This document shows, one piece after another, positions 1-64,000 of a DNA stretch of 64,000 bases. The notes under the pieces were generated by a model, which was not told the DNA's origin, did not search any database, and was given only the letters and a program-made list of their open reading frames with translations. The DNA is from Paenibacillus sp. FSL H8-0079 (GTDB lineage Bacteria > Bacillota > Bacilli > Paenibacillales > Paenibacillaceae). The stretch lies in contig NZ_CP150300.1 of the NCBI RefSeq assembly GCF_037991315.1, forward strand, positions 4,526,001 to 4,590,000, written 5' to 3'. How positions within the stretch are numbered: the first letter of the stretch is position 1; the number at the start of each line of letters is the position of its first letter. Made by a program: the position numbers and the translations under genes.

Positions 1-555
1 CTGCTGATCTCCCTGCTTCGTGCTGAAGCCGAAAATCCGGATGGCAAGTTCCGGGGATACGAGTTGTATCTCGGACGTCTTGCTACTTTTCTAACCATTG
101 GATTGCTTCAGGCGGTATGCGTCACCCTGGGAGATATCTTAATCCTGGGTACTTACGTCGCAGATAAACTGTGGTTTGTCCTGTTTGCCATGCTGGTGAG
201 TGCCGTATTTGTCACCATAACGTACACTCTGCTATCCGTATTTGGGAATATCGGAAAAGGGATAGCCATTATCTTCATGGTGTTCCAGTTCTCCAGCTCG
301 GGCGGTACGTTCCCGATCAGCATGACATCACCCTTTTTCCAAGCATTGAATCCGTTCATGCCCTTCACATATGCGATTAGCCTGCTGCGTGAGTCGGTCG
401 GCGGCATCTTGTGGTCTACTGCCATCAAAGATATTCTGTGGTTATGTATGTTCATCGCGCTGAGCCTCATCATTGCCCTTGCTTTGAAACGACCACTAAG
501 CAGTCTCACCAAACGTTCAGCCGAGAATGCCAAGAAGACCAAGATTATTGCTTAA
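1..555 (+). CDS. YhgE/Pip-type membrane protein, C-terminal fragment
   Basis: The reading frame is open from base 1 to the stop at 553-555, so the gene is truncated by the window edge and only about 184 C-terminal residues remain. It shows about four hydrophobic segments and the loop SSSGGTFPI followed by LNPFMPFTYAISLLRE, which is typical of the ABC-2-like membrane domain at the end of YhgE/Pip (phage-infection-protein-like) proteins. In Firmicutes these are large integral membrane proteins of export type; the substrate cannot be told from here. The frame ends in a lysine-rich tail and runs convergently into the next gene with a shared hairpin between them. Confidence 0.8.
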   Translation: MLISLLRAEAENPDGKFRGYELYLGRLATFLTIGLLQAVCVTLGDILILGTYVADKLWFVLFAMLVSAVFVTITYTLLSVFGNIGKGIAIIFMVFQFSSSGGTFPISMTSPFFQALNPFMPFTYAISLLRESVGGILWSTAIKDILWLCMFIALSLIIALALKRPLSSLTKRSAENAKKTKIIA

Positions 556-572
556 CTCATGTGCTAGATACA

Positions 573-621
573 AAACGAGATAAGGCCATTGGACTTTACA
601 TCCTATGGCCTTATCTCGTTT
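573..621. terminator. Bidirectional Rho-independent terminator
   Basis: A perfect 17-bp inverted repeat (AAACGAGATAAGGCCAT at 573-589 and its complement at 605-621) with a 15-nt loop lies between the convergent YhgE-type gene and the minus-strand gene ending at 647. The stem starts and ends in A/T, giving short T tracts either way. Confidence 0.8.
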
Positions 622-646
622 CCCTATATGAATCGATACATTTTGA

Positions 647-1951
647 TTATTTCACTGAGCGTTCCTGTTCCAACTGATCATAGGATTGCTTGATTGTTGT
701 TAATGTTTCTACATGGCGATAGATGTTGTTACTTGCCGTAACGATAACACATAACATGATCAAACCTATAACTACTTTTTTCCCCAATCCTCGACGGAGG
801 CCGATAACGAAACCCCCACCCAACAGGAAGAACGCAAACAGATAATGTCCCGCATACAGGTACATATCATATTGAAATACAGCCAGACCGAAACCCACGA
901 CGACATGAAGCAAAAAGGCAAACAGAATATATGGCACAAGGGTCCACACTTCACGTTCACGAATGCCCTTAATGAAGCCTATGAGTGCCAGCAGCAAAAT
1001 AAAGATCCCCGTAATCTGCACATAGATTGGATTGGATCGAGACAGATCCGTAACAAAGGCTGCCATGCCTGGGTCCAGTAAATGCATCTTCGGTGTCAGC
1101 ATCGGATTGATGGTTAACATGTTTAATGCTTTCCAGTGAACTGCAAATTGGAATGGTGTTGCATAACTGGTCCCGCCATTTTGAATGCCCAACAGCCAGT
1201 TACTAACCCAGCTACGACCTCCGAATGCAACATACTGAACGCCTGTGAATACGGCAATGATTACAACTGCCAGTGCCATGATTCCAATGTACTTTTTCAA
1301 ATTCGCCTTATTACGCCATCCATGCATATTGATGAATGTCGCAGCTGCAAACGGTACGATATTCGTCGAGGTTAGTCCGAAGTTAATCGATGCAAGTAAC
1401 GCATTGGGTGAATAACGTACGTCCTGACGCTCACGAGTATACTGCATGTAAACCACCGAGAACAGGATAACGAACTGTACATACGGATATGAGTCCGGAA
1501 TCAATGCGGTATACATTAAATAGGAACTGAAACCAAACAACAAAGCGAAAAGCAGCGGTGCGATGGTCGGCTTGTCTTCTTTTTGACTCAGAAACAGATA
1601 CGCCAGCACCACCGAACCCGCATTCACCAACGATTGCAGGATTAGAAAGAACCAGTTGCCTCCCAGCAGCTTCGCTACAGCCGCAAGAGTAACTGCAAGA
1701 AAGGAAATCAGCGGATGAATAACAGAAGAACTGTTGTCGCCGTAATACATTGAGGGATCAAAGTTGAATAAGTTGATTGGGAACAGCGTCGTATTAAATG
1801 GGGTATACGTCCCAAGCATATCTGCATTATTTTCAATGTACAGAACATACGAGCCGTTCATTAAACCATAGAATAGAGCAAATCCCGCAAACAGGTAAAA
1901 AGCTGTCCAATTGGCTCTGCGATTATAAAATAAGTGATCTAAAAAGTTCAT
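647..1951 (-). CDS. Polytopic membrane protein, GT-C glycosyltransferase-like
   Basis: This encodes 434 residues with about eleven hydrophobic spans and an ATG start. An acidic, extracytoplasmic-looking first loop (IENNADML, residues 39-46) follows the first membrane span, as in GT-C enzymes that take sugar from a polyprenyl-phosphate donor. I recognise no named family with certainty, so the glycosyltransferase call is inferred from topology and from its position as the last gene of an operon with a UbiA-type prenyl-phosphate phosphoribosyltransferase, a HAD phosphatase and two flippase-like proteins. The gap to the preceding gene is 78 nt. An alternative is an O-antigen-polymerase-like protein. 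The gene is read toward the shared terminator at 573-621. Confidence 0.55.
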   Translation of the reverse strand: MNFLDHLFYNRRANWTAFYLFAGFALFYGLMNGSYVLYIENNADMLGTYTPFNTTLFPINLFNFDPSMYYGDNSSSVIHPLISFLAVTLAAVAKLLGGNWFFLILQSLVNAGSVVLAYLFLSQKEDKPTIAPLLFALLFGFSSYLMYTALIPDSYPYVQFVILFSVVYMQYTRERQDVRYSPNALLASINFGLTSTNIVPFAAATFINMHGWRNKANLKKYIGIMALAVVIIAVFTGVQYVAFGGRSWVSNWLLGIQNGGTSYATPFQFAVHWKALNMLTINPMLTPKMHLLDPGMAAFVTDLSRSNPIYVQITGIFILLLALIGFIKGIREREVWTLVPYILFAFLLHVVVGFGLAVFQYDMYLYAGHYLFAFFLLGGGFVIGLRRGLGKKVVIGLIMLCVIVTASNNIYRHVETLTTIKQSYDQLEQERSVK

Positions 1952-2029
1952 GCTTTCATTTCACATCCAATAAATTTTATAAAAAAACTATATAACTTGA
2001 GTGCTCATGTAAATAATCTTTAGTTCACC

Positions 2030-2350
2030 TTAAAACACCAATAAACATAGGCCACCCATAATACATGCCACACCTATCCAGCGTAAAGGACCCACCATCT
2101 CCTTAAATACCAACCGCGCGATGATGAGAGTCCAGACATATGTTAATGCATTGGCAGGTAGTACAACAGTTAATGGAAGAAACTTCAACAATACAATATT
2201 CAACAATGCACCTGTCCCATAGAATCCGAGTCCCATGAGCACATGTAGGCGATTGCGACTTGTCGCATAAGCTTTCAATCCGGCCCCGCCCAATGCACCG
2301 CACAACGTCATAACAATTAGCACAGCAACCATCCAGCTATCGATCAACAC
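2030..2350 (-). CDS. EamA/SMR-like half transporter, second subunit
   Basis: This is a 106-residue protein with four predicted membrane spans, the size of an SMR or ArnE/ArnF subunit. The C-terminal part (TYVWTLIIARLVFKE, then a final GGLCLLVF) has the pattern of the last helices of EamA/DMT domains. The GTG start is supported by GGGGTG ten bases upstream, and the gene overlaps its upstream partner by 14 nt, so the two are translationally coupled. Small DMT proteins in pairs often form heterodimers; ArnE/ArnF flip a polyprenyl-phosphate aminosugar. With a prenyl-phosphate pentose synthase upstream, a lipid-sugar flippase role is inferred. Confidence 0.7.
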   Translation of the reverse strand: MLIDSWMVAVLIVMTLCGALGGAGLKAYATSRNRLHVLMGLGFYGTGALLNIVLLKFLPLTVVLPANALTYVWTLIIARLVFKEMVGPLRWIGVACIMGGLCLLVF

Positions 2351-2666
2351 TGGTTAATGTCACCCCAATTCCAAGCAACACGACTGCTGTCAGCTTCTGC
2401 ACCGTAATTTCTTCCCCGAGCAAGAAATATCCATAGATTAAGGCAAATACGTAACTGGCACACATCAGCGGATAAGCAACAGAGAGTTTTTCCAGAGCAA
2501 AAGCTTTGATCATCAAGATCGCTCCAACTCCATAACATAGAAAACCAACACCCAGGTAGATCCACTCGGTTAGTCCCCATTTCCAGAACAATTGACCCGT
2601 TGCTGTCAGAAATGCGGAGACGAGCATCAACCATTTACCAGTATGACGTGACTTTATTTCCCCCAC
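2337..2666 (-). CDS. EamA/SMR-like half transporter, first subunit
   Basis: This is a 109-residue protein with four membrane spans. It carries GQLFWKWG near residue 24, the GQ-x-x-x-K motif seen in ArnE/ArnF-type small DMT proteins, and SVAYPLMCASYVFALIYGYFLLGEE-like final helices cut here to SVAYPLMCASYVF. The GTG start is supported by GGAGG seven bases upstream. It overlaps the preceding HAD gene by 13 nt and the following EamA gene by 14 nt. It probably forms a heterodimer with that partner. The membrane-embedded Glu of drug-exporting SMR proteins is not visible in helix 1, which argues against simple multidrug efflux. Confidence 0.7.
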   Translation of the reverse strand: MGEIKSRHTGKWLMLVSAFLTATGQLFWKWGLTEWIYLGVGFLCYGVGAILMIKAFALEKLSVAYPLMCASYVFALIYGYFLLGEEITVQKLTAVVLLGIGVTLTSVDR

Positions 2667-3286
2667 GTTAATGCCTCCATGTCCGGAACACGCTTGTTAA
2701 TAAAGTATCGTTGACTTACAAGTTGCATGACTGGAAGGTCGGATAAGGAGTCCGAGTAGGAACATGACTGGTCATAATCAATGACCATATTCTTCTCACT
2801 CAGATAAGCCTGAATTCGGCGTACCTTCTCTTCCCCTTTGCAATTGCTGCCATCAACTCTGCATGTGTAACCATTCTCATGACGGACAAGTTCAGTTCCA
2901 ATTACATGATCCACCCAGGGAAAATTATTAAAGTATTTCATATAGGCATGCGGAGATGCAGTTACTAGCAAGACATGATACCCTGCTTCTTTGCGATGTT
3001 GCATCTCTACACTGGCCTCTGCAAAAATGGACGTACGCAAGCGAGTATCAAAGAAATGTTCGAGATCTTTTTCAGACATACGCTCAATTTCTTGAAAGTA
3101 GGATCGTTTGACTTGTTCAACCGTCATAAAGCCTGCCTTGAATAACACGGTATGTAATGCAATGACAGGTAATCTCCATACCTGCCACGGGTAACGGCGA
3201 ACACCGTAATGCACAAATTGAAACATGGAATCACTACGTATGATCGTTTTATCAATATCAAAAATTGCGACTTTCGTGCTTTTCAC
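2654..3286 (-). CDS. HAD-IB family phosphatase
   Basis: This 210-residue cytoplasmic protein has all the HAD motifs: motif I FDIDKT (residues 9-14, nucleophile and acid Asp), motif II with VTAS around residue 108, a basic motif III, and motif IV YSDSLSDLP near residue 178. The long helical insertion after motif I fits subclass IB (SerB/CicA-like). The GTG start has GGGGG six bases upstream. In the mycobacterial decaprenyl-phospho-ribose pathway the phosphoribosyl product must lose its 5-phosphate, a step attributed to a PAP2-type enzyme (Rv3807c). This HAD enzyme, 18 nt downstream of the synthase gene, is a plausible replacement. That role is inference. Confidence 0.75.
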   Translation of the reverse strand: MKSTKVAIFDIDKTIIRSDSMFQFVHYGVRRYPWQVWRLPVIALHTVLFKAGFMTVEQVKRSYFQEIERMSEKDLEHFFDTRLRTSIFAEASVEMQHRKEAGYHVLLVTASPHAYMKYFNNFPWVDHVIGTELVRHENGYTCRVDGSNCKGEEKVRRIQAYLSEKNMVIDYDQSCSYSDSLSDLPVMQLVSQRYFINKRVPDMEALTWGK

Positions 3287-3304
3287 CCTGATCCCCCTCA
3301 GCCT

Positions 3305-4219
3305 TTATTCAAAGATTGCAAAGATTGTAATAACACTTATCACATACAACATCACCGTAATTAATATAGGCTTGTCCTCAAACAGCACACGATCGGGCGA
3401 ACCTCCCTGATTCTTCATATGGATCAGATACAGGTAACGGAACATGCCGTAAATGACCAATGGAATCGTCCACATCAGATGGATGGACCGATCTGAAGTG
3501 AATGTGAACAGCGAATAACTGATAATCGTAGCTGTGGTCACAATCGTATTGAATTGATCCAGCAACGTAACGGAGTAGTTATCCAAAACCTTACGGTGTG
3601 ATCCCGTGTTTCCTTCCAGCAAAGTAAGTTCATTTCTTCTTTTGCCAATGGCCAGAAACAACGACAACAACATCGTACAGATCAAAAACCACGGCGTGAA
3701 TGGCACATGGATCAGCACACCGCCTGCAATCGCGCGAAGTACAAAGCCGGCTGCAATGGTCATCATATCCAGGATAACGAGATGTTTCAGTACAAATGAA
3801 TACGAGACATTCAACAGGAAGTAGACGATACATAACACCCCGAATAGAGGGTTCATCATGAAGGCCGTTCCTACGGAAAGGATTAATAGAATAATGCCAA
3901 ACAACAAAGCATGACTCGGATTCACCTGCCCAGAAGCCATAGGACGATACTTTTTCACCGGATGCTGTCGATCCCTGTCCCGGTCTACAAAGTCATTTAA
4001 AATATACACACAGCCTGCAACAAGGCTAAATAGAATAAAACCAAGCAACGTCGCAAGAATGGTTTCAGTCCGAATCTCCTCAAAAGAGAATAGTAACGCA
4101 GCAAATAACAGCAGATTTTTAGTCCACTGTTTGGGTCTTAACAATCTGACTAATCCTGACACTGTACTACCTGTTCCTGTAGCCGGTGAGGACACCGTAC
4201 TGGTTCGTGATGATAACAA
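3305..4219 (-). CDS. Polyprenyl-phosphate phosphoribosyltransferase, UbiA superfamily
   Basis: This 304-residue integral membrane protein has about eight to nine spans and the UbiA magnesium-binding motif NDFVDRDRD (around residues 75-83), followed by HPVKKYRPMASG. The later loop AIGKRRNELTLL with HRKVLDNYS resembles the decaprenyl-phosphate phosphoribosyltransferase (DPPR synthase, Rv3806c) branch rather than menaquinone or heme enzymes. That reaction joins PRPP to a polyprenyl phosphate. The start is TTG, chosen because GAAGGGAG lies at 8-nt spacing; no early ATG fits. It is the first gene of a five-gene operon with its own promoter. The substrate lipid would be undecaprenyl-type in this organism, which is inference. 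Confidence 0.75.
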   Translation of the reverse strand: MLSSRTSTVSSPATGTGSTVSGLVRLLRPKQWTKNLLLFAALLFSFEEIRTETILATLLGFILFSLVAGCVYILNDFVDRDRDRQHPVKKYRPMASGQVNPSHALLFGIILLILSVGTAFMMNPLFGVLCIVYFLLNVSYSFVLKHLVILDMMTIAAGFVLRAIAGGVLIHVPFTPWFLICTMLLSLFLAIGKRRNELTLLEGNTGSHRKVLDNYSVTLLDQFNTIVTTATIISYSLFTFTSDRSIHLMWTIPLVIYGMFRYLYLIHMKNQGGSPDRVLFEDKPILITVMLYVISVITIFAIFE

Positions 4220-4276
4220 TTGTAATAACTCCCTTCAACAACAACTTCTGTATATAACAAATAACGTAAAGATCTA

Positions 4277-4305
4277 ATCATATGTTGCTTGTATAATTTT
4301 GTAAA
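4277..4305 (-). promoter_or_regulatory. Sigma-A promoter of the UbiA operon
   Basis: On the minus strand TTTACA (4300-4305) is separated by exactly 17 nt from TATGAT (4277-4282), about 50 nt before the TTG start. It is the only good promoter seen for the five-gene unit. Confidence 0.6.
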
Positions 4306-4337
4306 GGGAGTAAATTAAAAAAATCTAATATGGGCAT

Positions 4338-4368
4338 AAAAAAAGAGACCGTTTCCGGTCTCTTTTTT
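4338..4368 (-). terminator. Terminator downstream of dapL
   Basis: A 13-bp stem (AAAAAAGAGACCG at 4339-4351 and its complement at 4356-4368) with a TTTC loop gives a minus-strand hairpin followed by a T run, 30 nt after the dapL stop. It separates dapL from the UbiA operon. Confidence 0.85.
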
Positions 4369-4398
4369 AGTACGTAATTAAACTATTGGGTAATGCGA

Positions 4399-5652
4399 TT
4401 AAAATTCAAATTGTACGTCGCTCAAACGACGTTTGATCTCAGCGATAACACGTTTCTCTTCCTCTTCACCCTTAGCTTCAAAGGTAACGGAGAAACGAAC
4501 AAAGTTACCTGCATCATCCCAAGGTACGGACGAGATCAGTTTCTCACGGATCAGGAATTGGGAGAAATCTTCGCCGGATTCGAAGCGACGTCCGCCAACC
4601 ACACCTTTTGGTGCTTCAACATACAGGAAGAAGGAACCTTTAGGTTTTTCAGCCTGGAAGCCCAGTTCGTTCAGTGCGGCAACGAGCATGTCGTGACGAC
4701 GGGAATATTTCTCTGCAATCTTTTCGGTGATCTCAGGGTGATTCAATCCATAAGCAGCTGCCTTTTGAATCGCGATGAACTGACCAGAGTCATTGTTGTC
4801 CTTTACGTCGCTGAATGCTTTGACTACAAGCGGGTTACCCGCTACGAATCCGATTCTCCAACCCGTCATGTTGTAGGACTTGGACAGAGAGTGCAACTCT
4901 ACGCCGACATCCTTCGCACCAGGTACCGACAGGAAGCTGAACGGTTTTTTGCCATCGTACGTCAATGCTGCATAAGGAGCATCATGGACAACGACTACAT
5001 TGTATTTCTTCGCCCACTCCACGACTTCAGTGAAGAATTCCACTGTGGCACTTGCGCCAGTCGGATTGTTCGGATAGTTCAGGTAAAGCAACTTCGCACG
5101 TTTTGCGATGTCTTCCGGAATAGCTGTCAGATCAGGCAAGAAATTGTTTTCCTTCGTCAACTGAATGTTGAACACTTCTCCGCCCAGATACTTGGTATGT
5201 GTACCCATAACCGGGTAACCTGGAACGGTCATGATGGTCACATCACCCGGATTGATAAAGCATGAAGGCATCATCGCCAAAGCCGGCTTGGAACCAATGG
5301 AGTGCACGATTTCGGTATCTGCATCGATACCTTCTACGTTGAATACGTTTTTCAGGTAGGACGCAGCAGCAGTCTTGAATTCAGGAATACCATTATCGGC
5401 ATAACCACGGTTCTCAGGTCTGGAAGCTTCTTCTGCAAGTGCAGCTACAATGCCTGCATCCGCCATTTCGTCTGGTTCACCTACACCAAGGTCAATCAGT
5501 TCCACATCGGGAAAATCTTTTTTGGCCGAAGCTTTGGCACGTTTGATTTTCTCGAATTTATAAATGTTCGTGTCTTTACCATAGTTGGAGCCACCGATAC
5601 GGTCGGCAAAATTAGTCTGAATGTAAGTTTCTTGATATTTATCGATACTCAT
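4399..5652 (-). CDS. dapL: LL-diaminopimelate aminotransferase
   Basis: This fold-type I PLP aminotransferase makes LL-2,6-diaminopimelate from tetrahydrodipicolinate in one transamination, feeding lysine and meso-diaminopimelate for peptidoglycan. The N-terminal IYKFEKIKRAK and DLGVGEPDE, the NYPNNPTGA motif, and the PLP lysine in SLSKSYNMTGWRIGF (Lys about residue 258) place it in the DapL-like group. The frame extends to an ATG at 5664, but GAGGAG directly abuts that codon, while it lies 12 nt before the ATG at 5652 (MSIDKYQ), so I use 5652 (417 residues). DapL fits the meso-DAP-type MurE in this window. A broader aminotransferase specificity cannot be excluded. Confidence 0.85.
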   Translation of the reverse strand: MSIDKYQETYIQTNFADRIGGSNYGKDTNIYKFEKIKRAKASAKKDFPDVELIDLGVGEPDEMADAGIVAALAEEASRPENRGYADNGIPEFKTAAASYLKNVFNVEGIDADTEIVHSIGSKPALAMMPSCFINPGDVTIMTVPGYPVMGTHTKYLGGEVFNIQLTKENNFLPDLTAIPEDIAKRAKLLYLNYPNNPTGASATVEFFTEVVEWAKKYNVVVVHDAPYAALTYDGKKPFSFLSVPGAKDVGVELHSLSKSYNMTGWRIGFVAGNPLVVKAFSDVKDNNDSGQFIAIQKAAAYGLNHPEITEKIAEKYSRRHDMLVAALNELGFQAEKPKGSFFLYVEAPKGVVGGRRFESGEDFSQFLIREKLISSVPWDDAGNFVRFSVTFEAKGEEEEKRVIAEIKRRLSDVQFEF

Positions 5653-5762
5653 AACGTTGTTCATCTCCTCATTTGACGCAAATTTCTACACTTTAATATG
5701 AAGCATTTGCGTGATCAAAGCCATGGACAAAGTATCCGAACATTTGTACTTTCTTGGAGCTG

Positions 5763-6725
5763 TTAACGACTGCGTAGCGAAGCAAGCACGTCTTCCATAT
5801 CCTGCGGAATCGGAGCTGAAAATTCAAGGTATTCTCCCGTTGTTGGATGCACAAATCCAAGAATGGCCGCATGAAGAGCCTGTCCTTGCATTTTGATGCC
5901 TTTATTCCGTCCATAAGTTGGATCTCCTACAAGCGGGTGACCGATAAATTTCATGTGAACCCGGATCTGGTGGGTACGTCCTGTCTCCAGTTTCAATTCC
6001 AGCAAGGTATAGTCATTGATGCGCTCTGAAACGGTAAAATGCGTAACGGCATGTTTACTGTTGCGTTCCGTGACTGTATACATTTTGCGATCATTAGTAT
6101 CGCGTCCAATCGGTGCATCAACGGTCCCTTGATCATGATTAAGATGACCATGAACGAGCGCAATATACCGTCTGTTCACCGTATGGTCTTTCAACTGCGC
6201 AGCCAATGACGAATGCGCACGATCGTTCTTGGCAGCCATAATTAGGCCGGAAGTATCCTTATCGATGCGATGCACAATACCCGGGCGCAACTCTCCATTG
6301 ATACCCGAAAGGTCTTTGCAGTGGTACATGAGTGCATTGACGAGTGTTCCAGACGTATGTCCTGGTGCAGGGTGCACTACAAGACCACGCTGTTTGTTGA
6401 TCACGATCAGGTCGCTATCTTCATATACCACTTCCAGCGGAATATCTTCGGCAATGATCTCGACGGCAGCCGGTTCAGGAATCTGTAGTACAATCAGATC
6501 ACCTTCGGATAACTTGGCATTGGCTTTGACTACAGCACCATTTACCGTAACCATCCCGTCTCCGATCCACAATTGAACTTGGGAGCGAGATACGTTATCC
6601 ACAGCTTCCGTAATATATTTGTCAATTCGTTCTTTCTTATGTTCAGCGGCAACGGTCCATTCCATACGCTCATTGCCATTCATTAGTTCTTCGTCGTTGA
6701 TCTGTTCCTCATTCGGATTACTCAT
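5763..6725 (-). CDS. rluD: 23S rRNA pseudouridine synthase, RluD family
   Basis: This protein isomerises uridines in large-subunit rRNA (family knowledge: RluD targets helix 69). An N-terminal S4 RNA-binding domain (RIDKYITEAVDNVSRSQVQ) precedes the catalytic domain with GIVHRIDKDTSGL, which holds the catalytic Asp, and ends with LETGRTHQIRVH and HPLVGDPTYG. The frame is open to 6791, but GAAGGGA at 9-nt spacing selects the ATG at 6725 (MSNPNEEQ), giving 320 residues and an 8-nt overlap with lspA. The lspA-rluD order is the same as lspA-ylyB in Bacillus. It is probably transcribed with lspA. Confidence 0.9.
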   Translation of the reverse strand: MSNPNEEQINDEELMNGNERMEWTVAAEHKKERIDKYITEAVDNVSRSQVQLWIGDGMVTVNGAVVKANAKLSEGDLIVLQIPEPAAVEIIAEDIPLEVVYEDSDLIVINKQRGLVVHPAPGHTSGTLVNALMYHCKDLSGINGELRPGIVHRIDKDTSGLIMAAKNDRAHSSLAAQLKDHTVNRRYIALVHGHLNHDQGTVDAPIGRDTNDRKMYTVTERNSKHAVTHFTVSERINDYTLLELKLETGRTHQIRVHMKFIGHPLVGDPTYGRNKGIKMQGQALHAAILGFVHPTTGEYLEFSAPIPQDMEDVLASLRSR

Positions 6726-7212
6726 GGTGTTCATTCCCTTCAATCTTCGCGGCTGCTTTTTCGCGCCGTCCTTCAAGCAACGTCTCCACAATGATCAACG
6801 CTACACCGATACAGATTGCCGAGTCGGCGATGTTGAAAATGGGAAACGTGTAACTTCCAAAATTAAGCTGTACAAAATCCACAACTTCTCCGGTCAGTGC
6901 CCGGTCAAGGAAGTTGCCAATTGCTCCACCGAGCACCAAGCTAAGCGCCACAGGCAGCAATTTGTGCGGGGTATCTTTTACCTTTTGCAAATACCAAATC
7001 AAGGCAACGACCACAATCACCGTAACCACAATAAAGAACCAACGCTGGTCTTGCAGAATGCCAAAAGCTGCACCTGAATTACGATGTGATGTGATGACAA
7101 AGAAATTGCCGATGACCGGAATTTCTTCTCTGAGTTCCATCCGGGTTGCAATCAGGAACTTGGTTCCCTGATCCAATAAAAATACGATAAAAGCGAGGAT
7201 ATAATACACCAC
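6718..7212 (-). CDS. lspA: Lipoprotein signal peptidase (signal peptidase II)
   Basis: This 164-residue membrane aspartyl protease cleaves signal peptides of prolipoproteins after diacylglyceryl transfer; the OppA and YlaJ-like lipoproteins here are likely clients. It has four membrane spans, the family boxes NSGAAFG (residues 45-51), GNFLDR with catalytic Asp103 and FNIADS with Asp130. The start is one of two consecutive GTG codons with GGAG about 12 nt upstream. It has its own extended -10 promoter and is coupled to rluD downstream. Confidence 0.93.
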   Translation of the reverse strand: MVYYILAFIVFLLDQGTKFLIATRMELREEIPVIGNFFVITSHRNSGAAFGILQDQRWFFIVVTVIVVVALIWYLQKVKDTPHKLLPVALSLVLGGAIGNFLDRALTGEVVDFVQLNFGSYTFPIFNIADSAICIGVALIIVETLLEGRREKAAAKIEGNEHHE

Positions 7213-7274
7213 GTTTGTTTGTCACTCCGTTCTTGTCTTTTCCAAACGATACCAGGCTTACGCCAGACTTGTTT

Positions 7275-7304
7275 ATTGTAGCACAGCTGTTTGGAAATCG
7301 TCCA
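7275..7304 (-). promoter_or_regulatory. Extended -10 promoter of lspA-rluD
   Basis: On the minus strand TGGACG (7299-7304), an 18-nt spacer and TACAAT (7275-7280) preceded by TGC form an extended -10 promoter about 60 nt before the lspA start. Confidence 0.5.
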
Positions 7305-7432
7305 CGACGCGCTACATCGCAATCCTCATGGCAAAAACGATAACATTTCCCTTCTGTAATCTTGCCCTTAATGGCACATCCTACAATAGAGTCAAAATCC
7401 GGATTCCAGACGAAAGCAGAAGGGGGAAAATC

Positions 7433-8170
7433 ATGTCACATTTCACTGCTAAACAACTACAATTTTTACGTTCCCAACTGATAACCGATAAGCGCGATAT
7501 TGAACATAGACTGTCGGAGAACGAACATTATGGCCTTGGAGACTCCCTCAAACTACAGACAGGTGAATTATCACCGATTGATAACCATCCTGGTGACATA
7601 GCCACCGAGGTGTATGAACGCGAGAAGGATATCTCCCTGCTGGAACACGATGAATTCCAATTGGAGCGTATCGATTCTGCACTGCACTCCATCGAAGAAG
7701 GACATTATGGTACTTGTGCGGTCTGCCAGCAACCCATCCCTTATGAACGTATGGAAGCCGTTCCCTACACGAAATATTGCAAAAAACACCAACCGGAAAC
7801 CGTTGTCTCCGAAAACCGTCCTGTCGAGGAAGAATTCCTTGCCCCCGCATTTGGACGAACGAGTCTGGATGAACGGGATGACCAAAATGGCTTCGATGGT
7901 GAGGACACCTGGCAGATTGTTGAGAGCTGGGGCACATCGAACTCACCAGCGATGGCTGAAGGACGTGATATCGACAGCTATGACGTTATGGCGATTGAAG
8001 CCACAGATGAAGTGGAAGGTTGCGTTGAAGCGTACGAAAGTTTTGTGGCAACGGATATCTACGGTCATGACGTCTCCATCGTACGCAATCGGCAATATCG
8101 CAAGTACCTGGAGAACCGTGAAGGCGATGGTCTGTTAGAAACGGATGTGGAGACGGATGACACGTTTTAA
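7433..8170 (+). CDS. DksA/TraR-type zinc finger protein, YteA/YlyA family
   Basis: This 245-residue protein has an N-terminal helical region (FTAKQLQFLRSQL) and a C4-type zinc finger (CAVCQQPIPYERM then YCKKHQ, around residues 96-122), which defines the YteA/DksA group found in spore formers, often listed as general-stress or sporulation proteins. The frame is open from 7328, but GAAGGGGG before the ATG at 7433 (MSHFTAK) fixes the start. The third region (residues 150-245) is acidic and without known motifs. Bacillus has ylyA between ileS and lspA; here the gene sits at the same place but on the opposite strand. Confidence 0.8.
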   Translation: MSHFTAKQLQFLRSQLITDKRDIEHRLSENEHYGLGDSLKLQTGELSPIDNHPGDIATEVYEREKDISLLEHDEFQLERIDSALHSIEEGHYGTCAVCQQPIPYERMEAVPYTKYCKKHQPETVVSENRPVEEEFLAPAFGRTSLDERDDQNGFDGEDTWQIVESWGTSNSPAMAEGRDIDSYDVMAIEATDEVEGCVEAYESFVATDIYGHDVSIVRNRQYRKYLENREGDGLLETDVETDDTF

Positions 8171-8217
8171 TTGCACTTGGATATCATTTGCTTCATTCGA
8201 TTTTTTCGCTTAATCGC

Positions 8218-8574
8218 TTAGTAGGTGTTCATATCCAGCTGACGCTGCACAATGCGCACAATATCAGCGATGTAGTCTCCAACAATAGGAAGATTAAGCG
8301 CCCCAAGCAGCTGTAAAACATAAATGATCGTTGCTGCGAAAAAGGTAAACCCAATTGCGATCCCCACACCTCTTGCGGCTCCAGACAACAGGTTCAATCC
8401 GATTAATTTCCACGGCCTGTTCAGCAATTCCGTGTATTGCGCAATCCGGGAACGTTCCAGTTCATTCGCCAGACGGTTCGTCAGGGTATGTAACTCTTCG
8501 ATTTTGTCATGTGAATTCAGTTCATCTGATGTTGATGGTGAATTGGATGTGGATTGCTTGTCATGTTCGCTCAT
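8218..8574 (-). CDS. DUF5665 membrane protein
   Basis: This 118-residue protein has an acidic, Ser-rich N-terminus (about 35 residues), a short amphipathic helix, then a membrane region GAARGVGIAIGFTFFAATI and a second hydrophobic stretch ending VGDYIADIVRIV. That layout matches DUF5665 of Bacillales. A TTG-initiated frame reaches 8598, but AAGGAA at about 11 nt selects the ATG at 8574. No function is known to me. It lies between the ileS terminator and the inverted YlyA-like gene, so it is probably monocistronic. Confidence 0.7.
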   Translation of the reverse strand: MSEHDKQSTSNSPSTSDELNSHDKIEELHTLTNRLANELERSRIAQYTELLNRPWKLIGLNLLSGAARGVGIAIGFTFFAATIIYVLQLLGALNLPIVGDYIADIVRIVQRQLDMNTY

Positions 8575-8639
8575 GTTTTGGTCAGTTCCTTTGATCAATA
8601 TAGATTGACTGCACTATAAAATCATTGCCTTTTTGCCTA

Positions 8640-8693
8640 AAAAACAAACGAGCCCAGAACCAGGGAATATGTCCCTGCCTCTGCGGCTCGTTT
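8640..8693 (-). terminator. ileS terminator
   Basis: Outer stem AAACGAGCC (8646-8654) pairs with GGCTCGTTT (8685-8693), with an inner GGGA/TCCC hairpin. On the minus strand it is followed by a T-rich tract (8638-8644), 47 nt after the ileS stop. Confidence 0.85.
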
Positions 8694-8739
8694 ATTTTCA
8701 CGCTATATTCTGTCAATGTTGAATATTACATACTTCGAA

Positions 8740-11700
8740 TTACGCCTCGATGTAAATACCGATCGATTTGCCTCCAGCTTCAATGCGTTCCATAGACTCA
8801 TTCGAGCCGAATGTAACTTCGGTTACGAGAACATTTTCACGCAACACATCATCAAACGCCTGAATAGCTTCCTGAAGGGATGCATCTACATCCAGCGTCA
8901 AACGTACTCTTTTCTCAATCGGCAAGTCCAGTCGTTTCCGGGTATCCTGCACAGCACGAACCACTTCACGGACCCAACCTTCCTGTTCCAATGCTGCCGT
9001 GATTTCGGTATTGAGTGCCACCGTCAGACCGTAACCTGATGCTGAGGCAAAGCCTGATTTGGCCTGTTTATCGACCAACAATTCTTCGCTCGTCACTTGC
9101 AGCTCTTCTCCTTCTGGAGAAACGATGTTCAGTACACCTTCCGAAACCACTTTACGCGTCTCATCGGCAGACATTCCCTTGAAGAAGTTTTGCAGGAACC
9201 CTACGCTTTTGCCGTATTTTTTACCTGCGACCTTCAGGTTCAGCTTCAATGTAAAGTCAACGAATTCCGCATCATTATGCTCGGTACGGATTCCTTTTAC
9301 ATTGATCTCTTCTTTGATGATCTCTTCGTAACTTGTCAGGTCAAATCCTTTATCCAGGGAAACGATCAATTCGGACAGCGGCTGACGTGTCTTGATGCCT
9401 GTTTCGTTACGAACGTTACGGGCAAGTTCGACCACGCGGCGAGCCGTCTCCATATCCTGTTCCAGTCCTGCATCAATCAGTGCTTCGTTAGCTAACGGAT
9501 AGTCTTCCATGTGCACACTCTCACCTGTTGCAAGGTTCAGATAGATGTCTTCTGCCAGCATCGGTGTGAACGGAGCAACCAACTTCGCAGTAGTCACCAG
9601 TACCTCAGTCAATGTACGGTAAGCGTCCAATTTATCCTCTGTCAGGCCACTTCCCCAGAAACGGTCACGGGAACGACGGATATACCAGTTACTCAACTCA
9701 TCAACAAAAGCTTCGATCGCTTTGGAAGAGTTCAAATAGTCGTTAACCAGCAACGCTTTTTCTACAACCAGGATCAGGCTGTTCAGTCTTGACAGAATCC
9801 AGCGATCCAGCTTGTGTGCGGACAGTTTGAACGGGTGCTCCTGTGGATCAAATCCATCAATGGTAGCATAAAGCGTCAGGAACGCGTGGGTGTTGACGAG
9901 CGTATCCACCATTTTAGATTTTGCTTCGCCGACGATGCCTTTGGAGAAACGTTTGCTGTTCCACGGTGCACTGTCAGACAACAAAGCCCAACGGAATGCA
10001 TCAGTACCGTATTCTTCAATGACTTCCCAAGGATCGATAACGTTACCTTTGGATTTGGACATCTTCTGTCCGTTCTCGTCAAGAACGTGTCCTGTAGCCA
10101 TAACCGCTTTGTAAGGCGCTTTGCCTGTCAAAAGGGTGGAAACTGCCAACAAGCTGTAGAACCAGCCACGTGTCTGGTCAATCCCTTCACAGATCATATC
10201 CGCAGGATACTGCTGTTCGAATACTTCTTTATTTTCAAATGGATAGTGCTGCTGGGCAAACGGCATGGAGCCGCTGTCGAACCAGACATCAATCACTTCC
10301 GGTGTACGTTTCATTTCATATTTGCCACAAGAGCTCATGACTTTAACGTCATCCACATAAGGTTTATGCAATTCAAGATTCTCAGGCACGTCGCCTACCG
10401 CACGGGCACGCAATTCTGCAATGCTGTGTGGAGCAAATTGTTCCCCAGTCTCCTCGCACACCCAGATGTTCAGCGGAGTTCCCCAATAGCGATCACGGCT
10501 GATATTCCAATCCACCAGATCCTCAAGGAATTTCCCGAAGCGACCTTCCCGAACATGACCCGGGAACCAATCCACTTCACTATTGTTAGCAATCAGTTGG
10601 TCCTTGATGGCTGTCGTTTGGATAAACCAGCTATCCATTGCATAGTACAGAAGCGGTGTATCACAACGCCAGCAGAATGGGTAGCTGTGCTCATATTTTT
10701 CTTTGCTGAACAAACGTCCATGCTCCGACAGATATCTCACGATATCAATATCACAATCCTTCACGAAACGTCCGGCAAAGTCAGTAACCTCAGCGACAAA
10801 TTTGCCTTCCAGGTCCACCATGTTCACAAAGCTGATCCCATTCTCACGGCATACACGGTAGTCATCTTCACCGTGGGCAGGAGCCATGTGTACGATACCC
10901 GTACCACTTGCATCCGTTACAAAGCCTGCGCCCAAGATGATGTTGGCTTTCTCAGCCTGTACGTACTTGAATGGAGGATCATACGTTTTGCCAACAAGGT
11001 CAGCACCTTTCAGCGCACCAATGATCTCATACTCACCTTTGGCATCTTTCATCACTTTCTCAACCAGATTGGTTGCCATGATGTACACTTCGTTGTCTTG
11101 ACGAACACGGGAGTAGTCCATCTCCGGATTCACGGCAAGTGCAACGTGCGAAGGCAATGTCCAAGGCGTTGTCGTCCAGGCGAGTACGAATTCTCCGCTG
11201 TCATTCAGTTTGAATTTCGCTGTAGCGCTCAAGTCTTTGACGTCTTTGTACCCTTGTGCAACTTCATGGGAACTCAGTGTCGTCTGACAAGATGGACAAT
11301 ACGGGCTCACACGATGACCACGATACAGCAATCCCTTCTCGTGGATCGTCGCCAGGATGTTCCATACACTCTCGATGTAATTGTTATCAAGGGTGATATA
11401 TGGGTTATCCATATCCGTCCAATATCCGATACCTTCCGTCAGGTCACGCCATTGTTGCTCGTACTCGAATACGCTCGCTTTACATTCGTTAATGAATTTC
11501 TCCACGCCGTAATCTTCGATTTCCCACTTGTGGGAGATGCCGAGCTTCTTCTGCACACCCAGTTCTACAGGCAGACCATGTGTATCCCAGCCCGCTTTAC
11601 GAACGACACGGTAACCCTTCATCGTGTTATACCGTCCAACGAAATCCTTGATTACGCGTCCCAGTACGTGACCGATATGCGGTTTACCGTTCGCTGTAGG

Positions 11701-11838
11701 CGGCCCTTCATAAAATACGAAGTTTGGCTTGCCCTCCCGGTTTTCGATGGATCTTTTGAATGTATTCTCCGTTTTCCATTTATCTAACACGCGTAATTCT
11801 CTGGCGCGTGCCTTCTCTTTGACGTCAACTCGTTGCAT
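8740..11838 (-). CDS. ileS: Isoleucine--tRNA ligase, type 2 (IleS2-like)
   Basis: This 1032-residue class I synthetase charges tRNA-Ile and edits valine. The signature FYEGPPTANGKPHIGHVLGR (HIGH at about residues 54-57) and a later KMSKSKGN mark the catalytic Rossmann fold, and a CP1 editing region and long C-terminal domain follow. The EGPPTANG form and the length match the eukaryote-like type 2 IleRS, whose members are known to resist mupirocin; type 1 enzymes read DGPPYANG. A TTG-led frame reaches 11847, but GGAAAG at 9 nt supports the ATG at 11838. Expression is controlled by an Ile T-box about 400 nt upstream. No second ileS is in this window. Confidence 0.95.
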   Translation of the reverse strand: MQRVDVKEKARARELRVLDKWKTENTFKRSIENREGKPNFVFYEGPPTANGKPHIGHVLGRVIKDFVGRYNTMKGYRVVRKAGWDTHGLPVELGVQKKLGISHKWEIEDYGVEKFINECKASVFEYEQQWRDLTEGIGYWTDMDNPYITLDNNYIESVWNILATIHEKGLLYRGHRVSPYCPSCQTTLSSHEVAQGYKDVKDLSATAKFKLNDSGEFVLAWTTTPWTLPSHVALAVNPEMDYSRVRQDNEVYIMATNLVEKVMKDAKGEYEIIGALKGADLVGKTYDPPFKYVQAEKANIILGAGFVTDASGTGIVHMAPAHGEDDYRVCRENGISFVNMVDLEGKFVAEVTDFAGRFVKDCDIDIVRYLSEHGRLFSKEKYEHSYPFCWRCDTPLLYYAMDSWFIQTTAIKDQLIANNSEVDWFPGHVREGRFGKFLEDLVDWNISRDRYWGTPLNIWVCEETGEQFAPHSIAELRARAVGDVPENLELHKPYVDDVKVMSSCGKYEMKRTPEVIDVWFDSGSMPFAQQHYPFENKEVFEQQYPADMICEGIDQTRGWFYSLLAVSTLLTGKAPYKAVMATGHVLDENGQKMSKSKGNVIDPWEVIEEYGTDAFRWALLSDSAPWNSKRFSKGIVGEAKSKMVDTLVNTHAFLTLYATIDGFDPQEHPFKLSAHKLDRWILSRLNSLILVVEKALLVNDYLNSSKAIEAFVDELSNWYIRRSRDRFWGSGLTEDKLDAYRTLTEVLVTTAKLVAPFTPMLAEDIYLNLATGESVHMEDYPLANEALIDAGLEQDMETARRVVELARNVRNETGIKTRQPLSELIVSLDKGFDLTSYEEIIKEEINVKGIRTEHNDAEFVDFTLKLNLKVAGKKYGKSVGFLQNFFKGMSADETRKVVSEGVLNIVSPEGEELQVTSEELLVDKQAKSGFASASGYGLTVALNTEITAALEQEGWVREVVRAVQDTRKRLDLPIEKRVRLTLDVDASLQEAIQAFDDVLRENVLVTEVTFGSNESMERIEAGGKSIGIYIEA

Positions 11839-12076
11839 GATGATCAACTTTCCTTTCTTTGGTTAGATTGTGGACCGTCCACAAAAAGCGTTTCAATCCC
11901 CCTAAATCCCCCTTGCCAAGGGGGACCCCATAGGAGCTCCGCCCTCTGGACACCCGGGATGGGTTGTCGTTGGGGATCGGTGGTGCTTATGGGCGAAGGT
12001 TTATGTGCGTAGTGGCGGCCATTCTGCGGTTGTTCCCTGCGTGAACGCCGCATGGCCTTACCGCGAGGCGGGTGTT

Positions 12077-12148
12077 GCCGGGCGCTTCGCTCCCCCGGCG
12101 TGCGGCTCTCTTCTTGAGGACCCTTCGGGCCTCATGAACATTCGCCTT
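12077..12148 (-). repeat. 72-nt direct repeat, copy A
   Basis: This runs from GCCGGGCGC to CATTCGCCTT and is about four-fifths identical, without gaps, to copy B at 12163-12234. The shared core is CCCTTCGGGCCTCATGAAC. The start-to-start distance is 86 nt. Confidence 0.75.
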
Positions 12149-12162
12149 GGCGAAACCTAAGT

Positions 12163-12234
12163 GCCAGGTGCTCCGCTCTCCCGGCAGGTGTCTCTCTCCC
12201 TGAGGTCCCTTCGGGCCTCATGAACGTTAGCCTT
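12163..12234 (-). repeat. 72-nt direct repeat, copy B
   Basis: The second copy ends immediately before the T-run of the ileS T-box terminator. It aligns gap-free with copy A and shares the core CCCTTCGGGCCTCATGAAC. Only two copies are seen in the window, and they are not separated by CRISPR-like unique spacers. Confidence 0.75.
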
Positions 12235-12244
12235 TTTTGGACAC

Positions 12245-12565
12245 AAAAAAGCCACGTCCCTGGAAAGGGACGAGGCTATACTCGCGTTACCACCCTAATT
12301 CTGTTCATCACAAACCACATCCAAGCAAGCCTGGGTATGCTCTGTCATCAACAGCGCTTATGCCCCACTATACTACCGCAGGGTGCCGTTATAACGTACG
12401 GCTTACGGTTCGGCTTACACACGGTAATCAAGATCACCGCTTCAGCGTCACTTCTCCGGGGAGATATTCGGCTATAACTCATCCATTGGTTTGCACCAAC
12501 CACCAACTCTCTGAGGGATGAGATCATAACGTACTGAACCCGTCATGGAATCACTATTCATTATG
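12245..12565 (-). promoter_or_regulatory. T-box riboswitch (isoleucine) controlling ileS
   Basis: On the minus strand Stem I features appear in order: AGTA of the specifier loop, the AGAGAGTTGGTGGTTGGTG and GCAAACC apical region, then GAATATCTCC, in which the specifier codon after GAAT is ATC (12463-12465), an Ile codon. The antiterminator T-box sequence AGGGTGGTAACGCGAG lies at 12281-12296. A GC-rich terminator stem with a TTTCC loop follows (12246-12276) and ends in a T run. Uncharged tRNA-Ile should stabilise the antiterminator and let transcription reach ileS. Confidence 0.93.
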
Positions 12566-12571
12566 AATATA

Positions 12572-12600
12572 GTTATAGCCTCTTTGCAGACAAAAGTCAA
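12572..12600 (-). promoter_or_regulatory. Sigma-A promoter of the ileS T-box transcript
   Basis: TTGACT (12595-12600), a 17-nt spacer and TATAAC (12572-12577) lie just upstream of T-box Stem I and 12 nt after the divIVA stop codon. Confidence 0.75.
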
Positions 12601-12612
12601 CCAGGCGACAGA

Positions 12613-13122
12613 CTAATAAATTTCTTTCATCTCCCGCTCACGGTCACGCACTTCCTGCTCCCGGCTCTCAAGCACTTCCCAACCATCCTGAGTCAACAGT
12701 TCAAGCTGCGCTTCAACAAGCGTGCGGAAACGGGCACGATAAATCGAGGCCTGCTTTTTCAGTTCTTCCACTTCCAAAGCAATTTTGCGAGATTTGCCCA
12801 ACGATTCGTTCACGATCCGGTCTGCATTTTTCTCTGCTTCCTTCACGATCAACTGCGCTTCTTTCTTCGCATTACCCTTCACATCATCAGCAGCTTCCTG
12901 CGCAATGATGATCGTTTTGCTAAGCGTCTCTTCAATTGTGGAAAAATGATCCAGTTTCTCCTGAACGGACAGCAACTGATTGCTCAGCTCTTTGTTCTCG
13001 CGAATGACGCCTTCGTAATCTTTGATGACTTGATCCAGGAATTCATTGACTTCATCCTCGTCATACCCGCGCAAACGTCGGGAAAATTCCTTGTTGTGTA
13101 TGTCCAGCGGCGTTAATGGCAT
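12613..13122 (-). CDS. divIVA: Septum placement and polar targeting protein DivIVA
   Basis: This 169-residue cytoplasmic coiled-coil protein recognises curved membrane at septa and poles. The N-terminal MPLTPLDIHNKEFSRRLRGY and DEVNEFLDQVIKDYE are the conserved lipid-binding domain; residues from about 40 to 165 are heptad-rich coiled coil. The ATG at 13122 is chosen because AGGAGG sits 8 nt upstream, while the GTG at 13131 overlaps that site. It lies at the end of the ylm cluster as in Bacillus, but about 240 nt after ylmH with its own promoter and structured leader. Confidence 0.93.
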   Translation of the reverse strand: MPLTPLDIHNKEFSRRLRGYDEDEVNEFLDQVIKDYEGVIRENKELSNQLLSVQEKLDHFSTIEETLSKTIIIAQEAADDVKGNAKKEAQLIVKEAEKNADRIVNESLGKSRKIALEVEELKKQASIYRARFRTLVEAQLELLTQDGWEVLESREQEVRDREREMKEIY

Positions 13123-13312
13123 GCTGTCCACCTCCTGTTAAAGTTCCTTCCCGTCCAGAGAAGGTTTGCAGCATATGGGTACCACCCAAGGGGCCGTATC
13201 GTTGATGACTAACCTTGGCAACGTATACGGAATGCAGGATCAGAATTGCATCCTCCAACGTTCATGTAAAGCTTTGACTTAATGTTTATCGGATACACCG
13301 CGTATTTTCTAC
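13123..13312 (-). promoter_or_regulatory. Structured 5' leader of divIVA
   Basis: The untranslated leader of about 190 nt holds a stem of 11 bp with one bulged base (CCGTATaCGTTG at 13230-13219 with CAACGATACGG at 13204-13194). The loop sequence CCAAGG (13213-13218) is complementary to CCTTGG just downstream (13186-13191), so an alternative helix is possible. Then come GGGTGGTACC, identical to the T-box core decamer, and a CCTTC/GAAGG hairpin just before the ribosome binding site. No Stem I or specifier loop is visible. Confidence 0.4.
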
Positions 13313-13318
13313 ACCTTT

Positions 13319-13346
13319 ATGATAAACATTTCGACAAGAAAGCCAA
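13319..13346 (-). promoter_or_regulatory. divIVA promoter with a Spo0A-like box
   Basis: On the minus strand TTGGCT (13341-13346), a 16-nt spacer and TATCAT (13319-13324) form a plausible sigma-A promoter. The spacer contains TGTCGAA (13330-13336), the exact core of the Spo0A box, in a position that would suggest repression. Confidence 0.4.
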
Positions 13347-13362
13347 TTTTCCTGCAACAGAC

Positions 13363-14145
13363 TCAGGCAAATTTGCCGATTTTCACTCGGCAACGCCCTT
13401 TTTTGGTCATCCCATCCTGTTCCATAACCTTGAAACGGCCAAATCCCTGAATCGATACAACATCACCCGCTTTTAGCGATTTGGAGGGATCTTCCTCAAC
13501 TTTCCAGTTTACACGGCAGCGACCAGCTTTGATCGGCACCAGCACTTTACTGCGACTAAGCCGATACACATCTGCACAGATTCCATCCAAACGAAGCGAA
13601 GCGACCGTAATGTCCATCGTCTCCAGTTTGTTCTCTGACCAACGCATCTGATCCAAAGGAAGTAACTCCGTGAACACATGTAACCGATGCACCTGATTCA
13701 GTTGAAGCGATAAAAAAGCGCCGGTTTCCGCCGCCACCACTGTATGGCAACCGTCCTCCAGCACTTGGATATCCCCGATCTTTCCACGTTTCATCCCAAG
13801 CCCGAGCAGGGAACCCATATAGTCCCCATGCTCCAGCTCCGAGATTTTCTGATCATCAGACGTAATGCTCAGCACCTGCATACCCATATCCTCATCATCC
13901 AGATACATATAATCAGGTGCAACCAGCGCACGCTTGCGCTCAGCAGCCTCATAACCACCATCCAGACGAATCTGAACGTCATTACGACGATTGGCAAGAG
14001 TTTGTAAAATAAAAACCTGCCTTGGGTCAAGAAAGTCAGTTAGCTTCATGTCATGATACTTGCCTGCCTGCTCAACCCAGTCCGATGCTTTATCTACAAA
14101 ATCCCGCTCATCATGGCTAAAATGTTCGTAAATTTCACCGCTCAT
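13363..14145 (-). CDS. ylmH: S4-domain RNA-binding protein YlmH
   Basis: This 260-residue protein has an N-terminal YlmH-type domain (SHDERDFVDKASDWVEQA, FLDPRQVFIL) and a C-terminal S4 domain from about residue 182 (LRLDGICADVYRLSRSKV, then GDVVSIQGFGRFKV). YlmH-type S4 proteins bind ribosomes carrying obstructed nascent chains and are linked to ribosome quality control in Bacillus. The ATG start is used; the gene follows ylmG by 16 nt, the spacing of a common operon with sepF and pgeF. Confidence 0.88.
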   Translation of the reverse strand: MSGEIYEHFSHDERDFVDKASDWVEQAGKYHDMKLTDFLDPRQVFILQTLANRRNDVQIRLDGGYEAAERKRALVAPDYMYLDDEDMGMQVLSITSDDQKISELEHGDYMGSLLGLGMKRGKIGDIQVLEDGCHTVVAAETGAFLSLQLNQVHRLHVFTELLPLDQMRWSENKLETMDITVASLRLDGICADVYRLSRSKVLVPIKAGRCRVNWKVEEDPSKSLKAGDVVSIQGFGRFKVMEQDGMTKKGRCRVKIGKFA

Positions 14146-14161
14146 CTATAGTCACCCTACC

Positions 14162-14431
14162 CTAATATGCAAAATACCGAAGTATGGAGATCAGCCCATT
14201 AAGCGCCAGTTGAAGAACAATCAGCGCCACAATCGGGGAAATATCCAGCACCCCGAACAAAGGCGGTATAAATCGACGAAACGGACTTAGGTATGGTTCC
14301 ACTAATTTGCCTAGCCATTCACCGATAAAGCTCTCCCGTGCATTGGGAAGCCATGACATCAATATGTAGACGATGACCATGTAAAAGTAAATTTGATATG
14401 CAAAACCCAAAATATTAACTAACGACTCCAA
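14162..14431 (-). CDS. YggT family membrane protein (YlmG)
   Basis: This 89-residue protein has two hydrophobic segments flanking the family loop SWLPNARESFIGEWLGKL and VEPYLSPFRRFIPP. YggT/YlmG proteins are conserved beside sepF; they are thought to act in membrane or division-site organisation, with no defined biochemistry. It lies 7 nt downstream of sepF. Confidence 0.88.
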   Translation of the reverse strand: MESLVNILGFAYQIYFYMVIVYILMSWLPNARESFIGEWLGKLVEPYLSPFRRFIPPLFGVLDISPIVALIVLQLALNGLISILRYFAY

Positions 14432-14438
14432 AAACGGC

Positions 14439-14906
14439 TCACCTCATTCTGTTATAATCTTGCTCGCTGTCAGCCAGTATTTCCGTAATTGATCCCTGAA
14501 TTTCAACCGTATCTGGCGTGCAGAGAAAAATGTTTCCGCCGATTTTGGAAATACCGCCACCCAATGCGTATACCGTGCCACTCAAAAAATCAATAACGCG
14601 CAGCGCTTGGTCCTGACGTATTCGTTGCAAGTTCACCACAACGGTACGATGCGAACGCAGATGGTCGGCAATCTCCTGAGCCTCGTCGTAAGAACGCGGT
14701 TCATACAGGACAACTTTAACATTTTTCTGGGAATGAATGCTCACCACATTATTCCCCCTTTGGTTTCTACGTTTATCGAGACTGGAAGTTTCAGCTTCCT
14801 GCTGTTCAGGTTCATTTTCCTCCTGCGCAGCCATCCGTTCACGTTCCACAATCTCTTCCTCTTCCTGAAGTCCGAGGAAATTCATAAATTTATTCATTAC
14901 GCCCAT
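14439..14906 (-). CDS. sepF: Cell division protein SepF
   Basis: This 155-residue protein anchors and bundles FtsZ filaments at the septum. It has an N-terminal amphipathic membrane-binding segment (MNKFMNFLGL), an acidic Glu/Gln-rich linker (residues 15-45) and the globular SepF domain (VVLYEPRSYDEAQEIADHL, VVVNLQRI, FLSGTVYALGG). The ATG at 14906 has AGGAGG at 7 nt. It overlaps the end of the YggS-type gene by 10 nt. Confidence 0.93.
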   Translation of the reverse strand: MGVMNKFMNFLGLQEEEEIVERERMAAQEENEPEQQEAETSSLDKRRNQRGNNVVSIHSQKNVKVVLYEPRSYDEAQEIADHLRSHRTVVVNLQRIRQDQALRVIDFLSGTVYALGGGISKIGGNIFLCTPDTVEIQGSITEILADSEQDYNRMR

Positions 14907-15598
14907 CGTGAACCCTCCTCTTTTCCTACGAGAATCGATCCCAGTCGTACCCAGGTTGCACCTTCTTCAATGGCCACTTCAAAATCATTGGACATCCCCA
15001 TCGACAGTTCAGTCAACGGTTCTGCTGTAAGGGCTTGTCCATTCAATTGATCTCTCAGCTCACGCAATCCACGAAATACGGGACGCGTCAGCTCCGGATT
15101 TTCCTCATGAGGTGCCATGGTCATCAGGCCGACGACCTTGAGATTGTTGAACGAACGAATATCACGCAAAAATGAACTTGCCTGTTCCGGTTGTAAGCCA
15201 TACTTGCTCTCTTCACCCGAAATATTCACCTGCAAAAACGTTTCCACTTGTATGCCAAGTGAAGCTGCTTTCTTATCCAACTCCTTCGCCAATGACAAAC
15301 GATCCAGTGAATGTATGTAACGAAACTTGCCAATCACGTCTTTCACCTTGTTCGTCTGCAAATGACCGATAAAATGCCAGGTACCCTGCTGACCAAAAGC
15401 TTCCCATTTGGCCTGTGCATCCTGCCACCGGTTTTCTCCAATATGCTCAAGACCATGATTCAGCACCGATCCCGTTGTTTCAAGTGAGACATACTTCGTG
15501 ACCGCAATCACATTCACATCATCACGTTGACGGTTACTGCGCCGACATGCATCCTCGATCTTCTGATTCACCTGTTGTATACGCTCCTCCAAAGACAC
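14897..15598 (-). CDS. PLP homeostasis protein, YggS/YlmE family
   Basis: This 233-residue alanine-racemase-fold protein binds PLP and buffers vitamin B6 and amino/keto-acid pools. The PLP lysine is in VIAVTKYVS (around residue 35); other conserved pieces are GENRWQDAQ, WHFIGHLQTNK, VNISGEESKYG and ELSMGMSNDFEVAIEEG. The start is 6 nt after the pgeF stop. It occupies the ylmE position of the cluster. Confidence 0.9.
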   Translation of the reverse strand: MSLEERIQQVNQKIEDACRRSNRQRDDVNVIAVTKYVSLETTGSVLNHGLEHIGENRWQDAQAKWEAFGQQGTWHFIGHLQTNKVKDVIGKFRYIHSLDRLSLAKELDKKAASLGIQVETFLQVNISGEESKYGLQPEQASSFLRDIRSFNNLKVVGLMTMAPHEENPELTRPVFRGLRELRDQLNGQALTAEPLTELSMGMSNDFEVAIEEGATWVRLGSILVGKEEGSRWA

Positions 15599-15604
15599 AG
15601 AGGG

Positions 15605-16504
15605 TCACCTCTCTTCCAGCCCAATCCAGCTCGCCATCCGCCCTGTAACACCATTTTCTTTCCGGTAGGAGAAAAAGAGTTCGGGATGACAACTTGTACA
15701 CCATGTTGTACATTCGATATGATCCGGCATTATTCCTGCTTTCATCATAATGTGTCGATTACATTCTTTCAAGTTTAACATCGTTTTACCGTTATTCACG
15801 GCTCGATATGCTTGTTTAGAAGCAGAATCCTTGTATTTATCATTAACCGGAGAATCATCAAACCAAACTCGTACATGCTGCATAACCGCCTCATCTACTT
15901 CATAACAGCAATCCCCAATGGACGGACCGATGGCAGCACGAATATCCTGTCTACGGCTTCCATACTCCCGTTCCATCGTCTCCACCATGGATACGGCTAT
16001 ACCCGCGACTGTACCTTTCCAGCCAGCATGAGCAAGACCTACAGCCTGCTGCACAGGGTCATAGAAATAAAGCGGAACACAGTCGGCATAGAAAGAAGTC
16101 AGCAGCACCCCAGGCACATTCGTGACCAATCCATCTGTATCCTGCAATGCAGATGGACGATCAAATAATCCCCTGCTCCGATCTTCAGTTGTAATTACAG
16201 CTACATGTTTGCCGTGCACCTGCTCTCCACAGGTCCATGCTTCTGCTGCAAATCCAAGCTTCTCGGTTACAAGCCTGCGGTTGTTAAGTACATCTTCAGG
16301 ATCATCCCCCACGTGATAAGCACAATTGAGCGTAGCATAGGGAACATTTCCGACTCCACCATGTCTTGTCGTGAACCCGACATTCAACTTTTCAAACTGC
16401 TGTCTCCAAGGCTCAACATATAATAATAACGGGTCAGAACCGAAATCTGAGTTAGGATTCTCTGTCCGTTCACGTAATTCCTTATTCAATACAAAGGGTT
16501 CCAT
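15605..16504 (-). CDS. pgeF: Peptidoglycan editing factor (laccase domain, YlmD)
   Basis: This 299-residue protein belongs to the YfiH/PgeF family, multi-copper-oxidase-like proteins reported to remove L-Ser wrongly placed in peptidoglycan stems. Metal-site residues lie in VGDDPEDV, TSFYADCVPLYFYD, GLAHAGWKGTVAGI and CTSCHPELFFSYRKE. The ATG has GAGGTG 5 nt upstream. It heads the pgeF-ylmE-sepF-ylmG-ylmH unit, tying wall quality to division. Confidence 0.9.
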   Translation of the reverse strand: MEPFVLNKELRERTENPNSDFGSDPLLLYVEPWRQQFEKLNVGFTTRHGGVGNVPYATLNCAYHVGDDPEDVLNNRRLVTEKLGFAAEAWTCGEQVHGKHVAVITTEDRSRGLFDRPSALQDTDGLVTNVPGVLLTSFYADCVPLYFYDPVQQAVGLAHAGWKGTVAGIAVSMVETMEREYGSRRQDIRAAIGPSIGDCCYEVDEAVMQHVRVWFDDSPVNDKYKDSASKQAYRAVNNGKTMLNLKECNRHIMMKAGIMPDHIECTTWCTSCHPELFFSYRKENGVTGRMASWIGLEER

Positions 16505-16555
16505 TATCTCACCTCACCACTTCCAGTGTACCAAATGAGCCACATTCTGTCTCAT

Positions 16556-16948
16556 TTATATCGTTCGACGCTGATTACGTTCCGAACGTTCGATGCGTTC
16601 CACACGTTCTGTGCGGTTATGTTGCTGTTCATCATACAGACGCGCTTCCCGATCACGCTCGTCATACGTGTTCTCCTTTACTTCATCCATCTTCACCAGA
16701 ATCACATCTGAACCAATCTTCACAATATTTCTCCAGGGAATGACCAAGTCCGTTCCCCCTCCAAAGAGACCCATGAAACGGCTGTACCCTGGTACAACAA
16801 TCGCTTCAATTCGTCCCTGCTTCAGATCAAGCTCCAGGTCACTGATCTGACCTAGACGTTTGCCATCCGTAATGTTAATAACATCCTTTGTCTGAAAGTC
16901 CGAGATTTTCATACCTCGTGCCGCTACTTCGCTCGTATTTACTTTCAT
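16556..16948 (-). CDS. YlmC/YmxH family sporulation protein, PRC-barrel
   Basis: This has up to 130 residues. The PRC-barrel core is MKISDFQTKDV, DGKRLGQISDLELDL, VVPGYSRF and DLVIPWRNIVKIG; the C-terminus is a highly charged Arg/Glu tail. Two starts are possible: 16948 with GGGGG at 9 nt (used here), or the internal ATG at 16912, which is where most YlmC/YmxH proteins begin. The role in sporulation is not defined. It lies between the sigG terminator and pgeF. Confidence 0.8.
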   Translation of the reverse strand: MKVNTSEVAARGMKISDFQTKDVINITDGKRLGQISDLELDLKQGRIEAIVVPGYSRFMGLFGGGTDLVIPWRNIVKIGSDVILVKMDEVKENTYDERDREARLYDEQQHNRTERVERIERSERNQRRTI

Positions 16949-17059
16949 TCAATTCCGCCCCCTGTTATTCCTCATCTGTCCGTTCCTCACGCTTCTATAC
17001 AATATATGTTTCAGGGGCGAAAAATGTCCTGTTTTTCATCGAATGTAGAAATCGCCAAA

Positions 17060-17103
17060 AACAAAAAGACGACCAACGGTATACACTGCCCCGATTGATC
17101 GTC
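17060..17103 (-). terminator. sigG terminator
   Basis: A stem of 9 nt per arm with one mismatch, GACGATCAA/TTGGTCGTC (17095-17103 with 17068-17076), is followed on the minus strand by TTTTTGTTTTTGG. Confidence 0.75.
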
Positions 17104-17122
17104 CTCCTGCTCTTGCATCGTG

Positions 17123-17905
17123 TTACGACTTTACATGTTTTTGCATCTGCTGTATCGCTGATTTCTCCAGACGTGATACCTGAGCCTGGGAAATGCCAAT
17201 TTCATCAGCCACTTCCATCTGGGTTTTCCCTTCGAAAAACCGCATCGACAGAATCATTTTTTCCCGCTGACCAAGACGATGCATCGCTTCCCGAAGCGCA
17301 ATTTCCTCGATCCACGACACATCCTTGTTTCTGTCATCGCTGATCTGATCCATAACATAGATCGGATCTCCACCATCATGATAGATCGGTTCGAAGAGCG
17401 AGACCGGGTCCTGAATGGCGTCCAATGCAAAAACAACATCTTCCTTCGGCACATTCAGTACTTCCGCAATTTCGAATATCGTCGGTTCCCGAGAGTTTTT
17501 ATTCGTCAGGCTGTCACGGACCTGAAGTGCTTTGTAAGCAATGTCCCTCAAGGAGCGAGATACCCGAATCGGGTTATTATCACGCAGGTATCGACGGATT
17601 TCACCGATAATCATCGGCACCGCGTAGGTTGAAAATTTGACATTCTGGGATAAATCAAAATTATCAATGGCTTTCATCAGGCCGATGCAACCAACCTGGA
17701 ACAGATCATCGACAAACTCCCCCCGATTGTTAAAACGCTGAATGACACTGAGTACCAGACGCAGGTTGCCATTCACTAATTTCTCTCTTGCTGAGCGATC
17801 ATGGTGTTGCTGAAGGGAATGAAACAATTCCCGCATTTCAGTGTTGGTGAGGACAGGCAATTTTGCGGTGTCCACGCCACAAATCTCGACTTTGTTTCGG
17901 GTCAT
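17123..17905 (-). CDS. sigG: RNA polymerase sporulation sigma factor SigG
   Basis: This 260-residue late forespore sigma factor starts with the characteristic MTRNKVEICGVDTAKLPVL. Region 2 is visible as VNGNLRLVLSVIQRF, DDLFQVGCIGLMKAIDNFD and KFSTYAVPMIIGEIRR; region 4 ends with GKTQMEVADEIGISQAQVSR. GGGAGG precedes the ATG. It lies just downstream of sigE, and a sigma-F-like promoter sits in the intergenic region, as expected for forespore-specific expression. Confidence 0.96.
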   Translation of the reverse strand: MTRNKVEICGVDTAKLPVLTNTEMRELFHSLQQHHDRSAREKLVNGNLRLVLSVIQRFNNRGEFVDDLFQVGCIGLMKAIDNFDLSQNVKFSTYAVPMIIGEIRRYLRDNNPIRVSRSLRDIAYKALQVRDSLTNKNSREPTIFEIAEVLNVPKEDVVFALDAIQDPVSLFEPIYHDGGDPIYVMDQISDDRNKDVSWIEEIALREAMHRLGQREKMILSMRFFEGKTQMEVADEIGISQAQVSRLEKSAIQQMQKHVKS

Positions 17906-17939
17906 CGTGATTTACCTCCCAAGGAGAAACATTAATGTA

Positions 17940-17968
17940 CATTATCTCCGGGGCAGGCTTTTTTATTC
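17940..17968 (-). promoter_or_regulatory. Candidate sigma-F promoter of sigG
   Basis: GAATA (17964-17968), a 14-nt spacer and GGAGATAATG (17940-17949) match the sigma-F consensus GYWTA / GGNNANANTW at 4 of 5 and all but the last position. It lies about 35 nt before the sigG start. Confidence 0.5.
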
Positions 17969-18016
17969 GTACTTGGCATCCTTGCCAGTAATACCCATTC
18001 TGACCGGCGATGTATT

Positions 18017-18739
18017 TCAGACCATTTTATTGAACTCCTTACGGAGTCTTTTAATGATTCTTTTTTCGAGTCGAGAGATGTAGGATTGGGAGATTCCAAG
18101 TAGATCCGCTACATCTTTTTGAGTCTTTTCTTCCCCATCCGTCAAGCCAAAACGAAGCTCCATAATCATTCGCTCGCGCTCCGTTAATTTTTCCAGTGCC
18201 TTGTGTAAAAGCTTCCGGTCTACTTGCTCTTCAATATTCCGATAGATTGTATCGTTTTCTGTACCCAATACATCGGATAATAATAGTTCATTTCCATCCC
18301 AATCAATGTTGAGCGGTTCATCAAAAGAAACTTCAGTTCGGATCTTACTATTGCGTCGTAGGTACATCAAAATTTCATTTTCGATACAACGTGAAGCATA
18401 GGTTGCCAGTTTGATTTTCTTTTCCGGGTCAAATGTATTGACTGCCTTAATCAATCCGATCGCTCCAATGGATACCAAATCTTCAATATTGATTCCTGTA
18501 TTCTCAAATTTACGTGCGATGTATACCACCAGACGAAGGTTACGCTCAATGAGCATCGCACGAATGGCCGAGTCTCCCGAGGATAATTTTTGCAGCAAAA
18601 ATTCTTCCTCTTCCCGTGTCAATGGCGGCGGAAGTGCCTCGCTTCCCCCAATATAATAAATCTCTTCACTTTTGAGCCCCAACAAAAATAACAGACGGTA
18701 ATATTGCAGCTGCGCCACCAGTTTCCATTTTACAAGCAT
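18017..18739 (-). CDS. sigE: RNA polymerase sporulation sigma factor SigE (pro-SigE)
   Basis: This 240-residue mother-cell sigma factor is made as an inactive precursor; the hydrophobic N-terminus (about 27 residues, [20 protein letters not shown]) is the pro-sequence removed by SpoIIGA. Region 2 motifs are [16 protein letters not shown] and [19 protein letters not shown]; region 4 has [20 protein letters not shown]. The gene is 11 nt downstream of spoIIGA and shares its promoter. Confidence 0.96.
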
Positions 18740-18750
18740 GTACGTTCCTC

Positions 18751-19740
18751 CTATACCACATTCAGCGGCTTTTCTGTTGCTCCCGCAGAGAGAGCCGTAG
18801 ACTGCGCAGAAGCAGCGTCTTGCACAAGTTCAGGATGAATCACGGCCTGGTATTTCCCATCCGACGACAAAACACCTCCATCCAGCCCAATTAATACCCT
18901 TGTCGTCTCATAACATGTTTCCTCCATCGTCACCTTCACCCGGTCCGGCTTCATCGCCAGCATAAACGCAGTCCCTTTGTTAATGCCCCGATAGGGCACA
19001 AGCCGCAGTCGATCCTGCCACTGAAAACTTTCCTGATCAAGCTCCATAATAAGGTTGTCCGGCGCCTCGTCCTTGAGTCTTCCCTTCCATGAAGCCGGCA
19101 GCATGTCTTGCCATAACGAAACCTCCATCACCATGACCGGCATGCGCGATAAGGGATCGGTGAGTTGATTGCCCGTATCCAGAAGGCCTGTACAAGAAAT
19201 GACTACCTCATCGATGCAGACCTCAACTTTACCCAAATAGGTCGTCATGCGATCCGTTTTCCGTTTCGAACTCTGCACAGCTTTGAATAATAACAGGACG
19301 GCAAAAAATACAATAAACGTGAACCAGAAGGCAATCTTCAGATCAAATGACATCCCGCCAGAAGCCGTGAACCAAATGCCGTTAAACAGCTCTCCGGAGC
19401 TCTGAAGCATGTAATGCACACCCAGAATACCTCCGGCAGCGACAAAATTAATCACATAGAAGGTACCGAGCGTCCTCGCAAAAGCCTGCAGACCCTTAAA
19501 ACCAAAAGCAATAATAAGCATGACCAGCGAGAATCCGAACTTGATCAAAAAGGTGAACATAAAATCAAACTCCGGTACAAACATCATGACCACGTATAAT
19601 GCGCCCACAATGGCTGATAGCAACCATCTCCACCAGACCAGTTTTGTTTTGCGCATCCAAGCGGTCAGTCCGATGAGTGCGCCGTCAATACAAAGGTTCG
19701 TCAAAAAAATAAGATCCACATACACAACCAAACTCTTCAC
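18751..19740 (-). CDS. spoIIGA: Sigma-E processing peptidase SpoIIGA
   Basis: This 329-residue membrane aspartic protease activates pro-SigE after septation. The N-terminal half has five hydrophobic spans; the C-terminal cytoplasmic domain starts near residue 160 and holds the catalytic motif [13 protein letters not shown] (Asp188). The start is GTG; the ribosome binding site is weak (AGGT close to the start), so the exact start is less sure. It is the first gene of the spoIIG operon with sigE. Confidence 0.93.
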
Positions 19741-19798
19741 CTACCTGCAACCAACATATCGAAATAGTGGTATTCCGATATTCTTGAGCATATTCACA

Positions 19799-19867
19799 AG
19801 TATACGGAGCCCCCTGTTCAAAGTCTGTCTAATCATGGGGGTGTGTTTCCAACTTTTTTTGTCGGAA
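19799..19867 (-). promoter_or_regulatory. spoIIG promoter with upstream Spo0A box
   Basis: TAGACA (19826-19831) and TATACT (19799-19804) are separated by an unusually long 21 nt, like the 22-nt spacing of Bacillus spoIIG, a Spo0A-activated sigma-A promoter. A box TTCCGACAAA (19858-19867, one mismatch to TTTCGACAAA) lies about 27 nt upstream of the -35, and TTTGAACA within the spacer may be a weaker site. Confidence 0.55.
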
Positions 19868-19924
19868 TTACTCAGGCCCGTTGTTCAGAATTTGTTCAAT
19901 GCTGTATGTTATGATATCTAAAAA

Positions 19925-19966
19925 AACAGAAAAAACCCGGCCACTCCATCAGGAGCACCGGGTTTT
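19925..19966 (-). terminator. ftsZ terminator
   Basis: The stem AAAACCCGG (19932-19940) with CCGGGTTTT (19958-19966) is followed on the minus strand by a long T-rich run. It lies 20 nt after the ftsZ stop and marks the end of the division and wall cluster. Confidence 0.9.
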
Positions 19967-19985
19967 CGATAAATCGATATGCGTA

Positions 19986-21101
19986 TTAATCGTTGTTATT
20001 ATTGCGTGAACGATTGCGTAAAAATGTCGGAATGTCCAGCTGATCATTGCTCGGCTGATTTCCGAATGGACGCAGGTTCGGCGAACGCGTATCCGTCGTC
20101 TCCGCTGTTGCTGGAGCTGGTTTACGTCCTGGTGGTGGTGGTGCAGGTTTATCTTCAAAACCAGTTGCAATAACCGTAACCTTAATTTCTTCTTTGAGGT
20201 CTTCGTCAATGATGGCACCAAAGATCATATTCACTTCCGGGTCGGAAGCAGACGTTACGATCTCTGCCGCTTCGTTCACTTCATACAGGGACAGATTAAC
20301 GCCCCCCGTAATGTTCATGATTACGCCGCGAGCACCTTCAATAGAAGTTTCAAGCAACGGACTCATAATGGCTTTCCGTGCTGCTTCTGCGGCACGATTC
20401 TCACCAGTTGATTCACCAATTCCCATAAGGGCAGAACCACGTTCATGCATAATCGTTTTGACGTCAGCAAAGTCAAGGTTGATCAGACCCGGTACAGCGA
20501 TCAAATCAGAGATACCTTGTACAGCTTGACGAAGTACGTTATCCGCTTGACGGAATGCTTCAAGCATAGGTGTCTTTTTGTCTACGATTTCGAGCAAACG
20601 ATCATTAGGAATCACGATCAGTGTGTCGACTTTTTCTTTGAGCGCTTCAATACCTTGCTCTGCATGGCTGGAACGCTTGCGTCCTTCAAATGTAAATGGA
20701 CGAGTTACGACACCAACTGTTAGTGCACCACACTCTTTAGCGATTTCGGCAATAACCGGAGCCGCACCTGTACCTGTACCTCCGCCCATACCGGCCGTAA
20801 CAAATACCATGTCTGCACCTTTCAACGTGTTCATGATCAAATCGCGGGACTCTTCCGCTGCTTTTTTACCTACATCCGGGTTGGCGCCAGCGCCAAGACC
20901 ACGAGTCAATTTATCACCGATTTGCAATTTATGCTCGGATTTCGCCAGGTGTAACGCCTGAGCATCCGTATTTACCGTAATAAATTCAACACCTTGTACA
21001 CCATTTTCAATCATACGGTTGACTGCATTGCTTCCGCCGCCGCCTACACCGATGACTTTAATCTGAGCCAAGCTCTCCATCTCGAAATCAAATTCCAACA
21101 T
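19986..21101 (-). CDS. ftsZ: Cell division GTPase FtsZ
   Basis: This 371-residue tubulin homologue builds the Z ring. It has the GTP-binding GGGTGTG (residues 106-112), NTDAQAL and the T7 loop region [12 protein letters not shown] proline/threonine-rich linker (about residues 310-345) leads to the C-terminal peptide [16 protein letters not shown], which binds FtsA and SepF. The frame extends to 21122, but GGGGGA at 11 nt selects the ATG at 21101 ([10 protein letters not shown]). It is the last gene of the cluster, 150 nt after ftsA, with a candidate promoter of its own. Confidence 0.97.
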
Positions 21102-21197
21102 ATTATTCCATCTCCCCCTCAATGTGCATGGATGGCCCGTCCAATTTTTGATTTGAACCGAATCAATTTCATATATCGACGAACGAAAGCGTTTATT

Positions 21198-21226
21198 TTA
21201 GTACCGGCGCATTCAGACGGCTTCAA
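21198..21226 (-). promoter_or_regulatory. Candidate ftsZ promoter
   Basis: On the minus strand TTGAAG (21221-21226), a 17-nt spacer and TACTAA (21198-21203) lie in the ftsA-ftsZ gap about 95 nt before the ftsZ start. Both hexamers match consensus at 4 of 6. Confidence 0.35.
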
Positions 21227-21251
21227 GAATGTATGAAATGGATCCAACCTG

Positions 21252-22532
21252 TTATATAAATTCACTGAACATATTCTTCAGCCGTTCGAACAGACCGGGT
21301 TTTTGCTCCGATTCCTGTGCCGTATTAGGCTTCGGACGGTTGGTCGGTTTCTTGTTGTTATTATTATTGTTATTTCCACCGCCGTTGTTGGTCGAGGGAC
21401 GAATGCGCAAACTGCGAATCACACTGTGCAATATGCCGACTCCGCTTGTGAAACCAGGGTCACGCACACCAATATAATCCGGAACTGCAACTCGTACCGA
21501 AGCAGCAAGCTCATGCTGAGCCACCTGCAGAACCCCTGGCATAGAGACCGTACCCCCCGTTAGTATATAACCTCCAGGAAGCTCGTTGTAACCAAGGCGC
21601 TTCACTTCTTGAGAGATCATCTGGAATATTTCCTGAACCCGAGGTTCAATAATAGCCGCCAGATCCTCCTGTGAAAACTCCTTGTCTACATTACTGCCGA
21701 TTCGGGTTACTTTGAACATCACATCCGCAGCAGCATCATCCAACCAGGCGCAGCCATATTTCAGTTTCACTTTCTCCGCTTGATCCGTTAACGTGCGTAA
21801 GCCATAGGCGATATCATTCGTTACAAACTCCCCGCCAATAGGCAACGTTGATGTTGCGACAAGACTGTCTTCTTCAAAAATGGCGATGGTTGTTGCACCT
21901 GCTCCAATATCAACAAGCACGGAACCCATCGTTTTTTCATCTTTGGACAAAGCCAGTTGACCCGCTCCAAGCGACATGAGAACCAGATCGCTTACTTTCA
22001 GACCCGCTTTTTCCACGCAGCGCAAAAGATTATGTATCGCGGTTTTTGCACCCGTAATGATCGTCGCTTCAACTTCCAGACGAACACCAATCATACCACG
22101 GGGGTCCTGTATGCCCTCCAAGCCATCTACAACATATTGCTTGGCGACAACATCAATAATTTCCCGTTCCGGCGGAACTGCAATCACTTCGGCTGCCTTC
22201 AACACCCGCTCCATGTCTTCTTCTCCGATTTCACGATCCTCGTTAGACACAGCCACGACGCCGTGACTGCTCATCAGTCCGATATGATTTCCCGAGATTC
22301 CAACATACACTTCGGATATTTGAATACCTACCATACGTTCTGCATGATCCACTGCGTTGCGAATCGACTGCACCGTCTGATCGATATCTACGATTACACC
22401 TTTGCGAATTCCCTCCGAGTCGGCAGATCCAACTCCTATAATATTAAAGGTTCCATTATTCATTTCCCCAATAATAGCGCGAATTTTGGATGTACCGATG
22501 TCCAAACTAACAATGATGTCATTGTTGCTCAA
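21252..22532 (-). CDS. ftsA: Cell division protein FtsA
   Basis: This 426-residue actin-like ATPase tethers FtsZ to the membrane. Phosphate 1 (IIVSLDIGTSKIRAII), the SHS2/1C region (VGISGNHIGLMSSHGVV), phosphate 2 (VLVDIGAGATTIAIF) and the adenosine motif GGYILTGGTVSMPGV are present. The C-terminus has an Asn-rich linker (a run of seven Asn near residue 395) before the amphipathic membrane helix KPGLFERLKNMFSEF. The frame is open to 22724, but AGGAGGTG at 8 nt selects a TTG start at 22532 (LSNNDIIVS). Confidence 0.95.
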   Translation of the reverse strand: MSNNDIIVSLDIGTSKIRAIIGEMNNGTFNIIGVGSADSEGIRKGVIVDIDQTVQSIRNAVDHAERMVGIQISEVYVGISGNHIGLMSSHGVVAVSNEDREIGEEDMERVLKAAEVIAVPPEREIIDVVAKQYVVDGLEGIQDPRGMIGVRLEVEATIITGAKTAIHNLLRCVEKAGLKVSDLVLMSLGAGQLALSKDEKTMGSVLVDIGAGATTIAIFEEDSLVATSTLPIGGEFVTNDIAYGLRTLTDQAEKVKLKYGCAWLDDAAADVMFKVTRIGSNVDKEFSQEDLAAIIEPRVQEIFQMISQEVKRLGYNELPGGYILTGGTVSMPGVLQVAQHELAASVRVAVPDYIGVRDPGFTSGVGILHSVIRSLRIRPSTNNGGGNNNNNNNKKPTNRPKPNTAQESEQKPGLFERLKNMFSEFI

Positions 22533-22825
22533 GTCTGTGGCACCTCCTGACTCCAATAGTAAAATACGTTCGGATTTAAACACTCTTAAAACATATTCAA
22601 CACACTTCAGGCTTTCCCTCTTTTTTCTACAATGTTTTTGGGTGTCAAAATCTGGTTGTGAGACATAAAACCTTGAAGAAAAAAGAAGGAGGCAACTCAT
22701 GTGCCATAAGTTCAAGTGTATCATTTTTTCTTCTTCTCAGAAAGAACAAGTTTCATTGCTCTGACGGGGCCAAACCCCGACCCGCCTAGGCTTTCATATT
22801 AAGTTCAGCCTCATAATGGCAAAGA
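22533..22825 (-). other. ftsQ-ftsA intergenic region
   Basis: This is a gap of nearly 300 nt inside the cluster. I see no gene. It has a 5-bp G/C hairpin (CGGGG 22765-22769, CCCCG 22775-22779) and an A+T-rich stretch before the ftsA ribosome binding site, but no promoter good enough to call. In Bacillus this interval holds ylxW, ylxX and sbp, none of which is present. Confidence 0.5.
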
Positions 22826-23593
22826 TCAGGGGGTTGCTCCCGGTTCAGCCTCATCTTCCGGGTCATCCGGAATGAAAGGTACATAGGTATCTGCTTCAAG
22901 CATAGTGATTTTCCCAGGCCGTTCAGTCTCAATCACCTGATTCAGATACTCCACTTTATCCGATAAAAGTGAGACGGTTGTAATCACTTCAAACTGTGAT
23001 TTGGTATATATCCGAATCTGATCCGGAAATGAAGGCGTAGGATTCGGAATAATCTCCGAAATATCCGTCGTCAATTCGTTTGGAATTTTAGCCAGCGTCT
23101 CGCTTAGCTCGGCTTTGAGCGGATCATCCGCCTTCCATTGGGTCAATATGGGCTTCTCTACAGCAACACCGATCGTTGCCGGGACCGTCAAGCTTGTCCC
23201 GCTGGCCAGTATCGCTTTTAGCGTACCATCAGAACCAAGTTCATACGCAACCGTGGCATATTCCTCAACTTTGATATGAATAATACCTGGGAATTGCTTG
23301 TCCACGGTAACGGTTGAAATCGCCTTGATACTCTTGAGACGCTCAATAACCTCGGCAGCAGTTGTCCCAAAAAATTGATCGCCTTCTCTCAGACCGCTTT
23401 TTTCCAGCAGTTCTGAAGTCGCTGTATATACATTACCCGTAATTTCAATTGCCGAAATCCGACTCATGGAAGAACGAAAGAATAATACAGCGAGCAATAC
23501 AATAAAAAGTAATAATAGAATAATTACAATTTTGCGGCTTGTGTTTCCTTTTGGCCGATTCTTCTTCAGAACCGGAATTTGACTTTTAGGCAT
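22826..23593 (-). CDS. ftsQ: Cell division protein FtsQ/DivIB
   Basis: This 255-residue bitopic division protein has a basic cytoplasmic N-terminus (KKNRPKGNTSRK), one membrane span (IVIILLLLFIVLLAVLFF) and an external POTRA domain (ISAIEITGNVYTATSELLEK, VTVDKQFPGIIHIKVEE), then a beta domain and an acidic Pro/Glu tail. It scaffolds FtsL and PbpB at the septum. The frame is open to 23824; GGAG at 8 nt marks the ATG at 23593 (MPKSQIPVL). A palindrome fills the 58-nt murA-ftsQ gap. Confidence 0.9.
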   Translation of the reverse strand: MPKSQIPVLKKNRPKGNTSRKIVIILLLLFIVLLAVLFFRSSMSRISAIEITGNVYTATSELLEKSGLREGDQFFGTTAAEVIERLKSIKAISTVTVDKQFPGIIHIKVEEYATVAYELGSDGTLKAILASGTSLTVPATIGVAVEKPILTQWKADDPLKAELSETLAKIPNELTTDISEIIPNPTPSFPDQIRIYTKSQFEVITTVSLLSDKVEYLNQVIETERPGKITMLEADTYVPFIPDDPEDEAEPGATP

Positions 23594-23614
23594 AAGTAGC
23601 GCTCCACAAAGCCT

Positions 23615-23645
23615 CAGGTCCCCTCCCTTCAAGAAGGGGACGCCA
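23615..23645. repeat. C/G-rich palindrome in the murA-ftsQ gap
   Basis: TCCCCT and AGGGGA arms with an inner CTTCAAGAAG palindrome resemble the hairpin at 11908-11924 in the ileS leader (GGTCCCC, CTT, AAG, GGGGA). It could be a small mobile intergenic palindrome or an mRNA processing hairpin. Confidence 0.45.
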
Positions 23646-23651
23646 AGGACG

Positions 23652-24935
23652 TTAATTGGCAAAATCCAACTGTTTCGAAACGGGCGACTGTCGCTCAACC
23701 GATGCTCCAAGACTCTGGAATAACTTCTCGATCTGATCGTATCCCCGGTCAATATGATGCACTTGCTCCACAACCGTTTTGCCTTGAGCAGCCAGACCTG
23801 CAATAACCAGAGCTGCACCTGCACGAAGATCGGTTGCTTCTACTGTTGCCCCGTATAGACGGGGAACACCACGGATAAATGCTGCGTTCAGATCGACTGA
23901 AATATCAGCCCCCATCACATTCAGCTCATCCACATGTTTGAACCGGCCCTCGAATACCGTTTCCTTCATCACACTGAATCCGTCTGCCAGACTGAGCAGC
24001 ACCATGATTTGCGATTGCAGATCTGTCGGAAACGAAGGATACGGAGAAGTCACAATACGGTCTACTGATTTTGGACGGCTCATACAGCTCACCGTCATTA
24101 TATCATTGCAGACTGTGATTTGAACACCAGTGCGCTTCAACACATGTATAAGTGAAGTAAGATGAGCCGGATTGCAGTGTGTAAGCGTAACATTGCCTCG
24201 TGTTGCGGCGGCTGCAATCATCACGGTTCCAGCAACGATTCGATCCGGTATAATTTCATACGAACAAGGCTTCAGTTTCTCAACGCCATTAATCGTGATC
24301 GTATCCGTTCCTGCACCAATGATGCTTGCACCCATAGCATTCAAGAAGTGCTGCAGATCCTGTATTTCAGGTTCTCTTGCGGCGTTGCATATGGTTGTCG
24401 TGCCTTTCGCCATAACGGCTGCCATCATGATATTCTCGGTCGCTCCCACACTCGGGAAATCCAAATGAATATCTGTACCCACCAGATTCTTCCCATGACA
24501 GATAATCTGTTGGTCCTGCTCCTCAATCAAAGCTCCGAGCGCTTCCAGGCCCCGGAGGTGAAGATCAATTTTGCGTTCTCCAATGGCACAGCCCCCTGGC
24601 TGGTACACTGACACTTGCCCAAACTTAGCCAGCAATGGTCCCATCAAAAAAATGGAAGAGCGCATCTGCTTCATTAGATCTTCTGGCACATCATATGACC
24701 GGATAGACGAGGTGTTAATCGTCACTGTTCCCTGTTCATGCCGACACGTGCATCCAAGCCGTTCCAGGATATACAGCATCACTTCAATGTCCAGCAAGTG
24801 TGGAACGTTATGCAGTGTAACTTCTCCATCTGCCAACAAACTTGCGGCCATAATCGGTAAAGCGGCATTTTTTGCTCCATGGATGCGTATGGATCCTGAG
24901 AGGGGTTTCCCGCCTTCAATCACCAATTTGTCCAA
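23652..24935 (-). CDS. murA: UDP-N-acetylglucosamine 1-carboxyvinyltransferase
   Basis: This 427-residue enzyme catalyses the first committed step of peptidoglycan synthesis, adding enolpyruvate to UDP-GlcNAc. KNAALPIMAASLL near the start and the catalytic loop QPGGCAIGERKIDLH (Cys116, the fosfomycin target) are clear, as are SYEIIPDRIVAGT and PYPSFPTDLQSQ. It sits between murB and ftsQ, a position not used in Bacillus subtilis. The ATG follows a GGAGGTGATACA leader. Spore formers often carry a second murA elsewhere. Confidence 0.95.
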   Translation of the reverse strand: MDKLVIEGGKPLSGSIRIHGAKNAALPIMAASLLADGEVTLHNVPHLLDIEVMLYILERLGCTCRHEQGTVTINTSSIRSYDVPEDLMKQMRSSIFLMGPLLAKFGQVSVYQPGGCAIGERKIDLHLRGLEALGALIEEQDQQIICHGKNLVGTDIHLDFPSVGATENIMMAAVMAKGTTTICNAAREPEIQDLQHFLNAMGASIIGAGTDTITINGVEKLKPCSYEIIPDRIVAGTVMIAAAATRGNVTLTHCNPAHLTSLIHVLKRTGVQITVCNDIMTVSCMSRPKSVDRIVTSPYPSFPTDLQSQIMVLLSLADGFSVMKETVFEGRFKHVDELNVMGADISVDLNAAFIRGVPRLYGATVEATDLRAGAALVIAGLAAQGKTVVEQVHHIDRGYDQIEKLFQSLGASVERQSPVSKQLDFAN

Positions 24936-24952
24936 TGTATCACCTCCGGGGT

Positions 24953-25858
24953 TTACCGCTCACCCACTACGAAGACTTCCGGTACCAGGTTAATACCGTT
25001 TTGAGATGATATAGTGCTCTGAATCTGCTGCATTAGGGTGATAACGTCCTCTGCTGTTGCTTGCCCTGTATTGACAATGAAATTGGCATGCATGGTGGAT
25101 ACCTGTGCGCCTCCCTGAGTCAACCCTTTCAGCCCTGCTGCTTCAATCAGACGGGCTGCATGATCACCCGGGGGGTTCCGGAACACGCTGCCTGCACATG
25201 CCATCTGCAGTGGCTGTGTGCGGCGCCGGCGATCTTTGTAAGCCGCCATGGCTTCCGAAATGACTTTGCGCTCTCCCTGCTGAAGTTCGAATGTAGCTTC
25301 CAGCACGATGCCTCTCCGGTCATGCAGAACAGAGTGGCGGTAGGCAAAATCCATGTCCTCCTTGCTGTAACGTACCAATTCCCCTGTCTCCAGTACAATC
25401 TCAGCGAATTTGAATATCCGTGACACATCCGATCCATGAGCACCTGCGTTCATGTATACGGCTCCACCGACCGTGCCGGGGATACCGCTGCCGAATTCCA
25501 GACCGGTCCATTCCTTTTTGGCAGCAACCACACTGAGTTTAACAAAAGAATGCGCCGCTCCGGCGGTTACGCCGCCTTCGTGAAACTCGGCATAATCAAA
25601 GCCTTCGCCCGGTTTCACAACAACACCACGTATTCCTTTGTCTGACACCAGCATGTTTGAACCCCGTCCAAGTTGCATCCACGGAATCTGATGCTTGTGA
25701 AGCAATTGAACGAGATGTATCATCTGCTCTTTATTCTCCGGAATGACCAGTGCATCTGCAGGACCGCCGATCTTCCATGTGGTGTATTTGGCTAGCGATT
25801 CGTTTTCAAGAACTCTGCCAACATTATGCTGGGACAGTATCGATATCCACTGGTGCAT
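24953..25858 (-). CDS. murB: UDP-N-acetylenolpyruvoylglucosamine reductase
   Basis: This 301-residue FAD enzyme reduces the MurA product with NADPH to give UDP-MurNAc. FAD-binding segments are GRGSNMLVSDKGIRGVV and GSGIPGTVGGAVYMNAGAHG; the active-site serine lies in ACAGSVFRNP. AGGAGG at 8 nt selects the ATG at 25858 (MHQWISIL) rather than the open extension to 25945. It is followed by murA 17 nt downstream. Confidence 0.95.
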   Translation of the reverse strand: MHQWISILSQHNVGRVLENESLAKYTTWKIGGPADALVIPENKEQMIHLVQLLHKHQIPWMQLGRGSNMLVSDKGIRGVVVKPGEGFDYAEFHEGGVTAGAAHSFVKLSVVAAKKEWTGLEFGSGIPGTVGGAVYMNAGAHGSDVSRIFKFAEIVLETGELVRYSKEDMDFAYRHSVLHDRRGIVLEATFELQQGERKVISEAMAAYKDRRRRTQPLQMACAGSVFRNPPGDHAARLIEAAGLKGLTQGGAQVSTMHANFIVNTGQATAEDVITLMQQIQSTISSQNGINLVPEVFVVGER

Positions 25859-26006
25859 GTGTGCATCCTCCTTTGCTTCAAACCGATGAACACGATATGT
25901 TCTGTTGCTACAGAACGTGTTCTGGCGCCATGGAACGATGGTCACGATTTATACGGTATCTTATGTCAGTCCCGTCTTGTGTGTGACAATCGCCCACAAA
26001 CGCACT

Positions 26007-27116
26007 TTATCGGCGTGCAGCAAGACGCTGAATTTCACGCACAAGCACTTCAGCTGCATCCGGTTTCCCCAGTTTCCGGGAGGCTTCAGCCATTCGTTTT
26101 CGTCCAATTTCATCATTCATAATCCCGGCGATGGCTTCATACAGTACTTTGCCTGTAAGATCCTTCTCCAGCATCGTGAGCGACGCACCTCCACCTTCAA
26201 GCTTGCGTGCATTGGCTTCCTGATGATTGTTGGTCACGTTAGGTGACGGAATCAGGATCGAAGGAATACCCAGTGATGTAATCTCCGCAAGGAATGATGC
26301 TCCAGCGCGGTTTACAATCAAGGATGTGCAAGCAAGTACCTCAGGCATATTATGCACGTAAGGCAGAACATGCAGGTGATTTGGCATTGTACCCAATGAA
26401 CTGCGGATGGCTTCACGCGTTTCATCAAAATAGGTATCCCCTGTCACGTAAACCACATGTACATCATCCAGCTGTTCCAGCATTGGAGCCATGTCCACCA
26501 TGGCTTTATTGATTGCTTTTGCTCCACGACTGCCACCGACCACAAGAACAACACGGCTGTTCATCGGGACACCTAACGTGGCAAAACCACGATCACGGCT
26601 AGCCTGAGCTACCGTAGTCGCTCGCGGATTACCGGTGTAGATCACCTTTTTCGCACCCGAAAACGATTTTTCAAGACCTTCAAAGCTAACCGCAACCGTG
26701 TCCACATAACGCATCAAAAATTTGTTAGTTAGACCCGGAATGGCGTTCTGTTCATGAATTATACTCGGAATCCCCAGTTTTGTTGCTGCATACACCACAG
26801 GTCCACACACATATCCACCCGTACCAATCACAACATCCGGTTTGAATTCCTTCAGCATTTTTTTGGACTTGCGTACACCTTGGATGAAACGCATGACCGT
26901 TTTCAGGTTGTCGATGGACAATTTGCGCCGAAAACCGGTAATATCAATGGATTTAAAAGGAATATTTTCCTGGGGGACCAGTTTGCTTTCCAGCCCTCTG
27001 GTTCCGCCAATATATAGAAATGTCGAGTCCGGGTTCTCCGCCTCGCATTGTCTTGCTATGGCAACGGCCGGATAGATATGTCCACCCGTACCGCCACCGC
27101 TAAGAACGACTCGCAT
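26007..27116 (-). CDS. murG: Lipid II synthase MurG (GlcNAc transferase)
   Basis: This 369-residue GT-B enzyme adds GlcNAc to lipid I at the inner membrane face. The N-terminal GGGTGGHIYPAVAIA loop and the donor-site region (VVLVVGGSRGAKAIN, INRAGASFLAEITSLGIPSI written in part here as NRAGASFLAEITSLG) are present. GAGGTG at 8 nt selects the ATG at 27116. It begins 7 nt after spoVE. A 148-nt gap with a GTTCTGT/ACAGAAC hairpin (25898-25918) separates it from murB. Confidence 0.95.
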   Translation of the reverse strand: MRVVLSGGGTGGHIYPAVAIARQCEAENPDSTFLYIGGTRGLESKLVPQENIPFKSIDITGFRRKLSIDNLKTVMRFIQGVRKSKKMLKEFKPDVVIGTGGYVCGPVVYAATKLGIPSIIHEQNAIPGLTNKFLMRYVDTVAVSFEGLEKSFSGAKKVIYTGNPRATTVAQASRDRGFATLGVPMNSRVVLVVGGSRGAKAINKAMVDMAPMLEQLDDVHVVYVTGDTYFDETREAIRSSLGTMPNHLHVLPYVHNMPEVLACTSLIVNRAGASFLAEITSLGIPSILIPSPNVTNNHQEANARKLEGGGASLTMLEKDLTGKVLYEAIAGIMNDEIGRKRMAEASRKLGKPDAAEVLVREIQRLAARR

Positions 27117-27123
27117 CGCATAG

Positions 27124-28221
27124 TCACCTCGCATAACGGGATAAGTTCACTAAAATGCCCAGTGCTGTGAGCATGAGGGTTAATGATGATCCGCCGTAAC
27201 TGATCAGAGGTAAGGTAATACCCGTGACTGGCATCATTCCAATGACAACACCAATGTTAATAATGACCTGTACGGCGACCATACCTACGATACCAACACC
27301 AAGCAGGCTGCCGAAGGCATCCGGGACGGTCATGGCTACACGCATTCCTCTCCACACCAGCACCAGAAACAACAATAATACAATCATTCCACCTATAAAG
27401 CCGAGTTCTTCGGCCAAAATACTAAAAATAAAGTCCGTTTGCGGTTCAGGTACATAACTGTACTTCTGCCGGCTCATACCCAGTCCCAAACCCGCCAGCC
27501 CACCTGGACCAATCGCGTATAACGATTGAATGATCTGATAACCGGCACCCAGCGGATCGGACCATGGGTCCAAAAACGCTGTGATACGCTGCAACCGATA
27601 GGGGGCTGCTGCGATCAACGCTGCAAATCCGGCTACGCCGCCAAGAGCAAGCAAGCTTAGATGTTTCATTCGTGCTCCGGCTGTAAAAATAATAAGCATC
27701 GATGCGCCCATCATCACGGTGCCTGTCCCCAAATCAGGTTGCAGCATAATAATACCAAAAGCCAACCCGATCAATCCCAGCGGTGGCAGAAGCCCCGTTG
27801 TAAAGGTTTTGATTTTGCCTGGCTCCTTGCTCAGCCAGTGAGCAAGAAACAGAATCATGCCCAGCTTCATGAATTCTGAGGGCTGGATACCGAACGAACC
27901 TATACCCAGCCAACTACGTGCGCCGCCGCGAACCACTCCGATGCCAGGAATGAGCACCGCAATGAGCATAATAAAACAGGCAATCAATATTGGCTTGGCA
28001 TATTTCCTCCACACCCGGTAGTCTACATTAGCAGTTACGAACATGGCCACAAGCCCAAGCACCGCAAACAGGGCCTGTCTTTTTACAAAATAAAATGAAT
28101 CGCCATAATCATGAAAGGCAAGCACCGAGCCCGCGCTATATACCATTATGATGCCGATGGCAAGCAATGCCAAAATACAAGTCAGCAACCAAATATCTGG
28201 TGCCGGTCGCGTCTGTTTCAT
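27124..28221 (-). CDS. spoVE: SEDS-family lipid II polymerase, SpoVE/FtsW
   Basis: This 365-residue protein with ten membrane spans belongs to the SEDS glycosyltransferases that polymerise lipid II with a cognate class B PBP. Family landmarks are GGARSWLGIGSFGIQPSEFMK (cut to WLGIGSFGIQPSEFMK), MLQPDLGTG, DPWSDPLGAGYQ and the C-terminal PLISYGGSS. The position between murD and murG is that of spoVE in Bacillus, whose partner is SpoVD; whether it also serves vegetative division (FtsW role) cannot be decided from this window. Confidence 0.9.
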   Translation of the reverse strand: MKQTRPAPDIWLLTCILALLAIGIIMVYSAGSVLAFHDYGDSFYFVKRQALFAVLGLVAMFVTANVDYRVWRKYAKPILIACFIMLIAVLIPGIGVVRGGARSWLGIGSFGIQPSEFMKLGMILFLAHWLSKEPGKIKTFTTGLLPPLGLIGLAFGIIMLQPDLGTGTVMMGASMLIIFTAGARMKHLSLLALGGVAGFAALIAAAPYRLQRITAFLDPWSDPLGAGYQIIQSLYAIGPGGLAGLGLGMSRQKYSYVPEPQTDFIFSILAEELGFIGGMIVLLLFLVLVWRGMRVAMTVPDAFGSLLGVGIVGMVAVQVIINIGVVIGMMPVTGITLPLISYGGSSLTLMLTALGILVNLSRYAR

Positions 28222-28243
28222 CAGGAGGCCACCCCTTGCATGG

Positions 28244-28271
28244 AAGTAGGGGCTTTTCCACCCCCCTACTT
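28244..28271. repeat. Palindrome overlapping the murD stop codon
   Basis: A perfect 9-bp inverted repeat, AAGTAGGGG (28244-28252) and CCCCTACTT (28263-28271), covers the end of murD and the murD-spoVE gap. There is no T run, so it is more likely a processing or stabilising hairpin than a terminator. Confidence 0.5.
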
Positions 28272-29691
28272 ACAAGTTATGCGCCGCCTCTTTAAAAATG
28301 CGTCCCCGCTCTTCATAGGAAGCAAACATATCCCAACTTGCACATGCCGGGGATAACAAAACGACATCACCAGCAGTGGCAAGTTTCGATGCTTCCTGCA
28401 CAGCAACGGTTAACGTCCGGGCAGCGTCCTCCTCATTATCGACGACCTTAATTTGCTTTAATCCGGCAAGTTCCGCGACCTTGGCAATTTTTGTCCGTGT
28501 CTCTCCAATTGCAACGACAGCTTTTACCCGTTCTTGGAACAAAGGTAACAATTCCATCATGTCTGATCCACGATCCAGCCCTCCGGCAATTAACACGACC
28601 GGTTCCTTGAATGAATTCAGGGCCATGACCGTAGCCTTCGAATTGGTCGCTTTGGAGTTGTTGTAGTATGCAGATCCATTATGCTCTAGAACATATTCAA
28701 GTCGGTGTTCAACTCCCTTGAAGTCTGCAAGCGGAACAGCCAGCACCGCAGGATCAGCTCCTGCCGCTACGGCGATAGCCACAGCAGCCAGTGCATTTTC
28801 CACATTGAATCGCCCAGGAAGGCCAATATCCTCAATGTCGATAATGATGTGCAGATTTCCGTTTTCATCCGCGTAGATAACCTGACGCTTCACATCATCC
28901 TCTTCTCCATCCACATAAGGAGGATCTGCATACACACCTGTATCCAATTTTTCTGTCACTGAGAAAGGAAGCAATCTGCCTTTGATGTAAGGAACCAGAC
29001 CACGACATACCGCATCATCCCAATTCAGGATGGCTACGTCATCAGGCTGCTGATTGGCGAACAGTTTAGCTTTGGAAGCCACATAATCATCCATACCCCC
29101 ATGATAGTCCAGATGCGTCTCTGCAACGTTAAGCAAGCTGGCGATACGCGGACGGAAATCAGCCGTTCCTTTGAGTTGGAAACTGCTAAGCTCGACAACC
29201 ATCCAGTGTTCTGGAGAAGCTTGCTCTGCCGCTTCACAGAGTGGTGTTCCAATATTACCGGCAACGATCGGCTTGAGACCGGCATGTTCCAACATTTTAC
29301 CCACCCAAGTGGTCGTTGTTGTTTTCCCGTTGGAGCCTGTAATACCAATCATGGGTGCAGCACATAGATGATAAGCGACCTCAACCTCTGTCACCACTTC
29401 AATGCCTAATGCCAAAGCTTGCTGCACAGGAGCAGCATGGTATGGGATACCCGGGTTTTTAACGACCAGCTTCACATCACTGTGAATCAGATCATCCGGA
29501 TGTCCTCCGCATACAACAGAAATTCCCAAAGCCTCCAATTCGGAAGCTTCGGGACACTGTTCTCTCTCTTTTTTATCATTCACTGTAACCTTCGCTCCGG
29601 CACGGTCCAGTACTTTGGCGACTTGTACGCCGCTTTTGGCCAATCCGAGCACGACGACTTGTTGTCCGCGATATGATTCAGGATGGTTCAT
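28270..29691 (-). CDS. murD: UDP-N-acetylmuramoylalanine--D-glutamate ligase
   Basis: This 473-residue cytoplasmic ATP-dependent ligase adds D-Glu to UDP-MurNAc-L-Ala. It shows the N-terminal Rossmann glycine motif (VVVLGLAKSGVQVA), the P-loop GITGSNGKTTTT, HLDYHGGMDDYVASK, NNSKATNSKAT and the C-terminal LSPACASWDMF. AAGGGG lies 9 nt before the ATG, inside the mraY end; the gap to mraY is 3 nt. Confidence 0.95.
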   Translation of the reverse strand: MNHPESYRGQQVVVLGLAKSGVQVAKVLDRAGAKVTVNDKKEREQCPEASELEALGISVVCGGHPDDLIHSDVKLVVKNPGIPYHAAPVQQALALGIEVVTEVEVAYHLCAAPMIGITGSNGKTTTTTWVGKMLEHAGLKPIVAGNIGTPLCEAAEQASPEHWMVVELSSFQLKGTADFRPRIASLLNVAETHLDYHGGMDDYVASKAKLFANQQPDDVAILNWDDAVCRGLVPYIKGRLLPFSVTEKLDTGVYADPPYVDGEEDDVKRQVIYADENGNLHIIIDIEDIGLPGRFNVENALAAVAIAVAAGADPAVLAVPLADFKGVEHRLEYVLEHNGSAYYNNSKATNSKATVMALNSFKEPVVLIAGGLDRGSDMMELLPLFQERVKAVVAIGETRTKIAKVAELAGLKQIKVVDNEEDAARTLTVAVQEASKLATAGDVVLLSPACASWDMFASYEERGRIFKEAAHNL

Positions 29692-29694
29692 GAT

Positions 29695-30663
29695 CTACAA
29701 CCCCTTGTTGAGATAAAGTCCAAGAGCGGCCAAAATTGCGCCTACCGCCCAAAAAGTAATAACAACCCGCCATTCTGACCAACCACTTAATTCAAAGTGA
29801 TGGTGAATAGGGCTCATTTTGAATACACGTTTGCCGCGAGTCTTGAATGATACCACTTGAATAATAACAGACAGAATCTCGATGACAAAAATACCGCCAA
29901 TAATGACAAATAGAAGCTCTGTTTTGGTTACAATCGCTACCGCACCAATCGCACCGCCAATACCTAGAGAACCTGTGTCTCCCATAAACACTTTGGCCGG
30001 ATGCGCGTTATATACCAAGAAACCGAGCACAGCTCCGATCATGGCAGCTGCAGCTACAGCTGCTGGCATCGACGTGGCTTGCATCGCCACAATGGCAAAC
30101 GCCCCAAAGGCAATGGCACTTACCCCGGACAGCAAACCATCCAAACCATCGGTAAAGTTAACCGCATTGGTAATGGCAAGCATCATGAATACGACAAACG
30201 GATAATAGAACCATCCGGTCCAGTCGAACGAGAATGACGTACCCGGAATAGAGATGGCTGTGCTGTGCCCATTCTGGATCAGCAAGAAACACATCACTGC
30301 ACTGAAGAACAATTGTCCCAGCATTTTTTGTCTGGCCGTGAGTCCCAGTGAGCGTTTGAACACAATTTTGATGTAATCATCCAGGAAACCAATCAACCCG
30401 AATCCCAGCGTAGCCACGAGCAAGACATAAAAGTCTGTATTCTTGACTGCTGAAAATTTTAAAAAGGCCAATGTGAACGCAACTAAAATGACGACGCCAC
30501 CCATTGTAGGTGTTCCGCTTTTTTTCAAATGGCTCTGAGGCCCATCTTCCCTAACCTGCTGTCCGAATTTCATGCGTCGTAACAGCGGAATCAGGAGCGG
30601 TGCAGCAATCACCGCCAGAATAAATGAAACGCCGATTGTTAACAGTAATACCTGAAAATCCAT
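29695..30663 (-). CDS. mraY: Phospho-MurNAc-pentapeptide transferase
   Basis: This 322-residue membrane enzyme makes lipid I from UDP-MurNAc-pentapeptide and undecaprenyl phosphate. It has about ten spans, the [11 protein letters not shown] motif, the [15 protein letters not shown] aspartates and the C-terminal [13 protein letters not shown] histidine box. It lies 12 nt after murF. The same undecaprenyl phosphate pool would feed the UbiA-type enzyme at 3305-4219. Confidence 0.96.
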
Positions 30664-30675
30664 GGGTTCACCCCT

Positions 30676-32091
30676 CTAGTCTACTCGATTCTGTAATGGT
30701 GCTATTTGTAGTGCTTCGACCACGTCCTCCAGCTTCATGCCCCTTGAGGCTTTGAACAAGACAACGTCTCTGGGATGTAGTTTTTCCAGAAGATAACGGG
30801 TCATTTCTTCTTTATCTATAAAAGCATGCACAGCCTCAGCCGGCATTTGCTTTCTTGCTCCTTCAGCAATATTAGCTGATAGCGGACCATATACCAGCAC
30901 CATGTCCATTTTGGCAGATGTGATATACTCTCCGATTCCGTAATGCAGATCCTGCTCCTGAGGACCGAGTTCAAGCATATCACCAAGCACAGCCACTTTC
31001 ATGCGATACCCTTTCAGACCCTCTAATACATCAATGGCGGCCTTCATGGAAGTTGGACTTGCATTGTATGCATCATTCAGCAGGGTCAGACCACTAACGC
31101 CTTGCGTAACCTCAATGCGCATGCCTGTCAGTTTCAAGCGGGACAATCCCGCAGCAATCTGTTCCGTAGTCACTCCAAAATGACGGGCTACAGCGAGGGC
31201 AGCCAGACAGTTAACGACATTATGCGTTCCCAGCAAGGGGAGCGTAATTGCATGGTCTCCAGACTGTTTCGTGGTGAAAACAACCCCGTTCTGTGCATTC
31301 ATGAGTCCGGTAGGATAGTCATCATTATCGGTTTGCAGACCAAATGTATACCGCTGCAATCCCTCCGGTTGTTTCGTTGCGGGTTCTTCAAGGACTTGTG
31401 CAATTAAAGGCTCGTCTCCGTTGTAGATCAGTAACCCGTCCGGTTTCATTCCCGCTGCAATCTCGGCTTTGGCTCTGGCAATCTCCAATCTCGACCCCAG
31501 TTGCAGCAGATGAGATTCACCAATATTGGTAATGATCGCTACATCAGGCCGCGCAATAACCGATAAATCGTTAATTTCCCCGCGACCACTCATACCCATC
31601 TCCAAAATGATAATCTCTGTATCCGGGTCCATGCTTAGTACAGTCAATGGTAAACCAATATGGTTGTTGAAGTTTCCTTGTGTCTTGTGCACTTTGAACG
31701 TCGTCGAGAGAATCGCATCCACGATGTCCTTCGTTGTCGTCTTGCCGTTACTGCCTGTAATGCCAACAACAGCAGCTTTATTCTCCGTTAGATAGGCAGA
31801 TGCGAGTGCTTGCAGTGCGACAAGTGTGTCGTCAACAACAATGACAGCTCCTTGTGGCGGAATACCATGATCCTTTTGCCAGATCGCTCCTGCGGCACCC
31901 TTCTCTAGACAGGCTTGCACAAATTCGTGTCCGTCAAACCTTTCACCCACTAGCGGGATAAACAAGCTGCCTCCCAGGGGTTTACGCGAATCGGTAAACA
32001 CCCCTTCGACCATTACATTGCCATGAGCAGCAACGTCACTTAATGTTCCTCCACACATCTCGGCCAATTGTGCCAATGTTCTTTTTATCAA
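30676..32091 (-). CDS. murF: UDP-MurNAc-tripeptide--D-Ala-D-Ala ligase
   Basis: This 471-residue ATP ligase completes the pentapeptide. It shows FTDSRKPLGGSLFIPL, the P-loop GITGSNGKTTTKD, HKTQGNFNNHIGLPLT, EMGMSGRGEI and NDAYNASPTSM. The start is a TTG that overlaps the murE stop (TTGA), with AAGGGG at 9 nt, so translation is coupled. Its D-Ala-D-Ala ligase partner is not in the window. Confidence 0.95.
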   Translation of the reverse strand: MIKRTLAQLAEMCGGTLSDVAAHGNVMVEGVFTDSRKPLGGSLFIPLVGERFDGHEFVQACLEKGAAGAIWQKDHGIPPQGAVIVVDDTLVALQALASAYLTENKAAVVGITGSNGKTTTKDIVDAILSTTFKVHKTQGNFNNHIGLPLTVLSMDPDTEIIILEMGMSGRGEINDLSVIARPDVAIITNIGESHLLQLGSRLEIARAKAEIAAGMKPDGLLIYNGDEPLIAQVLEEPATKQPEGLQRYTFGLQTDNDDYPTGLMNAQNGVVFTTKQSGDHAITLPLLGTHNVVNCLAALAVARHFGVTTEQIAAGLSRLKLTGMRIEVTQGVSGLTLLNDAYNASPTSMKAAIDVLEGLKGYRMKVAVLGDMLELGPQEQDLHYGIGEYITSAKMDMVLVYGPLSANIAEGARKQMPAEAVHAFIDKEEMTRYLLEKLHPRDVVLFKASRGMKLEDVVEALQIAPLQNRVD

Positions 32092-33575
32092 TTGGATTTG
32101 CCCCTTATCGCTTCTTTGGCTATGATTCGGTCATCAAAATCGGTTTTGGTTGTGCCGATAATCTGATAGGTCTCGTGACCCTTGCCCGCAATCAATACTA
32201 CATCGGCTGGGCTTGCCATTTCAATAGCTTCATGAATCGCTTGGCGCCGATCCACAATCATCGTATAACGTTCAGCAGGAACGGATTCTTCAATCAGGCC
32301 CTGTTCAATGTCTTTGAGAATCAGATCCGGATCTTCTGTCCGTGGATTATCAGATGTGACGAGTACAAAATCACTATACTTCGCAGCAATCTTACCCATG
32401 AGAGGTCGTTTGGTACGGTCTCTGTCACCACCACACCCAAACACACAGATTACACGTCCTTCAGCAAATTCCTTCACTGTCCGCAGTACATTCTCCAGTC
32501 CATCCGGTGTATGGGCATAATCGACAATAACAGCAAATGGCTGTCCTTCGTCCACTCCTTCAACACGTCCATCCACACCCGGAACCGTCTCCAGACTGCG
32601 CTTGATCTCCTCCAGTGGAACGCCTTCCACCAGCGCTGCAGATATTGCTGCCATCGCATTGTACACATTGAATTTACCTACCATGCGCAAGCGGATATCC
32701 GTGCTGCCTGCAAATGTATCCACGTGGAAAGAAGTCCCCTGAGAGGTAATTGAGATTTGGGATGCGCGCACATCTGCCTCTTCACCCATGCCATATGTAA
32801 TCACTTCAGCCGCAGTCACAGAGATGAAATAAGCCGCAGCTGGATCATCTGCATTGATGACAGCGAATTTACGCTGTGAAGCATCTTCGGTATATCCGTT
32901 ACCCAATCGTGCAAAGAACAACCCTTTGGCCCCGCGATATTCCTCCATGGAATGGTGGTAGTCCAAATGATCCTGCGTCAGGTTAGTGAATACCGCAGTA
33001 CGGAAATTCGTCCCCTTTACTCGCCCTTGTTCCAGTGCGTGAGAAGAAACTTCCATAACACAGCAGTCCGTCCCCTTCTGAACCATATCATGCAGACTAC
33101 GCTGCAGATCAAGCGCCTCTGGTGTCGTTCCTGACATCGGGTAGGTGCGACCGTCATACCGCATTTGAATGGTACCAATTAATCCCGTCTTGTGTCCAAA
33201 ATCGCTCATGATTTTTTCAATCAAATAGGTGGTCGTTGTTTTGCCGTTCGTTCCCGTTACACCAATCATATTCATCTTCTGGCTTGGCGAGTCAAAAAAG
33301 AAATCTGCCAGAACAGCCATCGCAAACCGACTGTCCTTCACCAGCAATTGTGGCACAGGCAGATCCAGCTGACGTTCAACCACCAATGCAACTGCACCGG
33401 CATTGACGGCTTTTTCTGCATAATCATGACCATCTACCGTATGTCCCGGAAGACAGATAAACAGATCACCCGGTTTTACCTGCCGGGAATCTGTCTGAAG
33501 GTTTTGGCATTCTGTATTCAATTCGCCCACGAGACGGGCGGTGGTCAGCATCGATGCAAATTGTTTTAAAAGCAC
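32088..33575 (-). CDS. murE: UDP-MurNAc-L-Ala-D-Glu--meso-diaminopimelate ligase
   Basis: This 495-residue ligase adds the third stem residue. The P-loop is GVTGTNGKTTTTYL; SDNPRTEDP carries the DNPR sequence that marks meso-diaminopimelate rather than lysine specificity, matching dapL in this window. The frame is open to 33617, but GAGG at 8 nt supports a GTG start at 33575 (VLLKQFASM). A 140-nt gap with TTGACG and A+T-rich sequence precedes it, but no promoter there is convincing. Confidence 0.94.
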   Translation of the reverse strand: MLLKQFASMLTTARLVGELNTECQNLQTDSRQVKPGDLFICLPGHTVDGHDYAEKAVNAGAVALVVERQLDLPVPQLLVKDSRFAMAVLADFFFDSPSQKMNMIGVTGTNGKTTTTYLIEKIMSDFGHKTGLIGTIQMRYDGRTYPMSGTTPEALDLQRSLHDMVQKGTDCCVMEVSSHALEQGRVKGTNFRTAVFTNLTQDHLDYHHSMEEYRGAKGLFFARLGNGYTEDASQRKFAVINADDPAAAYFISVTAAEVITYGMGEEADVRASQISITSQGTSFHVDTFAGSTDIRLRMVGKFNVYNAMAAISAALVEGVPLEEIKRSLETVPGVDGRVEGVDEGQPFAVIVDYAHTPDGLENVLRTVKEFAEGRVICVFGCGGDRDRTKRPLMGKIAAKYSDFVLVTSDNPRTEDPDLILKDIEQGLIEESVPAERYTMIVDRRQAIHEAIEMASPADVVLIAGKGHETYQIIGTTKTDFDDRIIAKEAIRGKSN

Positions 33576-33715
33576 ATGAATAACCTCACTTTTCCAATTA
33601 TACTTCTGTTTTAGCATATGTCTGTATTTATTAATATCGTCAATACAATCAAATAATGAAACGCGTTAGGATGAATTTTGTTGCGCTTGAAGCCACAAAC
33701 TGCTCCAAAGCCGCA

Positions 33716-35668
33716 TTATTCATCCTTCGTATGATCATGCGCATCGTTCAGAACATCCCCCATGTAAATGCGGATGGTTGAACCCTGATCTACCCTTGCC
33801 CCAGGCTTAGGTGCCTGATTAATCACGTATTTGCCACTGCCGGACTTCGCCAGCATAAAATTCATGTTCAGGTCTTCATACAGATCCTCGACTGTTGCTC
33901 CTGTCAGATCTGGAACTGTCACGATTTTGGTCTCACCATATTTGTATTCTTTGGCGACCTGATCCTTCCGAACAGGAACATTCATGTAATGCAGCGCATC
34001 TTCGAGGATGTTCTGTACAATTGGGGCGGCAACCACACCTCCGAACTGAATTCCTTTGGGATTATCCACTGCGGTATAGACTACAATCTGAGGGTCATCT
34101 GCCGGTGCAAATCCGATAAAGGATACGATATGCTCGGTTGAGGAATAACGTCCGTTGATGACCTTCTGGGCTGTACCTGTTTTGCCACCGACCCGGTATC
34201 CATCAATGAATGCCGGACGCCCAGTACCTTTCGCGACAACACTCTCGAGTGCTTCACGTACTTGCTTGGATGTATTCTCCGAGATCACCTGACGAACCAG
34301 CTCCGGCTTGGCTTCTTCCATCACTTCTCCCGTAACCGGATGGACCCACGCTTTCGTAACATATGGCTTGTAAAGTTTACCCCCATTGATGGCCGCTGAC
34401 ACAGCCGCTACTTGTTGAATAGGCGTAACGGATACACCTTGACCAAAAGCAGTTGTTGCAAGTTCGACAGGTCCTACTCTGGACAGTTTGAACAAAATCC
34501 CACTGGCTTCTCCACTGAGGTCAATTCCCGTTTTGGTACCGAAGCCAAAGTCTTTAATATAGGAGAAGAGCGATTCTTTTCCCAGTCTCTGCCCCAGAGC
34601 TACAAATCCCGGGTTGCATGAGTTCTCTACAACTTGCAGGAAAGTCTGACTTCCGTGGCCGCCCTTTTTCCAGCAACGCAGACGCGCTCCACCCACCTCA
34701 ACATATCCGGGATCAAAAAATTGATCCTGTTGCAGATTGACCTTTTTCTCTTCAAGCGCTGCTGCCAAGGTAATGATCTTGAATGTGGAACCCGGTTCGT
34801 AGGTCATCCAGATTGGTAAATTCCGATTGTATATCTCCGCGGGATATTGCTGATAATCGGCCGGTTCGTATCCCGGCCTGCTCGACATACCCAAAATTTC
34901 ACCCGTTTTGGGATTCATCGCTATAGCCAGTGCTGAGTTCGCTTGGAACTTTACCATGGCCTGGTCCAGTTCTCTCTCCATGATGGACTGAATGGATTTA
35001 TCAATGGTCAGCTTGAGGTTAAGGCCGTCCTTCGGTTCCACATACTTCTCGGATGAGCCCGGCATTAGCCTTCCGGCCGCATCGGACAAGTAGGACACAC
35101 TGCCATTCAAACCATTCAGCTTATCATCATATTTCTTCTCAACACCCGTTAAGCCTTGATTATCAATCCCCGTAAATCCGAGAATATGGGCTGCCAGATC
35201 ATCATAGGGATAAAAGCGTTTATTATCCTCAGCAACAACGATACCCGGAAGCTTCAAATCACGGATGCGCTGAGCTTTATCCATCGTAATTTTGCGGCCG
35301 CCGGGTTGTAATCGTACAATGAGTTCTCGTTTCTTGATGGTTGCCAGCACTTTCTCTTCCGTCATCCCCAGCAATGGAGCCAGCGCTCTGGCTGTTGTCT
35401 CAGCTTCCTTGACTTGTGCCGGGATAGCCATAATGGTCGGTGTTGTCACATTATAGGCCAGAGAGGTTCCATTTCGATCAAGGATCTCTCCTCGCTTGGC
35501 AGAGTAAGGAATATTACGACGCCAAGATTCTTCTGCTTTTGCTGACAATTCAGGGCCTTGCCCGAGCTGTACATAAGCAAGCCTGATCACCAAGGCCGAA
35601 AATAATAAAACTAAAAATACTAAACTCCATAGCAACCTGCGACGCAGATTTACGCTTGATCCCTTCAC
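33716..35668 (-). CDS. spoVD: Stage V sporulation protein D, class B PBP
   Basis: This 650-residue transpeptidase is needed for spore cortex synthesis. It has an N-terminal membrane anchor (residues 11-30), a dimerisation domain (RGEILDRNGTSLAYN), catalytic motifs STFK (Ser294), SCN (Ser350) and KTGT (Lys496), and one C-terminal PASTA domain (about 585-640). Cys332 and Cys351 flank the active site at the positions known in Bacillus SpoVD to form the disulfide switch reduced by StoA; this separates it from vegetative PBP2B. It lies directly after pbpB. Confidence 0.93.
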   Translation of the reverse strand: MKGSSVNLRRRLLWSLVFLVLLFSALVIRLAYVQLGQGPELSAKAEESWRRNIPYSAKRGEILDRNGTSLAYNVTTPTIMAIPAQVKEAETTARALAPLLGMTEEKVLATIKKRELIVRLQPGGRKITMDKAQRIRDLKLPGIVVAEDNKRFYPYDDLAAHILGFTGIDNQGLTGVEKKYDDKLNGLNGSVSYLSDAAGRLMPGSSEKYVEPKDGLNLKLTIDKSIQSIMERELDQAMVKFQANSALAIAMNPKTGEILGMSSRPGYEPADYQQYPAEIYNRNLPIWMTYEPGSTFKIITLAAALEEKKVNLQQDQFFDPGYVEVGGARLRCWKKGGHGSQTFLQVVENSCNPGFVALGQRLGKESLFSYIKDFGFGTKTGIDLSGEASGILFKLSRVGPVELATTAFGQGVSVTPIQQVAAVSAAINGGKLYKPYVTKAWVHPVTGEVMEEAKPELVRQVISENTSKQVREALESVVAKGTGRPAFIDGYRVGGKTGTAQKVINGRYSSTEHIVSFIGFAPADDPQIVVYTAVDNPKGIQFGGVVAAPIVQNILEDALHYMNVPVRKDQVAKEYKYGETKIVTVPDLTGATVEDLYEDLNMNFMLAKSGSGKYVINQAPKPGARVDQGSTIRIYMGDVLNDAHDHTKDE

Positions 35669-35761
35669 GAAAAGATCCCCCCACTCGTCCCAAAATCATG
35701 ATCTCGTTCCATTCATGAATATTCAGGACAACCGGGGGTTAGAACAAGCTGTCAGAGCTCC

Positions 35762-38095
35762 CTATGGTAGTGAAGCTCCATTTGTTGCTGGTTCATCAGA
35801 GGATTCGGATTCACTGGCAGGAGCCTTATTGTTATCTGTTTCGTCTTTTCCGTCGGTTTTACCTTCTGCTCCCGAAACGTCTGGTTCCTTCTCTTCGGTT
35901 TCTGAGGACGGATCAGAAGAGACTGGAGCCTCATCCGCTATGCCGGTGACTGCGGCTTTGGCAGTCTGCAAATTCAACTGTACGGTTCTCTGCTCACCTG
36001 CTACTTGCTCAGTTTGCTTCACCACATACCCTTCACCCTTGACCGTTACTCCCACTTTCATGAGAGAAAGCACTTCAAGAGCATCCCGGAGAGATTCACC
36101 TGTTAGATCAGGAACCTTCATCTTGCTGCTTTCTTCCGTAAGCAGATAGATTCGTTGACCTGGATTCATGGATGCTCCAGCAACAGGGTACTGCCTAATC
36201 ACATTATCACCTTGACCAAGAGTTACATAAGCAATACCTGCGCTTAGAAGTTGGCTTCTGGCCTGTTTGGCTGTCTTGCCACTCAGGTCAGGTGCCTTGG
36301 CTTGCACGACAGGCACTTCTTTTGACTTTTTGTCAGCGGTTTTAGCTGTATCCTTGGGAACTCCCATATATTGAAGAGTTTGGCTCACGATTTTTTTGAA
36401 TACCGGGGCAGCCGCAGTTCCTCCCCCAATGTTGGTTCCGTCCGGTTGGTCAATGACAACAAGTATAGCAATCTTCGGATTATTCACGGGTGCAAATCCA
36501 ATAAACGATACAACGTCTTTCGACTTACTGTACTGCCCGTTAACGACCTTCCTTGCTGTACCCGTCTTACCAGCTACACGGTAACCTTCAATATAGGCGT
36601 TACGACCCGTACCAATCGTTTGGTCTGCAACCACTTGTTCCAGATAACCGCTCACCAGTTTGGAAGATTCTTTGGAGATCACCTGACGAACAACTTTGGG
36701 TTTGATCACTTCCGTGGTCCCATCATTCGGATTCTTGATCTCCTTCACCAGGTGTGGCTCAAGTAACTTACCGCCGTTAGCAATCGCAGAGATTGCTGCG
36801 ACCTGTTGAATTGGTGTTACCTGTACAAGACCATGACCGTAAGCTGCGGTAGCAATCTCGGATTTGTAGACCAGTGGCTTGATCGGTGAAGCAGCTTCAC
36901 TCGGCAGATCAATACCTGTCTTTTTGCCAAAACCGAATTCGTCTATGTAATGACGCAGACGTTCACCACCAAGCATGTTGTAACCCAAGTTAACAAAGGC
37001 AATGTTACTTGACCGTTTGACACCCTCGAGATAAGAGATCCAACCATAGGAATGACCGTTATCACTAATCGGGAAACCGCCAATATACATGCGCTTGGAC
37101 TCAAAACTTGCATTGGGATCGAAGAGTTTTTCTTCCACAGCCCCTGCCAGTGTAACGATTTTGAATGTAGAACCCGGCTCATAGATGGATTGCGTCGCAT
37201 GATTAATAAAGTTCTTTTGATCAGGTGTGCTCCCATACGTATTAGGGTTAAAGGTTGGCCAGTTCGCCATCCCCAGAATCTCCATCGTGTTCGGGTCCGC
37301 GGCAATAACCGTCATGCTCAGTGGGTTATACTTGGCGACCGCTTCTTTCATTGCATCCTCAATGTAGAACTGGATCGTATCATCGATGGTCAGCGTGAGG
37401 TTTTTCCCGTTCTGAGGTGGCAGATAGTTATCCTGTGAATCCGGAAGTTTAATGCCTTTGGCATCCTTCTGATAATTCAGATACCCGTCTGTACCTGTCA
37501 GTGCTTCATCATAAGAGACTTCGAGTCCATTGACAGCTTTCCCGTCACGGCTCATATATCCCAAGAGATGAGAAGCAAGTGTTTCTTCAGGGTAAAAACG
37601 CTTCGACTCTTGAGCCATTACGATTGCATTACGCGCCTTATATTCATCTTGCAGTTCTTCACGCAGCTCATTGACTTTTGCGGCAAGCTCAGGACTGATT
37701 TTATATCCTTCACTGCGCACTTCACGTTGCTGATAGAAAATTCCATCTTTATTTTTGGCTGTGACCAGAGCACGCATCTCACTCTCATTTTTCCCTAAAA
37801 GGGTAGAGAGTCTCTCCGTGACAACATCCTGTATGCCGAGTTCATCGATCAAGAGGGGATTGACCGAAACCGTGTATGCAGGCGCATCGGTAGCCAAAAC
37901 GTTACCATTGCGATCCGTAATCGTACCACGCGCAGCCTTAATCGTCTGTTCCCGCTCTACCAGACCAGCCGCCCGTTCCTGCCATACACCGCCATTCACA
38001 ACTTGAATGAAAAAGATTCGGGTTACGAGTACAAGAAAAAAGAGGGTAATACATCCCCCTATTAGCAACGTGCGCATCTTTATTCTTTTTATCAT
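35762..38095 (-). CDS. pbpB: Septal penicillin-binding protein 2B (FtsI)
   Basis: This 777-residue class B transpeptidase crosslinks septal peptidoglycan. It has a membrane anchor (residues 10-30), a pedestal domain (RGTITDRNGNVLATD), active-site motifs STFK (Ser309), SSN (362-364) and KTGT (Lys510), and two PASTA domains (about 605-725). A final tail of about 50 residues is very acidic and Ser/Glu/Asp-rich, without cysteine or hydrophobic residues; it is unusually long for this family. The active-site cysteine pair of the neighbouring SpoVD is absent, supporting the vegetative role. Confidence 0.93.
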   Translation of the reverse strand: MIKRIKMRTLLIGGCITLFFLVLVTRIFFIQVVNGGVWQERAAGLVEREQTIKAARGTITDRNGNVLATDAPAYTVSVNPLLIDELGIQDVVTERLSTLLGKNESEMRALVTAKNKDGIFYQQREVRSEGYKISPELAAKVNELREELQDEYKARNAIVMAQESKRFYPEETLASHLLGYMSRDGKAVNGLEVSYDEALTGTDGYLNYQKDAKGIKLPDSQDNYLPPQNGKNLTLTIDDTIQFYIEDAMKEAVAKYNPLSMTVIAADPNTMEILGMANWPTFNPNTYGSTPDQKNFINHATQSIYEPGSTFKIVTLAGAVEEKLFDPNASFESKRMYIGGFPISDNGHSYGWISYLEGVKRSSNIAFVNLGYNMLGGERLRHYIDEFGFGKKTGIDLPSEAASPIKPLVYKSEIATAAYGHGLVQVTPIQQVAAISAIANGGKLLEPHLVKEIKNPNDGTTEVIKPKVVRQVISKESSKLVSGYLEQVVADQTIGTGRNAYIEGYRVAGKTGTARKVVNGQYSKSKDVVSFIGFAPVNNPKIAILVVIDQPDGTNIGGGTAAAPVFKKIVSQTLQYMGVPKDTAKTADKKSKEVPVVQAKAPDLSGKTAKQARSQLLSAGIAYVTLGQGDNVIRQYPVAGASMNPGQRIYLLTEESSKMKVPDLTGESLRDALEVLSLMKVGVTVKGEGYVVKQTEQVAGEQRTVQLNLQTAKAAVTGIADEAPVSSDPSSETEEKEPDVSGAEGKTDGKDETDNNKAPASESESSDEPATNGASLP

Positions 38096-38107
38096 CGGAA
38101 CACCTCT

Positions 38108-38536
38108 TTACTTACTGCTTGCTGTATTCGAGGACGATTCAGTACCTGTTGATTTCGTACTTGTTGAGCGAGGTACAAAAATGACATCCTTACCTGAAGC
38201 TTCAACGTACCCAAGTTGTTTTGCATTTTCGATGACCTGGTTATTCAAAGTTTCTTTTTCCACTTGCAGGTCTGCAATCGTCTTCTCATACCCCTTGATA
38301 TCCGAAATAGTGGACTGTGCCTGCTTGTTCAGATCATAGATATGAGCATAACGAGACATCAAAGCTCCTCCAACAAGGATCACTGCAACCAAGGTAATCA
38401 GATATAAGACCTTCTCGCGTGCCGGAAGACCCGTACGACGGGTCACCACTTTGGTGGTTTCTTTGTATCGTTGCTGGGTCACACGTTCCTGGGACGCTTT
38501 TTCTTTTACAGCGAGATTACCACGTGTATATGCCAT
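38108..38536 (-). CDS. ftsL: Cell division protein FtsL
   Basis: This 142-residue bitopic protein has a basic cytoplasmic part, one membrane span (LYLITLVAVILVGGALM, about residues 44-62) and a leucine-zipper-like external coiled coil (residues 70-110), then a Ser/Thr-rich tail. FtsL pairs with FtsQ/DivIB and PBP2B. It was identified mainly by position between rsmH and pbpB, since the family is poorly conserved. It starts 27 nt after rsmH. Confidence 0.88.
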   Translation of the reverse strand: MAYTRGNLAVKEKASQERVTQQRYKETTKVVTRRTGLPAREKVLYLITLVAVILVGGALMSRYAHIYDLNKQAQSTISDIKGYEKTIADLQVEKETLNNQVIENAKQLGYVEASGKDVIFVPRSTSTKSTGTESSSNTASSK

Positions 38537-38563
38537 ACTCCGATTCTCTCCTCCACTCTTGAT

Positions 38564-39514
38564 CTACAATTTCTCGGCTACGCGCAGCTTGGCTGAACGA
38601 GCACGTGAATTTTCGGCCAATTCCGTTTCCGTTGGAATCAGCGGTTTTCTGTTAATTAAACGCAGGGACCCCTTGCCCCCACATACACACAATGGAAAAT
38701 CGGGTGGACATGTACATTTCTCCAGATAACTGCTTAAAATCTGTTTACATATCCGATCCTCAAGGGAGTGGAAGGTAATAACAGATACACGTCCTCCTGG
38801 TGCCAGACAACGAACAGCCTGATGTAGGCCTTCTTCAAACGCCCCCAACTCATCGTTGACGGCAATCCGTAATGCCTGGAAGCTGCGTTTGGCAGGATGT
38901 CCACCGGTACGGCGAGCTGCGGCCGGTATGCCTTCCTTGATCAGTTCCACTAGTTCACCAGTCGTCTCAATGGTAGCCTGAGCTCGTTTTCCGACGATAA
39001 CACGAGCAATTCTTCTCGAAAACTTCTCTTCGCCATAGCGATACAAAATTCGAGCAATCTCTTCTTCTGGCCATTCATTCACAATCTCTTTGGCCGTCAG
39101 CATTGCATCCTGGTCCATTCGCATATCGAGCGGAGCATCGTGATTGTAGCTGAATCCACGTTCTCCTTCATCAAATTGCGGAGATGACACACCCAAGTCG
39201 TACAAGATACCATCGACCTGTGGTACGCCATCCTTCATCGGTACATCCAGATCCTTGAGTACCTGTTCCAGATCTCTAAAATTGGTTTTCACCAATGTTA
39301 CACGTTCTCCATAGGCAGCGAGCTTCTCGCGAGCATTATCCAAAGCCCAATCATCCTGATCAAGTGCGATCAGACGTCCCCCTGGACCGAGCTTGGAAGC
39401 AATCACGGAGCTATGTCCGCCACCGCCTAAAGTGCAGTCCACGTATATACCGTCCTGCTTGATGTTTAATCCCTCTGTTGCCTCTTCTTTGAGTACGGTT
39501 ATGTGGTGAAACAA
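38564..39514 (-). CDS. rsmH: 16S rRNA m4C1402 methyltransferase
   Basis: This 316-residue SAM-dependent enzyme methylates N4 of C1402 in 16S rRNA. SAM-binding signatures are [25 protein letters not shown] and [20 protein letters not shown]; the C-terminal [12 protein letters not shown] and a Cys cluster ([13 protein letters not shown]) complete the family pattern. The ATG has a GGAGGGGTG-type site upstream and lies 18 nt after mraZ. Confidence 0.95.
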
Positions 39515-39532
39515 CCTGCACCCCTCCTGACT

Positions 39533-39970
39533 TTATAAATCAAAATTAAAATCGACCAGCTTTTCGGCAATGTCGTTGAATGCTTCTTCGGATTGATTGA
39601 AATAACTCTCCCATATGCCTTTGCTCCAAATCTCCACCCGGTTCGACACGCCAAGAACTACACAATCCTTGTCCAGCTTGGCATACTCTCTTAAATTGCC
39701 CGGCAGATTTACCCTGCCCTGTTTGTCCAGTTCACATTCGGTTGCACCCGAGAAAAAAAATCGGGTAAACGCACGTGCATCAGATTTCATCAATGGCAGT
39801 GCTTTGAGCTTCTGTTCCATGACCCCCCACTCCTCCATGGGGTACACGAAAAGACACTGGTCCAAACCCCGTGTGACAACGAAAGAAGGTCCCAGAGATT
39901 CGCGGAATTTAGCCGGAATGATAACCCGACCCTTATCATCAATGCTATGTTGGAACTCCCCCATAAACAT
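39533..39970 (-). CDS. mraZ: Transcriptional regulator MraZ
   Basis: This 145-residue protein of two SpoVT/AbrB-like DNA-binding domains ([35 protein letters not shown]) represses its own dcw operon by binding GTGG-type direct repeats (family knowledge). The frame extends to a GTG at 39982, but GAGGAG is only 3 nt from that codon and 11 nt from the ATG at 39970, which also gives the canonical MraZ N-terminus. It is the first gene of the division and wall cluster, with its own operator just upstream. Confidence 0.95.
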
Positions 39971-39997
39971 TGGCCCACTCACTCCTCACCTGTTTCT

Positions 39998-40034
39998 CCC
40001 ACTTTGCCCCACTTTCCACCACCTAAGCATAATA
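39998..40034 (-). promoter_or_regulatory. mraZ promoter and MraZ operator repeats
   Basis: On the minus strand three pentamers, GTGGT (40018-40022), GTGGG (40008-40012) and GTGGG (39998-40002), recur at exactly 10-nt spacing; a degenerate fourth (CAGGT) follows at 39988-39992. A -10 element TATTAT lies at 40029-40034, so the repeats cover the transcription start. This is the known MraZ box layout. Confidence 0.75.
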
Positions 40035-40093
40035 GATTCGCACAAAAAAATCAAAACCCTTCTTGCATTCTTTGATTTTTTGTTTTTTTAGCA

Positions 40094-40137
40094 TAAAAAA
40101 ACGTCTTTGATCCTGTCACTCAGGATCAAAGACGTTT
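40094..40137 (-). terminator. ahcY terminator
   Basis: A perfect 17-bp stem, AAACGTCTTTGATCCTG (40099-40115) and its complement (40121-40137), with a TCACT loop is followed on the minus strand by a T run. It insulates the dcw cluster from ahcY and bshC. Confidence 0.92.
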
Positions 40138-40242
40138 CCCGTATACGGGCAATCGTATGTCTACCGCACATGAGCCATATCATCAATAAACCATTCTATA
40201 CCTTTTGAATCATTTCATCAGCTTGTAATTATTGGATAGTGC

Positions 40243-41508
40243 TTAAAATTTCCAGCTATCCAGGTATCTTTCCTGTTCTGCTGACAAGGAATCAATGCCA
40301 ATATTCAGGCTTTCAAGTTTATAGCTGGCAACCTGTTGGTCGATATCATAAGGTACATTAACAACGTTTTTACCTAGTTCAGCATAATTTTCACTCACAT
40401 AACGCAGACCAAGCGCCTGTAGAGCAAACGTCGTATCCATGATTTCGGCAGGGTGACCATCTGCTGCACCCAGGTTCACCAGACGACCCTCTGCAAGAAG
40501 GTACATTTTACGACCATCTTTGAAACGATATTCCTCAATATTGCGGCGAACTGTGCGAATTGATTCCGAACGTCTAGCCAGTTCAGGTTTATTCACTTCA
40601 ACATCAAAGTGACCTGCATTGCTCAGGATTGCTCCGTCCTTCATCACATCGTAATGTTCACCCGTGATAACATCCTTATTACCTGTAACTGCGATAAAGA
40701 AATCGCCCAACTTGGCAGCTTCCACCATCGTCATGACCCGGAATCCGTCCATGTGTGCTTCTACCGCTTTGATTGGATCAATCTCGGTTACGATCACATT
40801 TGCTCCAAGACCTTTGGCGCGCATTGCTACCCCTTTACCACACCAGCCATATCCGGCTACTACTACATTTTTCCCTGCTATAACCAGATTGGTTGTACGA
40901 ATAATACCGTCAAATGCGGATTGACCTGTGCCATAACGATTATCAAACAGATATTTGCAGTATGCGTCATTAACTGCCACCATCGGGAATTTCAATTGGC
41001 CTTCTTTCGCCAACGCTTTCAAACGAATAATGCCCGTTGTCGTTTCTTCTGCTCCTCCGCGAATCGTCGCTGCGAGGTCAGGACGCTCGGATGCAATAAT
41101 GGTTGCGAAGTCTCCGCCATCATCAATAATGAGATCAGGTTTCACCTCAAGTGCACGAAGCTGCAGTGATTTGAATTCCGCAGGTTCCGGGTTGTACTTC
41201 GCATATACGGTAACGCCATCCTCTACCAATGCTGCGCATACATCATCTTGTGTAGACAATGGGTTACTGTGCGTAATCGTTACTTCTGCCCCGCCGGCTT
41301 GGATCACTTTTGCCAAGTAAGCTGTTTTTGCCTCCAGATGAAGACAAATAGCAACCTTCAAACCTTTAAAAGGAAGATCCTGTTCAAACTGGCGACGAAT
41401 ACGGTTCAATACCGGCATGTGCGCCTCTACCCAATCAATTTTCAAATGACCCTCTGAAGCGAGTCCCATATCTTTAACAATACTGTTTTGCAATGCAGGT
41501 GTAGTCAT
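40243..41508 (-). CDS. ahcY: Adenosylhomocysteinase
   Basis: This 421-residue NAD-dependent hydrolase splits S-adenosylhomocysteine into adenosine and homocysteine, relieving methyltransferase inhibition. The NAD site is VAGYGWCGKGVAMRAKGLG with VTEIDPIKAVEA; substrate residues are in VNDAYCKYLFDNRYGTGQS and EMIDT-like C-terminal GHPAEIMDTTFALQ. It follows bshC by 45 nt and is probably cotranscribed. Many Firmicutes use the Pfs/LuxS route instead, so SahH here is worth noting. Confidence 0.95.
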   Translation of the reverse strand: MTTPALQNSIVKDMGLASEGHLKIDWVEAHMPVLNRIRRQFEQDLPFKGLKVAICLHLEAKTAYLAKVIQAGGAEVTITHSNPLSTQDDVCAALVEDGVTVYAKYNPEPAEFKSLQLRALEVKPDLIIDDGGDFATIIASERPDLAATIRGGAEETTTGIIRLKALAKEGQLKFPMVAVNDAYCKYLFDNRYGTGQSAFDGIIRTTNLVIAGKNVVVAGYGWCGKGVAMRAKGLGANVIVTEIDPIKAVEAHMDGFRVMTMVEAAKLGDFFIAVTGNKDVITGEHYDVMKDGAILSNAGHFDVEVNKPELARRSESIRTVRRNIEEYRFKDGRKMYLLAEGRLVNLGAADGHPAEIMDTTFALQALGLRYVSENYAELGKNVVNVPYDIDQQVASYKLESLNIGIDSLSAEQERYLDSWKF

Positions 41509-41553
41509 TTCACGTCCTCCTCGTTTATGTGTTTCTTCTATTATAAAGGGTCT

Positions 41554-43185
41554 CTACAGTGCAATAACCTTGTGCTCTCCACGGAATTCGCTTGAAGCCT
41601 TAATCAGTTCATCGATCCACTCGGTGCCATAACGATTCAGGTAAAAGAGTGCATTATGTACTCTTTCCTGCGGTTTGCCCGTCGGGAATAGAGAGTTTTG
41701 AATGCCGTTCCAATGCCTTAGACTTACATTATGTTTATCTTCAATGGCTTTGTGAGTCTGCTGCTTGAGATACTGCATTTGCTCGTTAATTTTACTCAAG
41801 TTGGTATCTCCAATTCGTTCCAACCCCGGATGAATCTCCGATATCTCATCCAACAATGGACCATACAGATCCAAAAACGCTTCTTGAGCCTTGGAAAATT
41901 GTTCCTCTACCTGGAATGTCTCCTGCTGTGCGAGCCACTGTTCCTTCTTGTCTTCCATATGATATTGAACATCCTGAAAAGAAAGTCCATATTGCTTCAT
42001 ATGTTTATCATGAATATCTTCCATAACGGTGAAAGACAAGCGTGGCAACAAAATAGGCATTTGCAGTCCGAACTGACGGAACGCTTCGCGAGTCAAACCC
42101 CAATATGAAATTTCACCTTGACCCAAAATAACAGCGGCTACTGGTAGAACGGAATCCTGCATCAATGGCCGCGTCAATACGTTGTTACTGAAGCGCTCGG
42201 GATGTTCTTCCAGTTCCTGAAGCAGACGCTCCTCTGTGAAAGAAACCAGCCCTTTACGATCACCATACAAGCCATCCTTAAGCAGCAAAAGCAAACGTGT
42301 GCCTTCATGAATATAAAACAGATTGGCTCCATCCTCAGCCACTTCGGCAGGCATAGCATAACCAGCTTGTTGTACCAACGAAGATCCTTGTGTGTAAGCG
42401 TTACGTAACACTTCATTTTGTCGGATGAGCCGTTCAAATACGGGCTGTTCCAGCCTGCGTAAGTCCGGATCTGATGCATCCATTAGTACAAGTCCACTGC
42501 TGGCAAACAAAGCGGATATCATGCGGGCAAAGGCATCACTCAGATTCGAACTGGATTGATGGATCTCAGTAATGCATTTCATCAATCCTGGTTTATGTAT
42601 CGTATCAGGCAACAGATGTTCAACCTGCTCGAGTACACTCATCCACTGCTGCGTATCCACATGAACATTACTCACAGAATCCCTTCCTGTGAATCGTCCT
42701 TGCAACTTGACTTTCTTCATGTCTCCCTGGTGATCAGGCAGATACGTATGGTTAACTTCATCCCAGTCATGGTCTTCACCCGCGATCCAGAATACTGGAA
42801 CTACCGGGCGTTGAAGTCTTTCTTCGGCTTCACGCGCAGCTGCCACTACGCTGGCGGCTTTGTATATGACAAACAGTGGTCCGGTTAGCAAACCACTTTG
42901 CTGTCCTCCTGTAACCACCAATGCACCTTGTTCTGCAAGACGTGTGATAGACGCATGAACCTCTCCATGGTCGTTCACCCGTTTATTATATATACGTAAA
43001 TACTCTGCCAGATCAAGACGATCAATACGTGTGTTTTCCGATTGGTCCAGCCACTCGGCACGTGCCTGAAGTCCTGATTCCCAGCGAATGTCATACTCGT
43101 AAAGGACACGCGCAGCATCTCTTGAACAGATATAATCTTCTGCAAGTCTTGATCCGCTGCGGAGTGCCTCGGTAATACCGTTCAT
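41554..43185 (-). CDS. bshC: Bacillithiol biosynthesis cysteine-adding enzyme
   Basis: This 543-residue protein adds cysteine to GlcN-malate in the last step of bacillithiol synthesis. It was recognised from its full length and family blocks: VVTGGQQSGLLTGPLFVIYKA, VPVFWIAGEDHDWDEVNH (both hinge on nucleotide-like binding) and ILGQGEISYWG. Bacillus has bshC (yllA) just upstream of mraZ; here ahcY separates them. It has its own promoter next to the opp terminator. Confidence 0.93.
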   Translation of the reverse strand: MNGITEALRSGSRLAEDYICSRDAARVLYEYDIRWESGLQARAEWLDQSENTRIDRLDLAEYLRIYNKRVNDHGEVHASITRLAEQGALVVTGGQQSGLLTGPLFVIYKAASVVAAAREAEERLQRPVVPVFWIAGEDHDWDEVNHTYLPDHQGDMKKVKLQGRFTGRDSVSNVHVDTQQWMSVLEQVEHLLPDTIHKPGLMKCITEIHQSSSNLSDAFARMISALFASSGLVLMDASDPDLRRLEQPVFERLIRQNEVLRNAYTQGSSLVQQAGYAMPAEVAEDGANLFYIHEGTRLLLLLKDGLYGDRKGLVSFTEERLLQELEEHPERFSNNVLTRPLMQDSVLPVAAVILGQGEISYWGLTREAFRQFGLQMPILLPRLSFTVMEDIHDKHMKQYGLSFQDVQYHMEDKKEQWLAQQETFQVEEQFSKAQEAFLDLYGPLLDEISEIHPGLERIGDTNLSKINEQMQYLKQQTHKAIEDKHNVSLRHWNGIQNSLFPTGKPQERVHNALFYLNRYGTEWIDELIKASSEFRGEHKVIAL

Positions 43186-43224
43186 GAGGTCTGCCTCCTA
43201 TTCTGCTTCAAAGAGCCTTTCTTG

Positions 43225-43254
43225 ATTGTACCGAATTCAGGGGCGCTTCGTCAA
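43225..43254 (-). promoter_or_regulatory. Sigma-A promoter of bshC-ahcY
   Basis: TTGACG (43249-43254), an 18-nt spacer and TACAAT (43225-43230) on the minus strand, about 40 nt before the bshC start. Confidence 0.6.
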
Positions 43255-43270
43255 AAGAAAGTAATTAAAA

Positions 43271-43300
43271 AACGAAAAAAACCGCCGAACGAGTCGGCGG
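43271..43300 (-). terminator. Terminator of the opp operon
   Basis: The stem CCGCCGA (43282-43288) with TCGGCGG (43294-43300) and an ACGAG loop is followed on the minus strand by a T run. It lies 42 nt after the last opp gene. Confidence 0.88.
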
Positions 43301-43342
43301 CACATAATACATCAATAATAGCATATCACTTTAATATTTCTA

Positions 43343-45112
43343 TTATACGTAAGGTTCTGCAACCCAGTGACCTTTGGAAACCTCAATCAATTGAGCATTT
43401 TCCAGGTTGTACGGGTCATTTGCAGGACCGCCAGATCCATTCTGAATCGGACTCATATGCTCATCCGGCAGCAAAATGCGACGTTTGTTCGCTTCCACTT
43501 CCGGATCAGGCACAGGGATCGCAGAAAGCAATGTTTTGGTATAAGGGTGAATAGGGTTCGCATACAATTCTTCACTTTCTGCGAGTTCAACCACTTTACC
43601 CATGTACATTACAGCTACACGGTCACTGATATGTTTAACCATGGACAAGTCATGCGCAATAAACAGGTATGTCAAGCCGAGACGTTGCTGAAGTTCTTCA
43701 AGCAATTTAACGACCTGCGCCTGAATGGATACATCCAGTGCAGACAATGGCTCATCACAGATGATGAATTTAGGGTCTACAGCAAGTGCACGCGCAATCC
43801 CGATCCGTTGTCTTTGACCACCAGAGAATTCATGTGGATAACGAAGTGCATGACTTGGATTCAAACCTACCAGATCAAGCAACTCTTCCACTCGTCTCTT
43901 ACGCTCTTTAGAGCTGGAAGCCAGACCATGAATATCAAGGGACTCCCCGATAATATCCATAACGTTGAAACGCGGGTTAAGGGATGCATATGGATCTTGG
44001 AAGATCATCTGCATATCTTTACGCATTTCTTTCATTTTACGCGGGGACAACTTGTAGATATCCGTTCCGTTAAAGTTAACATTTCCACCAGTTGGCTCAT
44101 AAAGACGCAGAATAGTACGACCTGTTGTGGATTTACCACAGCCGGACTCGCCTACAACGCCAAGTGTTTCACCTTCAAAGATATCAAAGCTTACATCATT
44201 GACCGCTTTGAGAATGTTACCTTTGCCCAAATTAAAGTATTGTTTCAAGTTTTTCACTTGCACCAGAGGCTTATTGCTGCCTTTGATAATACCAGCTGGA
44301 GCTGGTTTTTCCTTTTTGGGCTCGTCCAGGCGAGGTAAAGCATTCAGCAATTTAATCGTATATGGATGTTGAGGATTACTAAAGATTTCAGCAGTTGTTC
44401 CTGTTTCAACAACTTCGCCTTCTTTCATAACAACAACACGGTCACACATACCTGCTACAACACCAAGGTCATGCGTAATGAGCATGATTGATGTTCCAAG
44501 CTTTTGCTGCATATCTTTCATTACATCCAGAATTTGAGCCTGGATTGTAACGTCAAGTGCAGTTGTCGGCTCATCCGCAATCAGAAGGGATGGACGACAA
44601 GCAAGCGCAATCGCAATCATGGCACGCTGACGCATACCACCAGAGAATTGGTGTGGGTAATGATTCATGCGAATAGCCGCATTTTTGATACCTACAAGTT
44701 CCAACATCTCCAACGCAGCTTTATCCGCTGCTTGTTTGGACATGTTTTGGTGCTTGCGCAATACTTCAGTAATTTGTTTACCAATTTTAATGGTAGGATT
44801 CAAAGAAGTCATTGGATCTTGGAAGATCATACCGATATCTTTACCACGAATCGCTTCCATTTGTTTGTCTGTCTTATTCAGCAGGTCTTGCCCGTGAAAA
44901 GTAATTTCTCCGCTTTTGACCTTCGAAGGCGGGGAGGGAATCAATTTCATGATGGTTTGGGCGGTAACACTCTTACCACTACCAGATTCACCTACGATCC
45001 CCAGCGTCTCTCCTTTGCCAATTTCAAAACTCACATTTTTAACGGCATCAAATTCACCAGAGCGCGTTGAGAATGACACGCTCAAGTCCTTGACTGTTAA
45101 AATCGGCTCCAT
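43343..45112 (-). CDS. Oligopeptide ABC importer ATPase, fused OppD-OppF
   Basis: This 589-residue protein contains two complete ABC ATPase domains. The first (residues 1-265) has Walker A GESGSGKS (41-48), signature FSGGMRQR (156-163) and Walker B LLIADEP; the second (283-560) has GESGCGKS (321-328), FSGGQRQR (429-436) and FIICDEP. Each ends with the oligopeptide-transporter C-terminal extension ([30 protein letters not shown]). In most Firmicutes OppD and OppF are separate genes; a short [12 protein letters not shown] linker joins them here. It powers the permeases encoded upstream. Confidence 0.93.
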
Positions 45113-45129
45113 AATCCCACCTCCTATTT

Positions 45130-46056
45130 CTATTTACGTAATTTCGGATCGAGTGCGTCGCGCAGACCGTCACCGAGCAAGTTAAATGCAAGCATAGTCA
45201 GAACCATCAGACCTGCCGGGAACCACATCCGCCAAGGATACAGCGTCCAGCCTGTGAGTGCGTCATTGATCATGGATCCTAGGGATGATCTCGGTGCAGA
45301 TACACCAAGTCCGAGGAAGCTCAGAAACGCCTCAGCAAAGATTGCGTTAGGAATAGACAATGTCAAAGTTACGATAATCGGACCCACTGCATTTGGCAAC
45401 AAGTGACGGAACAATTGACGTCCTGTACTTGCACCCATGGAGCGTGCCGCGAGAATGAAGTCTCTGTTTTTGAGTTGCATAATCTCACCACGTACAATCC
45501 AAGACATACTGATCCAGCCTGTAATGGTGAGGGCAATGATGATGGTTGTCAGACTTGGTTCCAATACAACCAGCAATAAGATAACAACGAGCATGTAAGG
45601 CAGGGAATACAAGATTTCGGAGAACTTGTTCATGATACCATCAACACGTCCGCCATAGTAACCCATAATAGCACCATAGATCACACCAATAACAAGGTCA
45701 ATCAGAGCTGCTGCCAAACCTACAGTAAGGGATACACGTGCACCAACCCATGTTCTTACCCATACATCACGACCAAGTTCATCCGTACCGAACCAATGCT
45801 CGGCACTAGGCCCTGCGTTGGCATTCATCAAATCATTTGAATAGTAGTTATAACTTGTAAACAAAGAAGTTGGACCAATCAAAGAGAAAATCACGACAAG
45901 AACCAATACACCCAGACTTATCATAGCAGCCTTATTGGTTGCAAGTCTGTACATGGCATCTTTAAAAAGGGATACACTTTCTTGCGGTTTAACCGCTGCC
46001 TGACTAGTCAGGTTAGTGTTCGCCGTTTCATTCTTTTTATTATTCGTGCCAGACAA
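45130..46056 (-). CDS. oppC: Oligopeptide ABC transporter permease OppC
   Basis: This 308-residue permease has a cytoplasmic N-terminus (about 35 residues), a first span, then the BPD domain with GTDELGRDVWVRTWVGAR and the EAA loop RSMGASTGRQLFRHLLPN, which contacts the ATPase. It starts 2 nt after oppB and is followed by the ATPase gene after 17 nt. The OppC rather than OppB type is judged from the GTDxLGRD signature. Confidence 0.93.
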   Translation of the reverse strand: MSGTNNKKNETANTNLTSQAAVKPQESVSLFKDAMYRLATNKAAMISLGVLVLVVIFSLIGPTSLFTSYNYYSNDLMNANAGPSAEHWFGTDELGRDVWVRTWVGARVSLTVGLAAALIDLVIGVIYGAIMGYYGGRVDGIMNKFSEILYSLPYMLVVILLLVVLEPSLTTIIIALTITGWISMSWIVRGEIMQLKNRDFILAARSMGASTGRQLFRHLLPNAVGPIIVTLTLSIPNAIFAEAFLSFLGLGVSAPRSSLGSMINDALTGWTLYPWRMWFPAGLMVLTMLAFNLLGDGLRDALDPKLRK

Positions 46057-46058
46057 CG

Positions 46059-46991
46059 TTATGCCCCCTTCCGGCTTTCCAGCTTAATTCTAGGATCGAT
46101 CAGCACGTAAGCAATATCTGTTAGGAAACGTGCCAACATGAGGAGAATACCATAGAAAATCGTGATTCCCATAATCATGGTGTAATCCCGGTTTGTGATA
46201 CTTTCTACGAATACTTTACCAATTCCCCCGATGTTAAAGATCTGTTCAATTACAACGGAACCTGTGATGATATTCGCTGTCATTGGACCAACATAAGTTA
46301 CTACCGGTAGAATACCGTTTCTTACAACGTGTTTAAACATAATCGCTGGCCATTTCAAACCTTTGGCTTTAGCTGTTTTGATATAATCTGCATGTAAAAC
46401 TTCCAGCATGCTTGAACGCGTCAAACGTGCGATAAAGGCAATTGGTGATGCAGACAATGCTGCAACTGGGAGAACATAGTCAAGTGGTCCGTCGAAGCCC
46501 ATAACGTTGAACCATCCCAATTTGAAGGCAAATAGATACTGTAGTAATGATGCGAGCAAGAAGCTCGGAACAGCAATACCTATGACAGCTATGACCATTG
46601 TGACATCATCAATTAATTTGCGATGATAGACTGCTGCGAGAAGACCAAGCAATACACCAACAACAATGGAGATAATGATCGCAAAGATACCAAGCTTCAG
46701 TGAAGCAGTGAATGTTTCAGCAATCATACTGGACACATCGCGATTCAAATATTTCATTGAAACCCCGAAATCTCCTTTGACAATTCCACCCATATACTTC
46801 AGGTATTGTTCATACATCGGCTTATCCAGTCCATACTTGGTTTCCAAGAGTGCACGGATTTCAGGTGATACTTTTTTCTCGGATGTAAAAGGGTCACCAG
46901 GAATGGCCTTCATCAGGAAGAAAGTCATCGATGCGAGTATGAAAAGCGATAGCAGCATAAATAGTAGTTTTTTCAAAACGTACTTAACCAA
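46059..46991 (-). CDS. oppB: Oligopeptide ABC transporter permease OppB
   Basis: This 310-residue permease shows the OppB N-terminus (KKLLFMLLSLFILASMTFFLMKAIPGDPF, cut to MTFFLMKAIPGDPF), the LDKPMYEQYLKYMGGIVKGD region and the EAA loop TAKAKGLKWPAIMFKHVVRN. An open frame reaches 47141 across the intergenic hairpin, but GGAGG at 10 nt points to a TTG start at 46991 (LVKYVLKK), which also restores the usual family length. Confidence 0.92.
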   Translation of the reverse strand: MVKYVLKKLLFMLLSLFILASMTFFLMKAIPGDPFTSEKKVSPEIRALLETKYGLDKPMYEQYLKYMGGIVKGDFGVSMKYLNRDVSSMIAETFTASLKLGIFAIIISIVVGVLLGLLAAVYHRKLIDDVTMVIAVIGIAVPSFLLASLLQYLFAFKLGWFNVMGFDGPLDYVLPVAALSASPIAFIARLTRSSMLEVLHADYIKTAKAKGLKWPAIMFKHVVRNGILPVVTYVGPMTANIITGSVVIEQIFNIGGIGKVFVESITNRDYTMIMGITIFYGILLMLARFLTDIAYVLIDPRIKLESRKGA

Positions 46992-47111
46992 CCCTTGCAC
47001 ACCTCCACAAACAATATTTTGTATACAAATCGATTGTAGAATTAGACAGAAATAAAGTCCAATCCATTTATCGGAAATTTCAAGAATTATAAGGAAAATC
47101 GGTGCACATAC

Positions 47112-47153
47112 AAAAAAATCGGGATATATATGGAATTCCACATATATATCCCG
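47112..47153 (-). terminator. Intra-operon terminator between oppA and oppB
   Basis: A perfect 13-bp stem CGGGATATATATG (47120-47132) with CATATATATCCCG (47141-47153) is followed on the minus strand by ATTTTTTTG. Partial read-through here would give more oppA than oppBC-DF mRNA, the usual pattern for binding-protein-dependent importers. Confidence 0.8.
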
Positions 47154-47181
47154 AAGTAATCATATTAGACTTCAGAACAAC

Positions 47182-48879
47182 TTATTTCTCTTCCAGATAT
47201 GCACGAGTGAAGTCAATAGCTCCACTGAAATCAAGTTGTACGTCTTTCAGGTAAGGCTTAGTCAAAGATACGTTAGTGTAGTAATAGATTGGCATAACGC
47301 CCATTTCATCTTGAATCAGGATTTTCTCAGCGTCAGCAAATGCAGCCATACGTGCAGCTGGATCAGCAGATTTCACAGTGTCTTTAACATCTTTGTCATA
47401 CTGTTCGTTGCTGAATTTGGAATCATTGTTTGTGTTTCCAGTAGTCCACATTTCCAAGAAGTTGTATGGATCGTTGTAGTCAGCAGACCAGCCTGCACGA
47501 GCTACTTGGAAGTTTTGGTTTTGACGATTCTCAAGGAATACGCCCCACTCTTGGTTTTCTGATTTCACGTCAACACCAAGATTTTGTTTCCACATATCAG
47601 CAATTGCCAACGCAATTTTCGCGTGACCGTCACTTGTGTTGTAGATCAAAGTAACAGCTGGCAATGTTGTGTAACCTTCTTCTTTCATACCTTCAGCAAG
47701 CAATGCTTTAGCTTCTTCTACATTTTCAGTGAAGTAATCGTCTTTGTGCTCATCACGGAACTCGCCGTTTTCACCACGGATACCTGGAGGTACAAAGCCG
47801 AATGCTGGAATTTGTCCACCTTGTGTTACTTTGTCAACGATCAGTTGACGGTTAATGGACATTGCAAATGCTTTACGGATTTTAACGTTGTTGAATGGTG
47901 CTTCATTTACGTTGAACTGATAGTAGTACGTACTTGCAATACCAGTAGCTTTGAACTCGTCCGGCAATTCCGCTTTTACAGAAGGAATTTGGTCGGATGG
48001 GATTTCACCGTTAGGTGCACCAGTGTAGTCCAATTGTCCTGATTTGTAAGCTTGCAGTTCAGAAGCACTGCTGTTAGTCAGGGACATATCGATTTGAGCC
48101 AATTTGATGTCGGCAGCTGCATGATAGCCATCGTTTTTCTTCACAACAATTTTTTGACCTTTAGCGTATTGATCCATTACGAATGGTCCGTTAACGATCA
48201 TGTTTTTGTAGTCTGTGAAGAATTTGTCATTCGTGTCAGCAGATGCATGTACTGGGTAGTACGTGTAGAATGCTGTCAGACCCAAGAAGTAAGGTGTTGG
48301 GTTTTCCAACGTTACTTCCAGTGTGTTCGCATCAGTAGCTTTAACGCCTACTTGTGAGAAATCTGTGATTTTAGTACCAGTGTATGTTTCGTCTTTGCTG
48401 AGGTTGTAACCTTCAGCGCCTTTGATGTAGTACAATTGGTAAGCATATGGAGAAGCTGTTTCCGGTTTCAAAGCACGTTCCCAAGAACGAACAAAGTCTT
48501 CGGCAGTGATTGCATCACCGTTGCTCCATTTAGCTTCCGGGTTCAGGTTGAAAACATATTTCAAACCATCTTCGGAGATTGTCCAGTCTTTAGCTACGCC
48601 TGCTTGTTCTTTACCATCAGCATCGATGCGTACAAGACCTTCATACAAGAATTTCAAAACTGTGTTGGTTTGGCTGTCTTTTGCTTGAGCCGGGTCCAAC
48701 GTAGGAGGTTCAGCTGACAGGTTGATTTTCAAGATTTGATCTTTAGCAAGACCATTTCCTTCGTTTGCAGAACCAGTATCGGTGTTACCTGTGCCTTCGT
48801 TTTTCGATCCGCACGCTGCAAGTACGGTACCGAACGCCAAAATCAGCGTCAAAAGGACTAATAGACTTTTCCTTTTCAT
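47182..48879 (-). CDS. oppA: Oligopeptide-binding lipoprotein OppA
   Basis: This 565-residue extracellular binding protein has a lipoprotein signal (MKRKSLLVLLTLILAFGTVL with lipobox LAAC, Cys23) and the SBP_bac_5 fold (LSAEPPTLDPAQAKDSQT, FVRSWERALKPETASPYAY, NPYNFLEMW-like YNDPYNFLEMWTTGNTNND). It captures oligopeptides for nutrition, recycling of wall peptides and, in spore formers, import of signalling peptides. The Asn/Thr-rich stretch after the Cys is a flexible tether. The upstream DNA contains Spo0A-like boxes. Confidence 0.94.
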   Translation of the reverse strand: MKRKSLLVLLTLILAFGTVLAACGSKNEGTGNTDTGSANEGNGLAKDQILKINLSAEPPTLDPAQAKDSQTNTVLKFLYEGLVRIDADGKEQAGVAKDWTISEDGLKYVFNLNPEAKWSNGDAITAEDFVRSWERALKPETASPYAYQLYYIKGAEGYNLSKDETYTGTKITDFSQVGVKATDANTLEVTLENPTPYFLGLTAFYTYYPVHASADTNDKFFTDYKNMIVNGPFVMDQYAKGQKIVVKKNDGYHAAADIKLAQIDMSLTNSSASELQAYKSGQLDYTGAPNGEIPSDQIPSVKAELPDEFKATGIASTYYYQFNVNEAPFNNVKIRKAFAMSINRQLIVDKVTQGGQIPAFGFVPPGIRGENGEFRDEHKDDYFTENVEEAKALLAEGMKEEGYTTLPAVTLIYNTSDGHAKIALAIADMWKQNLGVDVKSENQEWGVFLENRQNQNFQVARAGWSADYNDPYNFLEMWTTGNTNNDSKFSNEQYDKDVKDTVKSADPAARMAAFADAEKILIQDEMGVMPIYYYTNVSLTKPYLKDVQLDFSGAIDFTRAYLEEK

Positions 48880-48922
48880 CTAACACGTTCCCCCTAAATT
48901 GATATGGTTTATATGTTTATAG

Positions 48923-49002
48923 ATTATACAACCACCGGTCAAAAAAATCTACATTACTTTTTCAGAAAGTAATGTTTTTTTCAGTTTTCGACAAAATCGA
49001 CA
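48923..49002 (-). promoter_or_regulatory. oppA control region with tandem Spo0A-like boxes
   Basis: The -10 element TATAAT (48923-48928, minus strand) lies about 45 nt before oppA; the -35 is weak. Upstream, TTTTCGACAAA (48985-48995) is a perfect Spo0A-box consensus, and ATCGACA (48996-49002) adjoins it 9 nt further on. The pair lies about 60 nt upstream of the -10. Confidence 0.5.
48944..48982. terminator. Bidirectional-type hairpin upstream of oppA
   Basis: The 10-bp stem ACATTACTTT (48951-48960) with AAAGTAATGT (48966-48975) is flanked by T runs on both strands. It probably ends the panE-DUF3397 transcript before the oppA promoter. Confidence 0.75.
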
Positions 49003-49032
49003 CATTTTTTAGCCCTTTTGCGTTATGTATCC

Positions 49033-49407
49033 TCACATCTGTTGCATGAAGTATCTAAATAATCCAAATAAAGTAAACAAAATATACCCGAAACTCATGA
49101 TGACGAAAGACATGCGCCATACGGCCCGGAACATTCTACCCCTATCGACCTTCCCTTTTAGTCGATTTTGCGCACCCCCGATGAATCCAAGTGCTACTAG
49201 TATGAGTATTAATGTCAGATAAAAACCAAAATTCGAGTCAAATGTTAAGTTGAATAACGCTGAAACTGAAAATACAAGAAAAAAAGTGGTTACATCCATT
49301 GCCATTCGCAACGCTGTGCGTTTGTCTTTTTTCCAAATGTACATTCCCCAATATACAAGAAAGAACGGAAAAAAAGGTAGTATGCTCAATACAATAAAAA
49401 GTCCCAT
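49033..49407 (-). CDS. DUF3397-like membrane protein
   Basis: This 124-residue protein has about four membrane spans (FIVLSILPFFPFFLVYWG, TTFFLVFSVSALFNLTF, FYLTLILILVALGFIGGA, SFVIMSFGYILFTLFGLF). Size, topology and position between panE and the bshC region match DUF3397 of Bacillales. Its ATG overlaps the panE stop (TAATG) with AAGGAG 7 nt upstream, so the two are coupled. Function is unknown. Confidence 0.65.
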   Translation of the reverse strand: MGLFIVLSILPFFPFFLVYWGMYIWKKDKRTALRMAMDVTTFFLVFSVSALFNLTFDSNFGFYLTLILILVALGFIGGAQNRLKGKVDRGRMFRAVWRMSFVIMSFGYILFTLFGLFRYFMQQM

Positions 49408-50366
49408 TAACTCACTCCTTCCGGTTGCATTCCTTCAATCAGATGAAGCAGTATTTCATGTGTAGGTGCAGCAAGGCCTGACTTTTGTGCCATCCTTACA
49501 ATATGTCCGTTGATTGATCCGACTTCTGTGCCACGTCCTTGGAGAACATCTGCAAGCATCGAGGAAGTATTCGTGGCTGTGGAATGACAGACACCGATCA
49601 GTTGCTCCCACATATCCTGATCTAGCCTTATTCCACTGGCTGAGTAGATTACCAGTGTTTCATCATATAACTGTCGCATAAGCTTCTTGCGATCTTCCTT
49701 AATGATCAATTCACCATTGGAAATTCGCCATAATGCCGTAAGCGGGTTAATGACCGCGTTGATCAACAGTTTCCTGTATATCAGCTTATCGATTTCATTC
49801 GACACTGTACAGTCAAATCCTGCCTGCTGCAGAAGTCTCGAAAGAGTAAATGTTCTCTCCTCCTCTATTGAGGTAGGAGCTTCGATAGGTATGTTACGCC
49901 TTCCCAGTCTGGTTTCACCTGCACCCGCCCGAGTGACCTGATACTGGGCACGCTTCGCACCCTCTGTTGTAATCGCGCTGCATATAAGGGAATGCGGCAA
50001 AGCAGCTTGTAATTTCTCCAGATGGCCCATCCCATTTTGGAAGCACGCGATGTTTATCACATGATCTTTCAATGGACCAACCTCATGAATGAACTCGTCA
50101 ATGCTTGTTTGCTTAACCATGAGCAATAACCACTCTCCAGGCGTGCGCTCCCATGTGTCCGACAGCTCGTTTATCGGTTTTGCCTGTATCTGATCTGGTT
50201 GAATATGTATCTTCCCGTCTTGTTCCACGATCGTTACTCCATCACGACTTAGTAAATCTGCCTGAGCGGATGTTCTGGTCCAAAATCGAACTTCGTTACC
50301 TGCTGCCAGCAGTTTTCCGCCATACAAAAGTCCCAGTGACCCCGCTCCTACGATGTCAATGATCAT
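49407..50366 (-). CDS. panE: 2-Dehydropantoate 2-reductase family (PanE/ApbA)
   Basis: This 319-residue NADPH-dependent oxidoreductase would reduce ketopantoate for pantothenate and CoA synthesis. The N-terminal Rossmann motif is IDIVGAGSLGLLYGGKL; NGMGHLEKL and the C-terminal domain with NAVINPLTALW, TNTSSMLADVLQGRGTEVG and NGHI complete the family pattern. GGAG at 8 nt marks the ATG at 50366. It occupies the ylbQ position of Bacillus. No other pantothenate gene is nearby, so a related 2-oxo acid reductase cannot be excluded. Confidence 0.85.
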   Translation of the reverse strand: MIIDIVGAGSLGLLYGGKLLAAGNEVRFWTRTSAQADLLSRDGVTIVEQDGKIHIQPDQIQAKPINELSDTWERTPGEWLLLMVKQTSIDEFIHEVGPLKDHVINIACFQNGMGHLEKLQAALPHSLICSAITTEGAKRAQYQVTRAGAGETRLGRRNIPIEAPTSIEEERTFTLSRLLQQAGFDCTVSNEIDKLIYRKLLINAVINPLTALWRISNGELIIKEDRKKLMRQLYDETLVIYSASGIRLDQDMWEQLIGVCHSTATNTSSMLADVLQGRGTEVGSINGHIVRMAQKSGLAAPTHEILLHLIEGMQPEGVS

Positions 50367-50434
50367 ATGATGCACTCCTCTCCGCTTCAGTAGTTGCTCT
50401 TCTCTTATCTATAATAGAACAAAATCACCAAACT

Positions 50435-50480
50435 AAAAACCCGTCATACCTGCCGTTACGTAACGGAGGTGTGGCGGGTC
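50435..50480 (-). terminator. Terminator of the GerR/RsfA-type gene
   Basis: An imperfect long hairpin with outer CCCG/CGGG arms and an inner perfect CCGTTACGTAACGG palindrome (50453-50466) is followed on the minus strand by TTTTTAGTTTGG. Confidence 0.7.
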
Positions 50481-50516
50481 TATATCTGACTTTTGCAAAT
50501 CAAAGGCCTGTTCTTG

Positions 50517-51167
50517 CTATTCAATTCGTTCCAGGTTCCCGTTGGCATCCATCTTGAAACGTGTTTTGAGTTCCTCTTCTTCTTCAGACAAAAATGCGAG
50601 TCTGCGAGCCCGATCCATAATCTGAATCAAAGCTTTGTAATCATCATTCACCACACGGTAGTCCGTCTGCACTTCATTTACTTCCTTGGAGAGACGGTCA
50701 TTCTCACACCGTAGTTCAAGCAATTCATCTTCTTTCTCCCGAAGCTCCTTCTCGAGCATCTTGAGCTGACGACTGCTCTCCTGCACTGTTCCTTTCCATT
50801 GTCGCAGGAAGCGGATTACAGCATCCATAGATAATGAATCGTCCGAGATCCCATCTGATTTATACAGATGTTCTTCGGTATCCAGTGTAGACAGAGCTGC
50901 AACCTGCGGTCCCAGCATAGCCGGCTGCTTTCTGAGATAACTACGTTTTTGCCGTTGTGCCTTGGCGTTACTGATAGCAGACTCATACTTTTTACGTACA
51001 CAGCTGTTCCAGCGAAAACCGCATGCGGCAGAAGTTCTGCCTATTTTTTCGCCTACCTCTTCAAAAGCGGCCAGTTGTGTGCTACCTTCCCGAATATGAC
51101 GCAAAGTAACCTCAGCTAATATCAAATCGTCCTCTGTACTCCAAGCATCCTGTCTCACTGCAGTCAT
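50517..51167 (-). CDS. RsfA/GerR family sporulation transcription regulator
   Basis: This 216-residue protein has an N-terminal Myb/SANT-like DNA-binding domain (RQDAWSTEDDLILAEVTLRH, RTSAACGFRWNSCVRKKY, residues 4-55), a linker, and a long coiled coil (about residues 135-195). RsfA and YlbO/GerR of Bacillus have this plan and tune forespore or mother-cell gene sets; the position beside panE matches ylbO. AGGAGG at 10 nt fixes the ATG at 51167. It is monocistronic, ending in its own terminator. Confidence 0.85.
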   Translation of the reverse strand: MTAVRQDAWSTEDDLILAEVTLRHIREGSTQLAAFEEVGEKIGRTSAACGFRWNSCVRKKYESAISNAKAQRQKRSYLRKQPAMLGPQVAALSTLDTEEHLYKSDGISDDSLSMDAVIRFLRQWKGTVQESSRQLKMLEKELREKEDELLELRCENDRLSKEVNEVQTDYRVVNDDYKALIQIMDRARRLAFLSEEEEELKTRFKMDANGNLERIE

Positions 51168-51407
51168 GCTATAATACCCTCCTAACAACATCCTAAAATA
51201 ACCGTCCGCATTACCGGAAGCCCGGTATGTGAATTAGGTATAAAAGCTGCTTCATTCATTCTTATGCCTCTCATAGAGTTCATAGAATTGATTTCATACT
51301 AAAATGTATTTCCACATTTAGGCTTGCTCATACGTAACATATGTAAAACTACTCCCGCTTTACATGCTACAGGGCAAAAAAAGAATTCGCTTTCATATCC
51401 AATTTTG

Positions 51408-51436
51408 TTTACACGTTTTTCCTTTCCCGGTATAAT
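51408..51436 (+). promoter_or_regulatory. Sigma-A promoter of the DUF2626 gene
   Basis: TTTACA (51408-51413), a 17-nt spacer and a perfect TATAAT (51431-51436), 46 nt before the start codon. Confidence 0.75.
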
Positions 51437-51482
51437 GTTGTGTAGACAATCTATGATCGCACTTAGGAGAGGAGGATTTACC

Positions 51483-51719
51483 GTGGCACGCATGTTTCGG
51501 GTACTCGGGTTTTTCACGCTTGCGATTGGCCTGATGGCTTTTGCGGGAGATCTGGTCGAAATGGCTTTGCTTTTTTTCCTGCAGACTGCGTTTTTTGTCA
51601 TTTTGGGATACTTGAAATTTACTGAACGAACGTACATATTGCTCTTCTGGGGTTATATGATCGTGACATTCACGGGGTTCAGCTACTGGACTGTATTCGA
51701 AATGGGGTTGCCGCTCTAA
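51483..51719 (+). CDS. DUF2626 small membrane protein (YqgY-like)
   Basis: This 78-residue protein starts ARMFRVLGFF after the initiator and has two hydrophobic segments (LAIGLMAFAGDLVEMALLFF and ILLFWGYMIVTFTGFSYWTV). The N-terminal MARMFRVLGF pattern is that of DUF2626/YqgY. The GTG start at 51483 is supported by GGAGG about 8 nt upstream and the strong promoter just before; the longer open frame from 51324 would begin upstream of that promoter. Function is unknown. Confidence 0.75.
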   Translation: MARMFRVLGFFTLAIGLMAFAGDLVEMALLFFLQTAFFVILGYLKFTERTYILLFWGYMIVTFTGFSYWTVFEMGLPL

Positions 51720-51841
51720 TCCACCTGCAGCATCAAAGTGATCCGGCATCAGTCGGGTTGCTTTTTTGTTATGTTCAGATTAAATGATGGTTCGTGGTGT
51801 TATGTAACCACTAAGGATATTTCACGTATTTGTTTCATATA

Positions 51842-51870
51842 TTGTCTGGAAGACAACAAGCCTGTACTAT
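51842..51870 (+). promoter_or_regulatory. Candidate promoter of the coiled-coil gene
   Basis: TTGTCT (51842-51847), a 17-nt spacer and TACTAT (51865-51870). The -35 is part of a small palindrome TTGTCT/AGACAA. Confidence 0.35.
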
Positions 51871-51902
51871 TGTCATTTAAGAAGTAGAAAGGAGAATGAT
51901 CA

Positions 51903-52982
51903 GTGAAACGTCAATACGGCATCGTTGCCTTTATACTATGCATCATTGTATTCCTACAGCTCCCTTCAACCTATGCCCATGGAGAGTCTTCACCCGAGGA
52001 TACACGTGAAATATTGCAAAAAAGTCTATCCATCGTCGAAATCGATCATGAAATCGAACGCATCGCAGAAAGGCAGAAGCAGCTGGCTCAACAATACGAG
52101 ACATTATCCGTCCAGCTTCAGGAACAGGAACAACAGATACATATTCAGCAAGATCGGGCTGGGGCTGTGGTAAGGTCCTACTATACCGGTGAACGTGACA
52201 GTCTTCTCATGACGGTCCTGGGAGCCAGGTCATTCAAAGACCTGTTTGTACTGTATGATTATTATCAAATTATTATAGGACGGGATCAGGCTGTGCTAGA
52301 CAAATATCAGGACCGTTATCGCACCCTACAACAGACTTCCACTCAGATTCGTCAGACTACAGCAGAATTATCTGAAATGAAGACTAATCTTCAAAACCAG
52401 CGGGAACGTGTAGTCGTCCTGCAAAAAGAAGTGGACGCCCAAATAGCCACCAGCGGAGATGCGGCAGCGATTCAAAAACTGATGGATGAACTGACTCTCT
52501 ATTGGGAGAACATCGGCATCTATGAGGTGAAACGATATTTCAAAGCTTTGGCATCTGCCATGCAGAACCTTCCAGACTTTATTCAAGAGCAAAACGGAGG
52601 CATATCTACAACCGGAACAACGTATACAATTCGAATTGGCCAGGATGAGCTTAATGCGTTTCTTCGTTCCCAGAATTCCATCTTTGAAGACTTTGCTTTT
52701 AAGTTCAATCAGGATAAGATTACAGCTTCCGGTCAGCGGGATCAATTGCAACTAAGCATTGAAGGACATTATACGGTAGAAAATGAACCTCAAAACTCCA
52801 TACGTTTTCATGTGGACAAACTTGTATTCAATCAGCTTGAATTACCAGACACTACTCGCCGAATGCTGGAAAGAGAATTTGACCTTGGATTCTATCCACA
52901 GAAAATTCTGTCCTTTGTCAAAGCCACTGATGTATCAACAAGTGAGGGTGTACTGGAAGTAAAACTGGCTATATCTTTTTAG
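51903..52982 (+). CDS. Secreted coiled-coil protein, PcsB/CwlO-like N-terminus
   Basis: This 359-residue protein has a cleavable-looking signal peptide (residues 1-26, ending TYAHG). Residues 40-195 are coiled coil, interrupted by RSYYTGERDSLLMTVLGARS, a piece typical of the hinge in PcsB/CwlO-type wall-hydrolase regulators. The C-terminal 120 residues form a separate domain (IRIGQDELNAFLRSQNS, FNQDKITASGQ, HVDKLVFNQLELPD) reminiscent of lipid-binding-like DUF2140/DUF2993 domains. No hydrolase domain is present. The start is GTG with AAAGGAGA upstream. Function is unassigned; an envelope scaffold is inferred. Confidence 0.6.
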   Translation: MKRQYGIVAFILCIIVFLQLPSTYAHGESSPEDTREILQKSLSIVEIDHEIERIAERQKQLAQQYETLSVQLQEQEQQIHIQQDRAGAVVRSYYTGERDSLLMTVLGARSFKDLFVLYDYYQIIIGRDQAVLDKYQDRYRTLQQTSTQIRQTTAELSEMKTNLQNQRERVVVLQKEVDAQIATSGDAAAIQKLMDELTLYWENIGIYEVKRYFKALASAMQNLPDFIQEQNGGISTTGTTYTIRIGQDELNAFLRSQNSIFEDFAFKFNQDKITASGQRDQLQLSIEGHYTVENEPQNSIRFHVDKLVFNQLELPDTTRRMLEREFDLGFYPQKILSFVKATDVSTSEGVLEVKLAISF

Positions 52983-53041
52983 AGGGCTTCATTCCATCTT
53001 CTCGGTACTGAAAACCAAACTTTTTGAACACGAACTTAAAG

Positions 53042-54310
53042 TTAATTTTTCGCTCTAATACTATCTACGTATTGATTAGCTGTGATTTCTCCCTTTAAGA
53101 ATTGCTGCACATTTTTATGAAAATGGGTTATCACAGCATGACTTTCGGCCGTTGAAGCGGGGACATCTTCGGTTGAAAACCAGGATTGTCCCTTGGTCAT
53201 GTCATAACGTCCAGCAAGCTTCTCAGACTCCAAGTCCAGTTCCTGTTGCTTTGCAGGCAATCGATTAACCTGTTGGTACCATTTCAACTGTGTCGTAGCA
53301 GACGTCATGCCTTCAATCCATCTGCTGGCTTCCTCAGCCTCAACCGAACCGGCAGTAATAACAAGACTTCTGGACTCCACAGATTCCAAAGTTTCGAAAG
53401 TAATGTGCTCAAAAGAACCTTTATCAACTGCACTCTCTTGCTCTGTACTTAATAATTGCGATAACAATGTTACAACCATCGGTGTTCCGTTCTGGTCAGC
53501 AGTTGGAGAGAACTCGGGATTGGTAGATTGGCCCCTAATATAGGGCTGAATCTGATCCATTAACTGAATGCCCTGCTCAAGACCACTTATTTGCGGAGAA
53601 GTTTGCGAACGTTTAACTTGATCAGGTGCCATCCCCGGTTCAAAATGATTCAACCACGCACTCGTCCCGTACATATCACTCATGTTCATTGCAATTAACG
53701 GAATTCCTTCTGCCATGGATTGTTGAGTGAGTTTGGTCCATTGATCTTTACTGTGAGGTAACATCTCCAGACCAGCTTTCTTCAGAAATGAAGATTTTGC
53801 CGCCAGAATGTACGGGTCAAAATCAAATGGCATCCCCCATTGATAACCATTCCACTCTGTCATTCCACGTAGCCTGGCTACCGTCTCTCCAAGCGACTTT
53901 GATAATGTCGTACCGTTTAACGGATACAGATGCCCTTTTTTGGCATAGTATTGCACTTCCTCACTATCAAGCAGAACCACATCCCCGTTCTCCCCCAGTG
54001 AAAACTCAAGATCCAAAACACGCTTATATGTATCCGGCTTCTCATTCCGAAGATTAATCTCTACTAACTGTGAAGCAGCAACTTCTTTGGCTATCTTTTG
54101 AAATGCTTGAAACTCTTCATCCGACATGGCGACTACAATCTCCAGTGGGGCTTGAGCATCCTCATTACGGGAAGAAGAACCCGGAAAGGTATCCTTTTCC
54201 TGGTCTCGTTCCTGGTTGAGTTGTGAACCTCTGAAGTCAAAACTTGGAGACAGGATCGTTAACGAAAGCAGCAATACCGCGAACAAAACAACCTGATGTC
54301 TACGCTTCAT
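53042..54310 (-). CDS. Orphan solute-binding-like extracellular protein
   Basis: This 422-residue protein has an N-terminal signal or anchor (MKRRHQVVLFAVLLLSLTIL) without a lipobox cysteine. The body follows the CUT1-type binding-protein plan: IVVAMSDEEFQAFQKIAKEV, GDVVLLDSEEVQYYAKKGHLYPL, WNGYQWGMPFDFDPYILAAK and a long C-lobe. It has no permease or ATPase neighbours and runs convergently to the coiled-coil gene, so it may be a sensor partner or borrow another transporter. AGGAGGGG supports the ATG. Confidence 0.65.
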   Translation of the reverse strand: MKRRHQVVLFAVLLLSLTILSPSFDFRGSQLNQERDQEKDTFPGSSSRNEDAQAPLEIVVAMSDEEFQAFQKIAKEVAASQLVEINLRNEKPDTYKRVLDLEFSLGENGDVVLLDSEEVQYYAKKGHLYPLNGTTLSKSLGETVARLRGMTEWNGYQWGMPFDFDPYILAAKSSFLKKAGLEMLPHSKDQWTKLTQQSMAEGIPLIAMNMSDMYGTSAWLNHFEPGMAPDQVKRSQTSPQISGLEQGIQLMDQIQPYIRGQSTNPEFSPTADQNGTPMVVTLLSQLLSTEQESAVDKGSFEHITFETLESVESRSLVITAGSVEAEEASRWIEGMTSATTQLKWYQQVNRLPAKQQELDLESEKLAGRYDMTKGQSWFSTEDVPASTAESHAVITHFHKNVQQFLKGEITANQYVDSIRAKN

Positions 54311-54465
54311 TAACTCCCCTCCTTGTTCACCTAGTTTTTTCCTGCAGCAATTATTGTAACAAATAAGTAGTACTCTTGTCCTACCCTGCCGAAAAACACT
54401 TTTTCGGATTTTTGCATAATAAGAGCATACAGAGTTCTGTGCAATAACGCTTTCTTATTTTTTCA

Positions 54466-54494
54466 GCAAAAAGCCGACTCCAAGAGCCGGCTTT
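54466..54494 (-). terminator. Terminator of the PhoH/YlaK gene
   Basis: The stem AAAGCCG (54470-54476) with CGGCTTT (54488-54494) is followed on the minus strand by TTTTGCTG. It lies 38 nt after the stop. Confidence 0.7.
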
Positions 54495-54531
54495 AATAGC
54501 AACATTTTCCGGGAAATAAATCCCCTGAATT

Positions 54532-55866
54532 TTACAATAAATCAGCTGCAAGCTGTGCCAGCTTGGATCGTTCTCCTTTTTCGAGCATAATATGTCCGCT
54601 AATCCCCTCTTGTTTGAACCTTTCAACGATATACGTCAGACCGTTACTTGCAGAATCGAGATACGGATGGTCTATTTGCTCAGGGTCTCCCATCAAGATG
54701 ATTTTACTGCCTTCACCGACCCTTGATACGATCGTTTTCACTTCATGGCGGGACAGGTTCTGTGCTTCATCAATAATGATAAACTGTCCAGGTATCGATC
54801 TTCCACGAATATATGTTAGAGCCTCCACCTGAATACTGCCAAGCCCCATTAGAATTTTATCGATATCTCCGGATTTTTTGGTGTCAAACAAGAACTCTAA
54901 ATTATCATAAATCGGTTGCATCCATGGCCGGAGCTTTTCTTCCTTCTCACCAGGCAAGTAACCGATATCTTTCCCCATCGGAACGACAGGACGAGCGATC
55001 AACAGTTTCTTGTATTTATGATCATCCTCTACCTTAAGCAGACCTGCTGCAAGTGCCAGCAAGGTTTTTCCTGTTCCAGCTTTACCAGTGATGGTAACCA
55101 GCGGGATGTCATCATTCAAAAGCAGTTCCAGTGCCATGCGTTGTTGCGCGTTACGAGCGCTAATGCCCCAGACATTATCATTACTGAGGAAAAGCGGCTC
55201 CAGCTTCGTTCCCTCTGTATTCACTTTGAGCAAAGCCGATTTATTGGTTCCCATCTCATCCTTGAGAATGACGAATTCATTCGGATACAGCGAATAAGAC
55301 AACTGTAACGGTTTGATCGGTAAAAAACGATATGTGTAAAACTCATCAATCACTGACGGGTGAACTTTTAGGGCCGTATAACCTGGATATAACTCACTGA
55401 GTCCTGCCGTCCGATCTGATAAGTAATCCTGTGTGAACAGACCAAGTACATCCGCTTTGATACGCACCAGTACATCTTTACTGACCAGCACCACCTGACG
55501 TTCGACTACTTCCTTCTCATTCTCCTCAATCTGATAATTCAGTGCGACGGCCAAAATGCGATTATCATTGGACACTTCACCAAACATTTCCTGAACTTTC
55601 ACGAAACTCCGATGATTCAGCTCTACTTTCAGATTACCTCCATTAGCCAAAGGCACCCCACTGTGCAGGTGACCCAGCTCACGTAATCCATCCAAAAGTC
55701 TGGATACATTACGGGCATTACGCCCAATCTCATCGGCATTTCTTTTTTTGGAGTCGATCTCCTCCAGTACAACCGCGGGAATGATTACCTCATGTTCCTC
55801 AAAGGCAAATATGGCATTGGGGTCATGCAGAAGCACGTTGGTATCCAATACAAAAATCTTTTTCAT
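54532..55866 (-). CDS. PIN domain-PhoH ATPase (YlaK family)
   Basis: This 444-residue two-domain protein begins with a PIN-type RNase domain (KIFVLDTNVLLHDPNA, EEIDSKKRNADEIGRNAR, residues 1-135) and ends with a PhoH ATPase domain (about 240-444) carrying Walker A TITGKAGTGKTLLALA and Walker B FIIIDEAQNLSRHEVKTI. PhoH2-type proteins couple a helicase to RNA cleavage; the role in spore formers is not settled. A GGAGGGG site precedes the ATG. It lies divergent from the YlaJ-like gene, as ylaK and ylaJ adjoin in Bacillus. Confidence 0.9.
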   Translation of the reverse strand: MKKIFVLDTNVLLHDPNAIFAFEEHEVIIPAVVLEEIDSKKRNADEIGRNARNVSRLLDGLRELGHLHSGVPLANGGNLKVELNHRSFVKVQEMFGEVSNDNRILAVALNYQIEENEKEVVERQVVLVSKDVLVRIKADVLGLFTQDYLSDRTAGLSELYPGYTALKVHPSVIDEFYTYRFLPIKPLQLSYSLYPNEFVILKDEMGTNKSALLKVNTEGTKLEPLFLSNDNVWGISARNAQQRMALELLLNDDIPLVTITGKAGTGKTLLALAAGLLKVEDDHKYKKLLIARPVVPMGKDIGYLPGEKEEKLRPWMQPIYDNLEFLFDTKKSGDIDKILMGLGSIQVEALTYIRGRSIPGQFIIIDEAQNLSRHEVKTIVSRVGEGSKIILMGDPEQIDHPYLDSASNGLTYIVERFKQEGISGHIMLEKGERSKLAQLAADLL

Positions 55867-55946
55867 TCAATCCCCTCCAAAGCGGCGTCGTTAAAGGCAT
55901 GGATAGTGTGATCTTTCAGCAGCGGCATGGACAATCATGATCCCAT

Positions 55947-55976
55947 ACATAAATGTATTCGACTAGGGCAAAATAA
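55947..55976 (+). promoter_or_regulatory. Candidate sigma-F/G promoter of the YlaJ-like gene
   Basis: ACATA (55947-55951), a 15-nt spacer and GGCAAAATAA (55967-55976) resemble the forespore consensus GYWTA / GGNNANANTW with one mismatch in each element. It lies about 42 nt before the start. Confidence 0.4.
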
Positions 55977-56018
55977 TTGTCAACCATTCTGAAAAACTCC
56001 AAGAAAGGATGAACATTT

Positions 56019-56714
56019 ATGAAAATATGGGTATGCACACTGCTTCTGATCTTTATACTTACAGGTTGCAACAGTCCCACACGCAACGCTTCGCCGAATC
56101 AGGGTACACATGCAAAAGGTTACGGAGGAAATGTAACAACTCAGCAAGATCAAAGGAAAGGATCTCACATGCTCAATGCACAGGAAGATCGGATGAACCC
56201 TTCACGTCTGAACCGTCTCAATGAAAATACGGGTGAAGTCCATGATACCAACATTGCGGATGATGCAGAGAATAGCCGGATGCCAAATGAAAAACGGATT
56301 AATCATCTTAAAGCCCTTGCCAAGCAAGTCGAAGGTGTTGAAGATGCGAACTGCGTCATACTCGGTAATACAGCCGTAGTTGGCATTGATGTTGATGGTG
56401 AACTGGAACGTGCTCGAGTAGGTACCATTAAGTACTCTGTAGCCGAGGCACTTCGCAAAGACCCCGAAGGCGTAGATTCCATTGTTACTGCAGATGCGGA
56501 TGTCACTGAACGAATTAAAGAAATTGGTGAACATATTCGTCAAGGACACCCGATCTCCGGTTTTGCTTCAGAACTCGCTGACATGGTGGGACGCATTATT
56601 CCCCAACTACCAAAAGACGTCAAAGTCCGTCAAAATCCGGATGAACATGAGAATCCAGAACAACAAATGCAGCAGCTGCATTCATCGGACAAAAAACAAC
56701 AAAAAGCCCAGTGA
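56019..56714 (+). CDS. YhcN/YlaJ family sporulation lipoprotein
   Basis: This 231-residue lipoprotein has a short signal with lipobox LTGC (Cys17), a hydrophilic linker, and the YhcN/YlaJ domain (about residues 95-200): HLKALAKQVEGVEDANCVIL, GNTAVVGIDVDGELE and DSIVTADADVTERIKEIGEH. Such proteins are made in the forespore and found in spore membranes. AAAGGA precedes the ATG. The C-terminus is Gln/Lys-rich, and the last codons form one arm of the convergent terminator. Confidence 0.88.
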   Translation: MKIWVCTLLLIFILTGCNSPTRNASPNQGTHAKGYGGNVTTQQDQRKGSHMLNAQEDRMNPSRLNRLNENTGEVHDTNIADDAENSRMPNEKRINHLKALAKQVEGVEDANCVILGNTAVVGIDVDGELERARVGTIKYSVAEALRKDPEGVDSIVTADADVTERIKEIGEHIRQGHPISGFASELADMVGRIIPQLPKDVKVRQNPDEHENPEQQMQQLHSSDKKQQKAQ

Positions 56715-56733
56715 TCTCTCACTAGGCTTTTTT
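56700..56733. terminator. Bidirectional terminator overlapping both gene ends
   Basis: AAAAAGCC-AGTGA (56701-56714) pairs with TCACT-GGCTTTTT (56719-56732) around a TCTC loop, with T/A runs on both sides. The arms include the final codons and stops of the convergent YlaJ-like and YlaL-like genes. Confidence 0.85.
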
Positions 56734-57174
56734 CATGGCAGCAAAAACCTGCTCATCTAATTTCTCAGCAGCACGCTGATCATATATTTTGACATATTGA
56801 GGCACAGAAGACAGTTGAGCGCCGTAAAACAGAGCATTCCTCACCGCTTCAATCGTAATGTCGAAACAGCACATATTAAATGGAACATCCTGCAGCGGAT
56901 CTTGTCGTACCGCAGCACGTCCGTTCACTGCGTACACCGTCTCTTCTCCAAAGACAGTAACTGTAATGAGCGGATTCTTAATCATGTTGTTTACTAAGCG
57001 TGAACGATGATCGATCGCTACACGAAACGTAGAAGCATTCTCCGCATAAATCCAGGAGATGGCTGTTGAAGTCGGACCTCCGGATTCTACATCCACTGTG
57101 CTCAGAAGCACAAAGGTCTCATTCTTGAATTGCTGTAAAAGAGAATCAGTTAATTGTGTGACGGCTTCGGACAT
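56722..57174 (-). CDS. Pyridoxamine 5'-phosphate oxidase-like protein (YlaL-like)
   Basis: This 150-residue split-barrel flavin-binding-type protein shows FVLLSTVDVESGGPTSTAIS, VAIDHRSRLVNNMIKNP and VTVFGEETVYAVNGRAAV. The family includes FMN or heme binders of varied function, so a substrate cannot be named. Its position beside YlaJ and YlaK types matches ylaL of Bacillus. It has its own extended -10 promoter and a GGGGGC site before the ATG. Confidence 0.8.
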   Translation of the reverse strand: MSEAVTQLTDSLLQQFKNETFVLLSTVDVESGGPTSTAISWIYAENASTFRVAIDHRSRLVNNMIKNPLITVTVFGEETVYAVNGRAAVRQDPLQDVPFNMCCFDITIEAVRNALFYGAQLSSVPQYVKIYDQRAAEKLDEQVFAAMKKA

Positions 57175-57225
57175 TCAACCAGCCCCCTAACCTTCTTTAT
57201 GCAATTCTTAAACTTGGTTTATGTT

Positions 57226-57255
57226 ATTATAGCATACCAATTAGCGTGCTTCCAA
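57226..57255 (-). promoter_or_regulatory. Extended -10 promoter of the YlaL-like gene
   Basis: TTGGAA (57250-57255), an 18-nt spacer and TATAAT (57226-57231) preceded by TGC on the minus strand, about 50 nt before the start. Confidence 0.7.
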
Positions 57256-57272
57256 TCCCAAAAGAATGAAGG

Positions 57273-58334
57273 TTATTCGGCTGAAGGTGAAGTCGTTACT
57301 TTACCTGAAAGTGTATCTTGCAAAGCCTGCTTTGCATTGGCGAGTTCCGTCTCATTAATATACACATATGGACTTCTCCACTCTCCGGTAACCGGAGTAT
57401 AATGCACATCCGAGGTAGATATGTTCCAATACGTCGAGATAAAGTTTTTCATTTGTTCCGATTCCACATCTGTCGTCATGTTATCATCCACTGCACCAAT
57501 CACTTTGCTAATCTTCGTAATGCCTCCAAGAGATTTCATCTGATCCAGCATAGAGTTCAGCACTTGGTTTTGACGTTTGTTACGATCAAAGTCGTTGGAT
57601 TCAGCAGTCTTTGGATCACAATTGGATTTCCGGTAACGAACAAAGTCCAGTGCCGCTTTACCATCGAGATGTTGTGCGCCAGCGACCAGATTGATATCCG
57701 TACCGTCGGCTGTATCTCTGTAACACATATTTTTATCCACAGTCACATCCACGCCACCTACAGCATTGACAGCATCACGGAACGCCTGGAAATTCAGGAC
57801 GGTTGTATAATTAATATCTACATCCAAATACTTGCCCATCATTTCTTTCATCTGATCCTCTGCATTTTTGCCGGAGGTTTTTTCCTGTGCTTTGAACCTT
57901 GGATAATAGGAGTTCAGCTTGTTGGATTTGTAGCCATCCAATTGAATACGTGTGTCTCGTGGCAAAGATACAATGGTTGCCGTCTTGGTATCCGGATTCA
58001 ACGAAGCTACCATAACGACATCCGAGAGATACGTACCAGTTTCCGGACGGTTATCCGTACCAAGCAACAACATCGTGATCGGTTTGGTTGTGGCTGACAT
58101 CCCCGGAGGTACCGGTTTGTCGATGCCTGTATCCACGACTTGATTGTATACCCAATACGCATATCCGCCGCCTACCACAATGGCAATAACCAATAGACTC
58201 AAAAAGATTCTGCCAAAAGCATTCATTCTCTTTTTCTTCTTAGGTTGCTTTCCCTTGCCATTCTTCGACCCAGAAGCGCCGGATTGCGTCGGTGCCTGTC
58301 TCCGTGGAGGCAGTCCGTTCGAATTCGAGTTCAT
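57273..58334 (-). CDS. LytR-CpsA-Psr (LCP) family wall polymer transferase
   Basis: This 353-residue protein has a basic Gly/Lys-rich cytoplasmic tail, one membrane span (FLSLLVIAIVVGGGYAYW, about residues 48-66) and an external LCP domain with MLLLGTDNRPETGTYLSDVV, SLPRDTRIQL and ALDFVRYRKSNCD, the Asp/Arg sites that bind polyprenyl pyrophosphate. LCP enzymes attach teichoic acids or other glycopolymers to peptidoglycan. AAAGGTG at 8 nt supports the ATG. Products of the lipid-sugar operon at 647-4219 could in principle decorate such polymers; that link is speculative. Confidence 0.92.
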   Translation of the reverse strand: MNSNSNGLPPRRQAPTQSGASGSKNGKGKQPKKKKRMNAFGRIFLSLLVIAIVVGGGYAYWVYNQVVDTGIDKPVPPGMSATTKPITMLLLGTDNRPETGTYLSDVVMVASLNPDTKTATIVSLPRDTRIQLDGYKSNKLNSYYPRFKAQEKTSGKNAEDQMKEMMGKYLDVDINYTTVLNFQAFRDAVNAVGGVDVTVDKNMCYRDTADGTDINLVAGAQHLDGKAALDFVRYRKSNCDPKTAESNDFDRNKRQNQVLNSMLDQMKSLGGITKISKVIGAVDDNMTTDVESEQMKNFISTYWNISTSDVHYTPVTGEWRSPYVYINETELANAKQALQDTLSGKVTTSPSAE

Positions 58335-58377
58335 ATCTTCAACACCTTTATCACATCTGTTTTTGTCTAAATAAAAG

Positions 58378-58412
58378 ACAACCGCTTTCCCTAAGGAAAA
58401 CGGATGGTCTGT
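58378..58412 (-). terminator. Weak terminator after the YlaH-like gene
   Basis: The imperfect stem CCGCTTTCC (58382-58390) with GGAAAACGG (58395-58403) is followed on the minus strand by TTGTCTTTTATTTAG. Confidence 0.4.
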
Positions 58413-58424
58413 ACAAGACAGGAT

Positions 58425-58721
58425 TTATGAGTTTCGAGCGGCAGCTTCCGCTTTTTTCTTTTGACGACCTTCAATAAAATAACGCACTCTCACTAATAAC
58501 ATCAAACCAACCGCCACCAACAAACATTGAATGATGGGAAGCTTGTCGATTTGAAAAATAAGAAGCATGAATGTGCCCATCGCCATCAATATATAGAGAA
58601 CGATTTCCTTACCAAGCGGCAATTTCTGACGTACCCGAAACACCTTGTTATATACGTAAGTAATCAATACAAAGATGACGATGTAGGCTACGATCGGGTT
58701 TGACGCGAACCATGCTTGCAT
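58425..58721 (-). CDS. YlaH-like membrane protein
   Basis: This 98-residue protein has three hydrophobic segments (VAYIVIFVLITYVYNKVF, YILMAMGTFMLLIFQID, QCLLVAVGLMLLVRV) and a basic, Ala/Lys-rich tail. Size, topology and position just downstream of typA match YlaH of Bacillus. AAGGAG precedes the ATG by 10 nt. Function is unknown. Confidence 0.8.
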   Translation of the reverse strand: MQAWFASNPIVAYIVIFVLITYVYNKVFRVRQKLPLGKEIVLYILMAMGTFMLLIFQIDKLPIIQCLLVAVGLMLLVRVRYFIEGRQKKKAEAAARNS

Positions 58722-59025
58722 GCACAGCCAGCTCCTTTCGTTATCATGCTAGGATATAAGTTAACTGGTTAATGGAGCACCACCAACTACATTAATTACA
58801 AAGCTCTGCATGTGACCGTTTCGGATTCGGATCGTTCTTTTGGTCGCTGTTATCCCCAGATTTTTTTGATCCATTTTTCAATGGTAAAATCCGGGGATAA
58901 AGGCGAACGCTTCGCTCCTACAGAATCGATTCCGTATCCTCCACTACTTTAGTGGGTTGTAATCAACGCCGATGGTGCATATGTGTTCCATCAAACATTA
59001 ACTTATATAGTTTATTTTGTTGTTA
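58722..59025. other. typA-ylaH intergenic region with nested palindrome
   Basis: There is no gene in these 304 nt. A long imperfect inverted repeat (TTATCCCCAGATTTT at 58851-58865 and AAAATCCGGGGATAA at 58887-58901, one mismatch) encloses a second hairpin CCAT/ATGG (58872-58885). It is followed at once by a GCGAA/TTCGC hairpin (58903-58915). There is no T run, so it does not look like the typA terminator. Confidence 0.6.
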
Positions 59026-60870
59026 TTAGGATTTTGAAGCCATTTTGCGTTGTTTTTCTGCACGTTCACGCTCGGATTTGTTCAGGATCTTCTTACGAAG
59101 ACGAATAGATTTTGGTGTAATCTCACAATATTCATCTTCATTCAGATATTCAAGTGCCTGTTCCAACGAGAAGATAATCGGAGTTTTAATTTTAACCGTA
59201 TCATCTTTACCAGAAGAACGAACGTTAGTCAGTTGTTTTTCTTTGCAGATGTTAACAACGATATCATTGTCACGTGTATGTTCACCAACAATCATACCTT
59301 CGTAGATTTCAGTACCCGGCTCCAAGAAGAGCGTACCACGATCCTCAACGCCCATCATTCCATAGAACGTAGATGTACCAGTTTCAGTTGAGATCAGTAC
59401 ACCTTGGTGACGTCCACCCACTTGACCGGACACTACTGGAGCGTAGCTGTCAAATGCATGGTTCATAACACCGTAACCACGAGTCAAAGTCAGGAAGTTG
59501 GTGCTATATCCGATCAAACCACGTGCTGGAATCAGGAACTCCAGACGTACTTGTCCACTACCAGTGTTGACCATGTTAACCATCTCTGCTTTACGTGCGC
59601 CCAGGCTCTCCATTACGGAACCCATGCTCTCTTCAGGGATATCAATCAACAAGCGCTCAACCGGTTCCATTTTCTTACCGTCAACTTCTCTTACGATAAC
59701 TTCTGGTTTGGATACTTGAAGCTCATATCCTTCACGACGCATATTTTCAATCAGGATACCCAAGTGAAGCTCACCACGTCCGGAAACGACAAATGCATCC
59801 GGGCTATCCGTTTCGTCAACACGAAGGGAAACGTCTGTTTCCAACTCTTTGAACAAACGCTCACGAAGTTTACGGGAAGTTACCCATTTACCTTCACGAC
59901 CTGCGAATGGACTGTTGTTCACGAGGAACGTCATTTGCAGTGTAGGCTCATCAATTTTCAAAACTGGAAGTGCTTCTGGGTTATTCGGATCAGCGATGGT
60001 TTCACCAATGTTGATGTCCTTGATTCCTGCAATCGCAACGATGTCGCCTGCTCCTGCTTCTTCTGTCTCCACACGCTTGAGACCTTGGAAACCAAACAGT
60101 TTCTCGATACGTGCAGTTTTGCTTTTACCATCACGCATAATAACCGTTACCGATTGTCCTTGACGGATCACACCGCGGTTAACACGACCAATGGCAATAC
60201 GGCCAAGGTATTCATTGTAGTCCATCAAAGTAACGAGGAATTGAAGTGGCTCTTCAACATTCTCTGTTGGGTGAGGGATATGACTAACGATCGTATTGTA
60301 GATCGCCATCATGTTGTCGTCCTGTTTCGCAGGATCATTATCCATGCTGGATGTTCCGTTCAATGCGGAAGCATATACAACAGGGAATTCAAGTTGTTGA
60401 TCGTTGGCACCCAGTTCAATGAACAGGTCCAGTACTTCATCAATAACCTCAGTCGGACGAGCCGCTGGACGGTCAATTTTATTTACAACAACGATTGGTG
60501 TCAGGTTGTGCTCCAGTGCTTTACGAAGTACGAACTTCGTTTGTGGCATACAGCCTTCATATGCATCAACAACGAGCAATACGCCGTCAACCATTTTCAT
60601 GATACGTTCCACTTCACCACCGAAGTCGGCGTGTCCTGGTGTATCCACAATGTTGATCAGGTAATCTTTATAAGTTATAGCCGTGTTTTTGGCCAAAATC
60701 GTAATACCGCGTTCACGCTCCAAATCGTTGGAGTCCATTGCGCGCTCCTGTACCGTTTCGTGATCACGGAAAGTACCGGATTGCTGGAGCAACTTGTCGA
60801 CGAGCGTAGTTTTCCCGTGGTCGACGTGGGCAATAATCGCAATATTGCGAATGTGTTCTCTTGAATGCAT
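59026..60870 (-). CDS. typA: Translational GTPase TypA/BipA
   Basis: This 614-residue ribosome-associated GTPase acts in 50S assembly and stress adaptation. The G domain has [17 protein letters not shown] (G1), [11 protein letters not shown] (G2), [11 protein letters not shown] (G3) and NKIDRP (G4); EF-G-like domains and the TypA-specific C-terminal domain follow. A TTG-led frame reaches 60900, but the family start [12 protein letters not shown] is the ATG at 60870; its ribosome binding site is weak (GGA at 8 nt). It corresponds to ylaG, upstream of the YlaH-like gene. Confidence 0.95.
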
Positions 60871-60939
60871 GGTTTGTATCCATATCCTTTCCAATTTCAA
60901 TTCTTATCTACTAAACTTCCCGCAATTTCGCAGGTTACT

Positions 60940-61015
60940 CACAAAATAAGCGTCGGTGATATCCCGACGCATGTCTATATCCCTTATATTATAGTTGATC
61001 ATAGGTAAAAATCAA
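60940..61015 (-). promoter_or_regulatory. typA promoter and hairpin-bearing leader
   Basis: TTGATT (61010-61015), a 16-nt spacer and a perfect TATAAT (60988-60993) on the minus strand. About 10 nt into the transcript is a GCGTCGG/CCGACGC hairpin (60950-60970) followed by TTATTTTG, then a second small C/G hairpin. This may be a 5' stabiliser or a weak attenuator. Confidence 0.6.
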
Positions 61016-61046
61016 GATATTTCGCATGAAAAGACCACTGGGAATG

Positions 61047-61541
61047 TTACCAGCCTCTCCCTTGACGCCCTCGACCAAGCAATAACCAGGCTCCGCCCAA
61101 GATCAAAAGGACGGCCAACACATAGATTATTCCCGTTTGAAGCAAGGTAAATCCGAATAATATGATCGACACCGCACCAAGGATCAGAGCTGCAGGTAAC
61201 ACAAATTCCGGTCTTCGCCGCTCAGCCATTCCATATTCGAGTAGACCTATGGCGATCCCCAGCAAGAACGCTGGCCACAGCCTGCTCATAAGTCCTGCAC
61301 CCCACGTATTCGTTATACTGAATAAAACACCATACACCGTTAGTATGCCGCCAGGAACAAGTGACCACGATGGTGAAATACGCGCATAGTATAACGCATG
61401 AAGGGCGATACCTGGCAGCAGAATTAGCAAAGGCCAGAAATTACGACCAATGAATCCAAACACACCAAACTTGCCAAGCAGAATAATAATCCCCGCAACC
61501 ACAATAAATAGTCCAATCGCTTTTTCATTTCTCATCCTCAT
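61047..61541 (-). CDS. LiaF-like N-terminal membrane protein
   Basis: This 164-residue protein has five or six short hydrophobic segments (AIGLFIVVAGIIILLGKFG, FWPLLILLPGIALHAL, LWPAFLLGIAIGLLEYG, LILGAVSIILFGFTLLQ, IIYVLAVLLILGGAWLLLG), like the membrane domain that precedes the globular part of LiaF proteins. The C-terminal globular domain is absent and the protein ends in an Arg/Gly tail. GAGGTG at 7 nt selects the ATG at 61541. The role is unknown. Confidence 0.6.
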   Translation of the reverse strand: MRMRNEKAIGLFIVVAGIIILLGKFGVFGFIGRNFWPLLILLPGIALHALYYARISPSWSLVPGGILTVYGVLFSITNTWGAGLMSRLWPAFLLGIAIGLLEYGMAERRRPEFVLPAALILGAVSIILFGFTLLQTGIIYVLAVLLILGGAWLLLGRGRQGRGW

Positions 61542-61838
61542 CTGCATTCACCTCTTATACCATTGGCTATGTATTTTCACTCTTATAAAGGATGCGCATT
61601 CCATGATGTCATTGGTTTTCAATCCTGTAATCCTGCTTCTAGTGTATCCGATGTTTCGCCAAAAAACTATACTTTATGTCGCACTTTGCTTGCTCCCTTT
61701 ACCTGTATTACCCTAAAATGTGCAACTTATGACTAGCCCAATGGGACATGTATTGACAAGAGGATTTCTCGCCACACAAAACCGCCTAAACCAGACGGTT
61801 CAGACGGCCATATGTCCAAGCTTTTACCCGATACCAAA

Positions 61839-62498
61839 CTATGCGTTCTTCCGCACAAATTTATGCGCGCCACCAACCGCGACCACAAGACAAGCCATTG
61901 CTGCGGGTAGCAGCGTATGCACCTCTGATGCCATTCCTCCCAGCCATTCTCCTAACTTTGGATCTTTCATTACCATCTCACCTGCTGTGAAGGCCAGAAT
62001 GCCTGAGCCGACGAATACCAGAATCGGAAATCGCTTCAACAAACCAACAATTAACCCACTCCCCCATACGACAATAGGGATACTGATCGCAATCCCGATG
62101 ACGATCAAAGCCAAATCTCCATCAGCCAATGCTGCTATGGCCAAGACATTATCCAGACTCATTACAAAATCGGCAATCAGAATCGTTTGAATGGCTTTCC
62201 AGGTCGTGGAAGCTTCTCGGATATGTACTTCATCATCATTTTGAAGCAGCAGCTTCACTGCAATCCAGAGTAACAATAGACCACCTGCGGCCTGAATAAA
62301 GGGAATTCCCAGCAATAATACTGCTACGAAGGTTAATACGCAGCGTAACAGTACCGCACCAAAAGCCCCCCACCATACCGCCTTTTTACGTTGTATTGGT
62401 GGCAGATCCTTGCTGGCAAGCGCAATAACAACCGCATTATCTCCACTCAATACCAGATTGATCATTAAAATCTCAGTTAACAGCCATAGTGTATCCAT
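61839..62498 (-). CDS. TerC family membrane protein, copy 1
   Basis: This 219-residue protein has about seven membrane spans. TerC signature segments MINLVLSGDNAVVIALAS and ADFVMSLDNVLAIAALADGD carry the paired Asp/Asn residues implicated in metal binding; recent work on Bacillus TerC proteins links them to manganese export to secreted enzymes. GGGGGG at 8 nt selects the ATG at 62498. It is divergently paired with a second terC-like gene. No yybP-ykoY riboswitch can fit in the short interval. Confidence 0.88.
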   Translation of the reverse strand: MDTLWLLTEILMINLVLSGDNAVVIALASKDLPPIQRKKAVWWGAFGAVLLRCVLTFVAVLLLGIPFIQAAGGLLLLWIAVKLLLQNDDEVHIREASTTWKAIQTILIADFVMSLDNVLAIAALADGDLALIVIGIAISIPIVVWGSGLIVGLLKRFPILVFVGSGILAFTAGEMVMKDPKLGEWLGGMASEVHTLLPAAMACLVVAVGGAHKFVRKNA

Positions 62499-62520
62499 GT
62501 CCTCATCCCCCCACATTAAC

Positions 62521-62549
62521 TTGTATGTCAGAGTTGTCCATGCTATTCT
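62521..62549 (+). promoter_or_regulatory. Candidate promoter of the second terC gene
   Basis: TTGTAT (62521-62526), a 17-nt spacer and TATTCT (62544-62549), 36 nt before the start. Confidence 0.4.
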
Positions 62550-62585
62550 TAATGATTGAACAGTATATAAGGAGTGACATATCCC

Positions 62586-63296
62586 ATGGAGCTATTTAGT
62601 CCCACATTCTGGCTGGCTTTGTTGAACGTTGTCTTTATTGATCTCATTCTGGCTGGAGATAATGCCATCGTCATTGGCCTTGCAGCTCGAAATTTGCATC
62701 CCTCCGTGCAGAAAAAGGCGATTCTATACGGAACCGGCGGCGCACTTCTGATTCGAATTTTGGCAACGGTTGTTGTTTTATGGTTGCTTAAGGTGCCTTG
62801 GCTCTTGCTTGTGGGAGGCATACTTCTGATCTGGATTGCCTATAAATTATTGGCTGATCAGGGGGATGAACACAATGATATTCAGGCGGGAACTTCCCTG
62901 TGGACCGCTATTCGAACCATCGTAATCGCGGATGCAGCCATGGGATTAGATAACGTGATTGCAGTCGCCGGAGCTGCGCAGCAGCATCTCGTGCTTGTCA
63001 TTCTCGGACTCTTAATCAGCGTACCCATCATCGTCTGGGGTAGTACCCTGTTTATCAAGCTCATCAATCACTTCCCTTGGATCATCTATGTCGGAGCCAT
63101 TGTTCTCGGGTATACAGCTTCCAATATGATTACTGAGGAGCAGCGACTCTTGCCTTACTTTACTGAACATCCGGCATTGCGCATTCTCTTCATCGTTGTT
63201 GTTATTGCAGGCGTAGTCTTTGCGGGTTATCGCAAACGCTCCAGTAGCTCCAGCAACAAGGGTTCTGGCGGGGAGCAGCAACGCTCCTACTCATAG
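62586..63296 (+). CDS. TerC family membrane protein, copy 2
   Basis: This 236-residue protein has seven membrane spans, with FIDLILAGDNAIVIGLAARN and ADAAMGLDNVIAVAGAAQ as the TerC motif pair and a Ser/Gly-rich cytoplasmic tail. AAGGAG at 11 nt selects the ATG at 62586 (MELFSPTFW). It shares the same motif order as copy 1 but clearly differs in sequence and tail, so the two may form distinct or mixed transporters. It is followed by a strong terminator. Confidence 0.88.
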   Translation: MELFSPTFWLALLNVVFIDLILAGDNAIVIGLAARNLHPSVQKKAILYGTGGALLIRILATVVVLWLLKVPWLLLVGGILLIWIAYKLLADQGDEHNDIQAGTSLWTAIRTIVIADAAMGLDNVIAVAGAAQQHLVLVILGLLISVPIIVWGSTLFIKLINHFPWIIYVGAIVLGYTASNMITEEQRLLPYFTEHPALRILFIVVVIAGVVFAGYRKRSSSSSNKGSGGEQQRSYS

Positions 63297-63330
63297 GAAC
63301 ATCTAATCTTAAAATGTCTTCTGAATACAG

Positions 63331-63370
63331 CAAAGGACTGAACGATATTTCATCGTACAGTCCTTTTTTT
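63331..63370 (+). terminator. Terminator of the second terC gene
   Basis: The stem AAAGGACTG (63332-63340) with CAGTCCTTT (63358-63366), plus an inner ACGAT/ATCGT, is followed by a T run. It lies between convergent genes and may also stop thiI transcripts weakly. Confidence 0.88.
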
Positions 63371-63417
63371 CAGTTTACATAGCCCTTATTATGTCAGTCG
63401 TGCTAATTTTTATTGAA

Positions 63418-64000
63418 TTAGAACCAATCATCCTTCAATCCATTATCACCTGTCTGATTGGATACCATGGAAGTTTCACCGGCATGAAGTGTGATCGTTT
63501 CTGTCTGCTCTACTGCCTGATCCAGCCATTCGGGCAACTGGCTCATTGTTGATTCTATTTTATCCACAATTCGAAGATTTGGATTGGTTGAAGGTGACTT
63601 TGGCACGAAGAGAGTACAGCAATCCTCATATGGCAAAATAGATATGTCATACGTTCCGATCTGTTTGGACAGGGTGATGATCTCCTGCTTATCCATCATA
63701 ACCAGTGGCCGCAGCAGCGGCAGATCCGTCGCACGACCAATGACATTCATACTCGGAAGAGTCTGACTCGCTACTTGGCCCAGGCTATCTCCGGTAATCA
63801 ATGCAAGTGCACGCTCACGCTCGGCAAGTTTGGAGGCAATTCGCAGCATTGAACGTCTCATCAAGGTAATGATCAGGTTATCCTGACCCAGTTGGGTAAA
63901 TGCCGTTTGAATCTCTGTAAATGGAACCAGATGCAGCTTGATTGTTCCTGCATGATCAGCAAGGGCACGCGCCAAATCAATGACTTTCTCTTTGGCACGC
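63418..64000 (-). CDS. thiI: tRNA 4-thiouridine sulfurtransferase ThiI, C-terminal part
   Basis: The frame is open through base 64000, so the N-terminal THUMP region lies outside the window; about 193 C-terminal residues are seen. LITGDSLGQVASQTLPSMNV and YDISILPYEDCCTLFVPKSP are the conserved end of the PP-loop adenylation domain. The protein ends soon after (GDNGLKDDWF) without a rhodanese domain, the short form usual in Firmicutes. ThiI thiolates U8 of tRNA and can supply sulfur for thiamine. Confidence 0.92.
   Translation of the reverse strand, partial: RAKEKVIDLARALADHAGTIKLHLVPFTEIQTAFTQLGQDNLIITLMRRSMLRIASKLAERERALALITGDSLGQVASQTLPSMNVIGRATDLPLLRPLVMMDKQEIITLSKQIGTYDISILPYEDCCTLFVPKSPSTNPNLRIVDKIESTMSQLPEWLDQAVEQTETITLHAGETSMVSNQTGDNGLKDDWF

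Follow-up and report, generated by a model that had tools for sequence, protein, structure and literature searches.

Lipid-linked pentose pathways and the Paenibacillus operon

Three-component pentofuranose systems were described in 2024 by Kelly et al., who also mentioned Gram-positive candidates (PMC11127046). The experimentally studied system of Citrobacter youngae O1 (ORF12, ORF14 and ORF15) combines a UbiA-fold phosphoribosyltransferase (PPPRS) and a HAD phosphatase within a single protein with one EmrE/ArnE-like flippase, called MATE by these authors, and a GT-C enzyme of family GT136 carrying a carbohydrate-binding domain, all encoded within an O-antigen locus. Ribose is added in this system when an epimerase is absent; with a single SDR gene, xylose replaces it, and the GT-C of Kelly et al. 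can use either donor (PMC11127046). According to the same authors, direct demonstration of lipid-linked pentose flipping by these transporters is lacking. In the mycobacterial decaprenyl-phospho-arabinose pathway (Rv3806c, Rv3807c, DprE1/E2, Rv3789), GT-C enzymes likewise use the lipid-linked pentose on the outside; Rv3807c has been called unrelated to HAD phosphatases (PMC11127046). The Rv3806c-type enzyme has been termed an attractive drug target, and 12 PRPP contacts of Rv3806c have been listed (PMC10994848).

We analysed a window of 64,000 nucleotides from Paenibacillus sp. FSL H8-0079 and find five same-strand open reading frames (647-4219) with the gene order UbiA, HAD, SMR1, SMR2 and GT-C on the minus strand, flanked by two further elements:

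4277 to 4305, minus strand: promoter-like sequence TTTACA-17-TATGAT preceding the UbiA gene (10 of 12 positions match in a consensus scan)
3305 to 4219, minus strand: 304-aa UbiA protein with a TTG start, predicted to be of the DPPRS/PPPRS type, a polyprenyl-phosphate phosphoribosyltransferase (NF008977, PDB 8j8j, PRPP residues)
2654 to 3286, minus strand: 210-aa phosphatase of the HAD-IB type, proposed to act as polyprenyl-phospho-ribose 5'-phosphatase (TIGR01490, PF12710)
2337 to 2666, minus strand: SMR1, a 109-aa half-size EamA protein whose N-terminus is predicted to lie inside (PF00892, charge bias)
2030 to 2350, minus strand: SMR2, a 106-aa half-size EamA protein whose N-terminus is predicted to lie outside (PF00892, ArnE model, charge bias)
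647 to 1951, minus strand: 434-aa DUF6080-group GT-C glycosyltransferase, a proposed pentofuranosyltransferase (GT-C fold in a confident structure model)
572 to 622, no strand assigned: long hairpin separating the GT-C gene from a convergent ABC-2 gene (RNA fold compared with shuffles)

In the model that we propose, the five genes form a self-contained module for pentofuranose transfer, three-component in kind, which delivers ribose to a surface acceptor; we assign this reading a probability of roughly 0.7. The UbiA protein of the DPPRS type would catalyse phosphoribosyl transfer to a polyprenyl phosphate, the presumed lipid carrier, a step backed by its family and its PRPP-site residues; the HAD protein would remove the 5'-phosphate from this putative substrate to yield polyprenyl-phospho-ribose; SMR1 (N-terminus inside) and SMR2 (N-terminus outside) would flip the lipid as an antiparallel heterodimer; and the DUF6080 GT-C protein would, on the outside, transfer ribofuranose from the lipid to an envelope glycan or another surface acceptor. 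The computed support for this model comes from family and PRPP residues for the first step, from the fold class for the last, and from gene linkage, the charge bias of the SMR proteins and the absence of a detectable DprE1.

Compared to the Citrobacter youngae O1 system, with which it shares the UbiA-fold phosphoribosyltransferase, HAD phosphatase, EmrE/ArnE-like flippase-type and GT-C components and a ribose route needing no epimerase, the HAD protein is encoded on its own here (except in one species, where it is fused to SMR1), a pair of unlike SMR genes replaces the one flippase gene, the GT-C enzyme has 434 aa and belongs to DUF6080, the direct operon neighbours examined contain no polysaccharide genes, and the relatives are Gram-positive. 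Shared with the mycobacterial pathway is the homologous phosphoribosyltransferase, whereas DprE1 was not found in the complete genome, the phosphatase is of the HAD type, an SMR/EamA pair takes the place of Rv3789, and a single GT-C enzyme is present. The preliminary description had presented the operon as a lipid-linked pentose pathway in a Firmicute; the proposal of such a pathway is supported, but its novelty is lower than held there, as this kind of pathway was published in 2024 (PMC11127046), and the operon is well supported as a new example of it rather than as a new principle. Our literature search found nothing linking Paenibacillus with a pentofuranose GT-C or with polyprenyl phosphoribose; a Paenibacillus operon may already be drawn among the Gram-positive candidates of PMC11127046.

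Gene arrangement and flanking signals

The five-gene order, the overlaps of 13 nt (HAD/SMR1) and 14 nt (SMR1/SMR2) and the motifs NDFVDRDRD, FDIDKT, YSDSLSD and GQLFWK, all put forward in the preliminary description, are borne out by the coordinates and the protein sequences, the UbiA-HAD and SMR2-GT-C gaps being 18 nt and 78 nt. A single promoter, as suggested there as well, is plausible: the site at 4305-4277 is present, but the scan gave no excess of promoter-like sites in the region over shuffles (6 found, mean of 10.2 in shuffles). The hairpin at 572-622 has a folding energy of -36.6 kcal/mol (z -6.36), with none of 200 shuffles as good, and is a probable terminator, although absent from the list of the terminator scan.

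The UbiA protein as a predicted phosphoribosyltransferase

The UbiA protein passes the cut-offs of the DPPRS models NF008977 (286 bits, cut-off 234) and NF008978 (236.7 bits, cut-off 207) and scores below that of the third, NF008976 (191.8 bits, cut-off 474). Its best solved relative, by sequence and by model, is Rv3806c: PDB 8j8j gave 168 bits in the sequence search and was the top structural match of the predicted structure, a middling model, with 31% identity over the structural alignment. Ten of the 12 PRPP/Mg contacts of Rv3806c are identical (R28, K34, Y72, N75, D79, K89, R92, Y140, K145 and K210), and the two changes, Gln to N137 and Tyr to F159, are conservative, a Phe at the latter position being also present in some mycobacteria (PMC10994848). 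Across 41 aligned operon copies, i.e. that of the window and 40 from the named loci, 11 of the 12 contacts are invariant, nine of these 11 being identical to Rv3806c.

Membership in the UbiA superfamily (PF01040, 103 bits) would also suit a quinone, heme or other prenyltransferase, in which case the gene set would not be a sugar pathway. Against this, the quinone and heme models, among the 25 of 27 matching families listed, score at most 55 bits and far under their cut-offs, the best being cyoE_ctaB with 54.7 bits (cut-off 210.3), and the genome's further UbiA proteins, two heme-o-synthase-like and one ubiA_other/MqnP-like, each retain 5 of the 12 PRPP residues. On the model scores together with the PRPP-residue comparison we reject a quinone or heme prenyltransferase identity, and at the level of sequence this reading is very unlikely, with next to no probability left to it. 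The earlier assignment as a phosphoribosyltransferase has thus held in the two checks set for it, on grouping with quinone prenyltransferases and on loss of the PRPP site, and membership of the predicted DPPRS/PPPRS family is well supported.

Phosphatase and SMR pair

The HAD protein passes the HAD-IB model TIGR01490 (121.6 bits, cut-off 98.3) and matches PF12710 with 109.8 bits; in the 21 copies aligned, the loop-I catalytic Asp D10 is invariant, as are D12, T14, Y177, S178, D179 and D183. A natural HAD-SMR1 fusion is found in one species, P. kobensis, which ties the phosphatase to the putative flippase and would need the N-terminus of SMR1 to lie inside, in agreement with the charge bias. 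At loci devoid of the HAD gene, GT-C neighbours of ~220 aa were considered for the phosphatase role and rejected, these being a cell wall hydrolase (L106, L108) and LysE (L107).

This charge bias is +3 for SMR1 and -4 for SMR2 in the window and is opposite in all 54 scored loci, SMR1 being positive and SMR2 negative, as expected of an antiparallel heterodimer. The heterodimer proposed in the preliminary description fits these counts; it would be a putative flippase of polyprenyl-phospho-ribose. Both proteins reach the PF00892 cut-off of 28.2 bits, SMR1 with 31.9 bits and SMR2 exactly, with 28.2 bits. The undecaprenyl-phospho-aminoarabinose flippase ArnE/ArnF has two subunits, and the pair described here resembles it in consisting of two unlike half-size proteins. 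The similarity is weak: ArnE is the top NCBIfam match of SMR2 (E 1.9e-9) and ArnF, by a tiny margin, that of SMR1, with both proteins far below the ArnE/ArnF cut-offs of 92 and 99 bits (SMR1 20.3-20.9 bits, SMR2 16.9-37.7 bits), and the predicted cargo here is a phospho-ribose lipid.

SMR2 also has weak matches to Qac-type SMR models (E 0.0037-0.054), and five of the 61 named loci are minimal, containing DPPRS and GT-C with no SMR gene nearby, both of which would fit a drug exporter merely carried along while another protein flips the lipid. We consider this improbable, as both SMR genes are present at 54 of the 61 loci, where they lie between DPPRS and GT-C, and as the best NCBIfam matches are to the Arn proteins, if all below cut-off.

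Ribose as the likeliest pentose

No ALO-domain match (E<=1) and no match to the DprE1 model NF053785 (1e-20) was detected in the complete genome, in which the DprE1-like protein of the relative G043 as query retrieved solely a BBE-type FAD protein with 32 bits. In the 25 genomes where the GT-C is matched strongly (E below 1e-90), the DprE1 model nowhere reaches 100 bits; partial matches of 90-99 bits covering approximately the first 200 positions occur in seven. The lack of a DprE1-like protein makes ribose the likeliest final sugar on sequence grounds, fitting the earlier proposal of a ribose pathway devoid of DprE1/E2.

The same pathway might nevertheless deliver an epimer, either xylofuranose by a single SDR epimerase or arabinofuranose by a distant DprE-like pair, with the epimerase encoded elsewhere. 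The precedent of a single SDR gene shifting ribose to xylose for a GT-C accepting both (PMC11127046) speaks for this, as do the 39 SDR-type matches that the DprE2 model gives in the genome, none of them over the cut-off; SDR proteins being common, a DprE2 may be present. In G043, the DPPRS gene has as neighbours a DprE1-like gene, at 499.5 bits just short of the cut-off of 500, and a DprE2-like gene with 197 bits (cut-off 250). In addition to the DprE1 searches, the search for a sixth conserved operon gene, such as an epimerase or a backbone enzyme, argues against an epimer: in 35 divergent loci of the 61, no other family of ORFs of at least 90 aa occurs in more than nine. We therefore judge an epimer unlikely.

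Conservation of the gene set and the GT-C protein

The DPPRS gene lies beside the GT-C gene, upstream and on the same strand, at 60 of the 61 named loci retrieved with the GT-C protein (59 full-length, one a fragment), and the gene set is therefore more than a chance association. All five components are present at 47 loci; the earlier check, on whether the genes would be unlinked in relatives, came out in favour of the operon. Each of the 25 genomes matching the GT-C strongly encodes a DPPRS protein over the cut-off, compared to 8 of the 93 others. PPPRS, phosphatase, flippase-type protein and GT-C, the component kinds of a three-component pentofuranose system, are linked here; the term complete, used in the preliminary description, leaves out the acceptor.

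The predicted structure of the GT-C protein is confident and has the GT-C fold. Searches for solved relatives by sequence gave just weak matches to light-harvesting proteins, which we take as chance. As the GT-C fold alone tells neither donor nor acceptor and DUF6080 was mentioned nowhere in our literature search, the lipid-linked ribose could be made while the donor of the GT-C is a different lipid-linked sugar, or the ribosylated lipid could itself be the end product. The adjacency of GT-C and DPPRS, which extends to the five two-gene loci, leaves this little probability.

Going beyond the transfer of ribose to a surface acceptor, we give even odds to the DUF6080 proteins of Paenibacillus and relatives being undescribed extracytoplasmic ribofuranosyltransferases that decorate a Gram-positive surface polymer and are fed by a dedicated phosphatase-flippase unit with two unlike SMR proteins locked in opposite orientations. 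If so, a DUF6080 group would gain a function, and Paenibacillus, Saccharibacillus and some Brevibacillus would be expected to carry a ribosylated surface molecule; the halves of such a lipid-pentose flippase could be tested singly, and the small five-gene unit of an environmental bacterium would be suited to studying lipid-linked pentose flipping. The UbiA protein would be a non-mycobacterial relative of the enzyme called an attractive drug target (PMC10994848).

Among 299 sampled genomes of the phylum, five match DUF6080 at 1e-3, and two of them, both of the window's genus (G000 and G006), exceed the cut-off. Nearly the whole operon is missing from one same-genus genome, which looks like one deletion. 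In G351, a weak DUF6080 match lies ~3 kb from a DPPRS gene.

Operon organization and setting

The interpretation as a lipid-linked pentose pathway, proposed in the preliminary description, is the best-supported one. The analysis shows the gene families, PRPP-site residues, fold, linkage and the charge bias of the two SMR proteins. The ORF coordinates bear out five minus-strand genes with the described overlaps and order, i.e. DPPRS-type UbiA protein, HAD phosphatase, SMR1, SMR2 and GT-C. The window represents 64 kb of a 6.7-Mb single-contig genome, and the operon is surrounded by the following features:

64-555, plus strand, ABC-2 transporter ORF, convergent flank of the operon
572-622, strong hairpin
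4399-5664, minus strand, aminotransferase gene, other flank of the operon

Sites resembling the promoter-like site at 4305-4277 are no commoner in the region than in shuffled sequences. The closest GT-C relatives are Paenibacillus proteins, at 93% (best among the matches listed) and 97% (best named locus). The genome also encodes two heme-o-synthase-like UbiA proteins, at loci L001 (1450-2307) and L002 (1432-2361).

Linkage and loss in relatives

The proposed linkage holds in relatives, DPPRS lying upstream on the same strand at 60 of the 61 loci in named genomes found by GT-C alignment, including L086 with only a DPPRS fragment. The exception is L107 of Brevibacillus formosus, a locus with GT-C alone, in which genome DPPRS is found over the cut-off elsewhere. 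All five components are present at 47/61 loci, counting L075 with its short HAD frame and the single HAD-SMR1 fusion. Among the other 14, L111, L113, L115, L118, L121 and L131 lack HAD, L104, L106, L108, L110 and L132 are minimal loci of DPPRS and GT-C alone (GT-C being divided between two ORFs in L132), and L122 and L086 are decayed. Clustering the ORFs of at least 90 aa from 35 divergent loci revealed no further recurring gene family in more than nine of these.

A strong GT-C match occurs in 25 of 118 sampled genomes of the family, all 25 having DPPRS over the cut-off (with a stop within the match in G095), as do 8 of the 93 genomes without a strong GT-C match. Left out of the 25 (26 if counted) is G107, a genome of the same genus containing only an operon remnant. 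Here, window positions 4168-9000 align directly beside 713-863 (identity 92.8% and 78.8%), and the remnant (L072, 7091-7293) consists of the UbiA gene start adjoining the GT-C gene end, as if one deletion had removed the near-whole operon, so it can be dispensed with as a unit. Across the phylum DPPRS is common, being matched in 44/299 sampled genomes at 1e-40, 32 of them above the cut-off. One phylum genome (G351:C82:6988-11203) shows a weak DUF6080 match (in L146) about 3 kb from a same-strand DPPRS match.

HAD phosphatase and SMR pair

The HAD protein scores above the TIGR01490 cut-off in a profile search, and residues D10, D12, T14, Y177, S178, D179 and D183 are invariant in 21 aligned copies (the window, 19 named loci and L069). 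PRK08238, a known fused family of a HAD and a UbiA part, is matched in its UbiA half by the UbiA protein (181 bits) and weakly in its HAD half by the HAD protein (17.4 bits), both below the cut-off of 351. The P. kobensis locus (L123, also sampled as L055) has the HAD protein joined to the SMR1 N-terminus in a single 317-aa frame.

SMR1 and SMR2 are distant relatives (29% over 69 residues). Placing four helices from hydropathy and counting K+R on each side, we found the excess on the N-terminus side in SMR1 and on the opposite side in SMR2 (+3 and -4 in the window). This opposite bias was present in 26/26 pairs hand-picked from the 46 loci where SMR1 and SMR2 are separate ORFs and, with all 61 loci searched, in 54/54, many of them closely related and therefore not 54 independent events; the remaining seven lack one or both SMR proteins. 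Judged from sequence, an antiparallel heterodimer would be expected to show such a bias. For the HAD domain of the fusion to be cytoplasmic, the N-terminus of SMR1 would have to lie inside, consistent with the charge count.

At other family loci a DUF212 (divergent PAP2) protein stands near DPPRS in the place of HAD, a possible phosphatase swap. At L052 (2977-8071) it adjoins one SMR/EamA protein and two proteins of 543-570 aa with DUF6080 matches below the cut-off, L053 and L054 having ORFs of equal sizes; at L068 (7285-8604) it lies beside polysaccharide genes.

Comparison with the Citrobacter system

Kelly et al. 2024 (PMC11127046) showed for a three-component system of Citrobacter that farnesyl-phospho-ribose is produced by a PPPRS of the UbiA type carrying a HAD domain, that ribose transfer is carried out by a GT-C enzyme (GT136), and that the pentose changes when an epimerase gene is present. 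For flipping, these authors suggest an EmrE/ArnE-like protein, direct proof being absent, and they mention Gram-positive candidates including a Bacillus. The window operon is of the same kind, and it belongs to an already described type of system without a new principle. It differs in having a DUF6080 GT-C, a predicted two-gene flippase with opposite charge bias and a HAD protein that is separate (flippase-fused in a relative), and in standing alone.

Identity of the sugar

For the window operon we infer a lipid carrier, its flipping, ribose as end sugar and an acceptor. The preliminary description had proposed ribose with DprE1/DprE2 missing from the window. For DprE1 this extends to the whole genome, in which three queries failed to find it: the ALO domain had no match at E<=1, the DprE1 model none at 1e-20, and a DprE1-like query from the relative G043 matched a BBE-type protein only (32 bits). 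An SDR epimerase encoded away from the operon may yet act in this genome.

At 1e-20 the DprE1 model matches 20/118 family genomes, 19 of them partially (79-99 bits), the full match being that of G043 alone with 499 bits (cut-off 500). Its locus L063 (6188-9263) contains the DprE1-like gene beside DPPRS and a DprE2-like SDR gene, likely representing an arabinose-type operon in a Gram-positive bacterium, and the window's GT-C has no match in this genome. With this gene set occurring without the window-type GT-C, the family seems to contain both an arabinose-type version and the epimerase-free version of the window.
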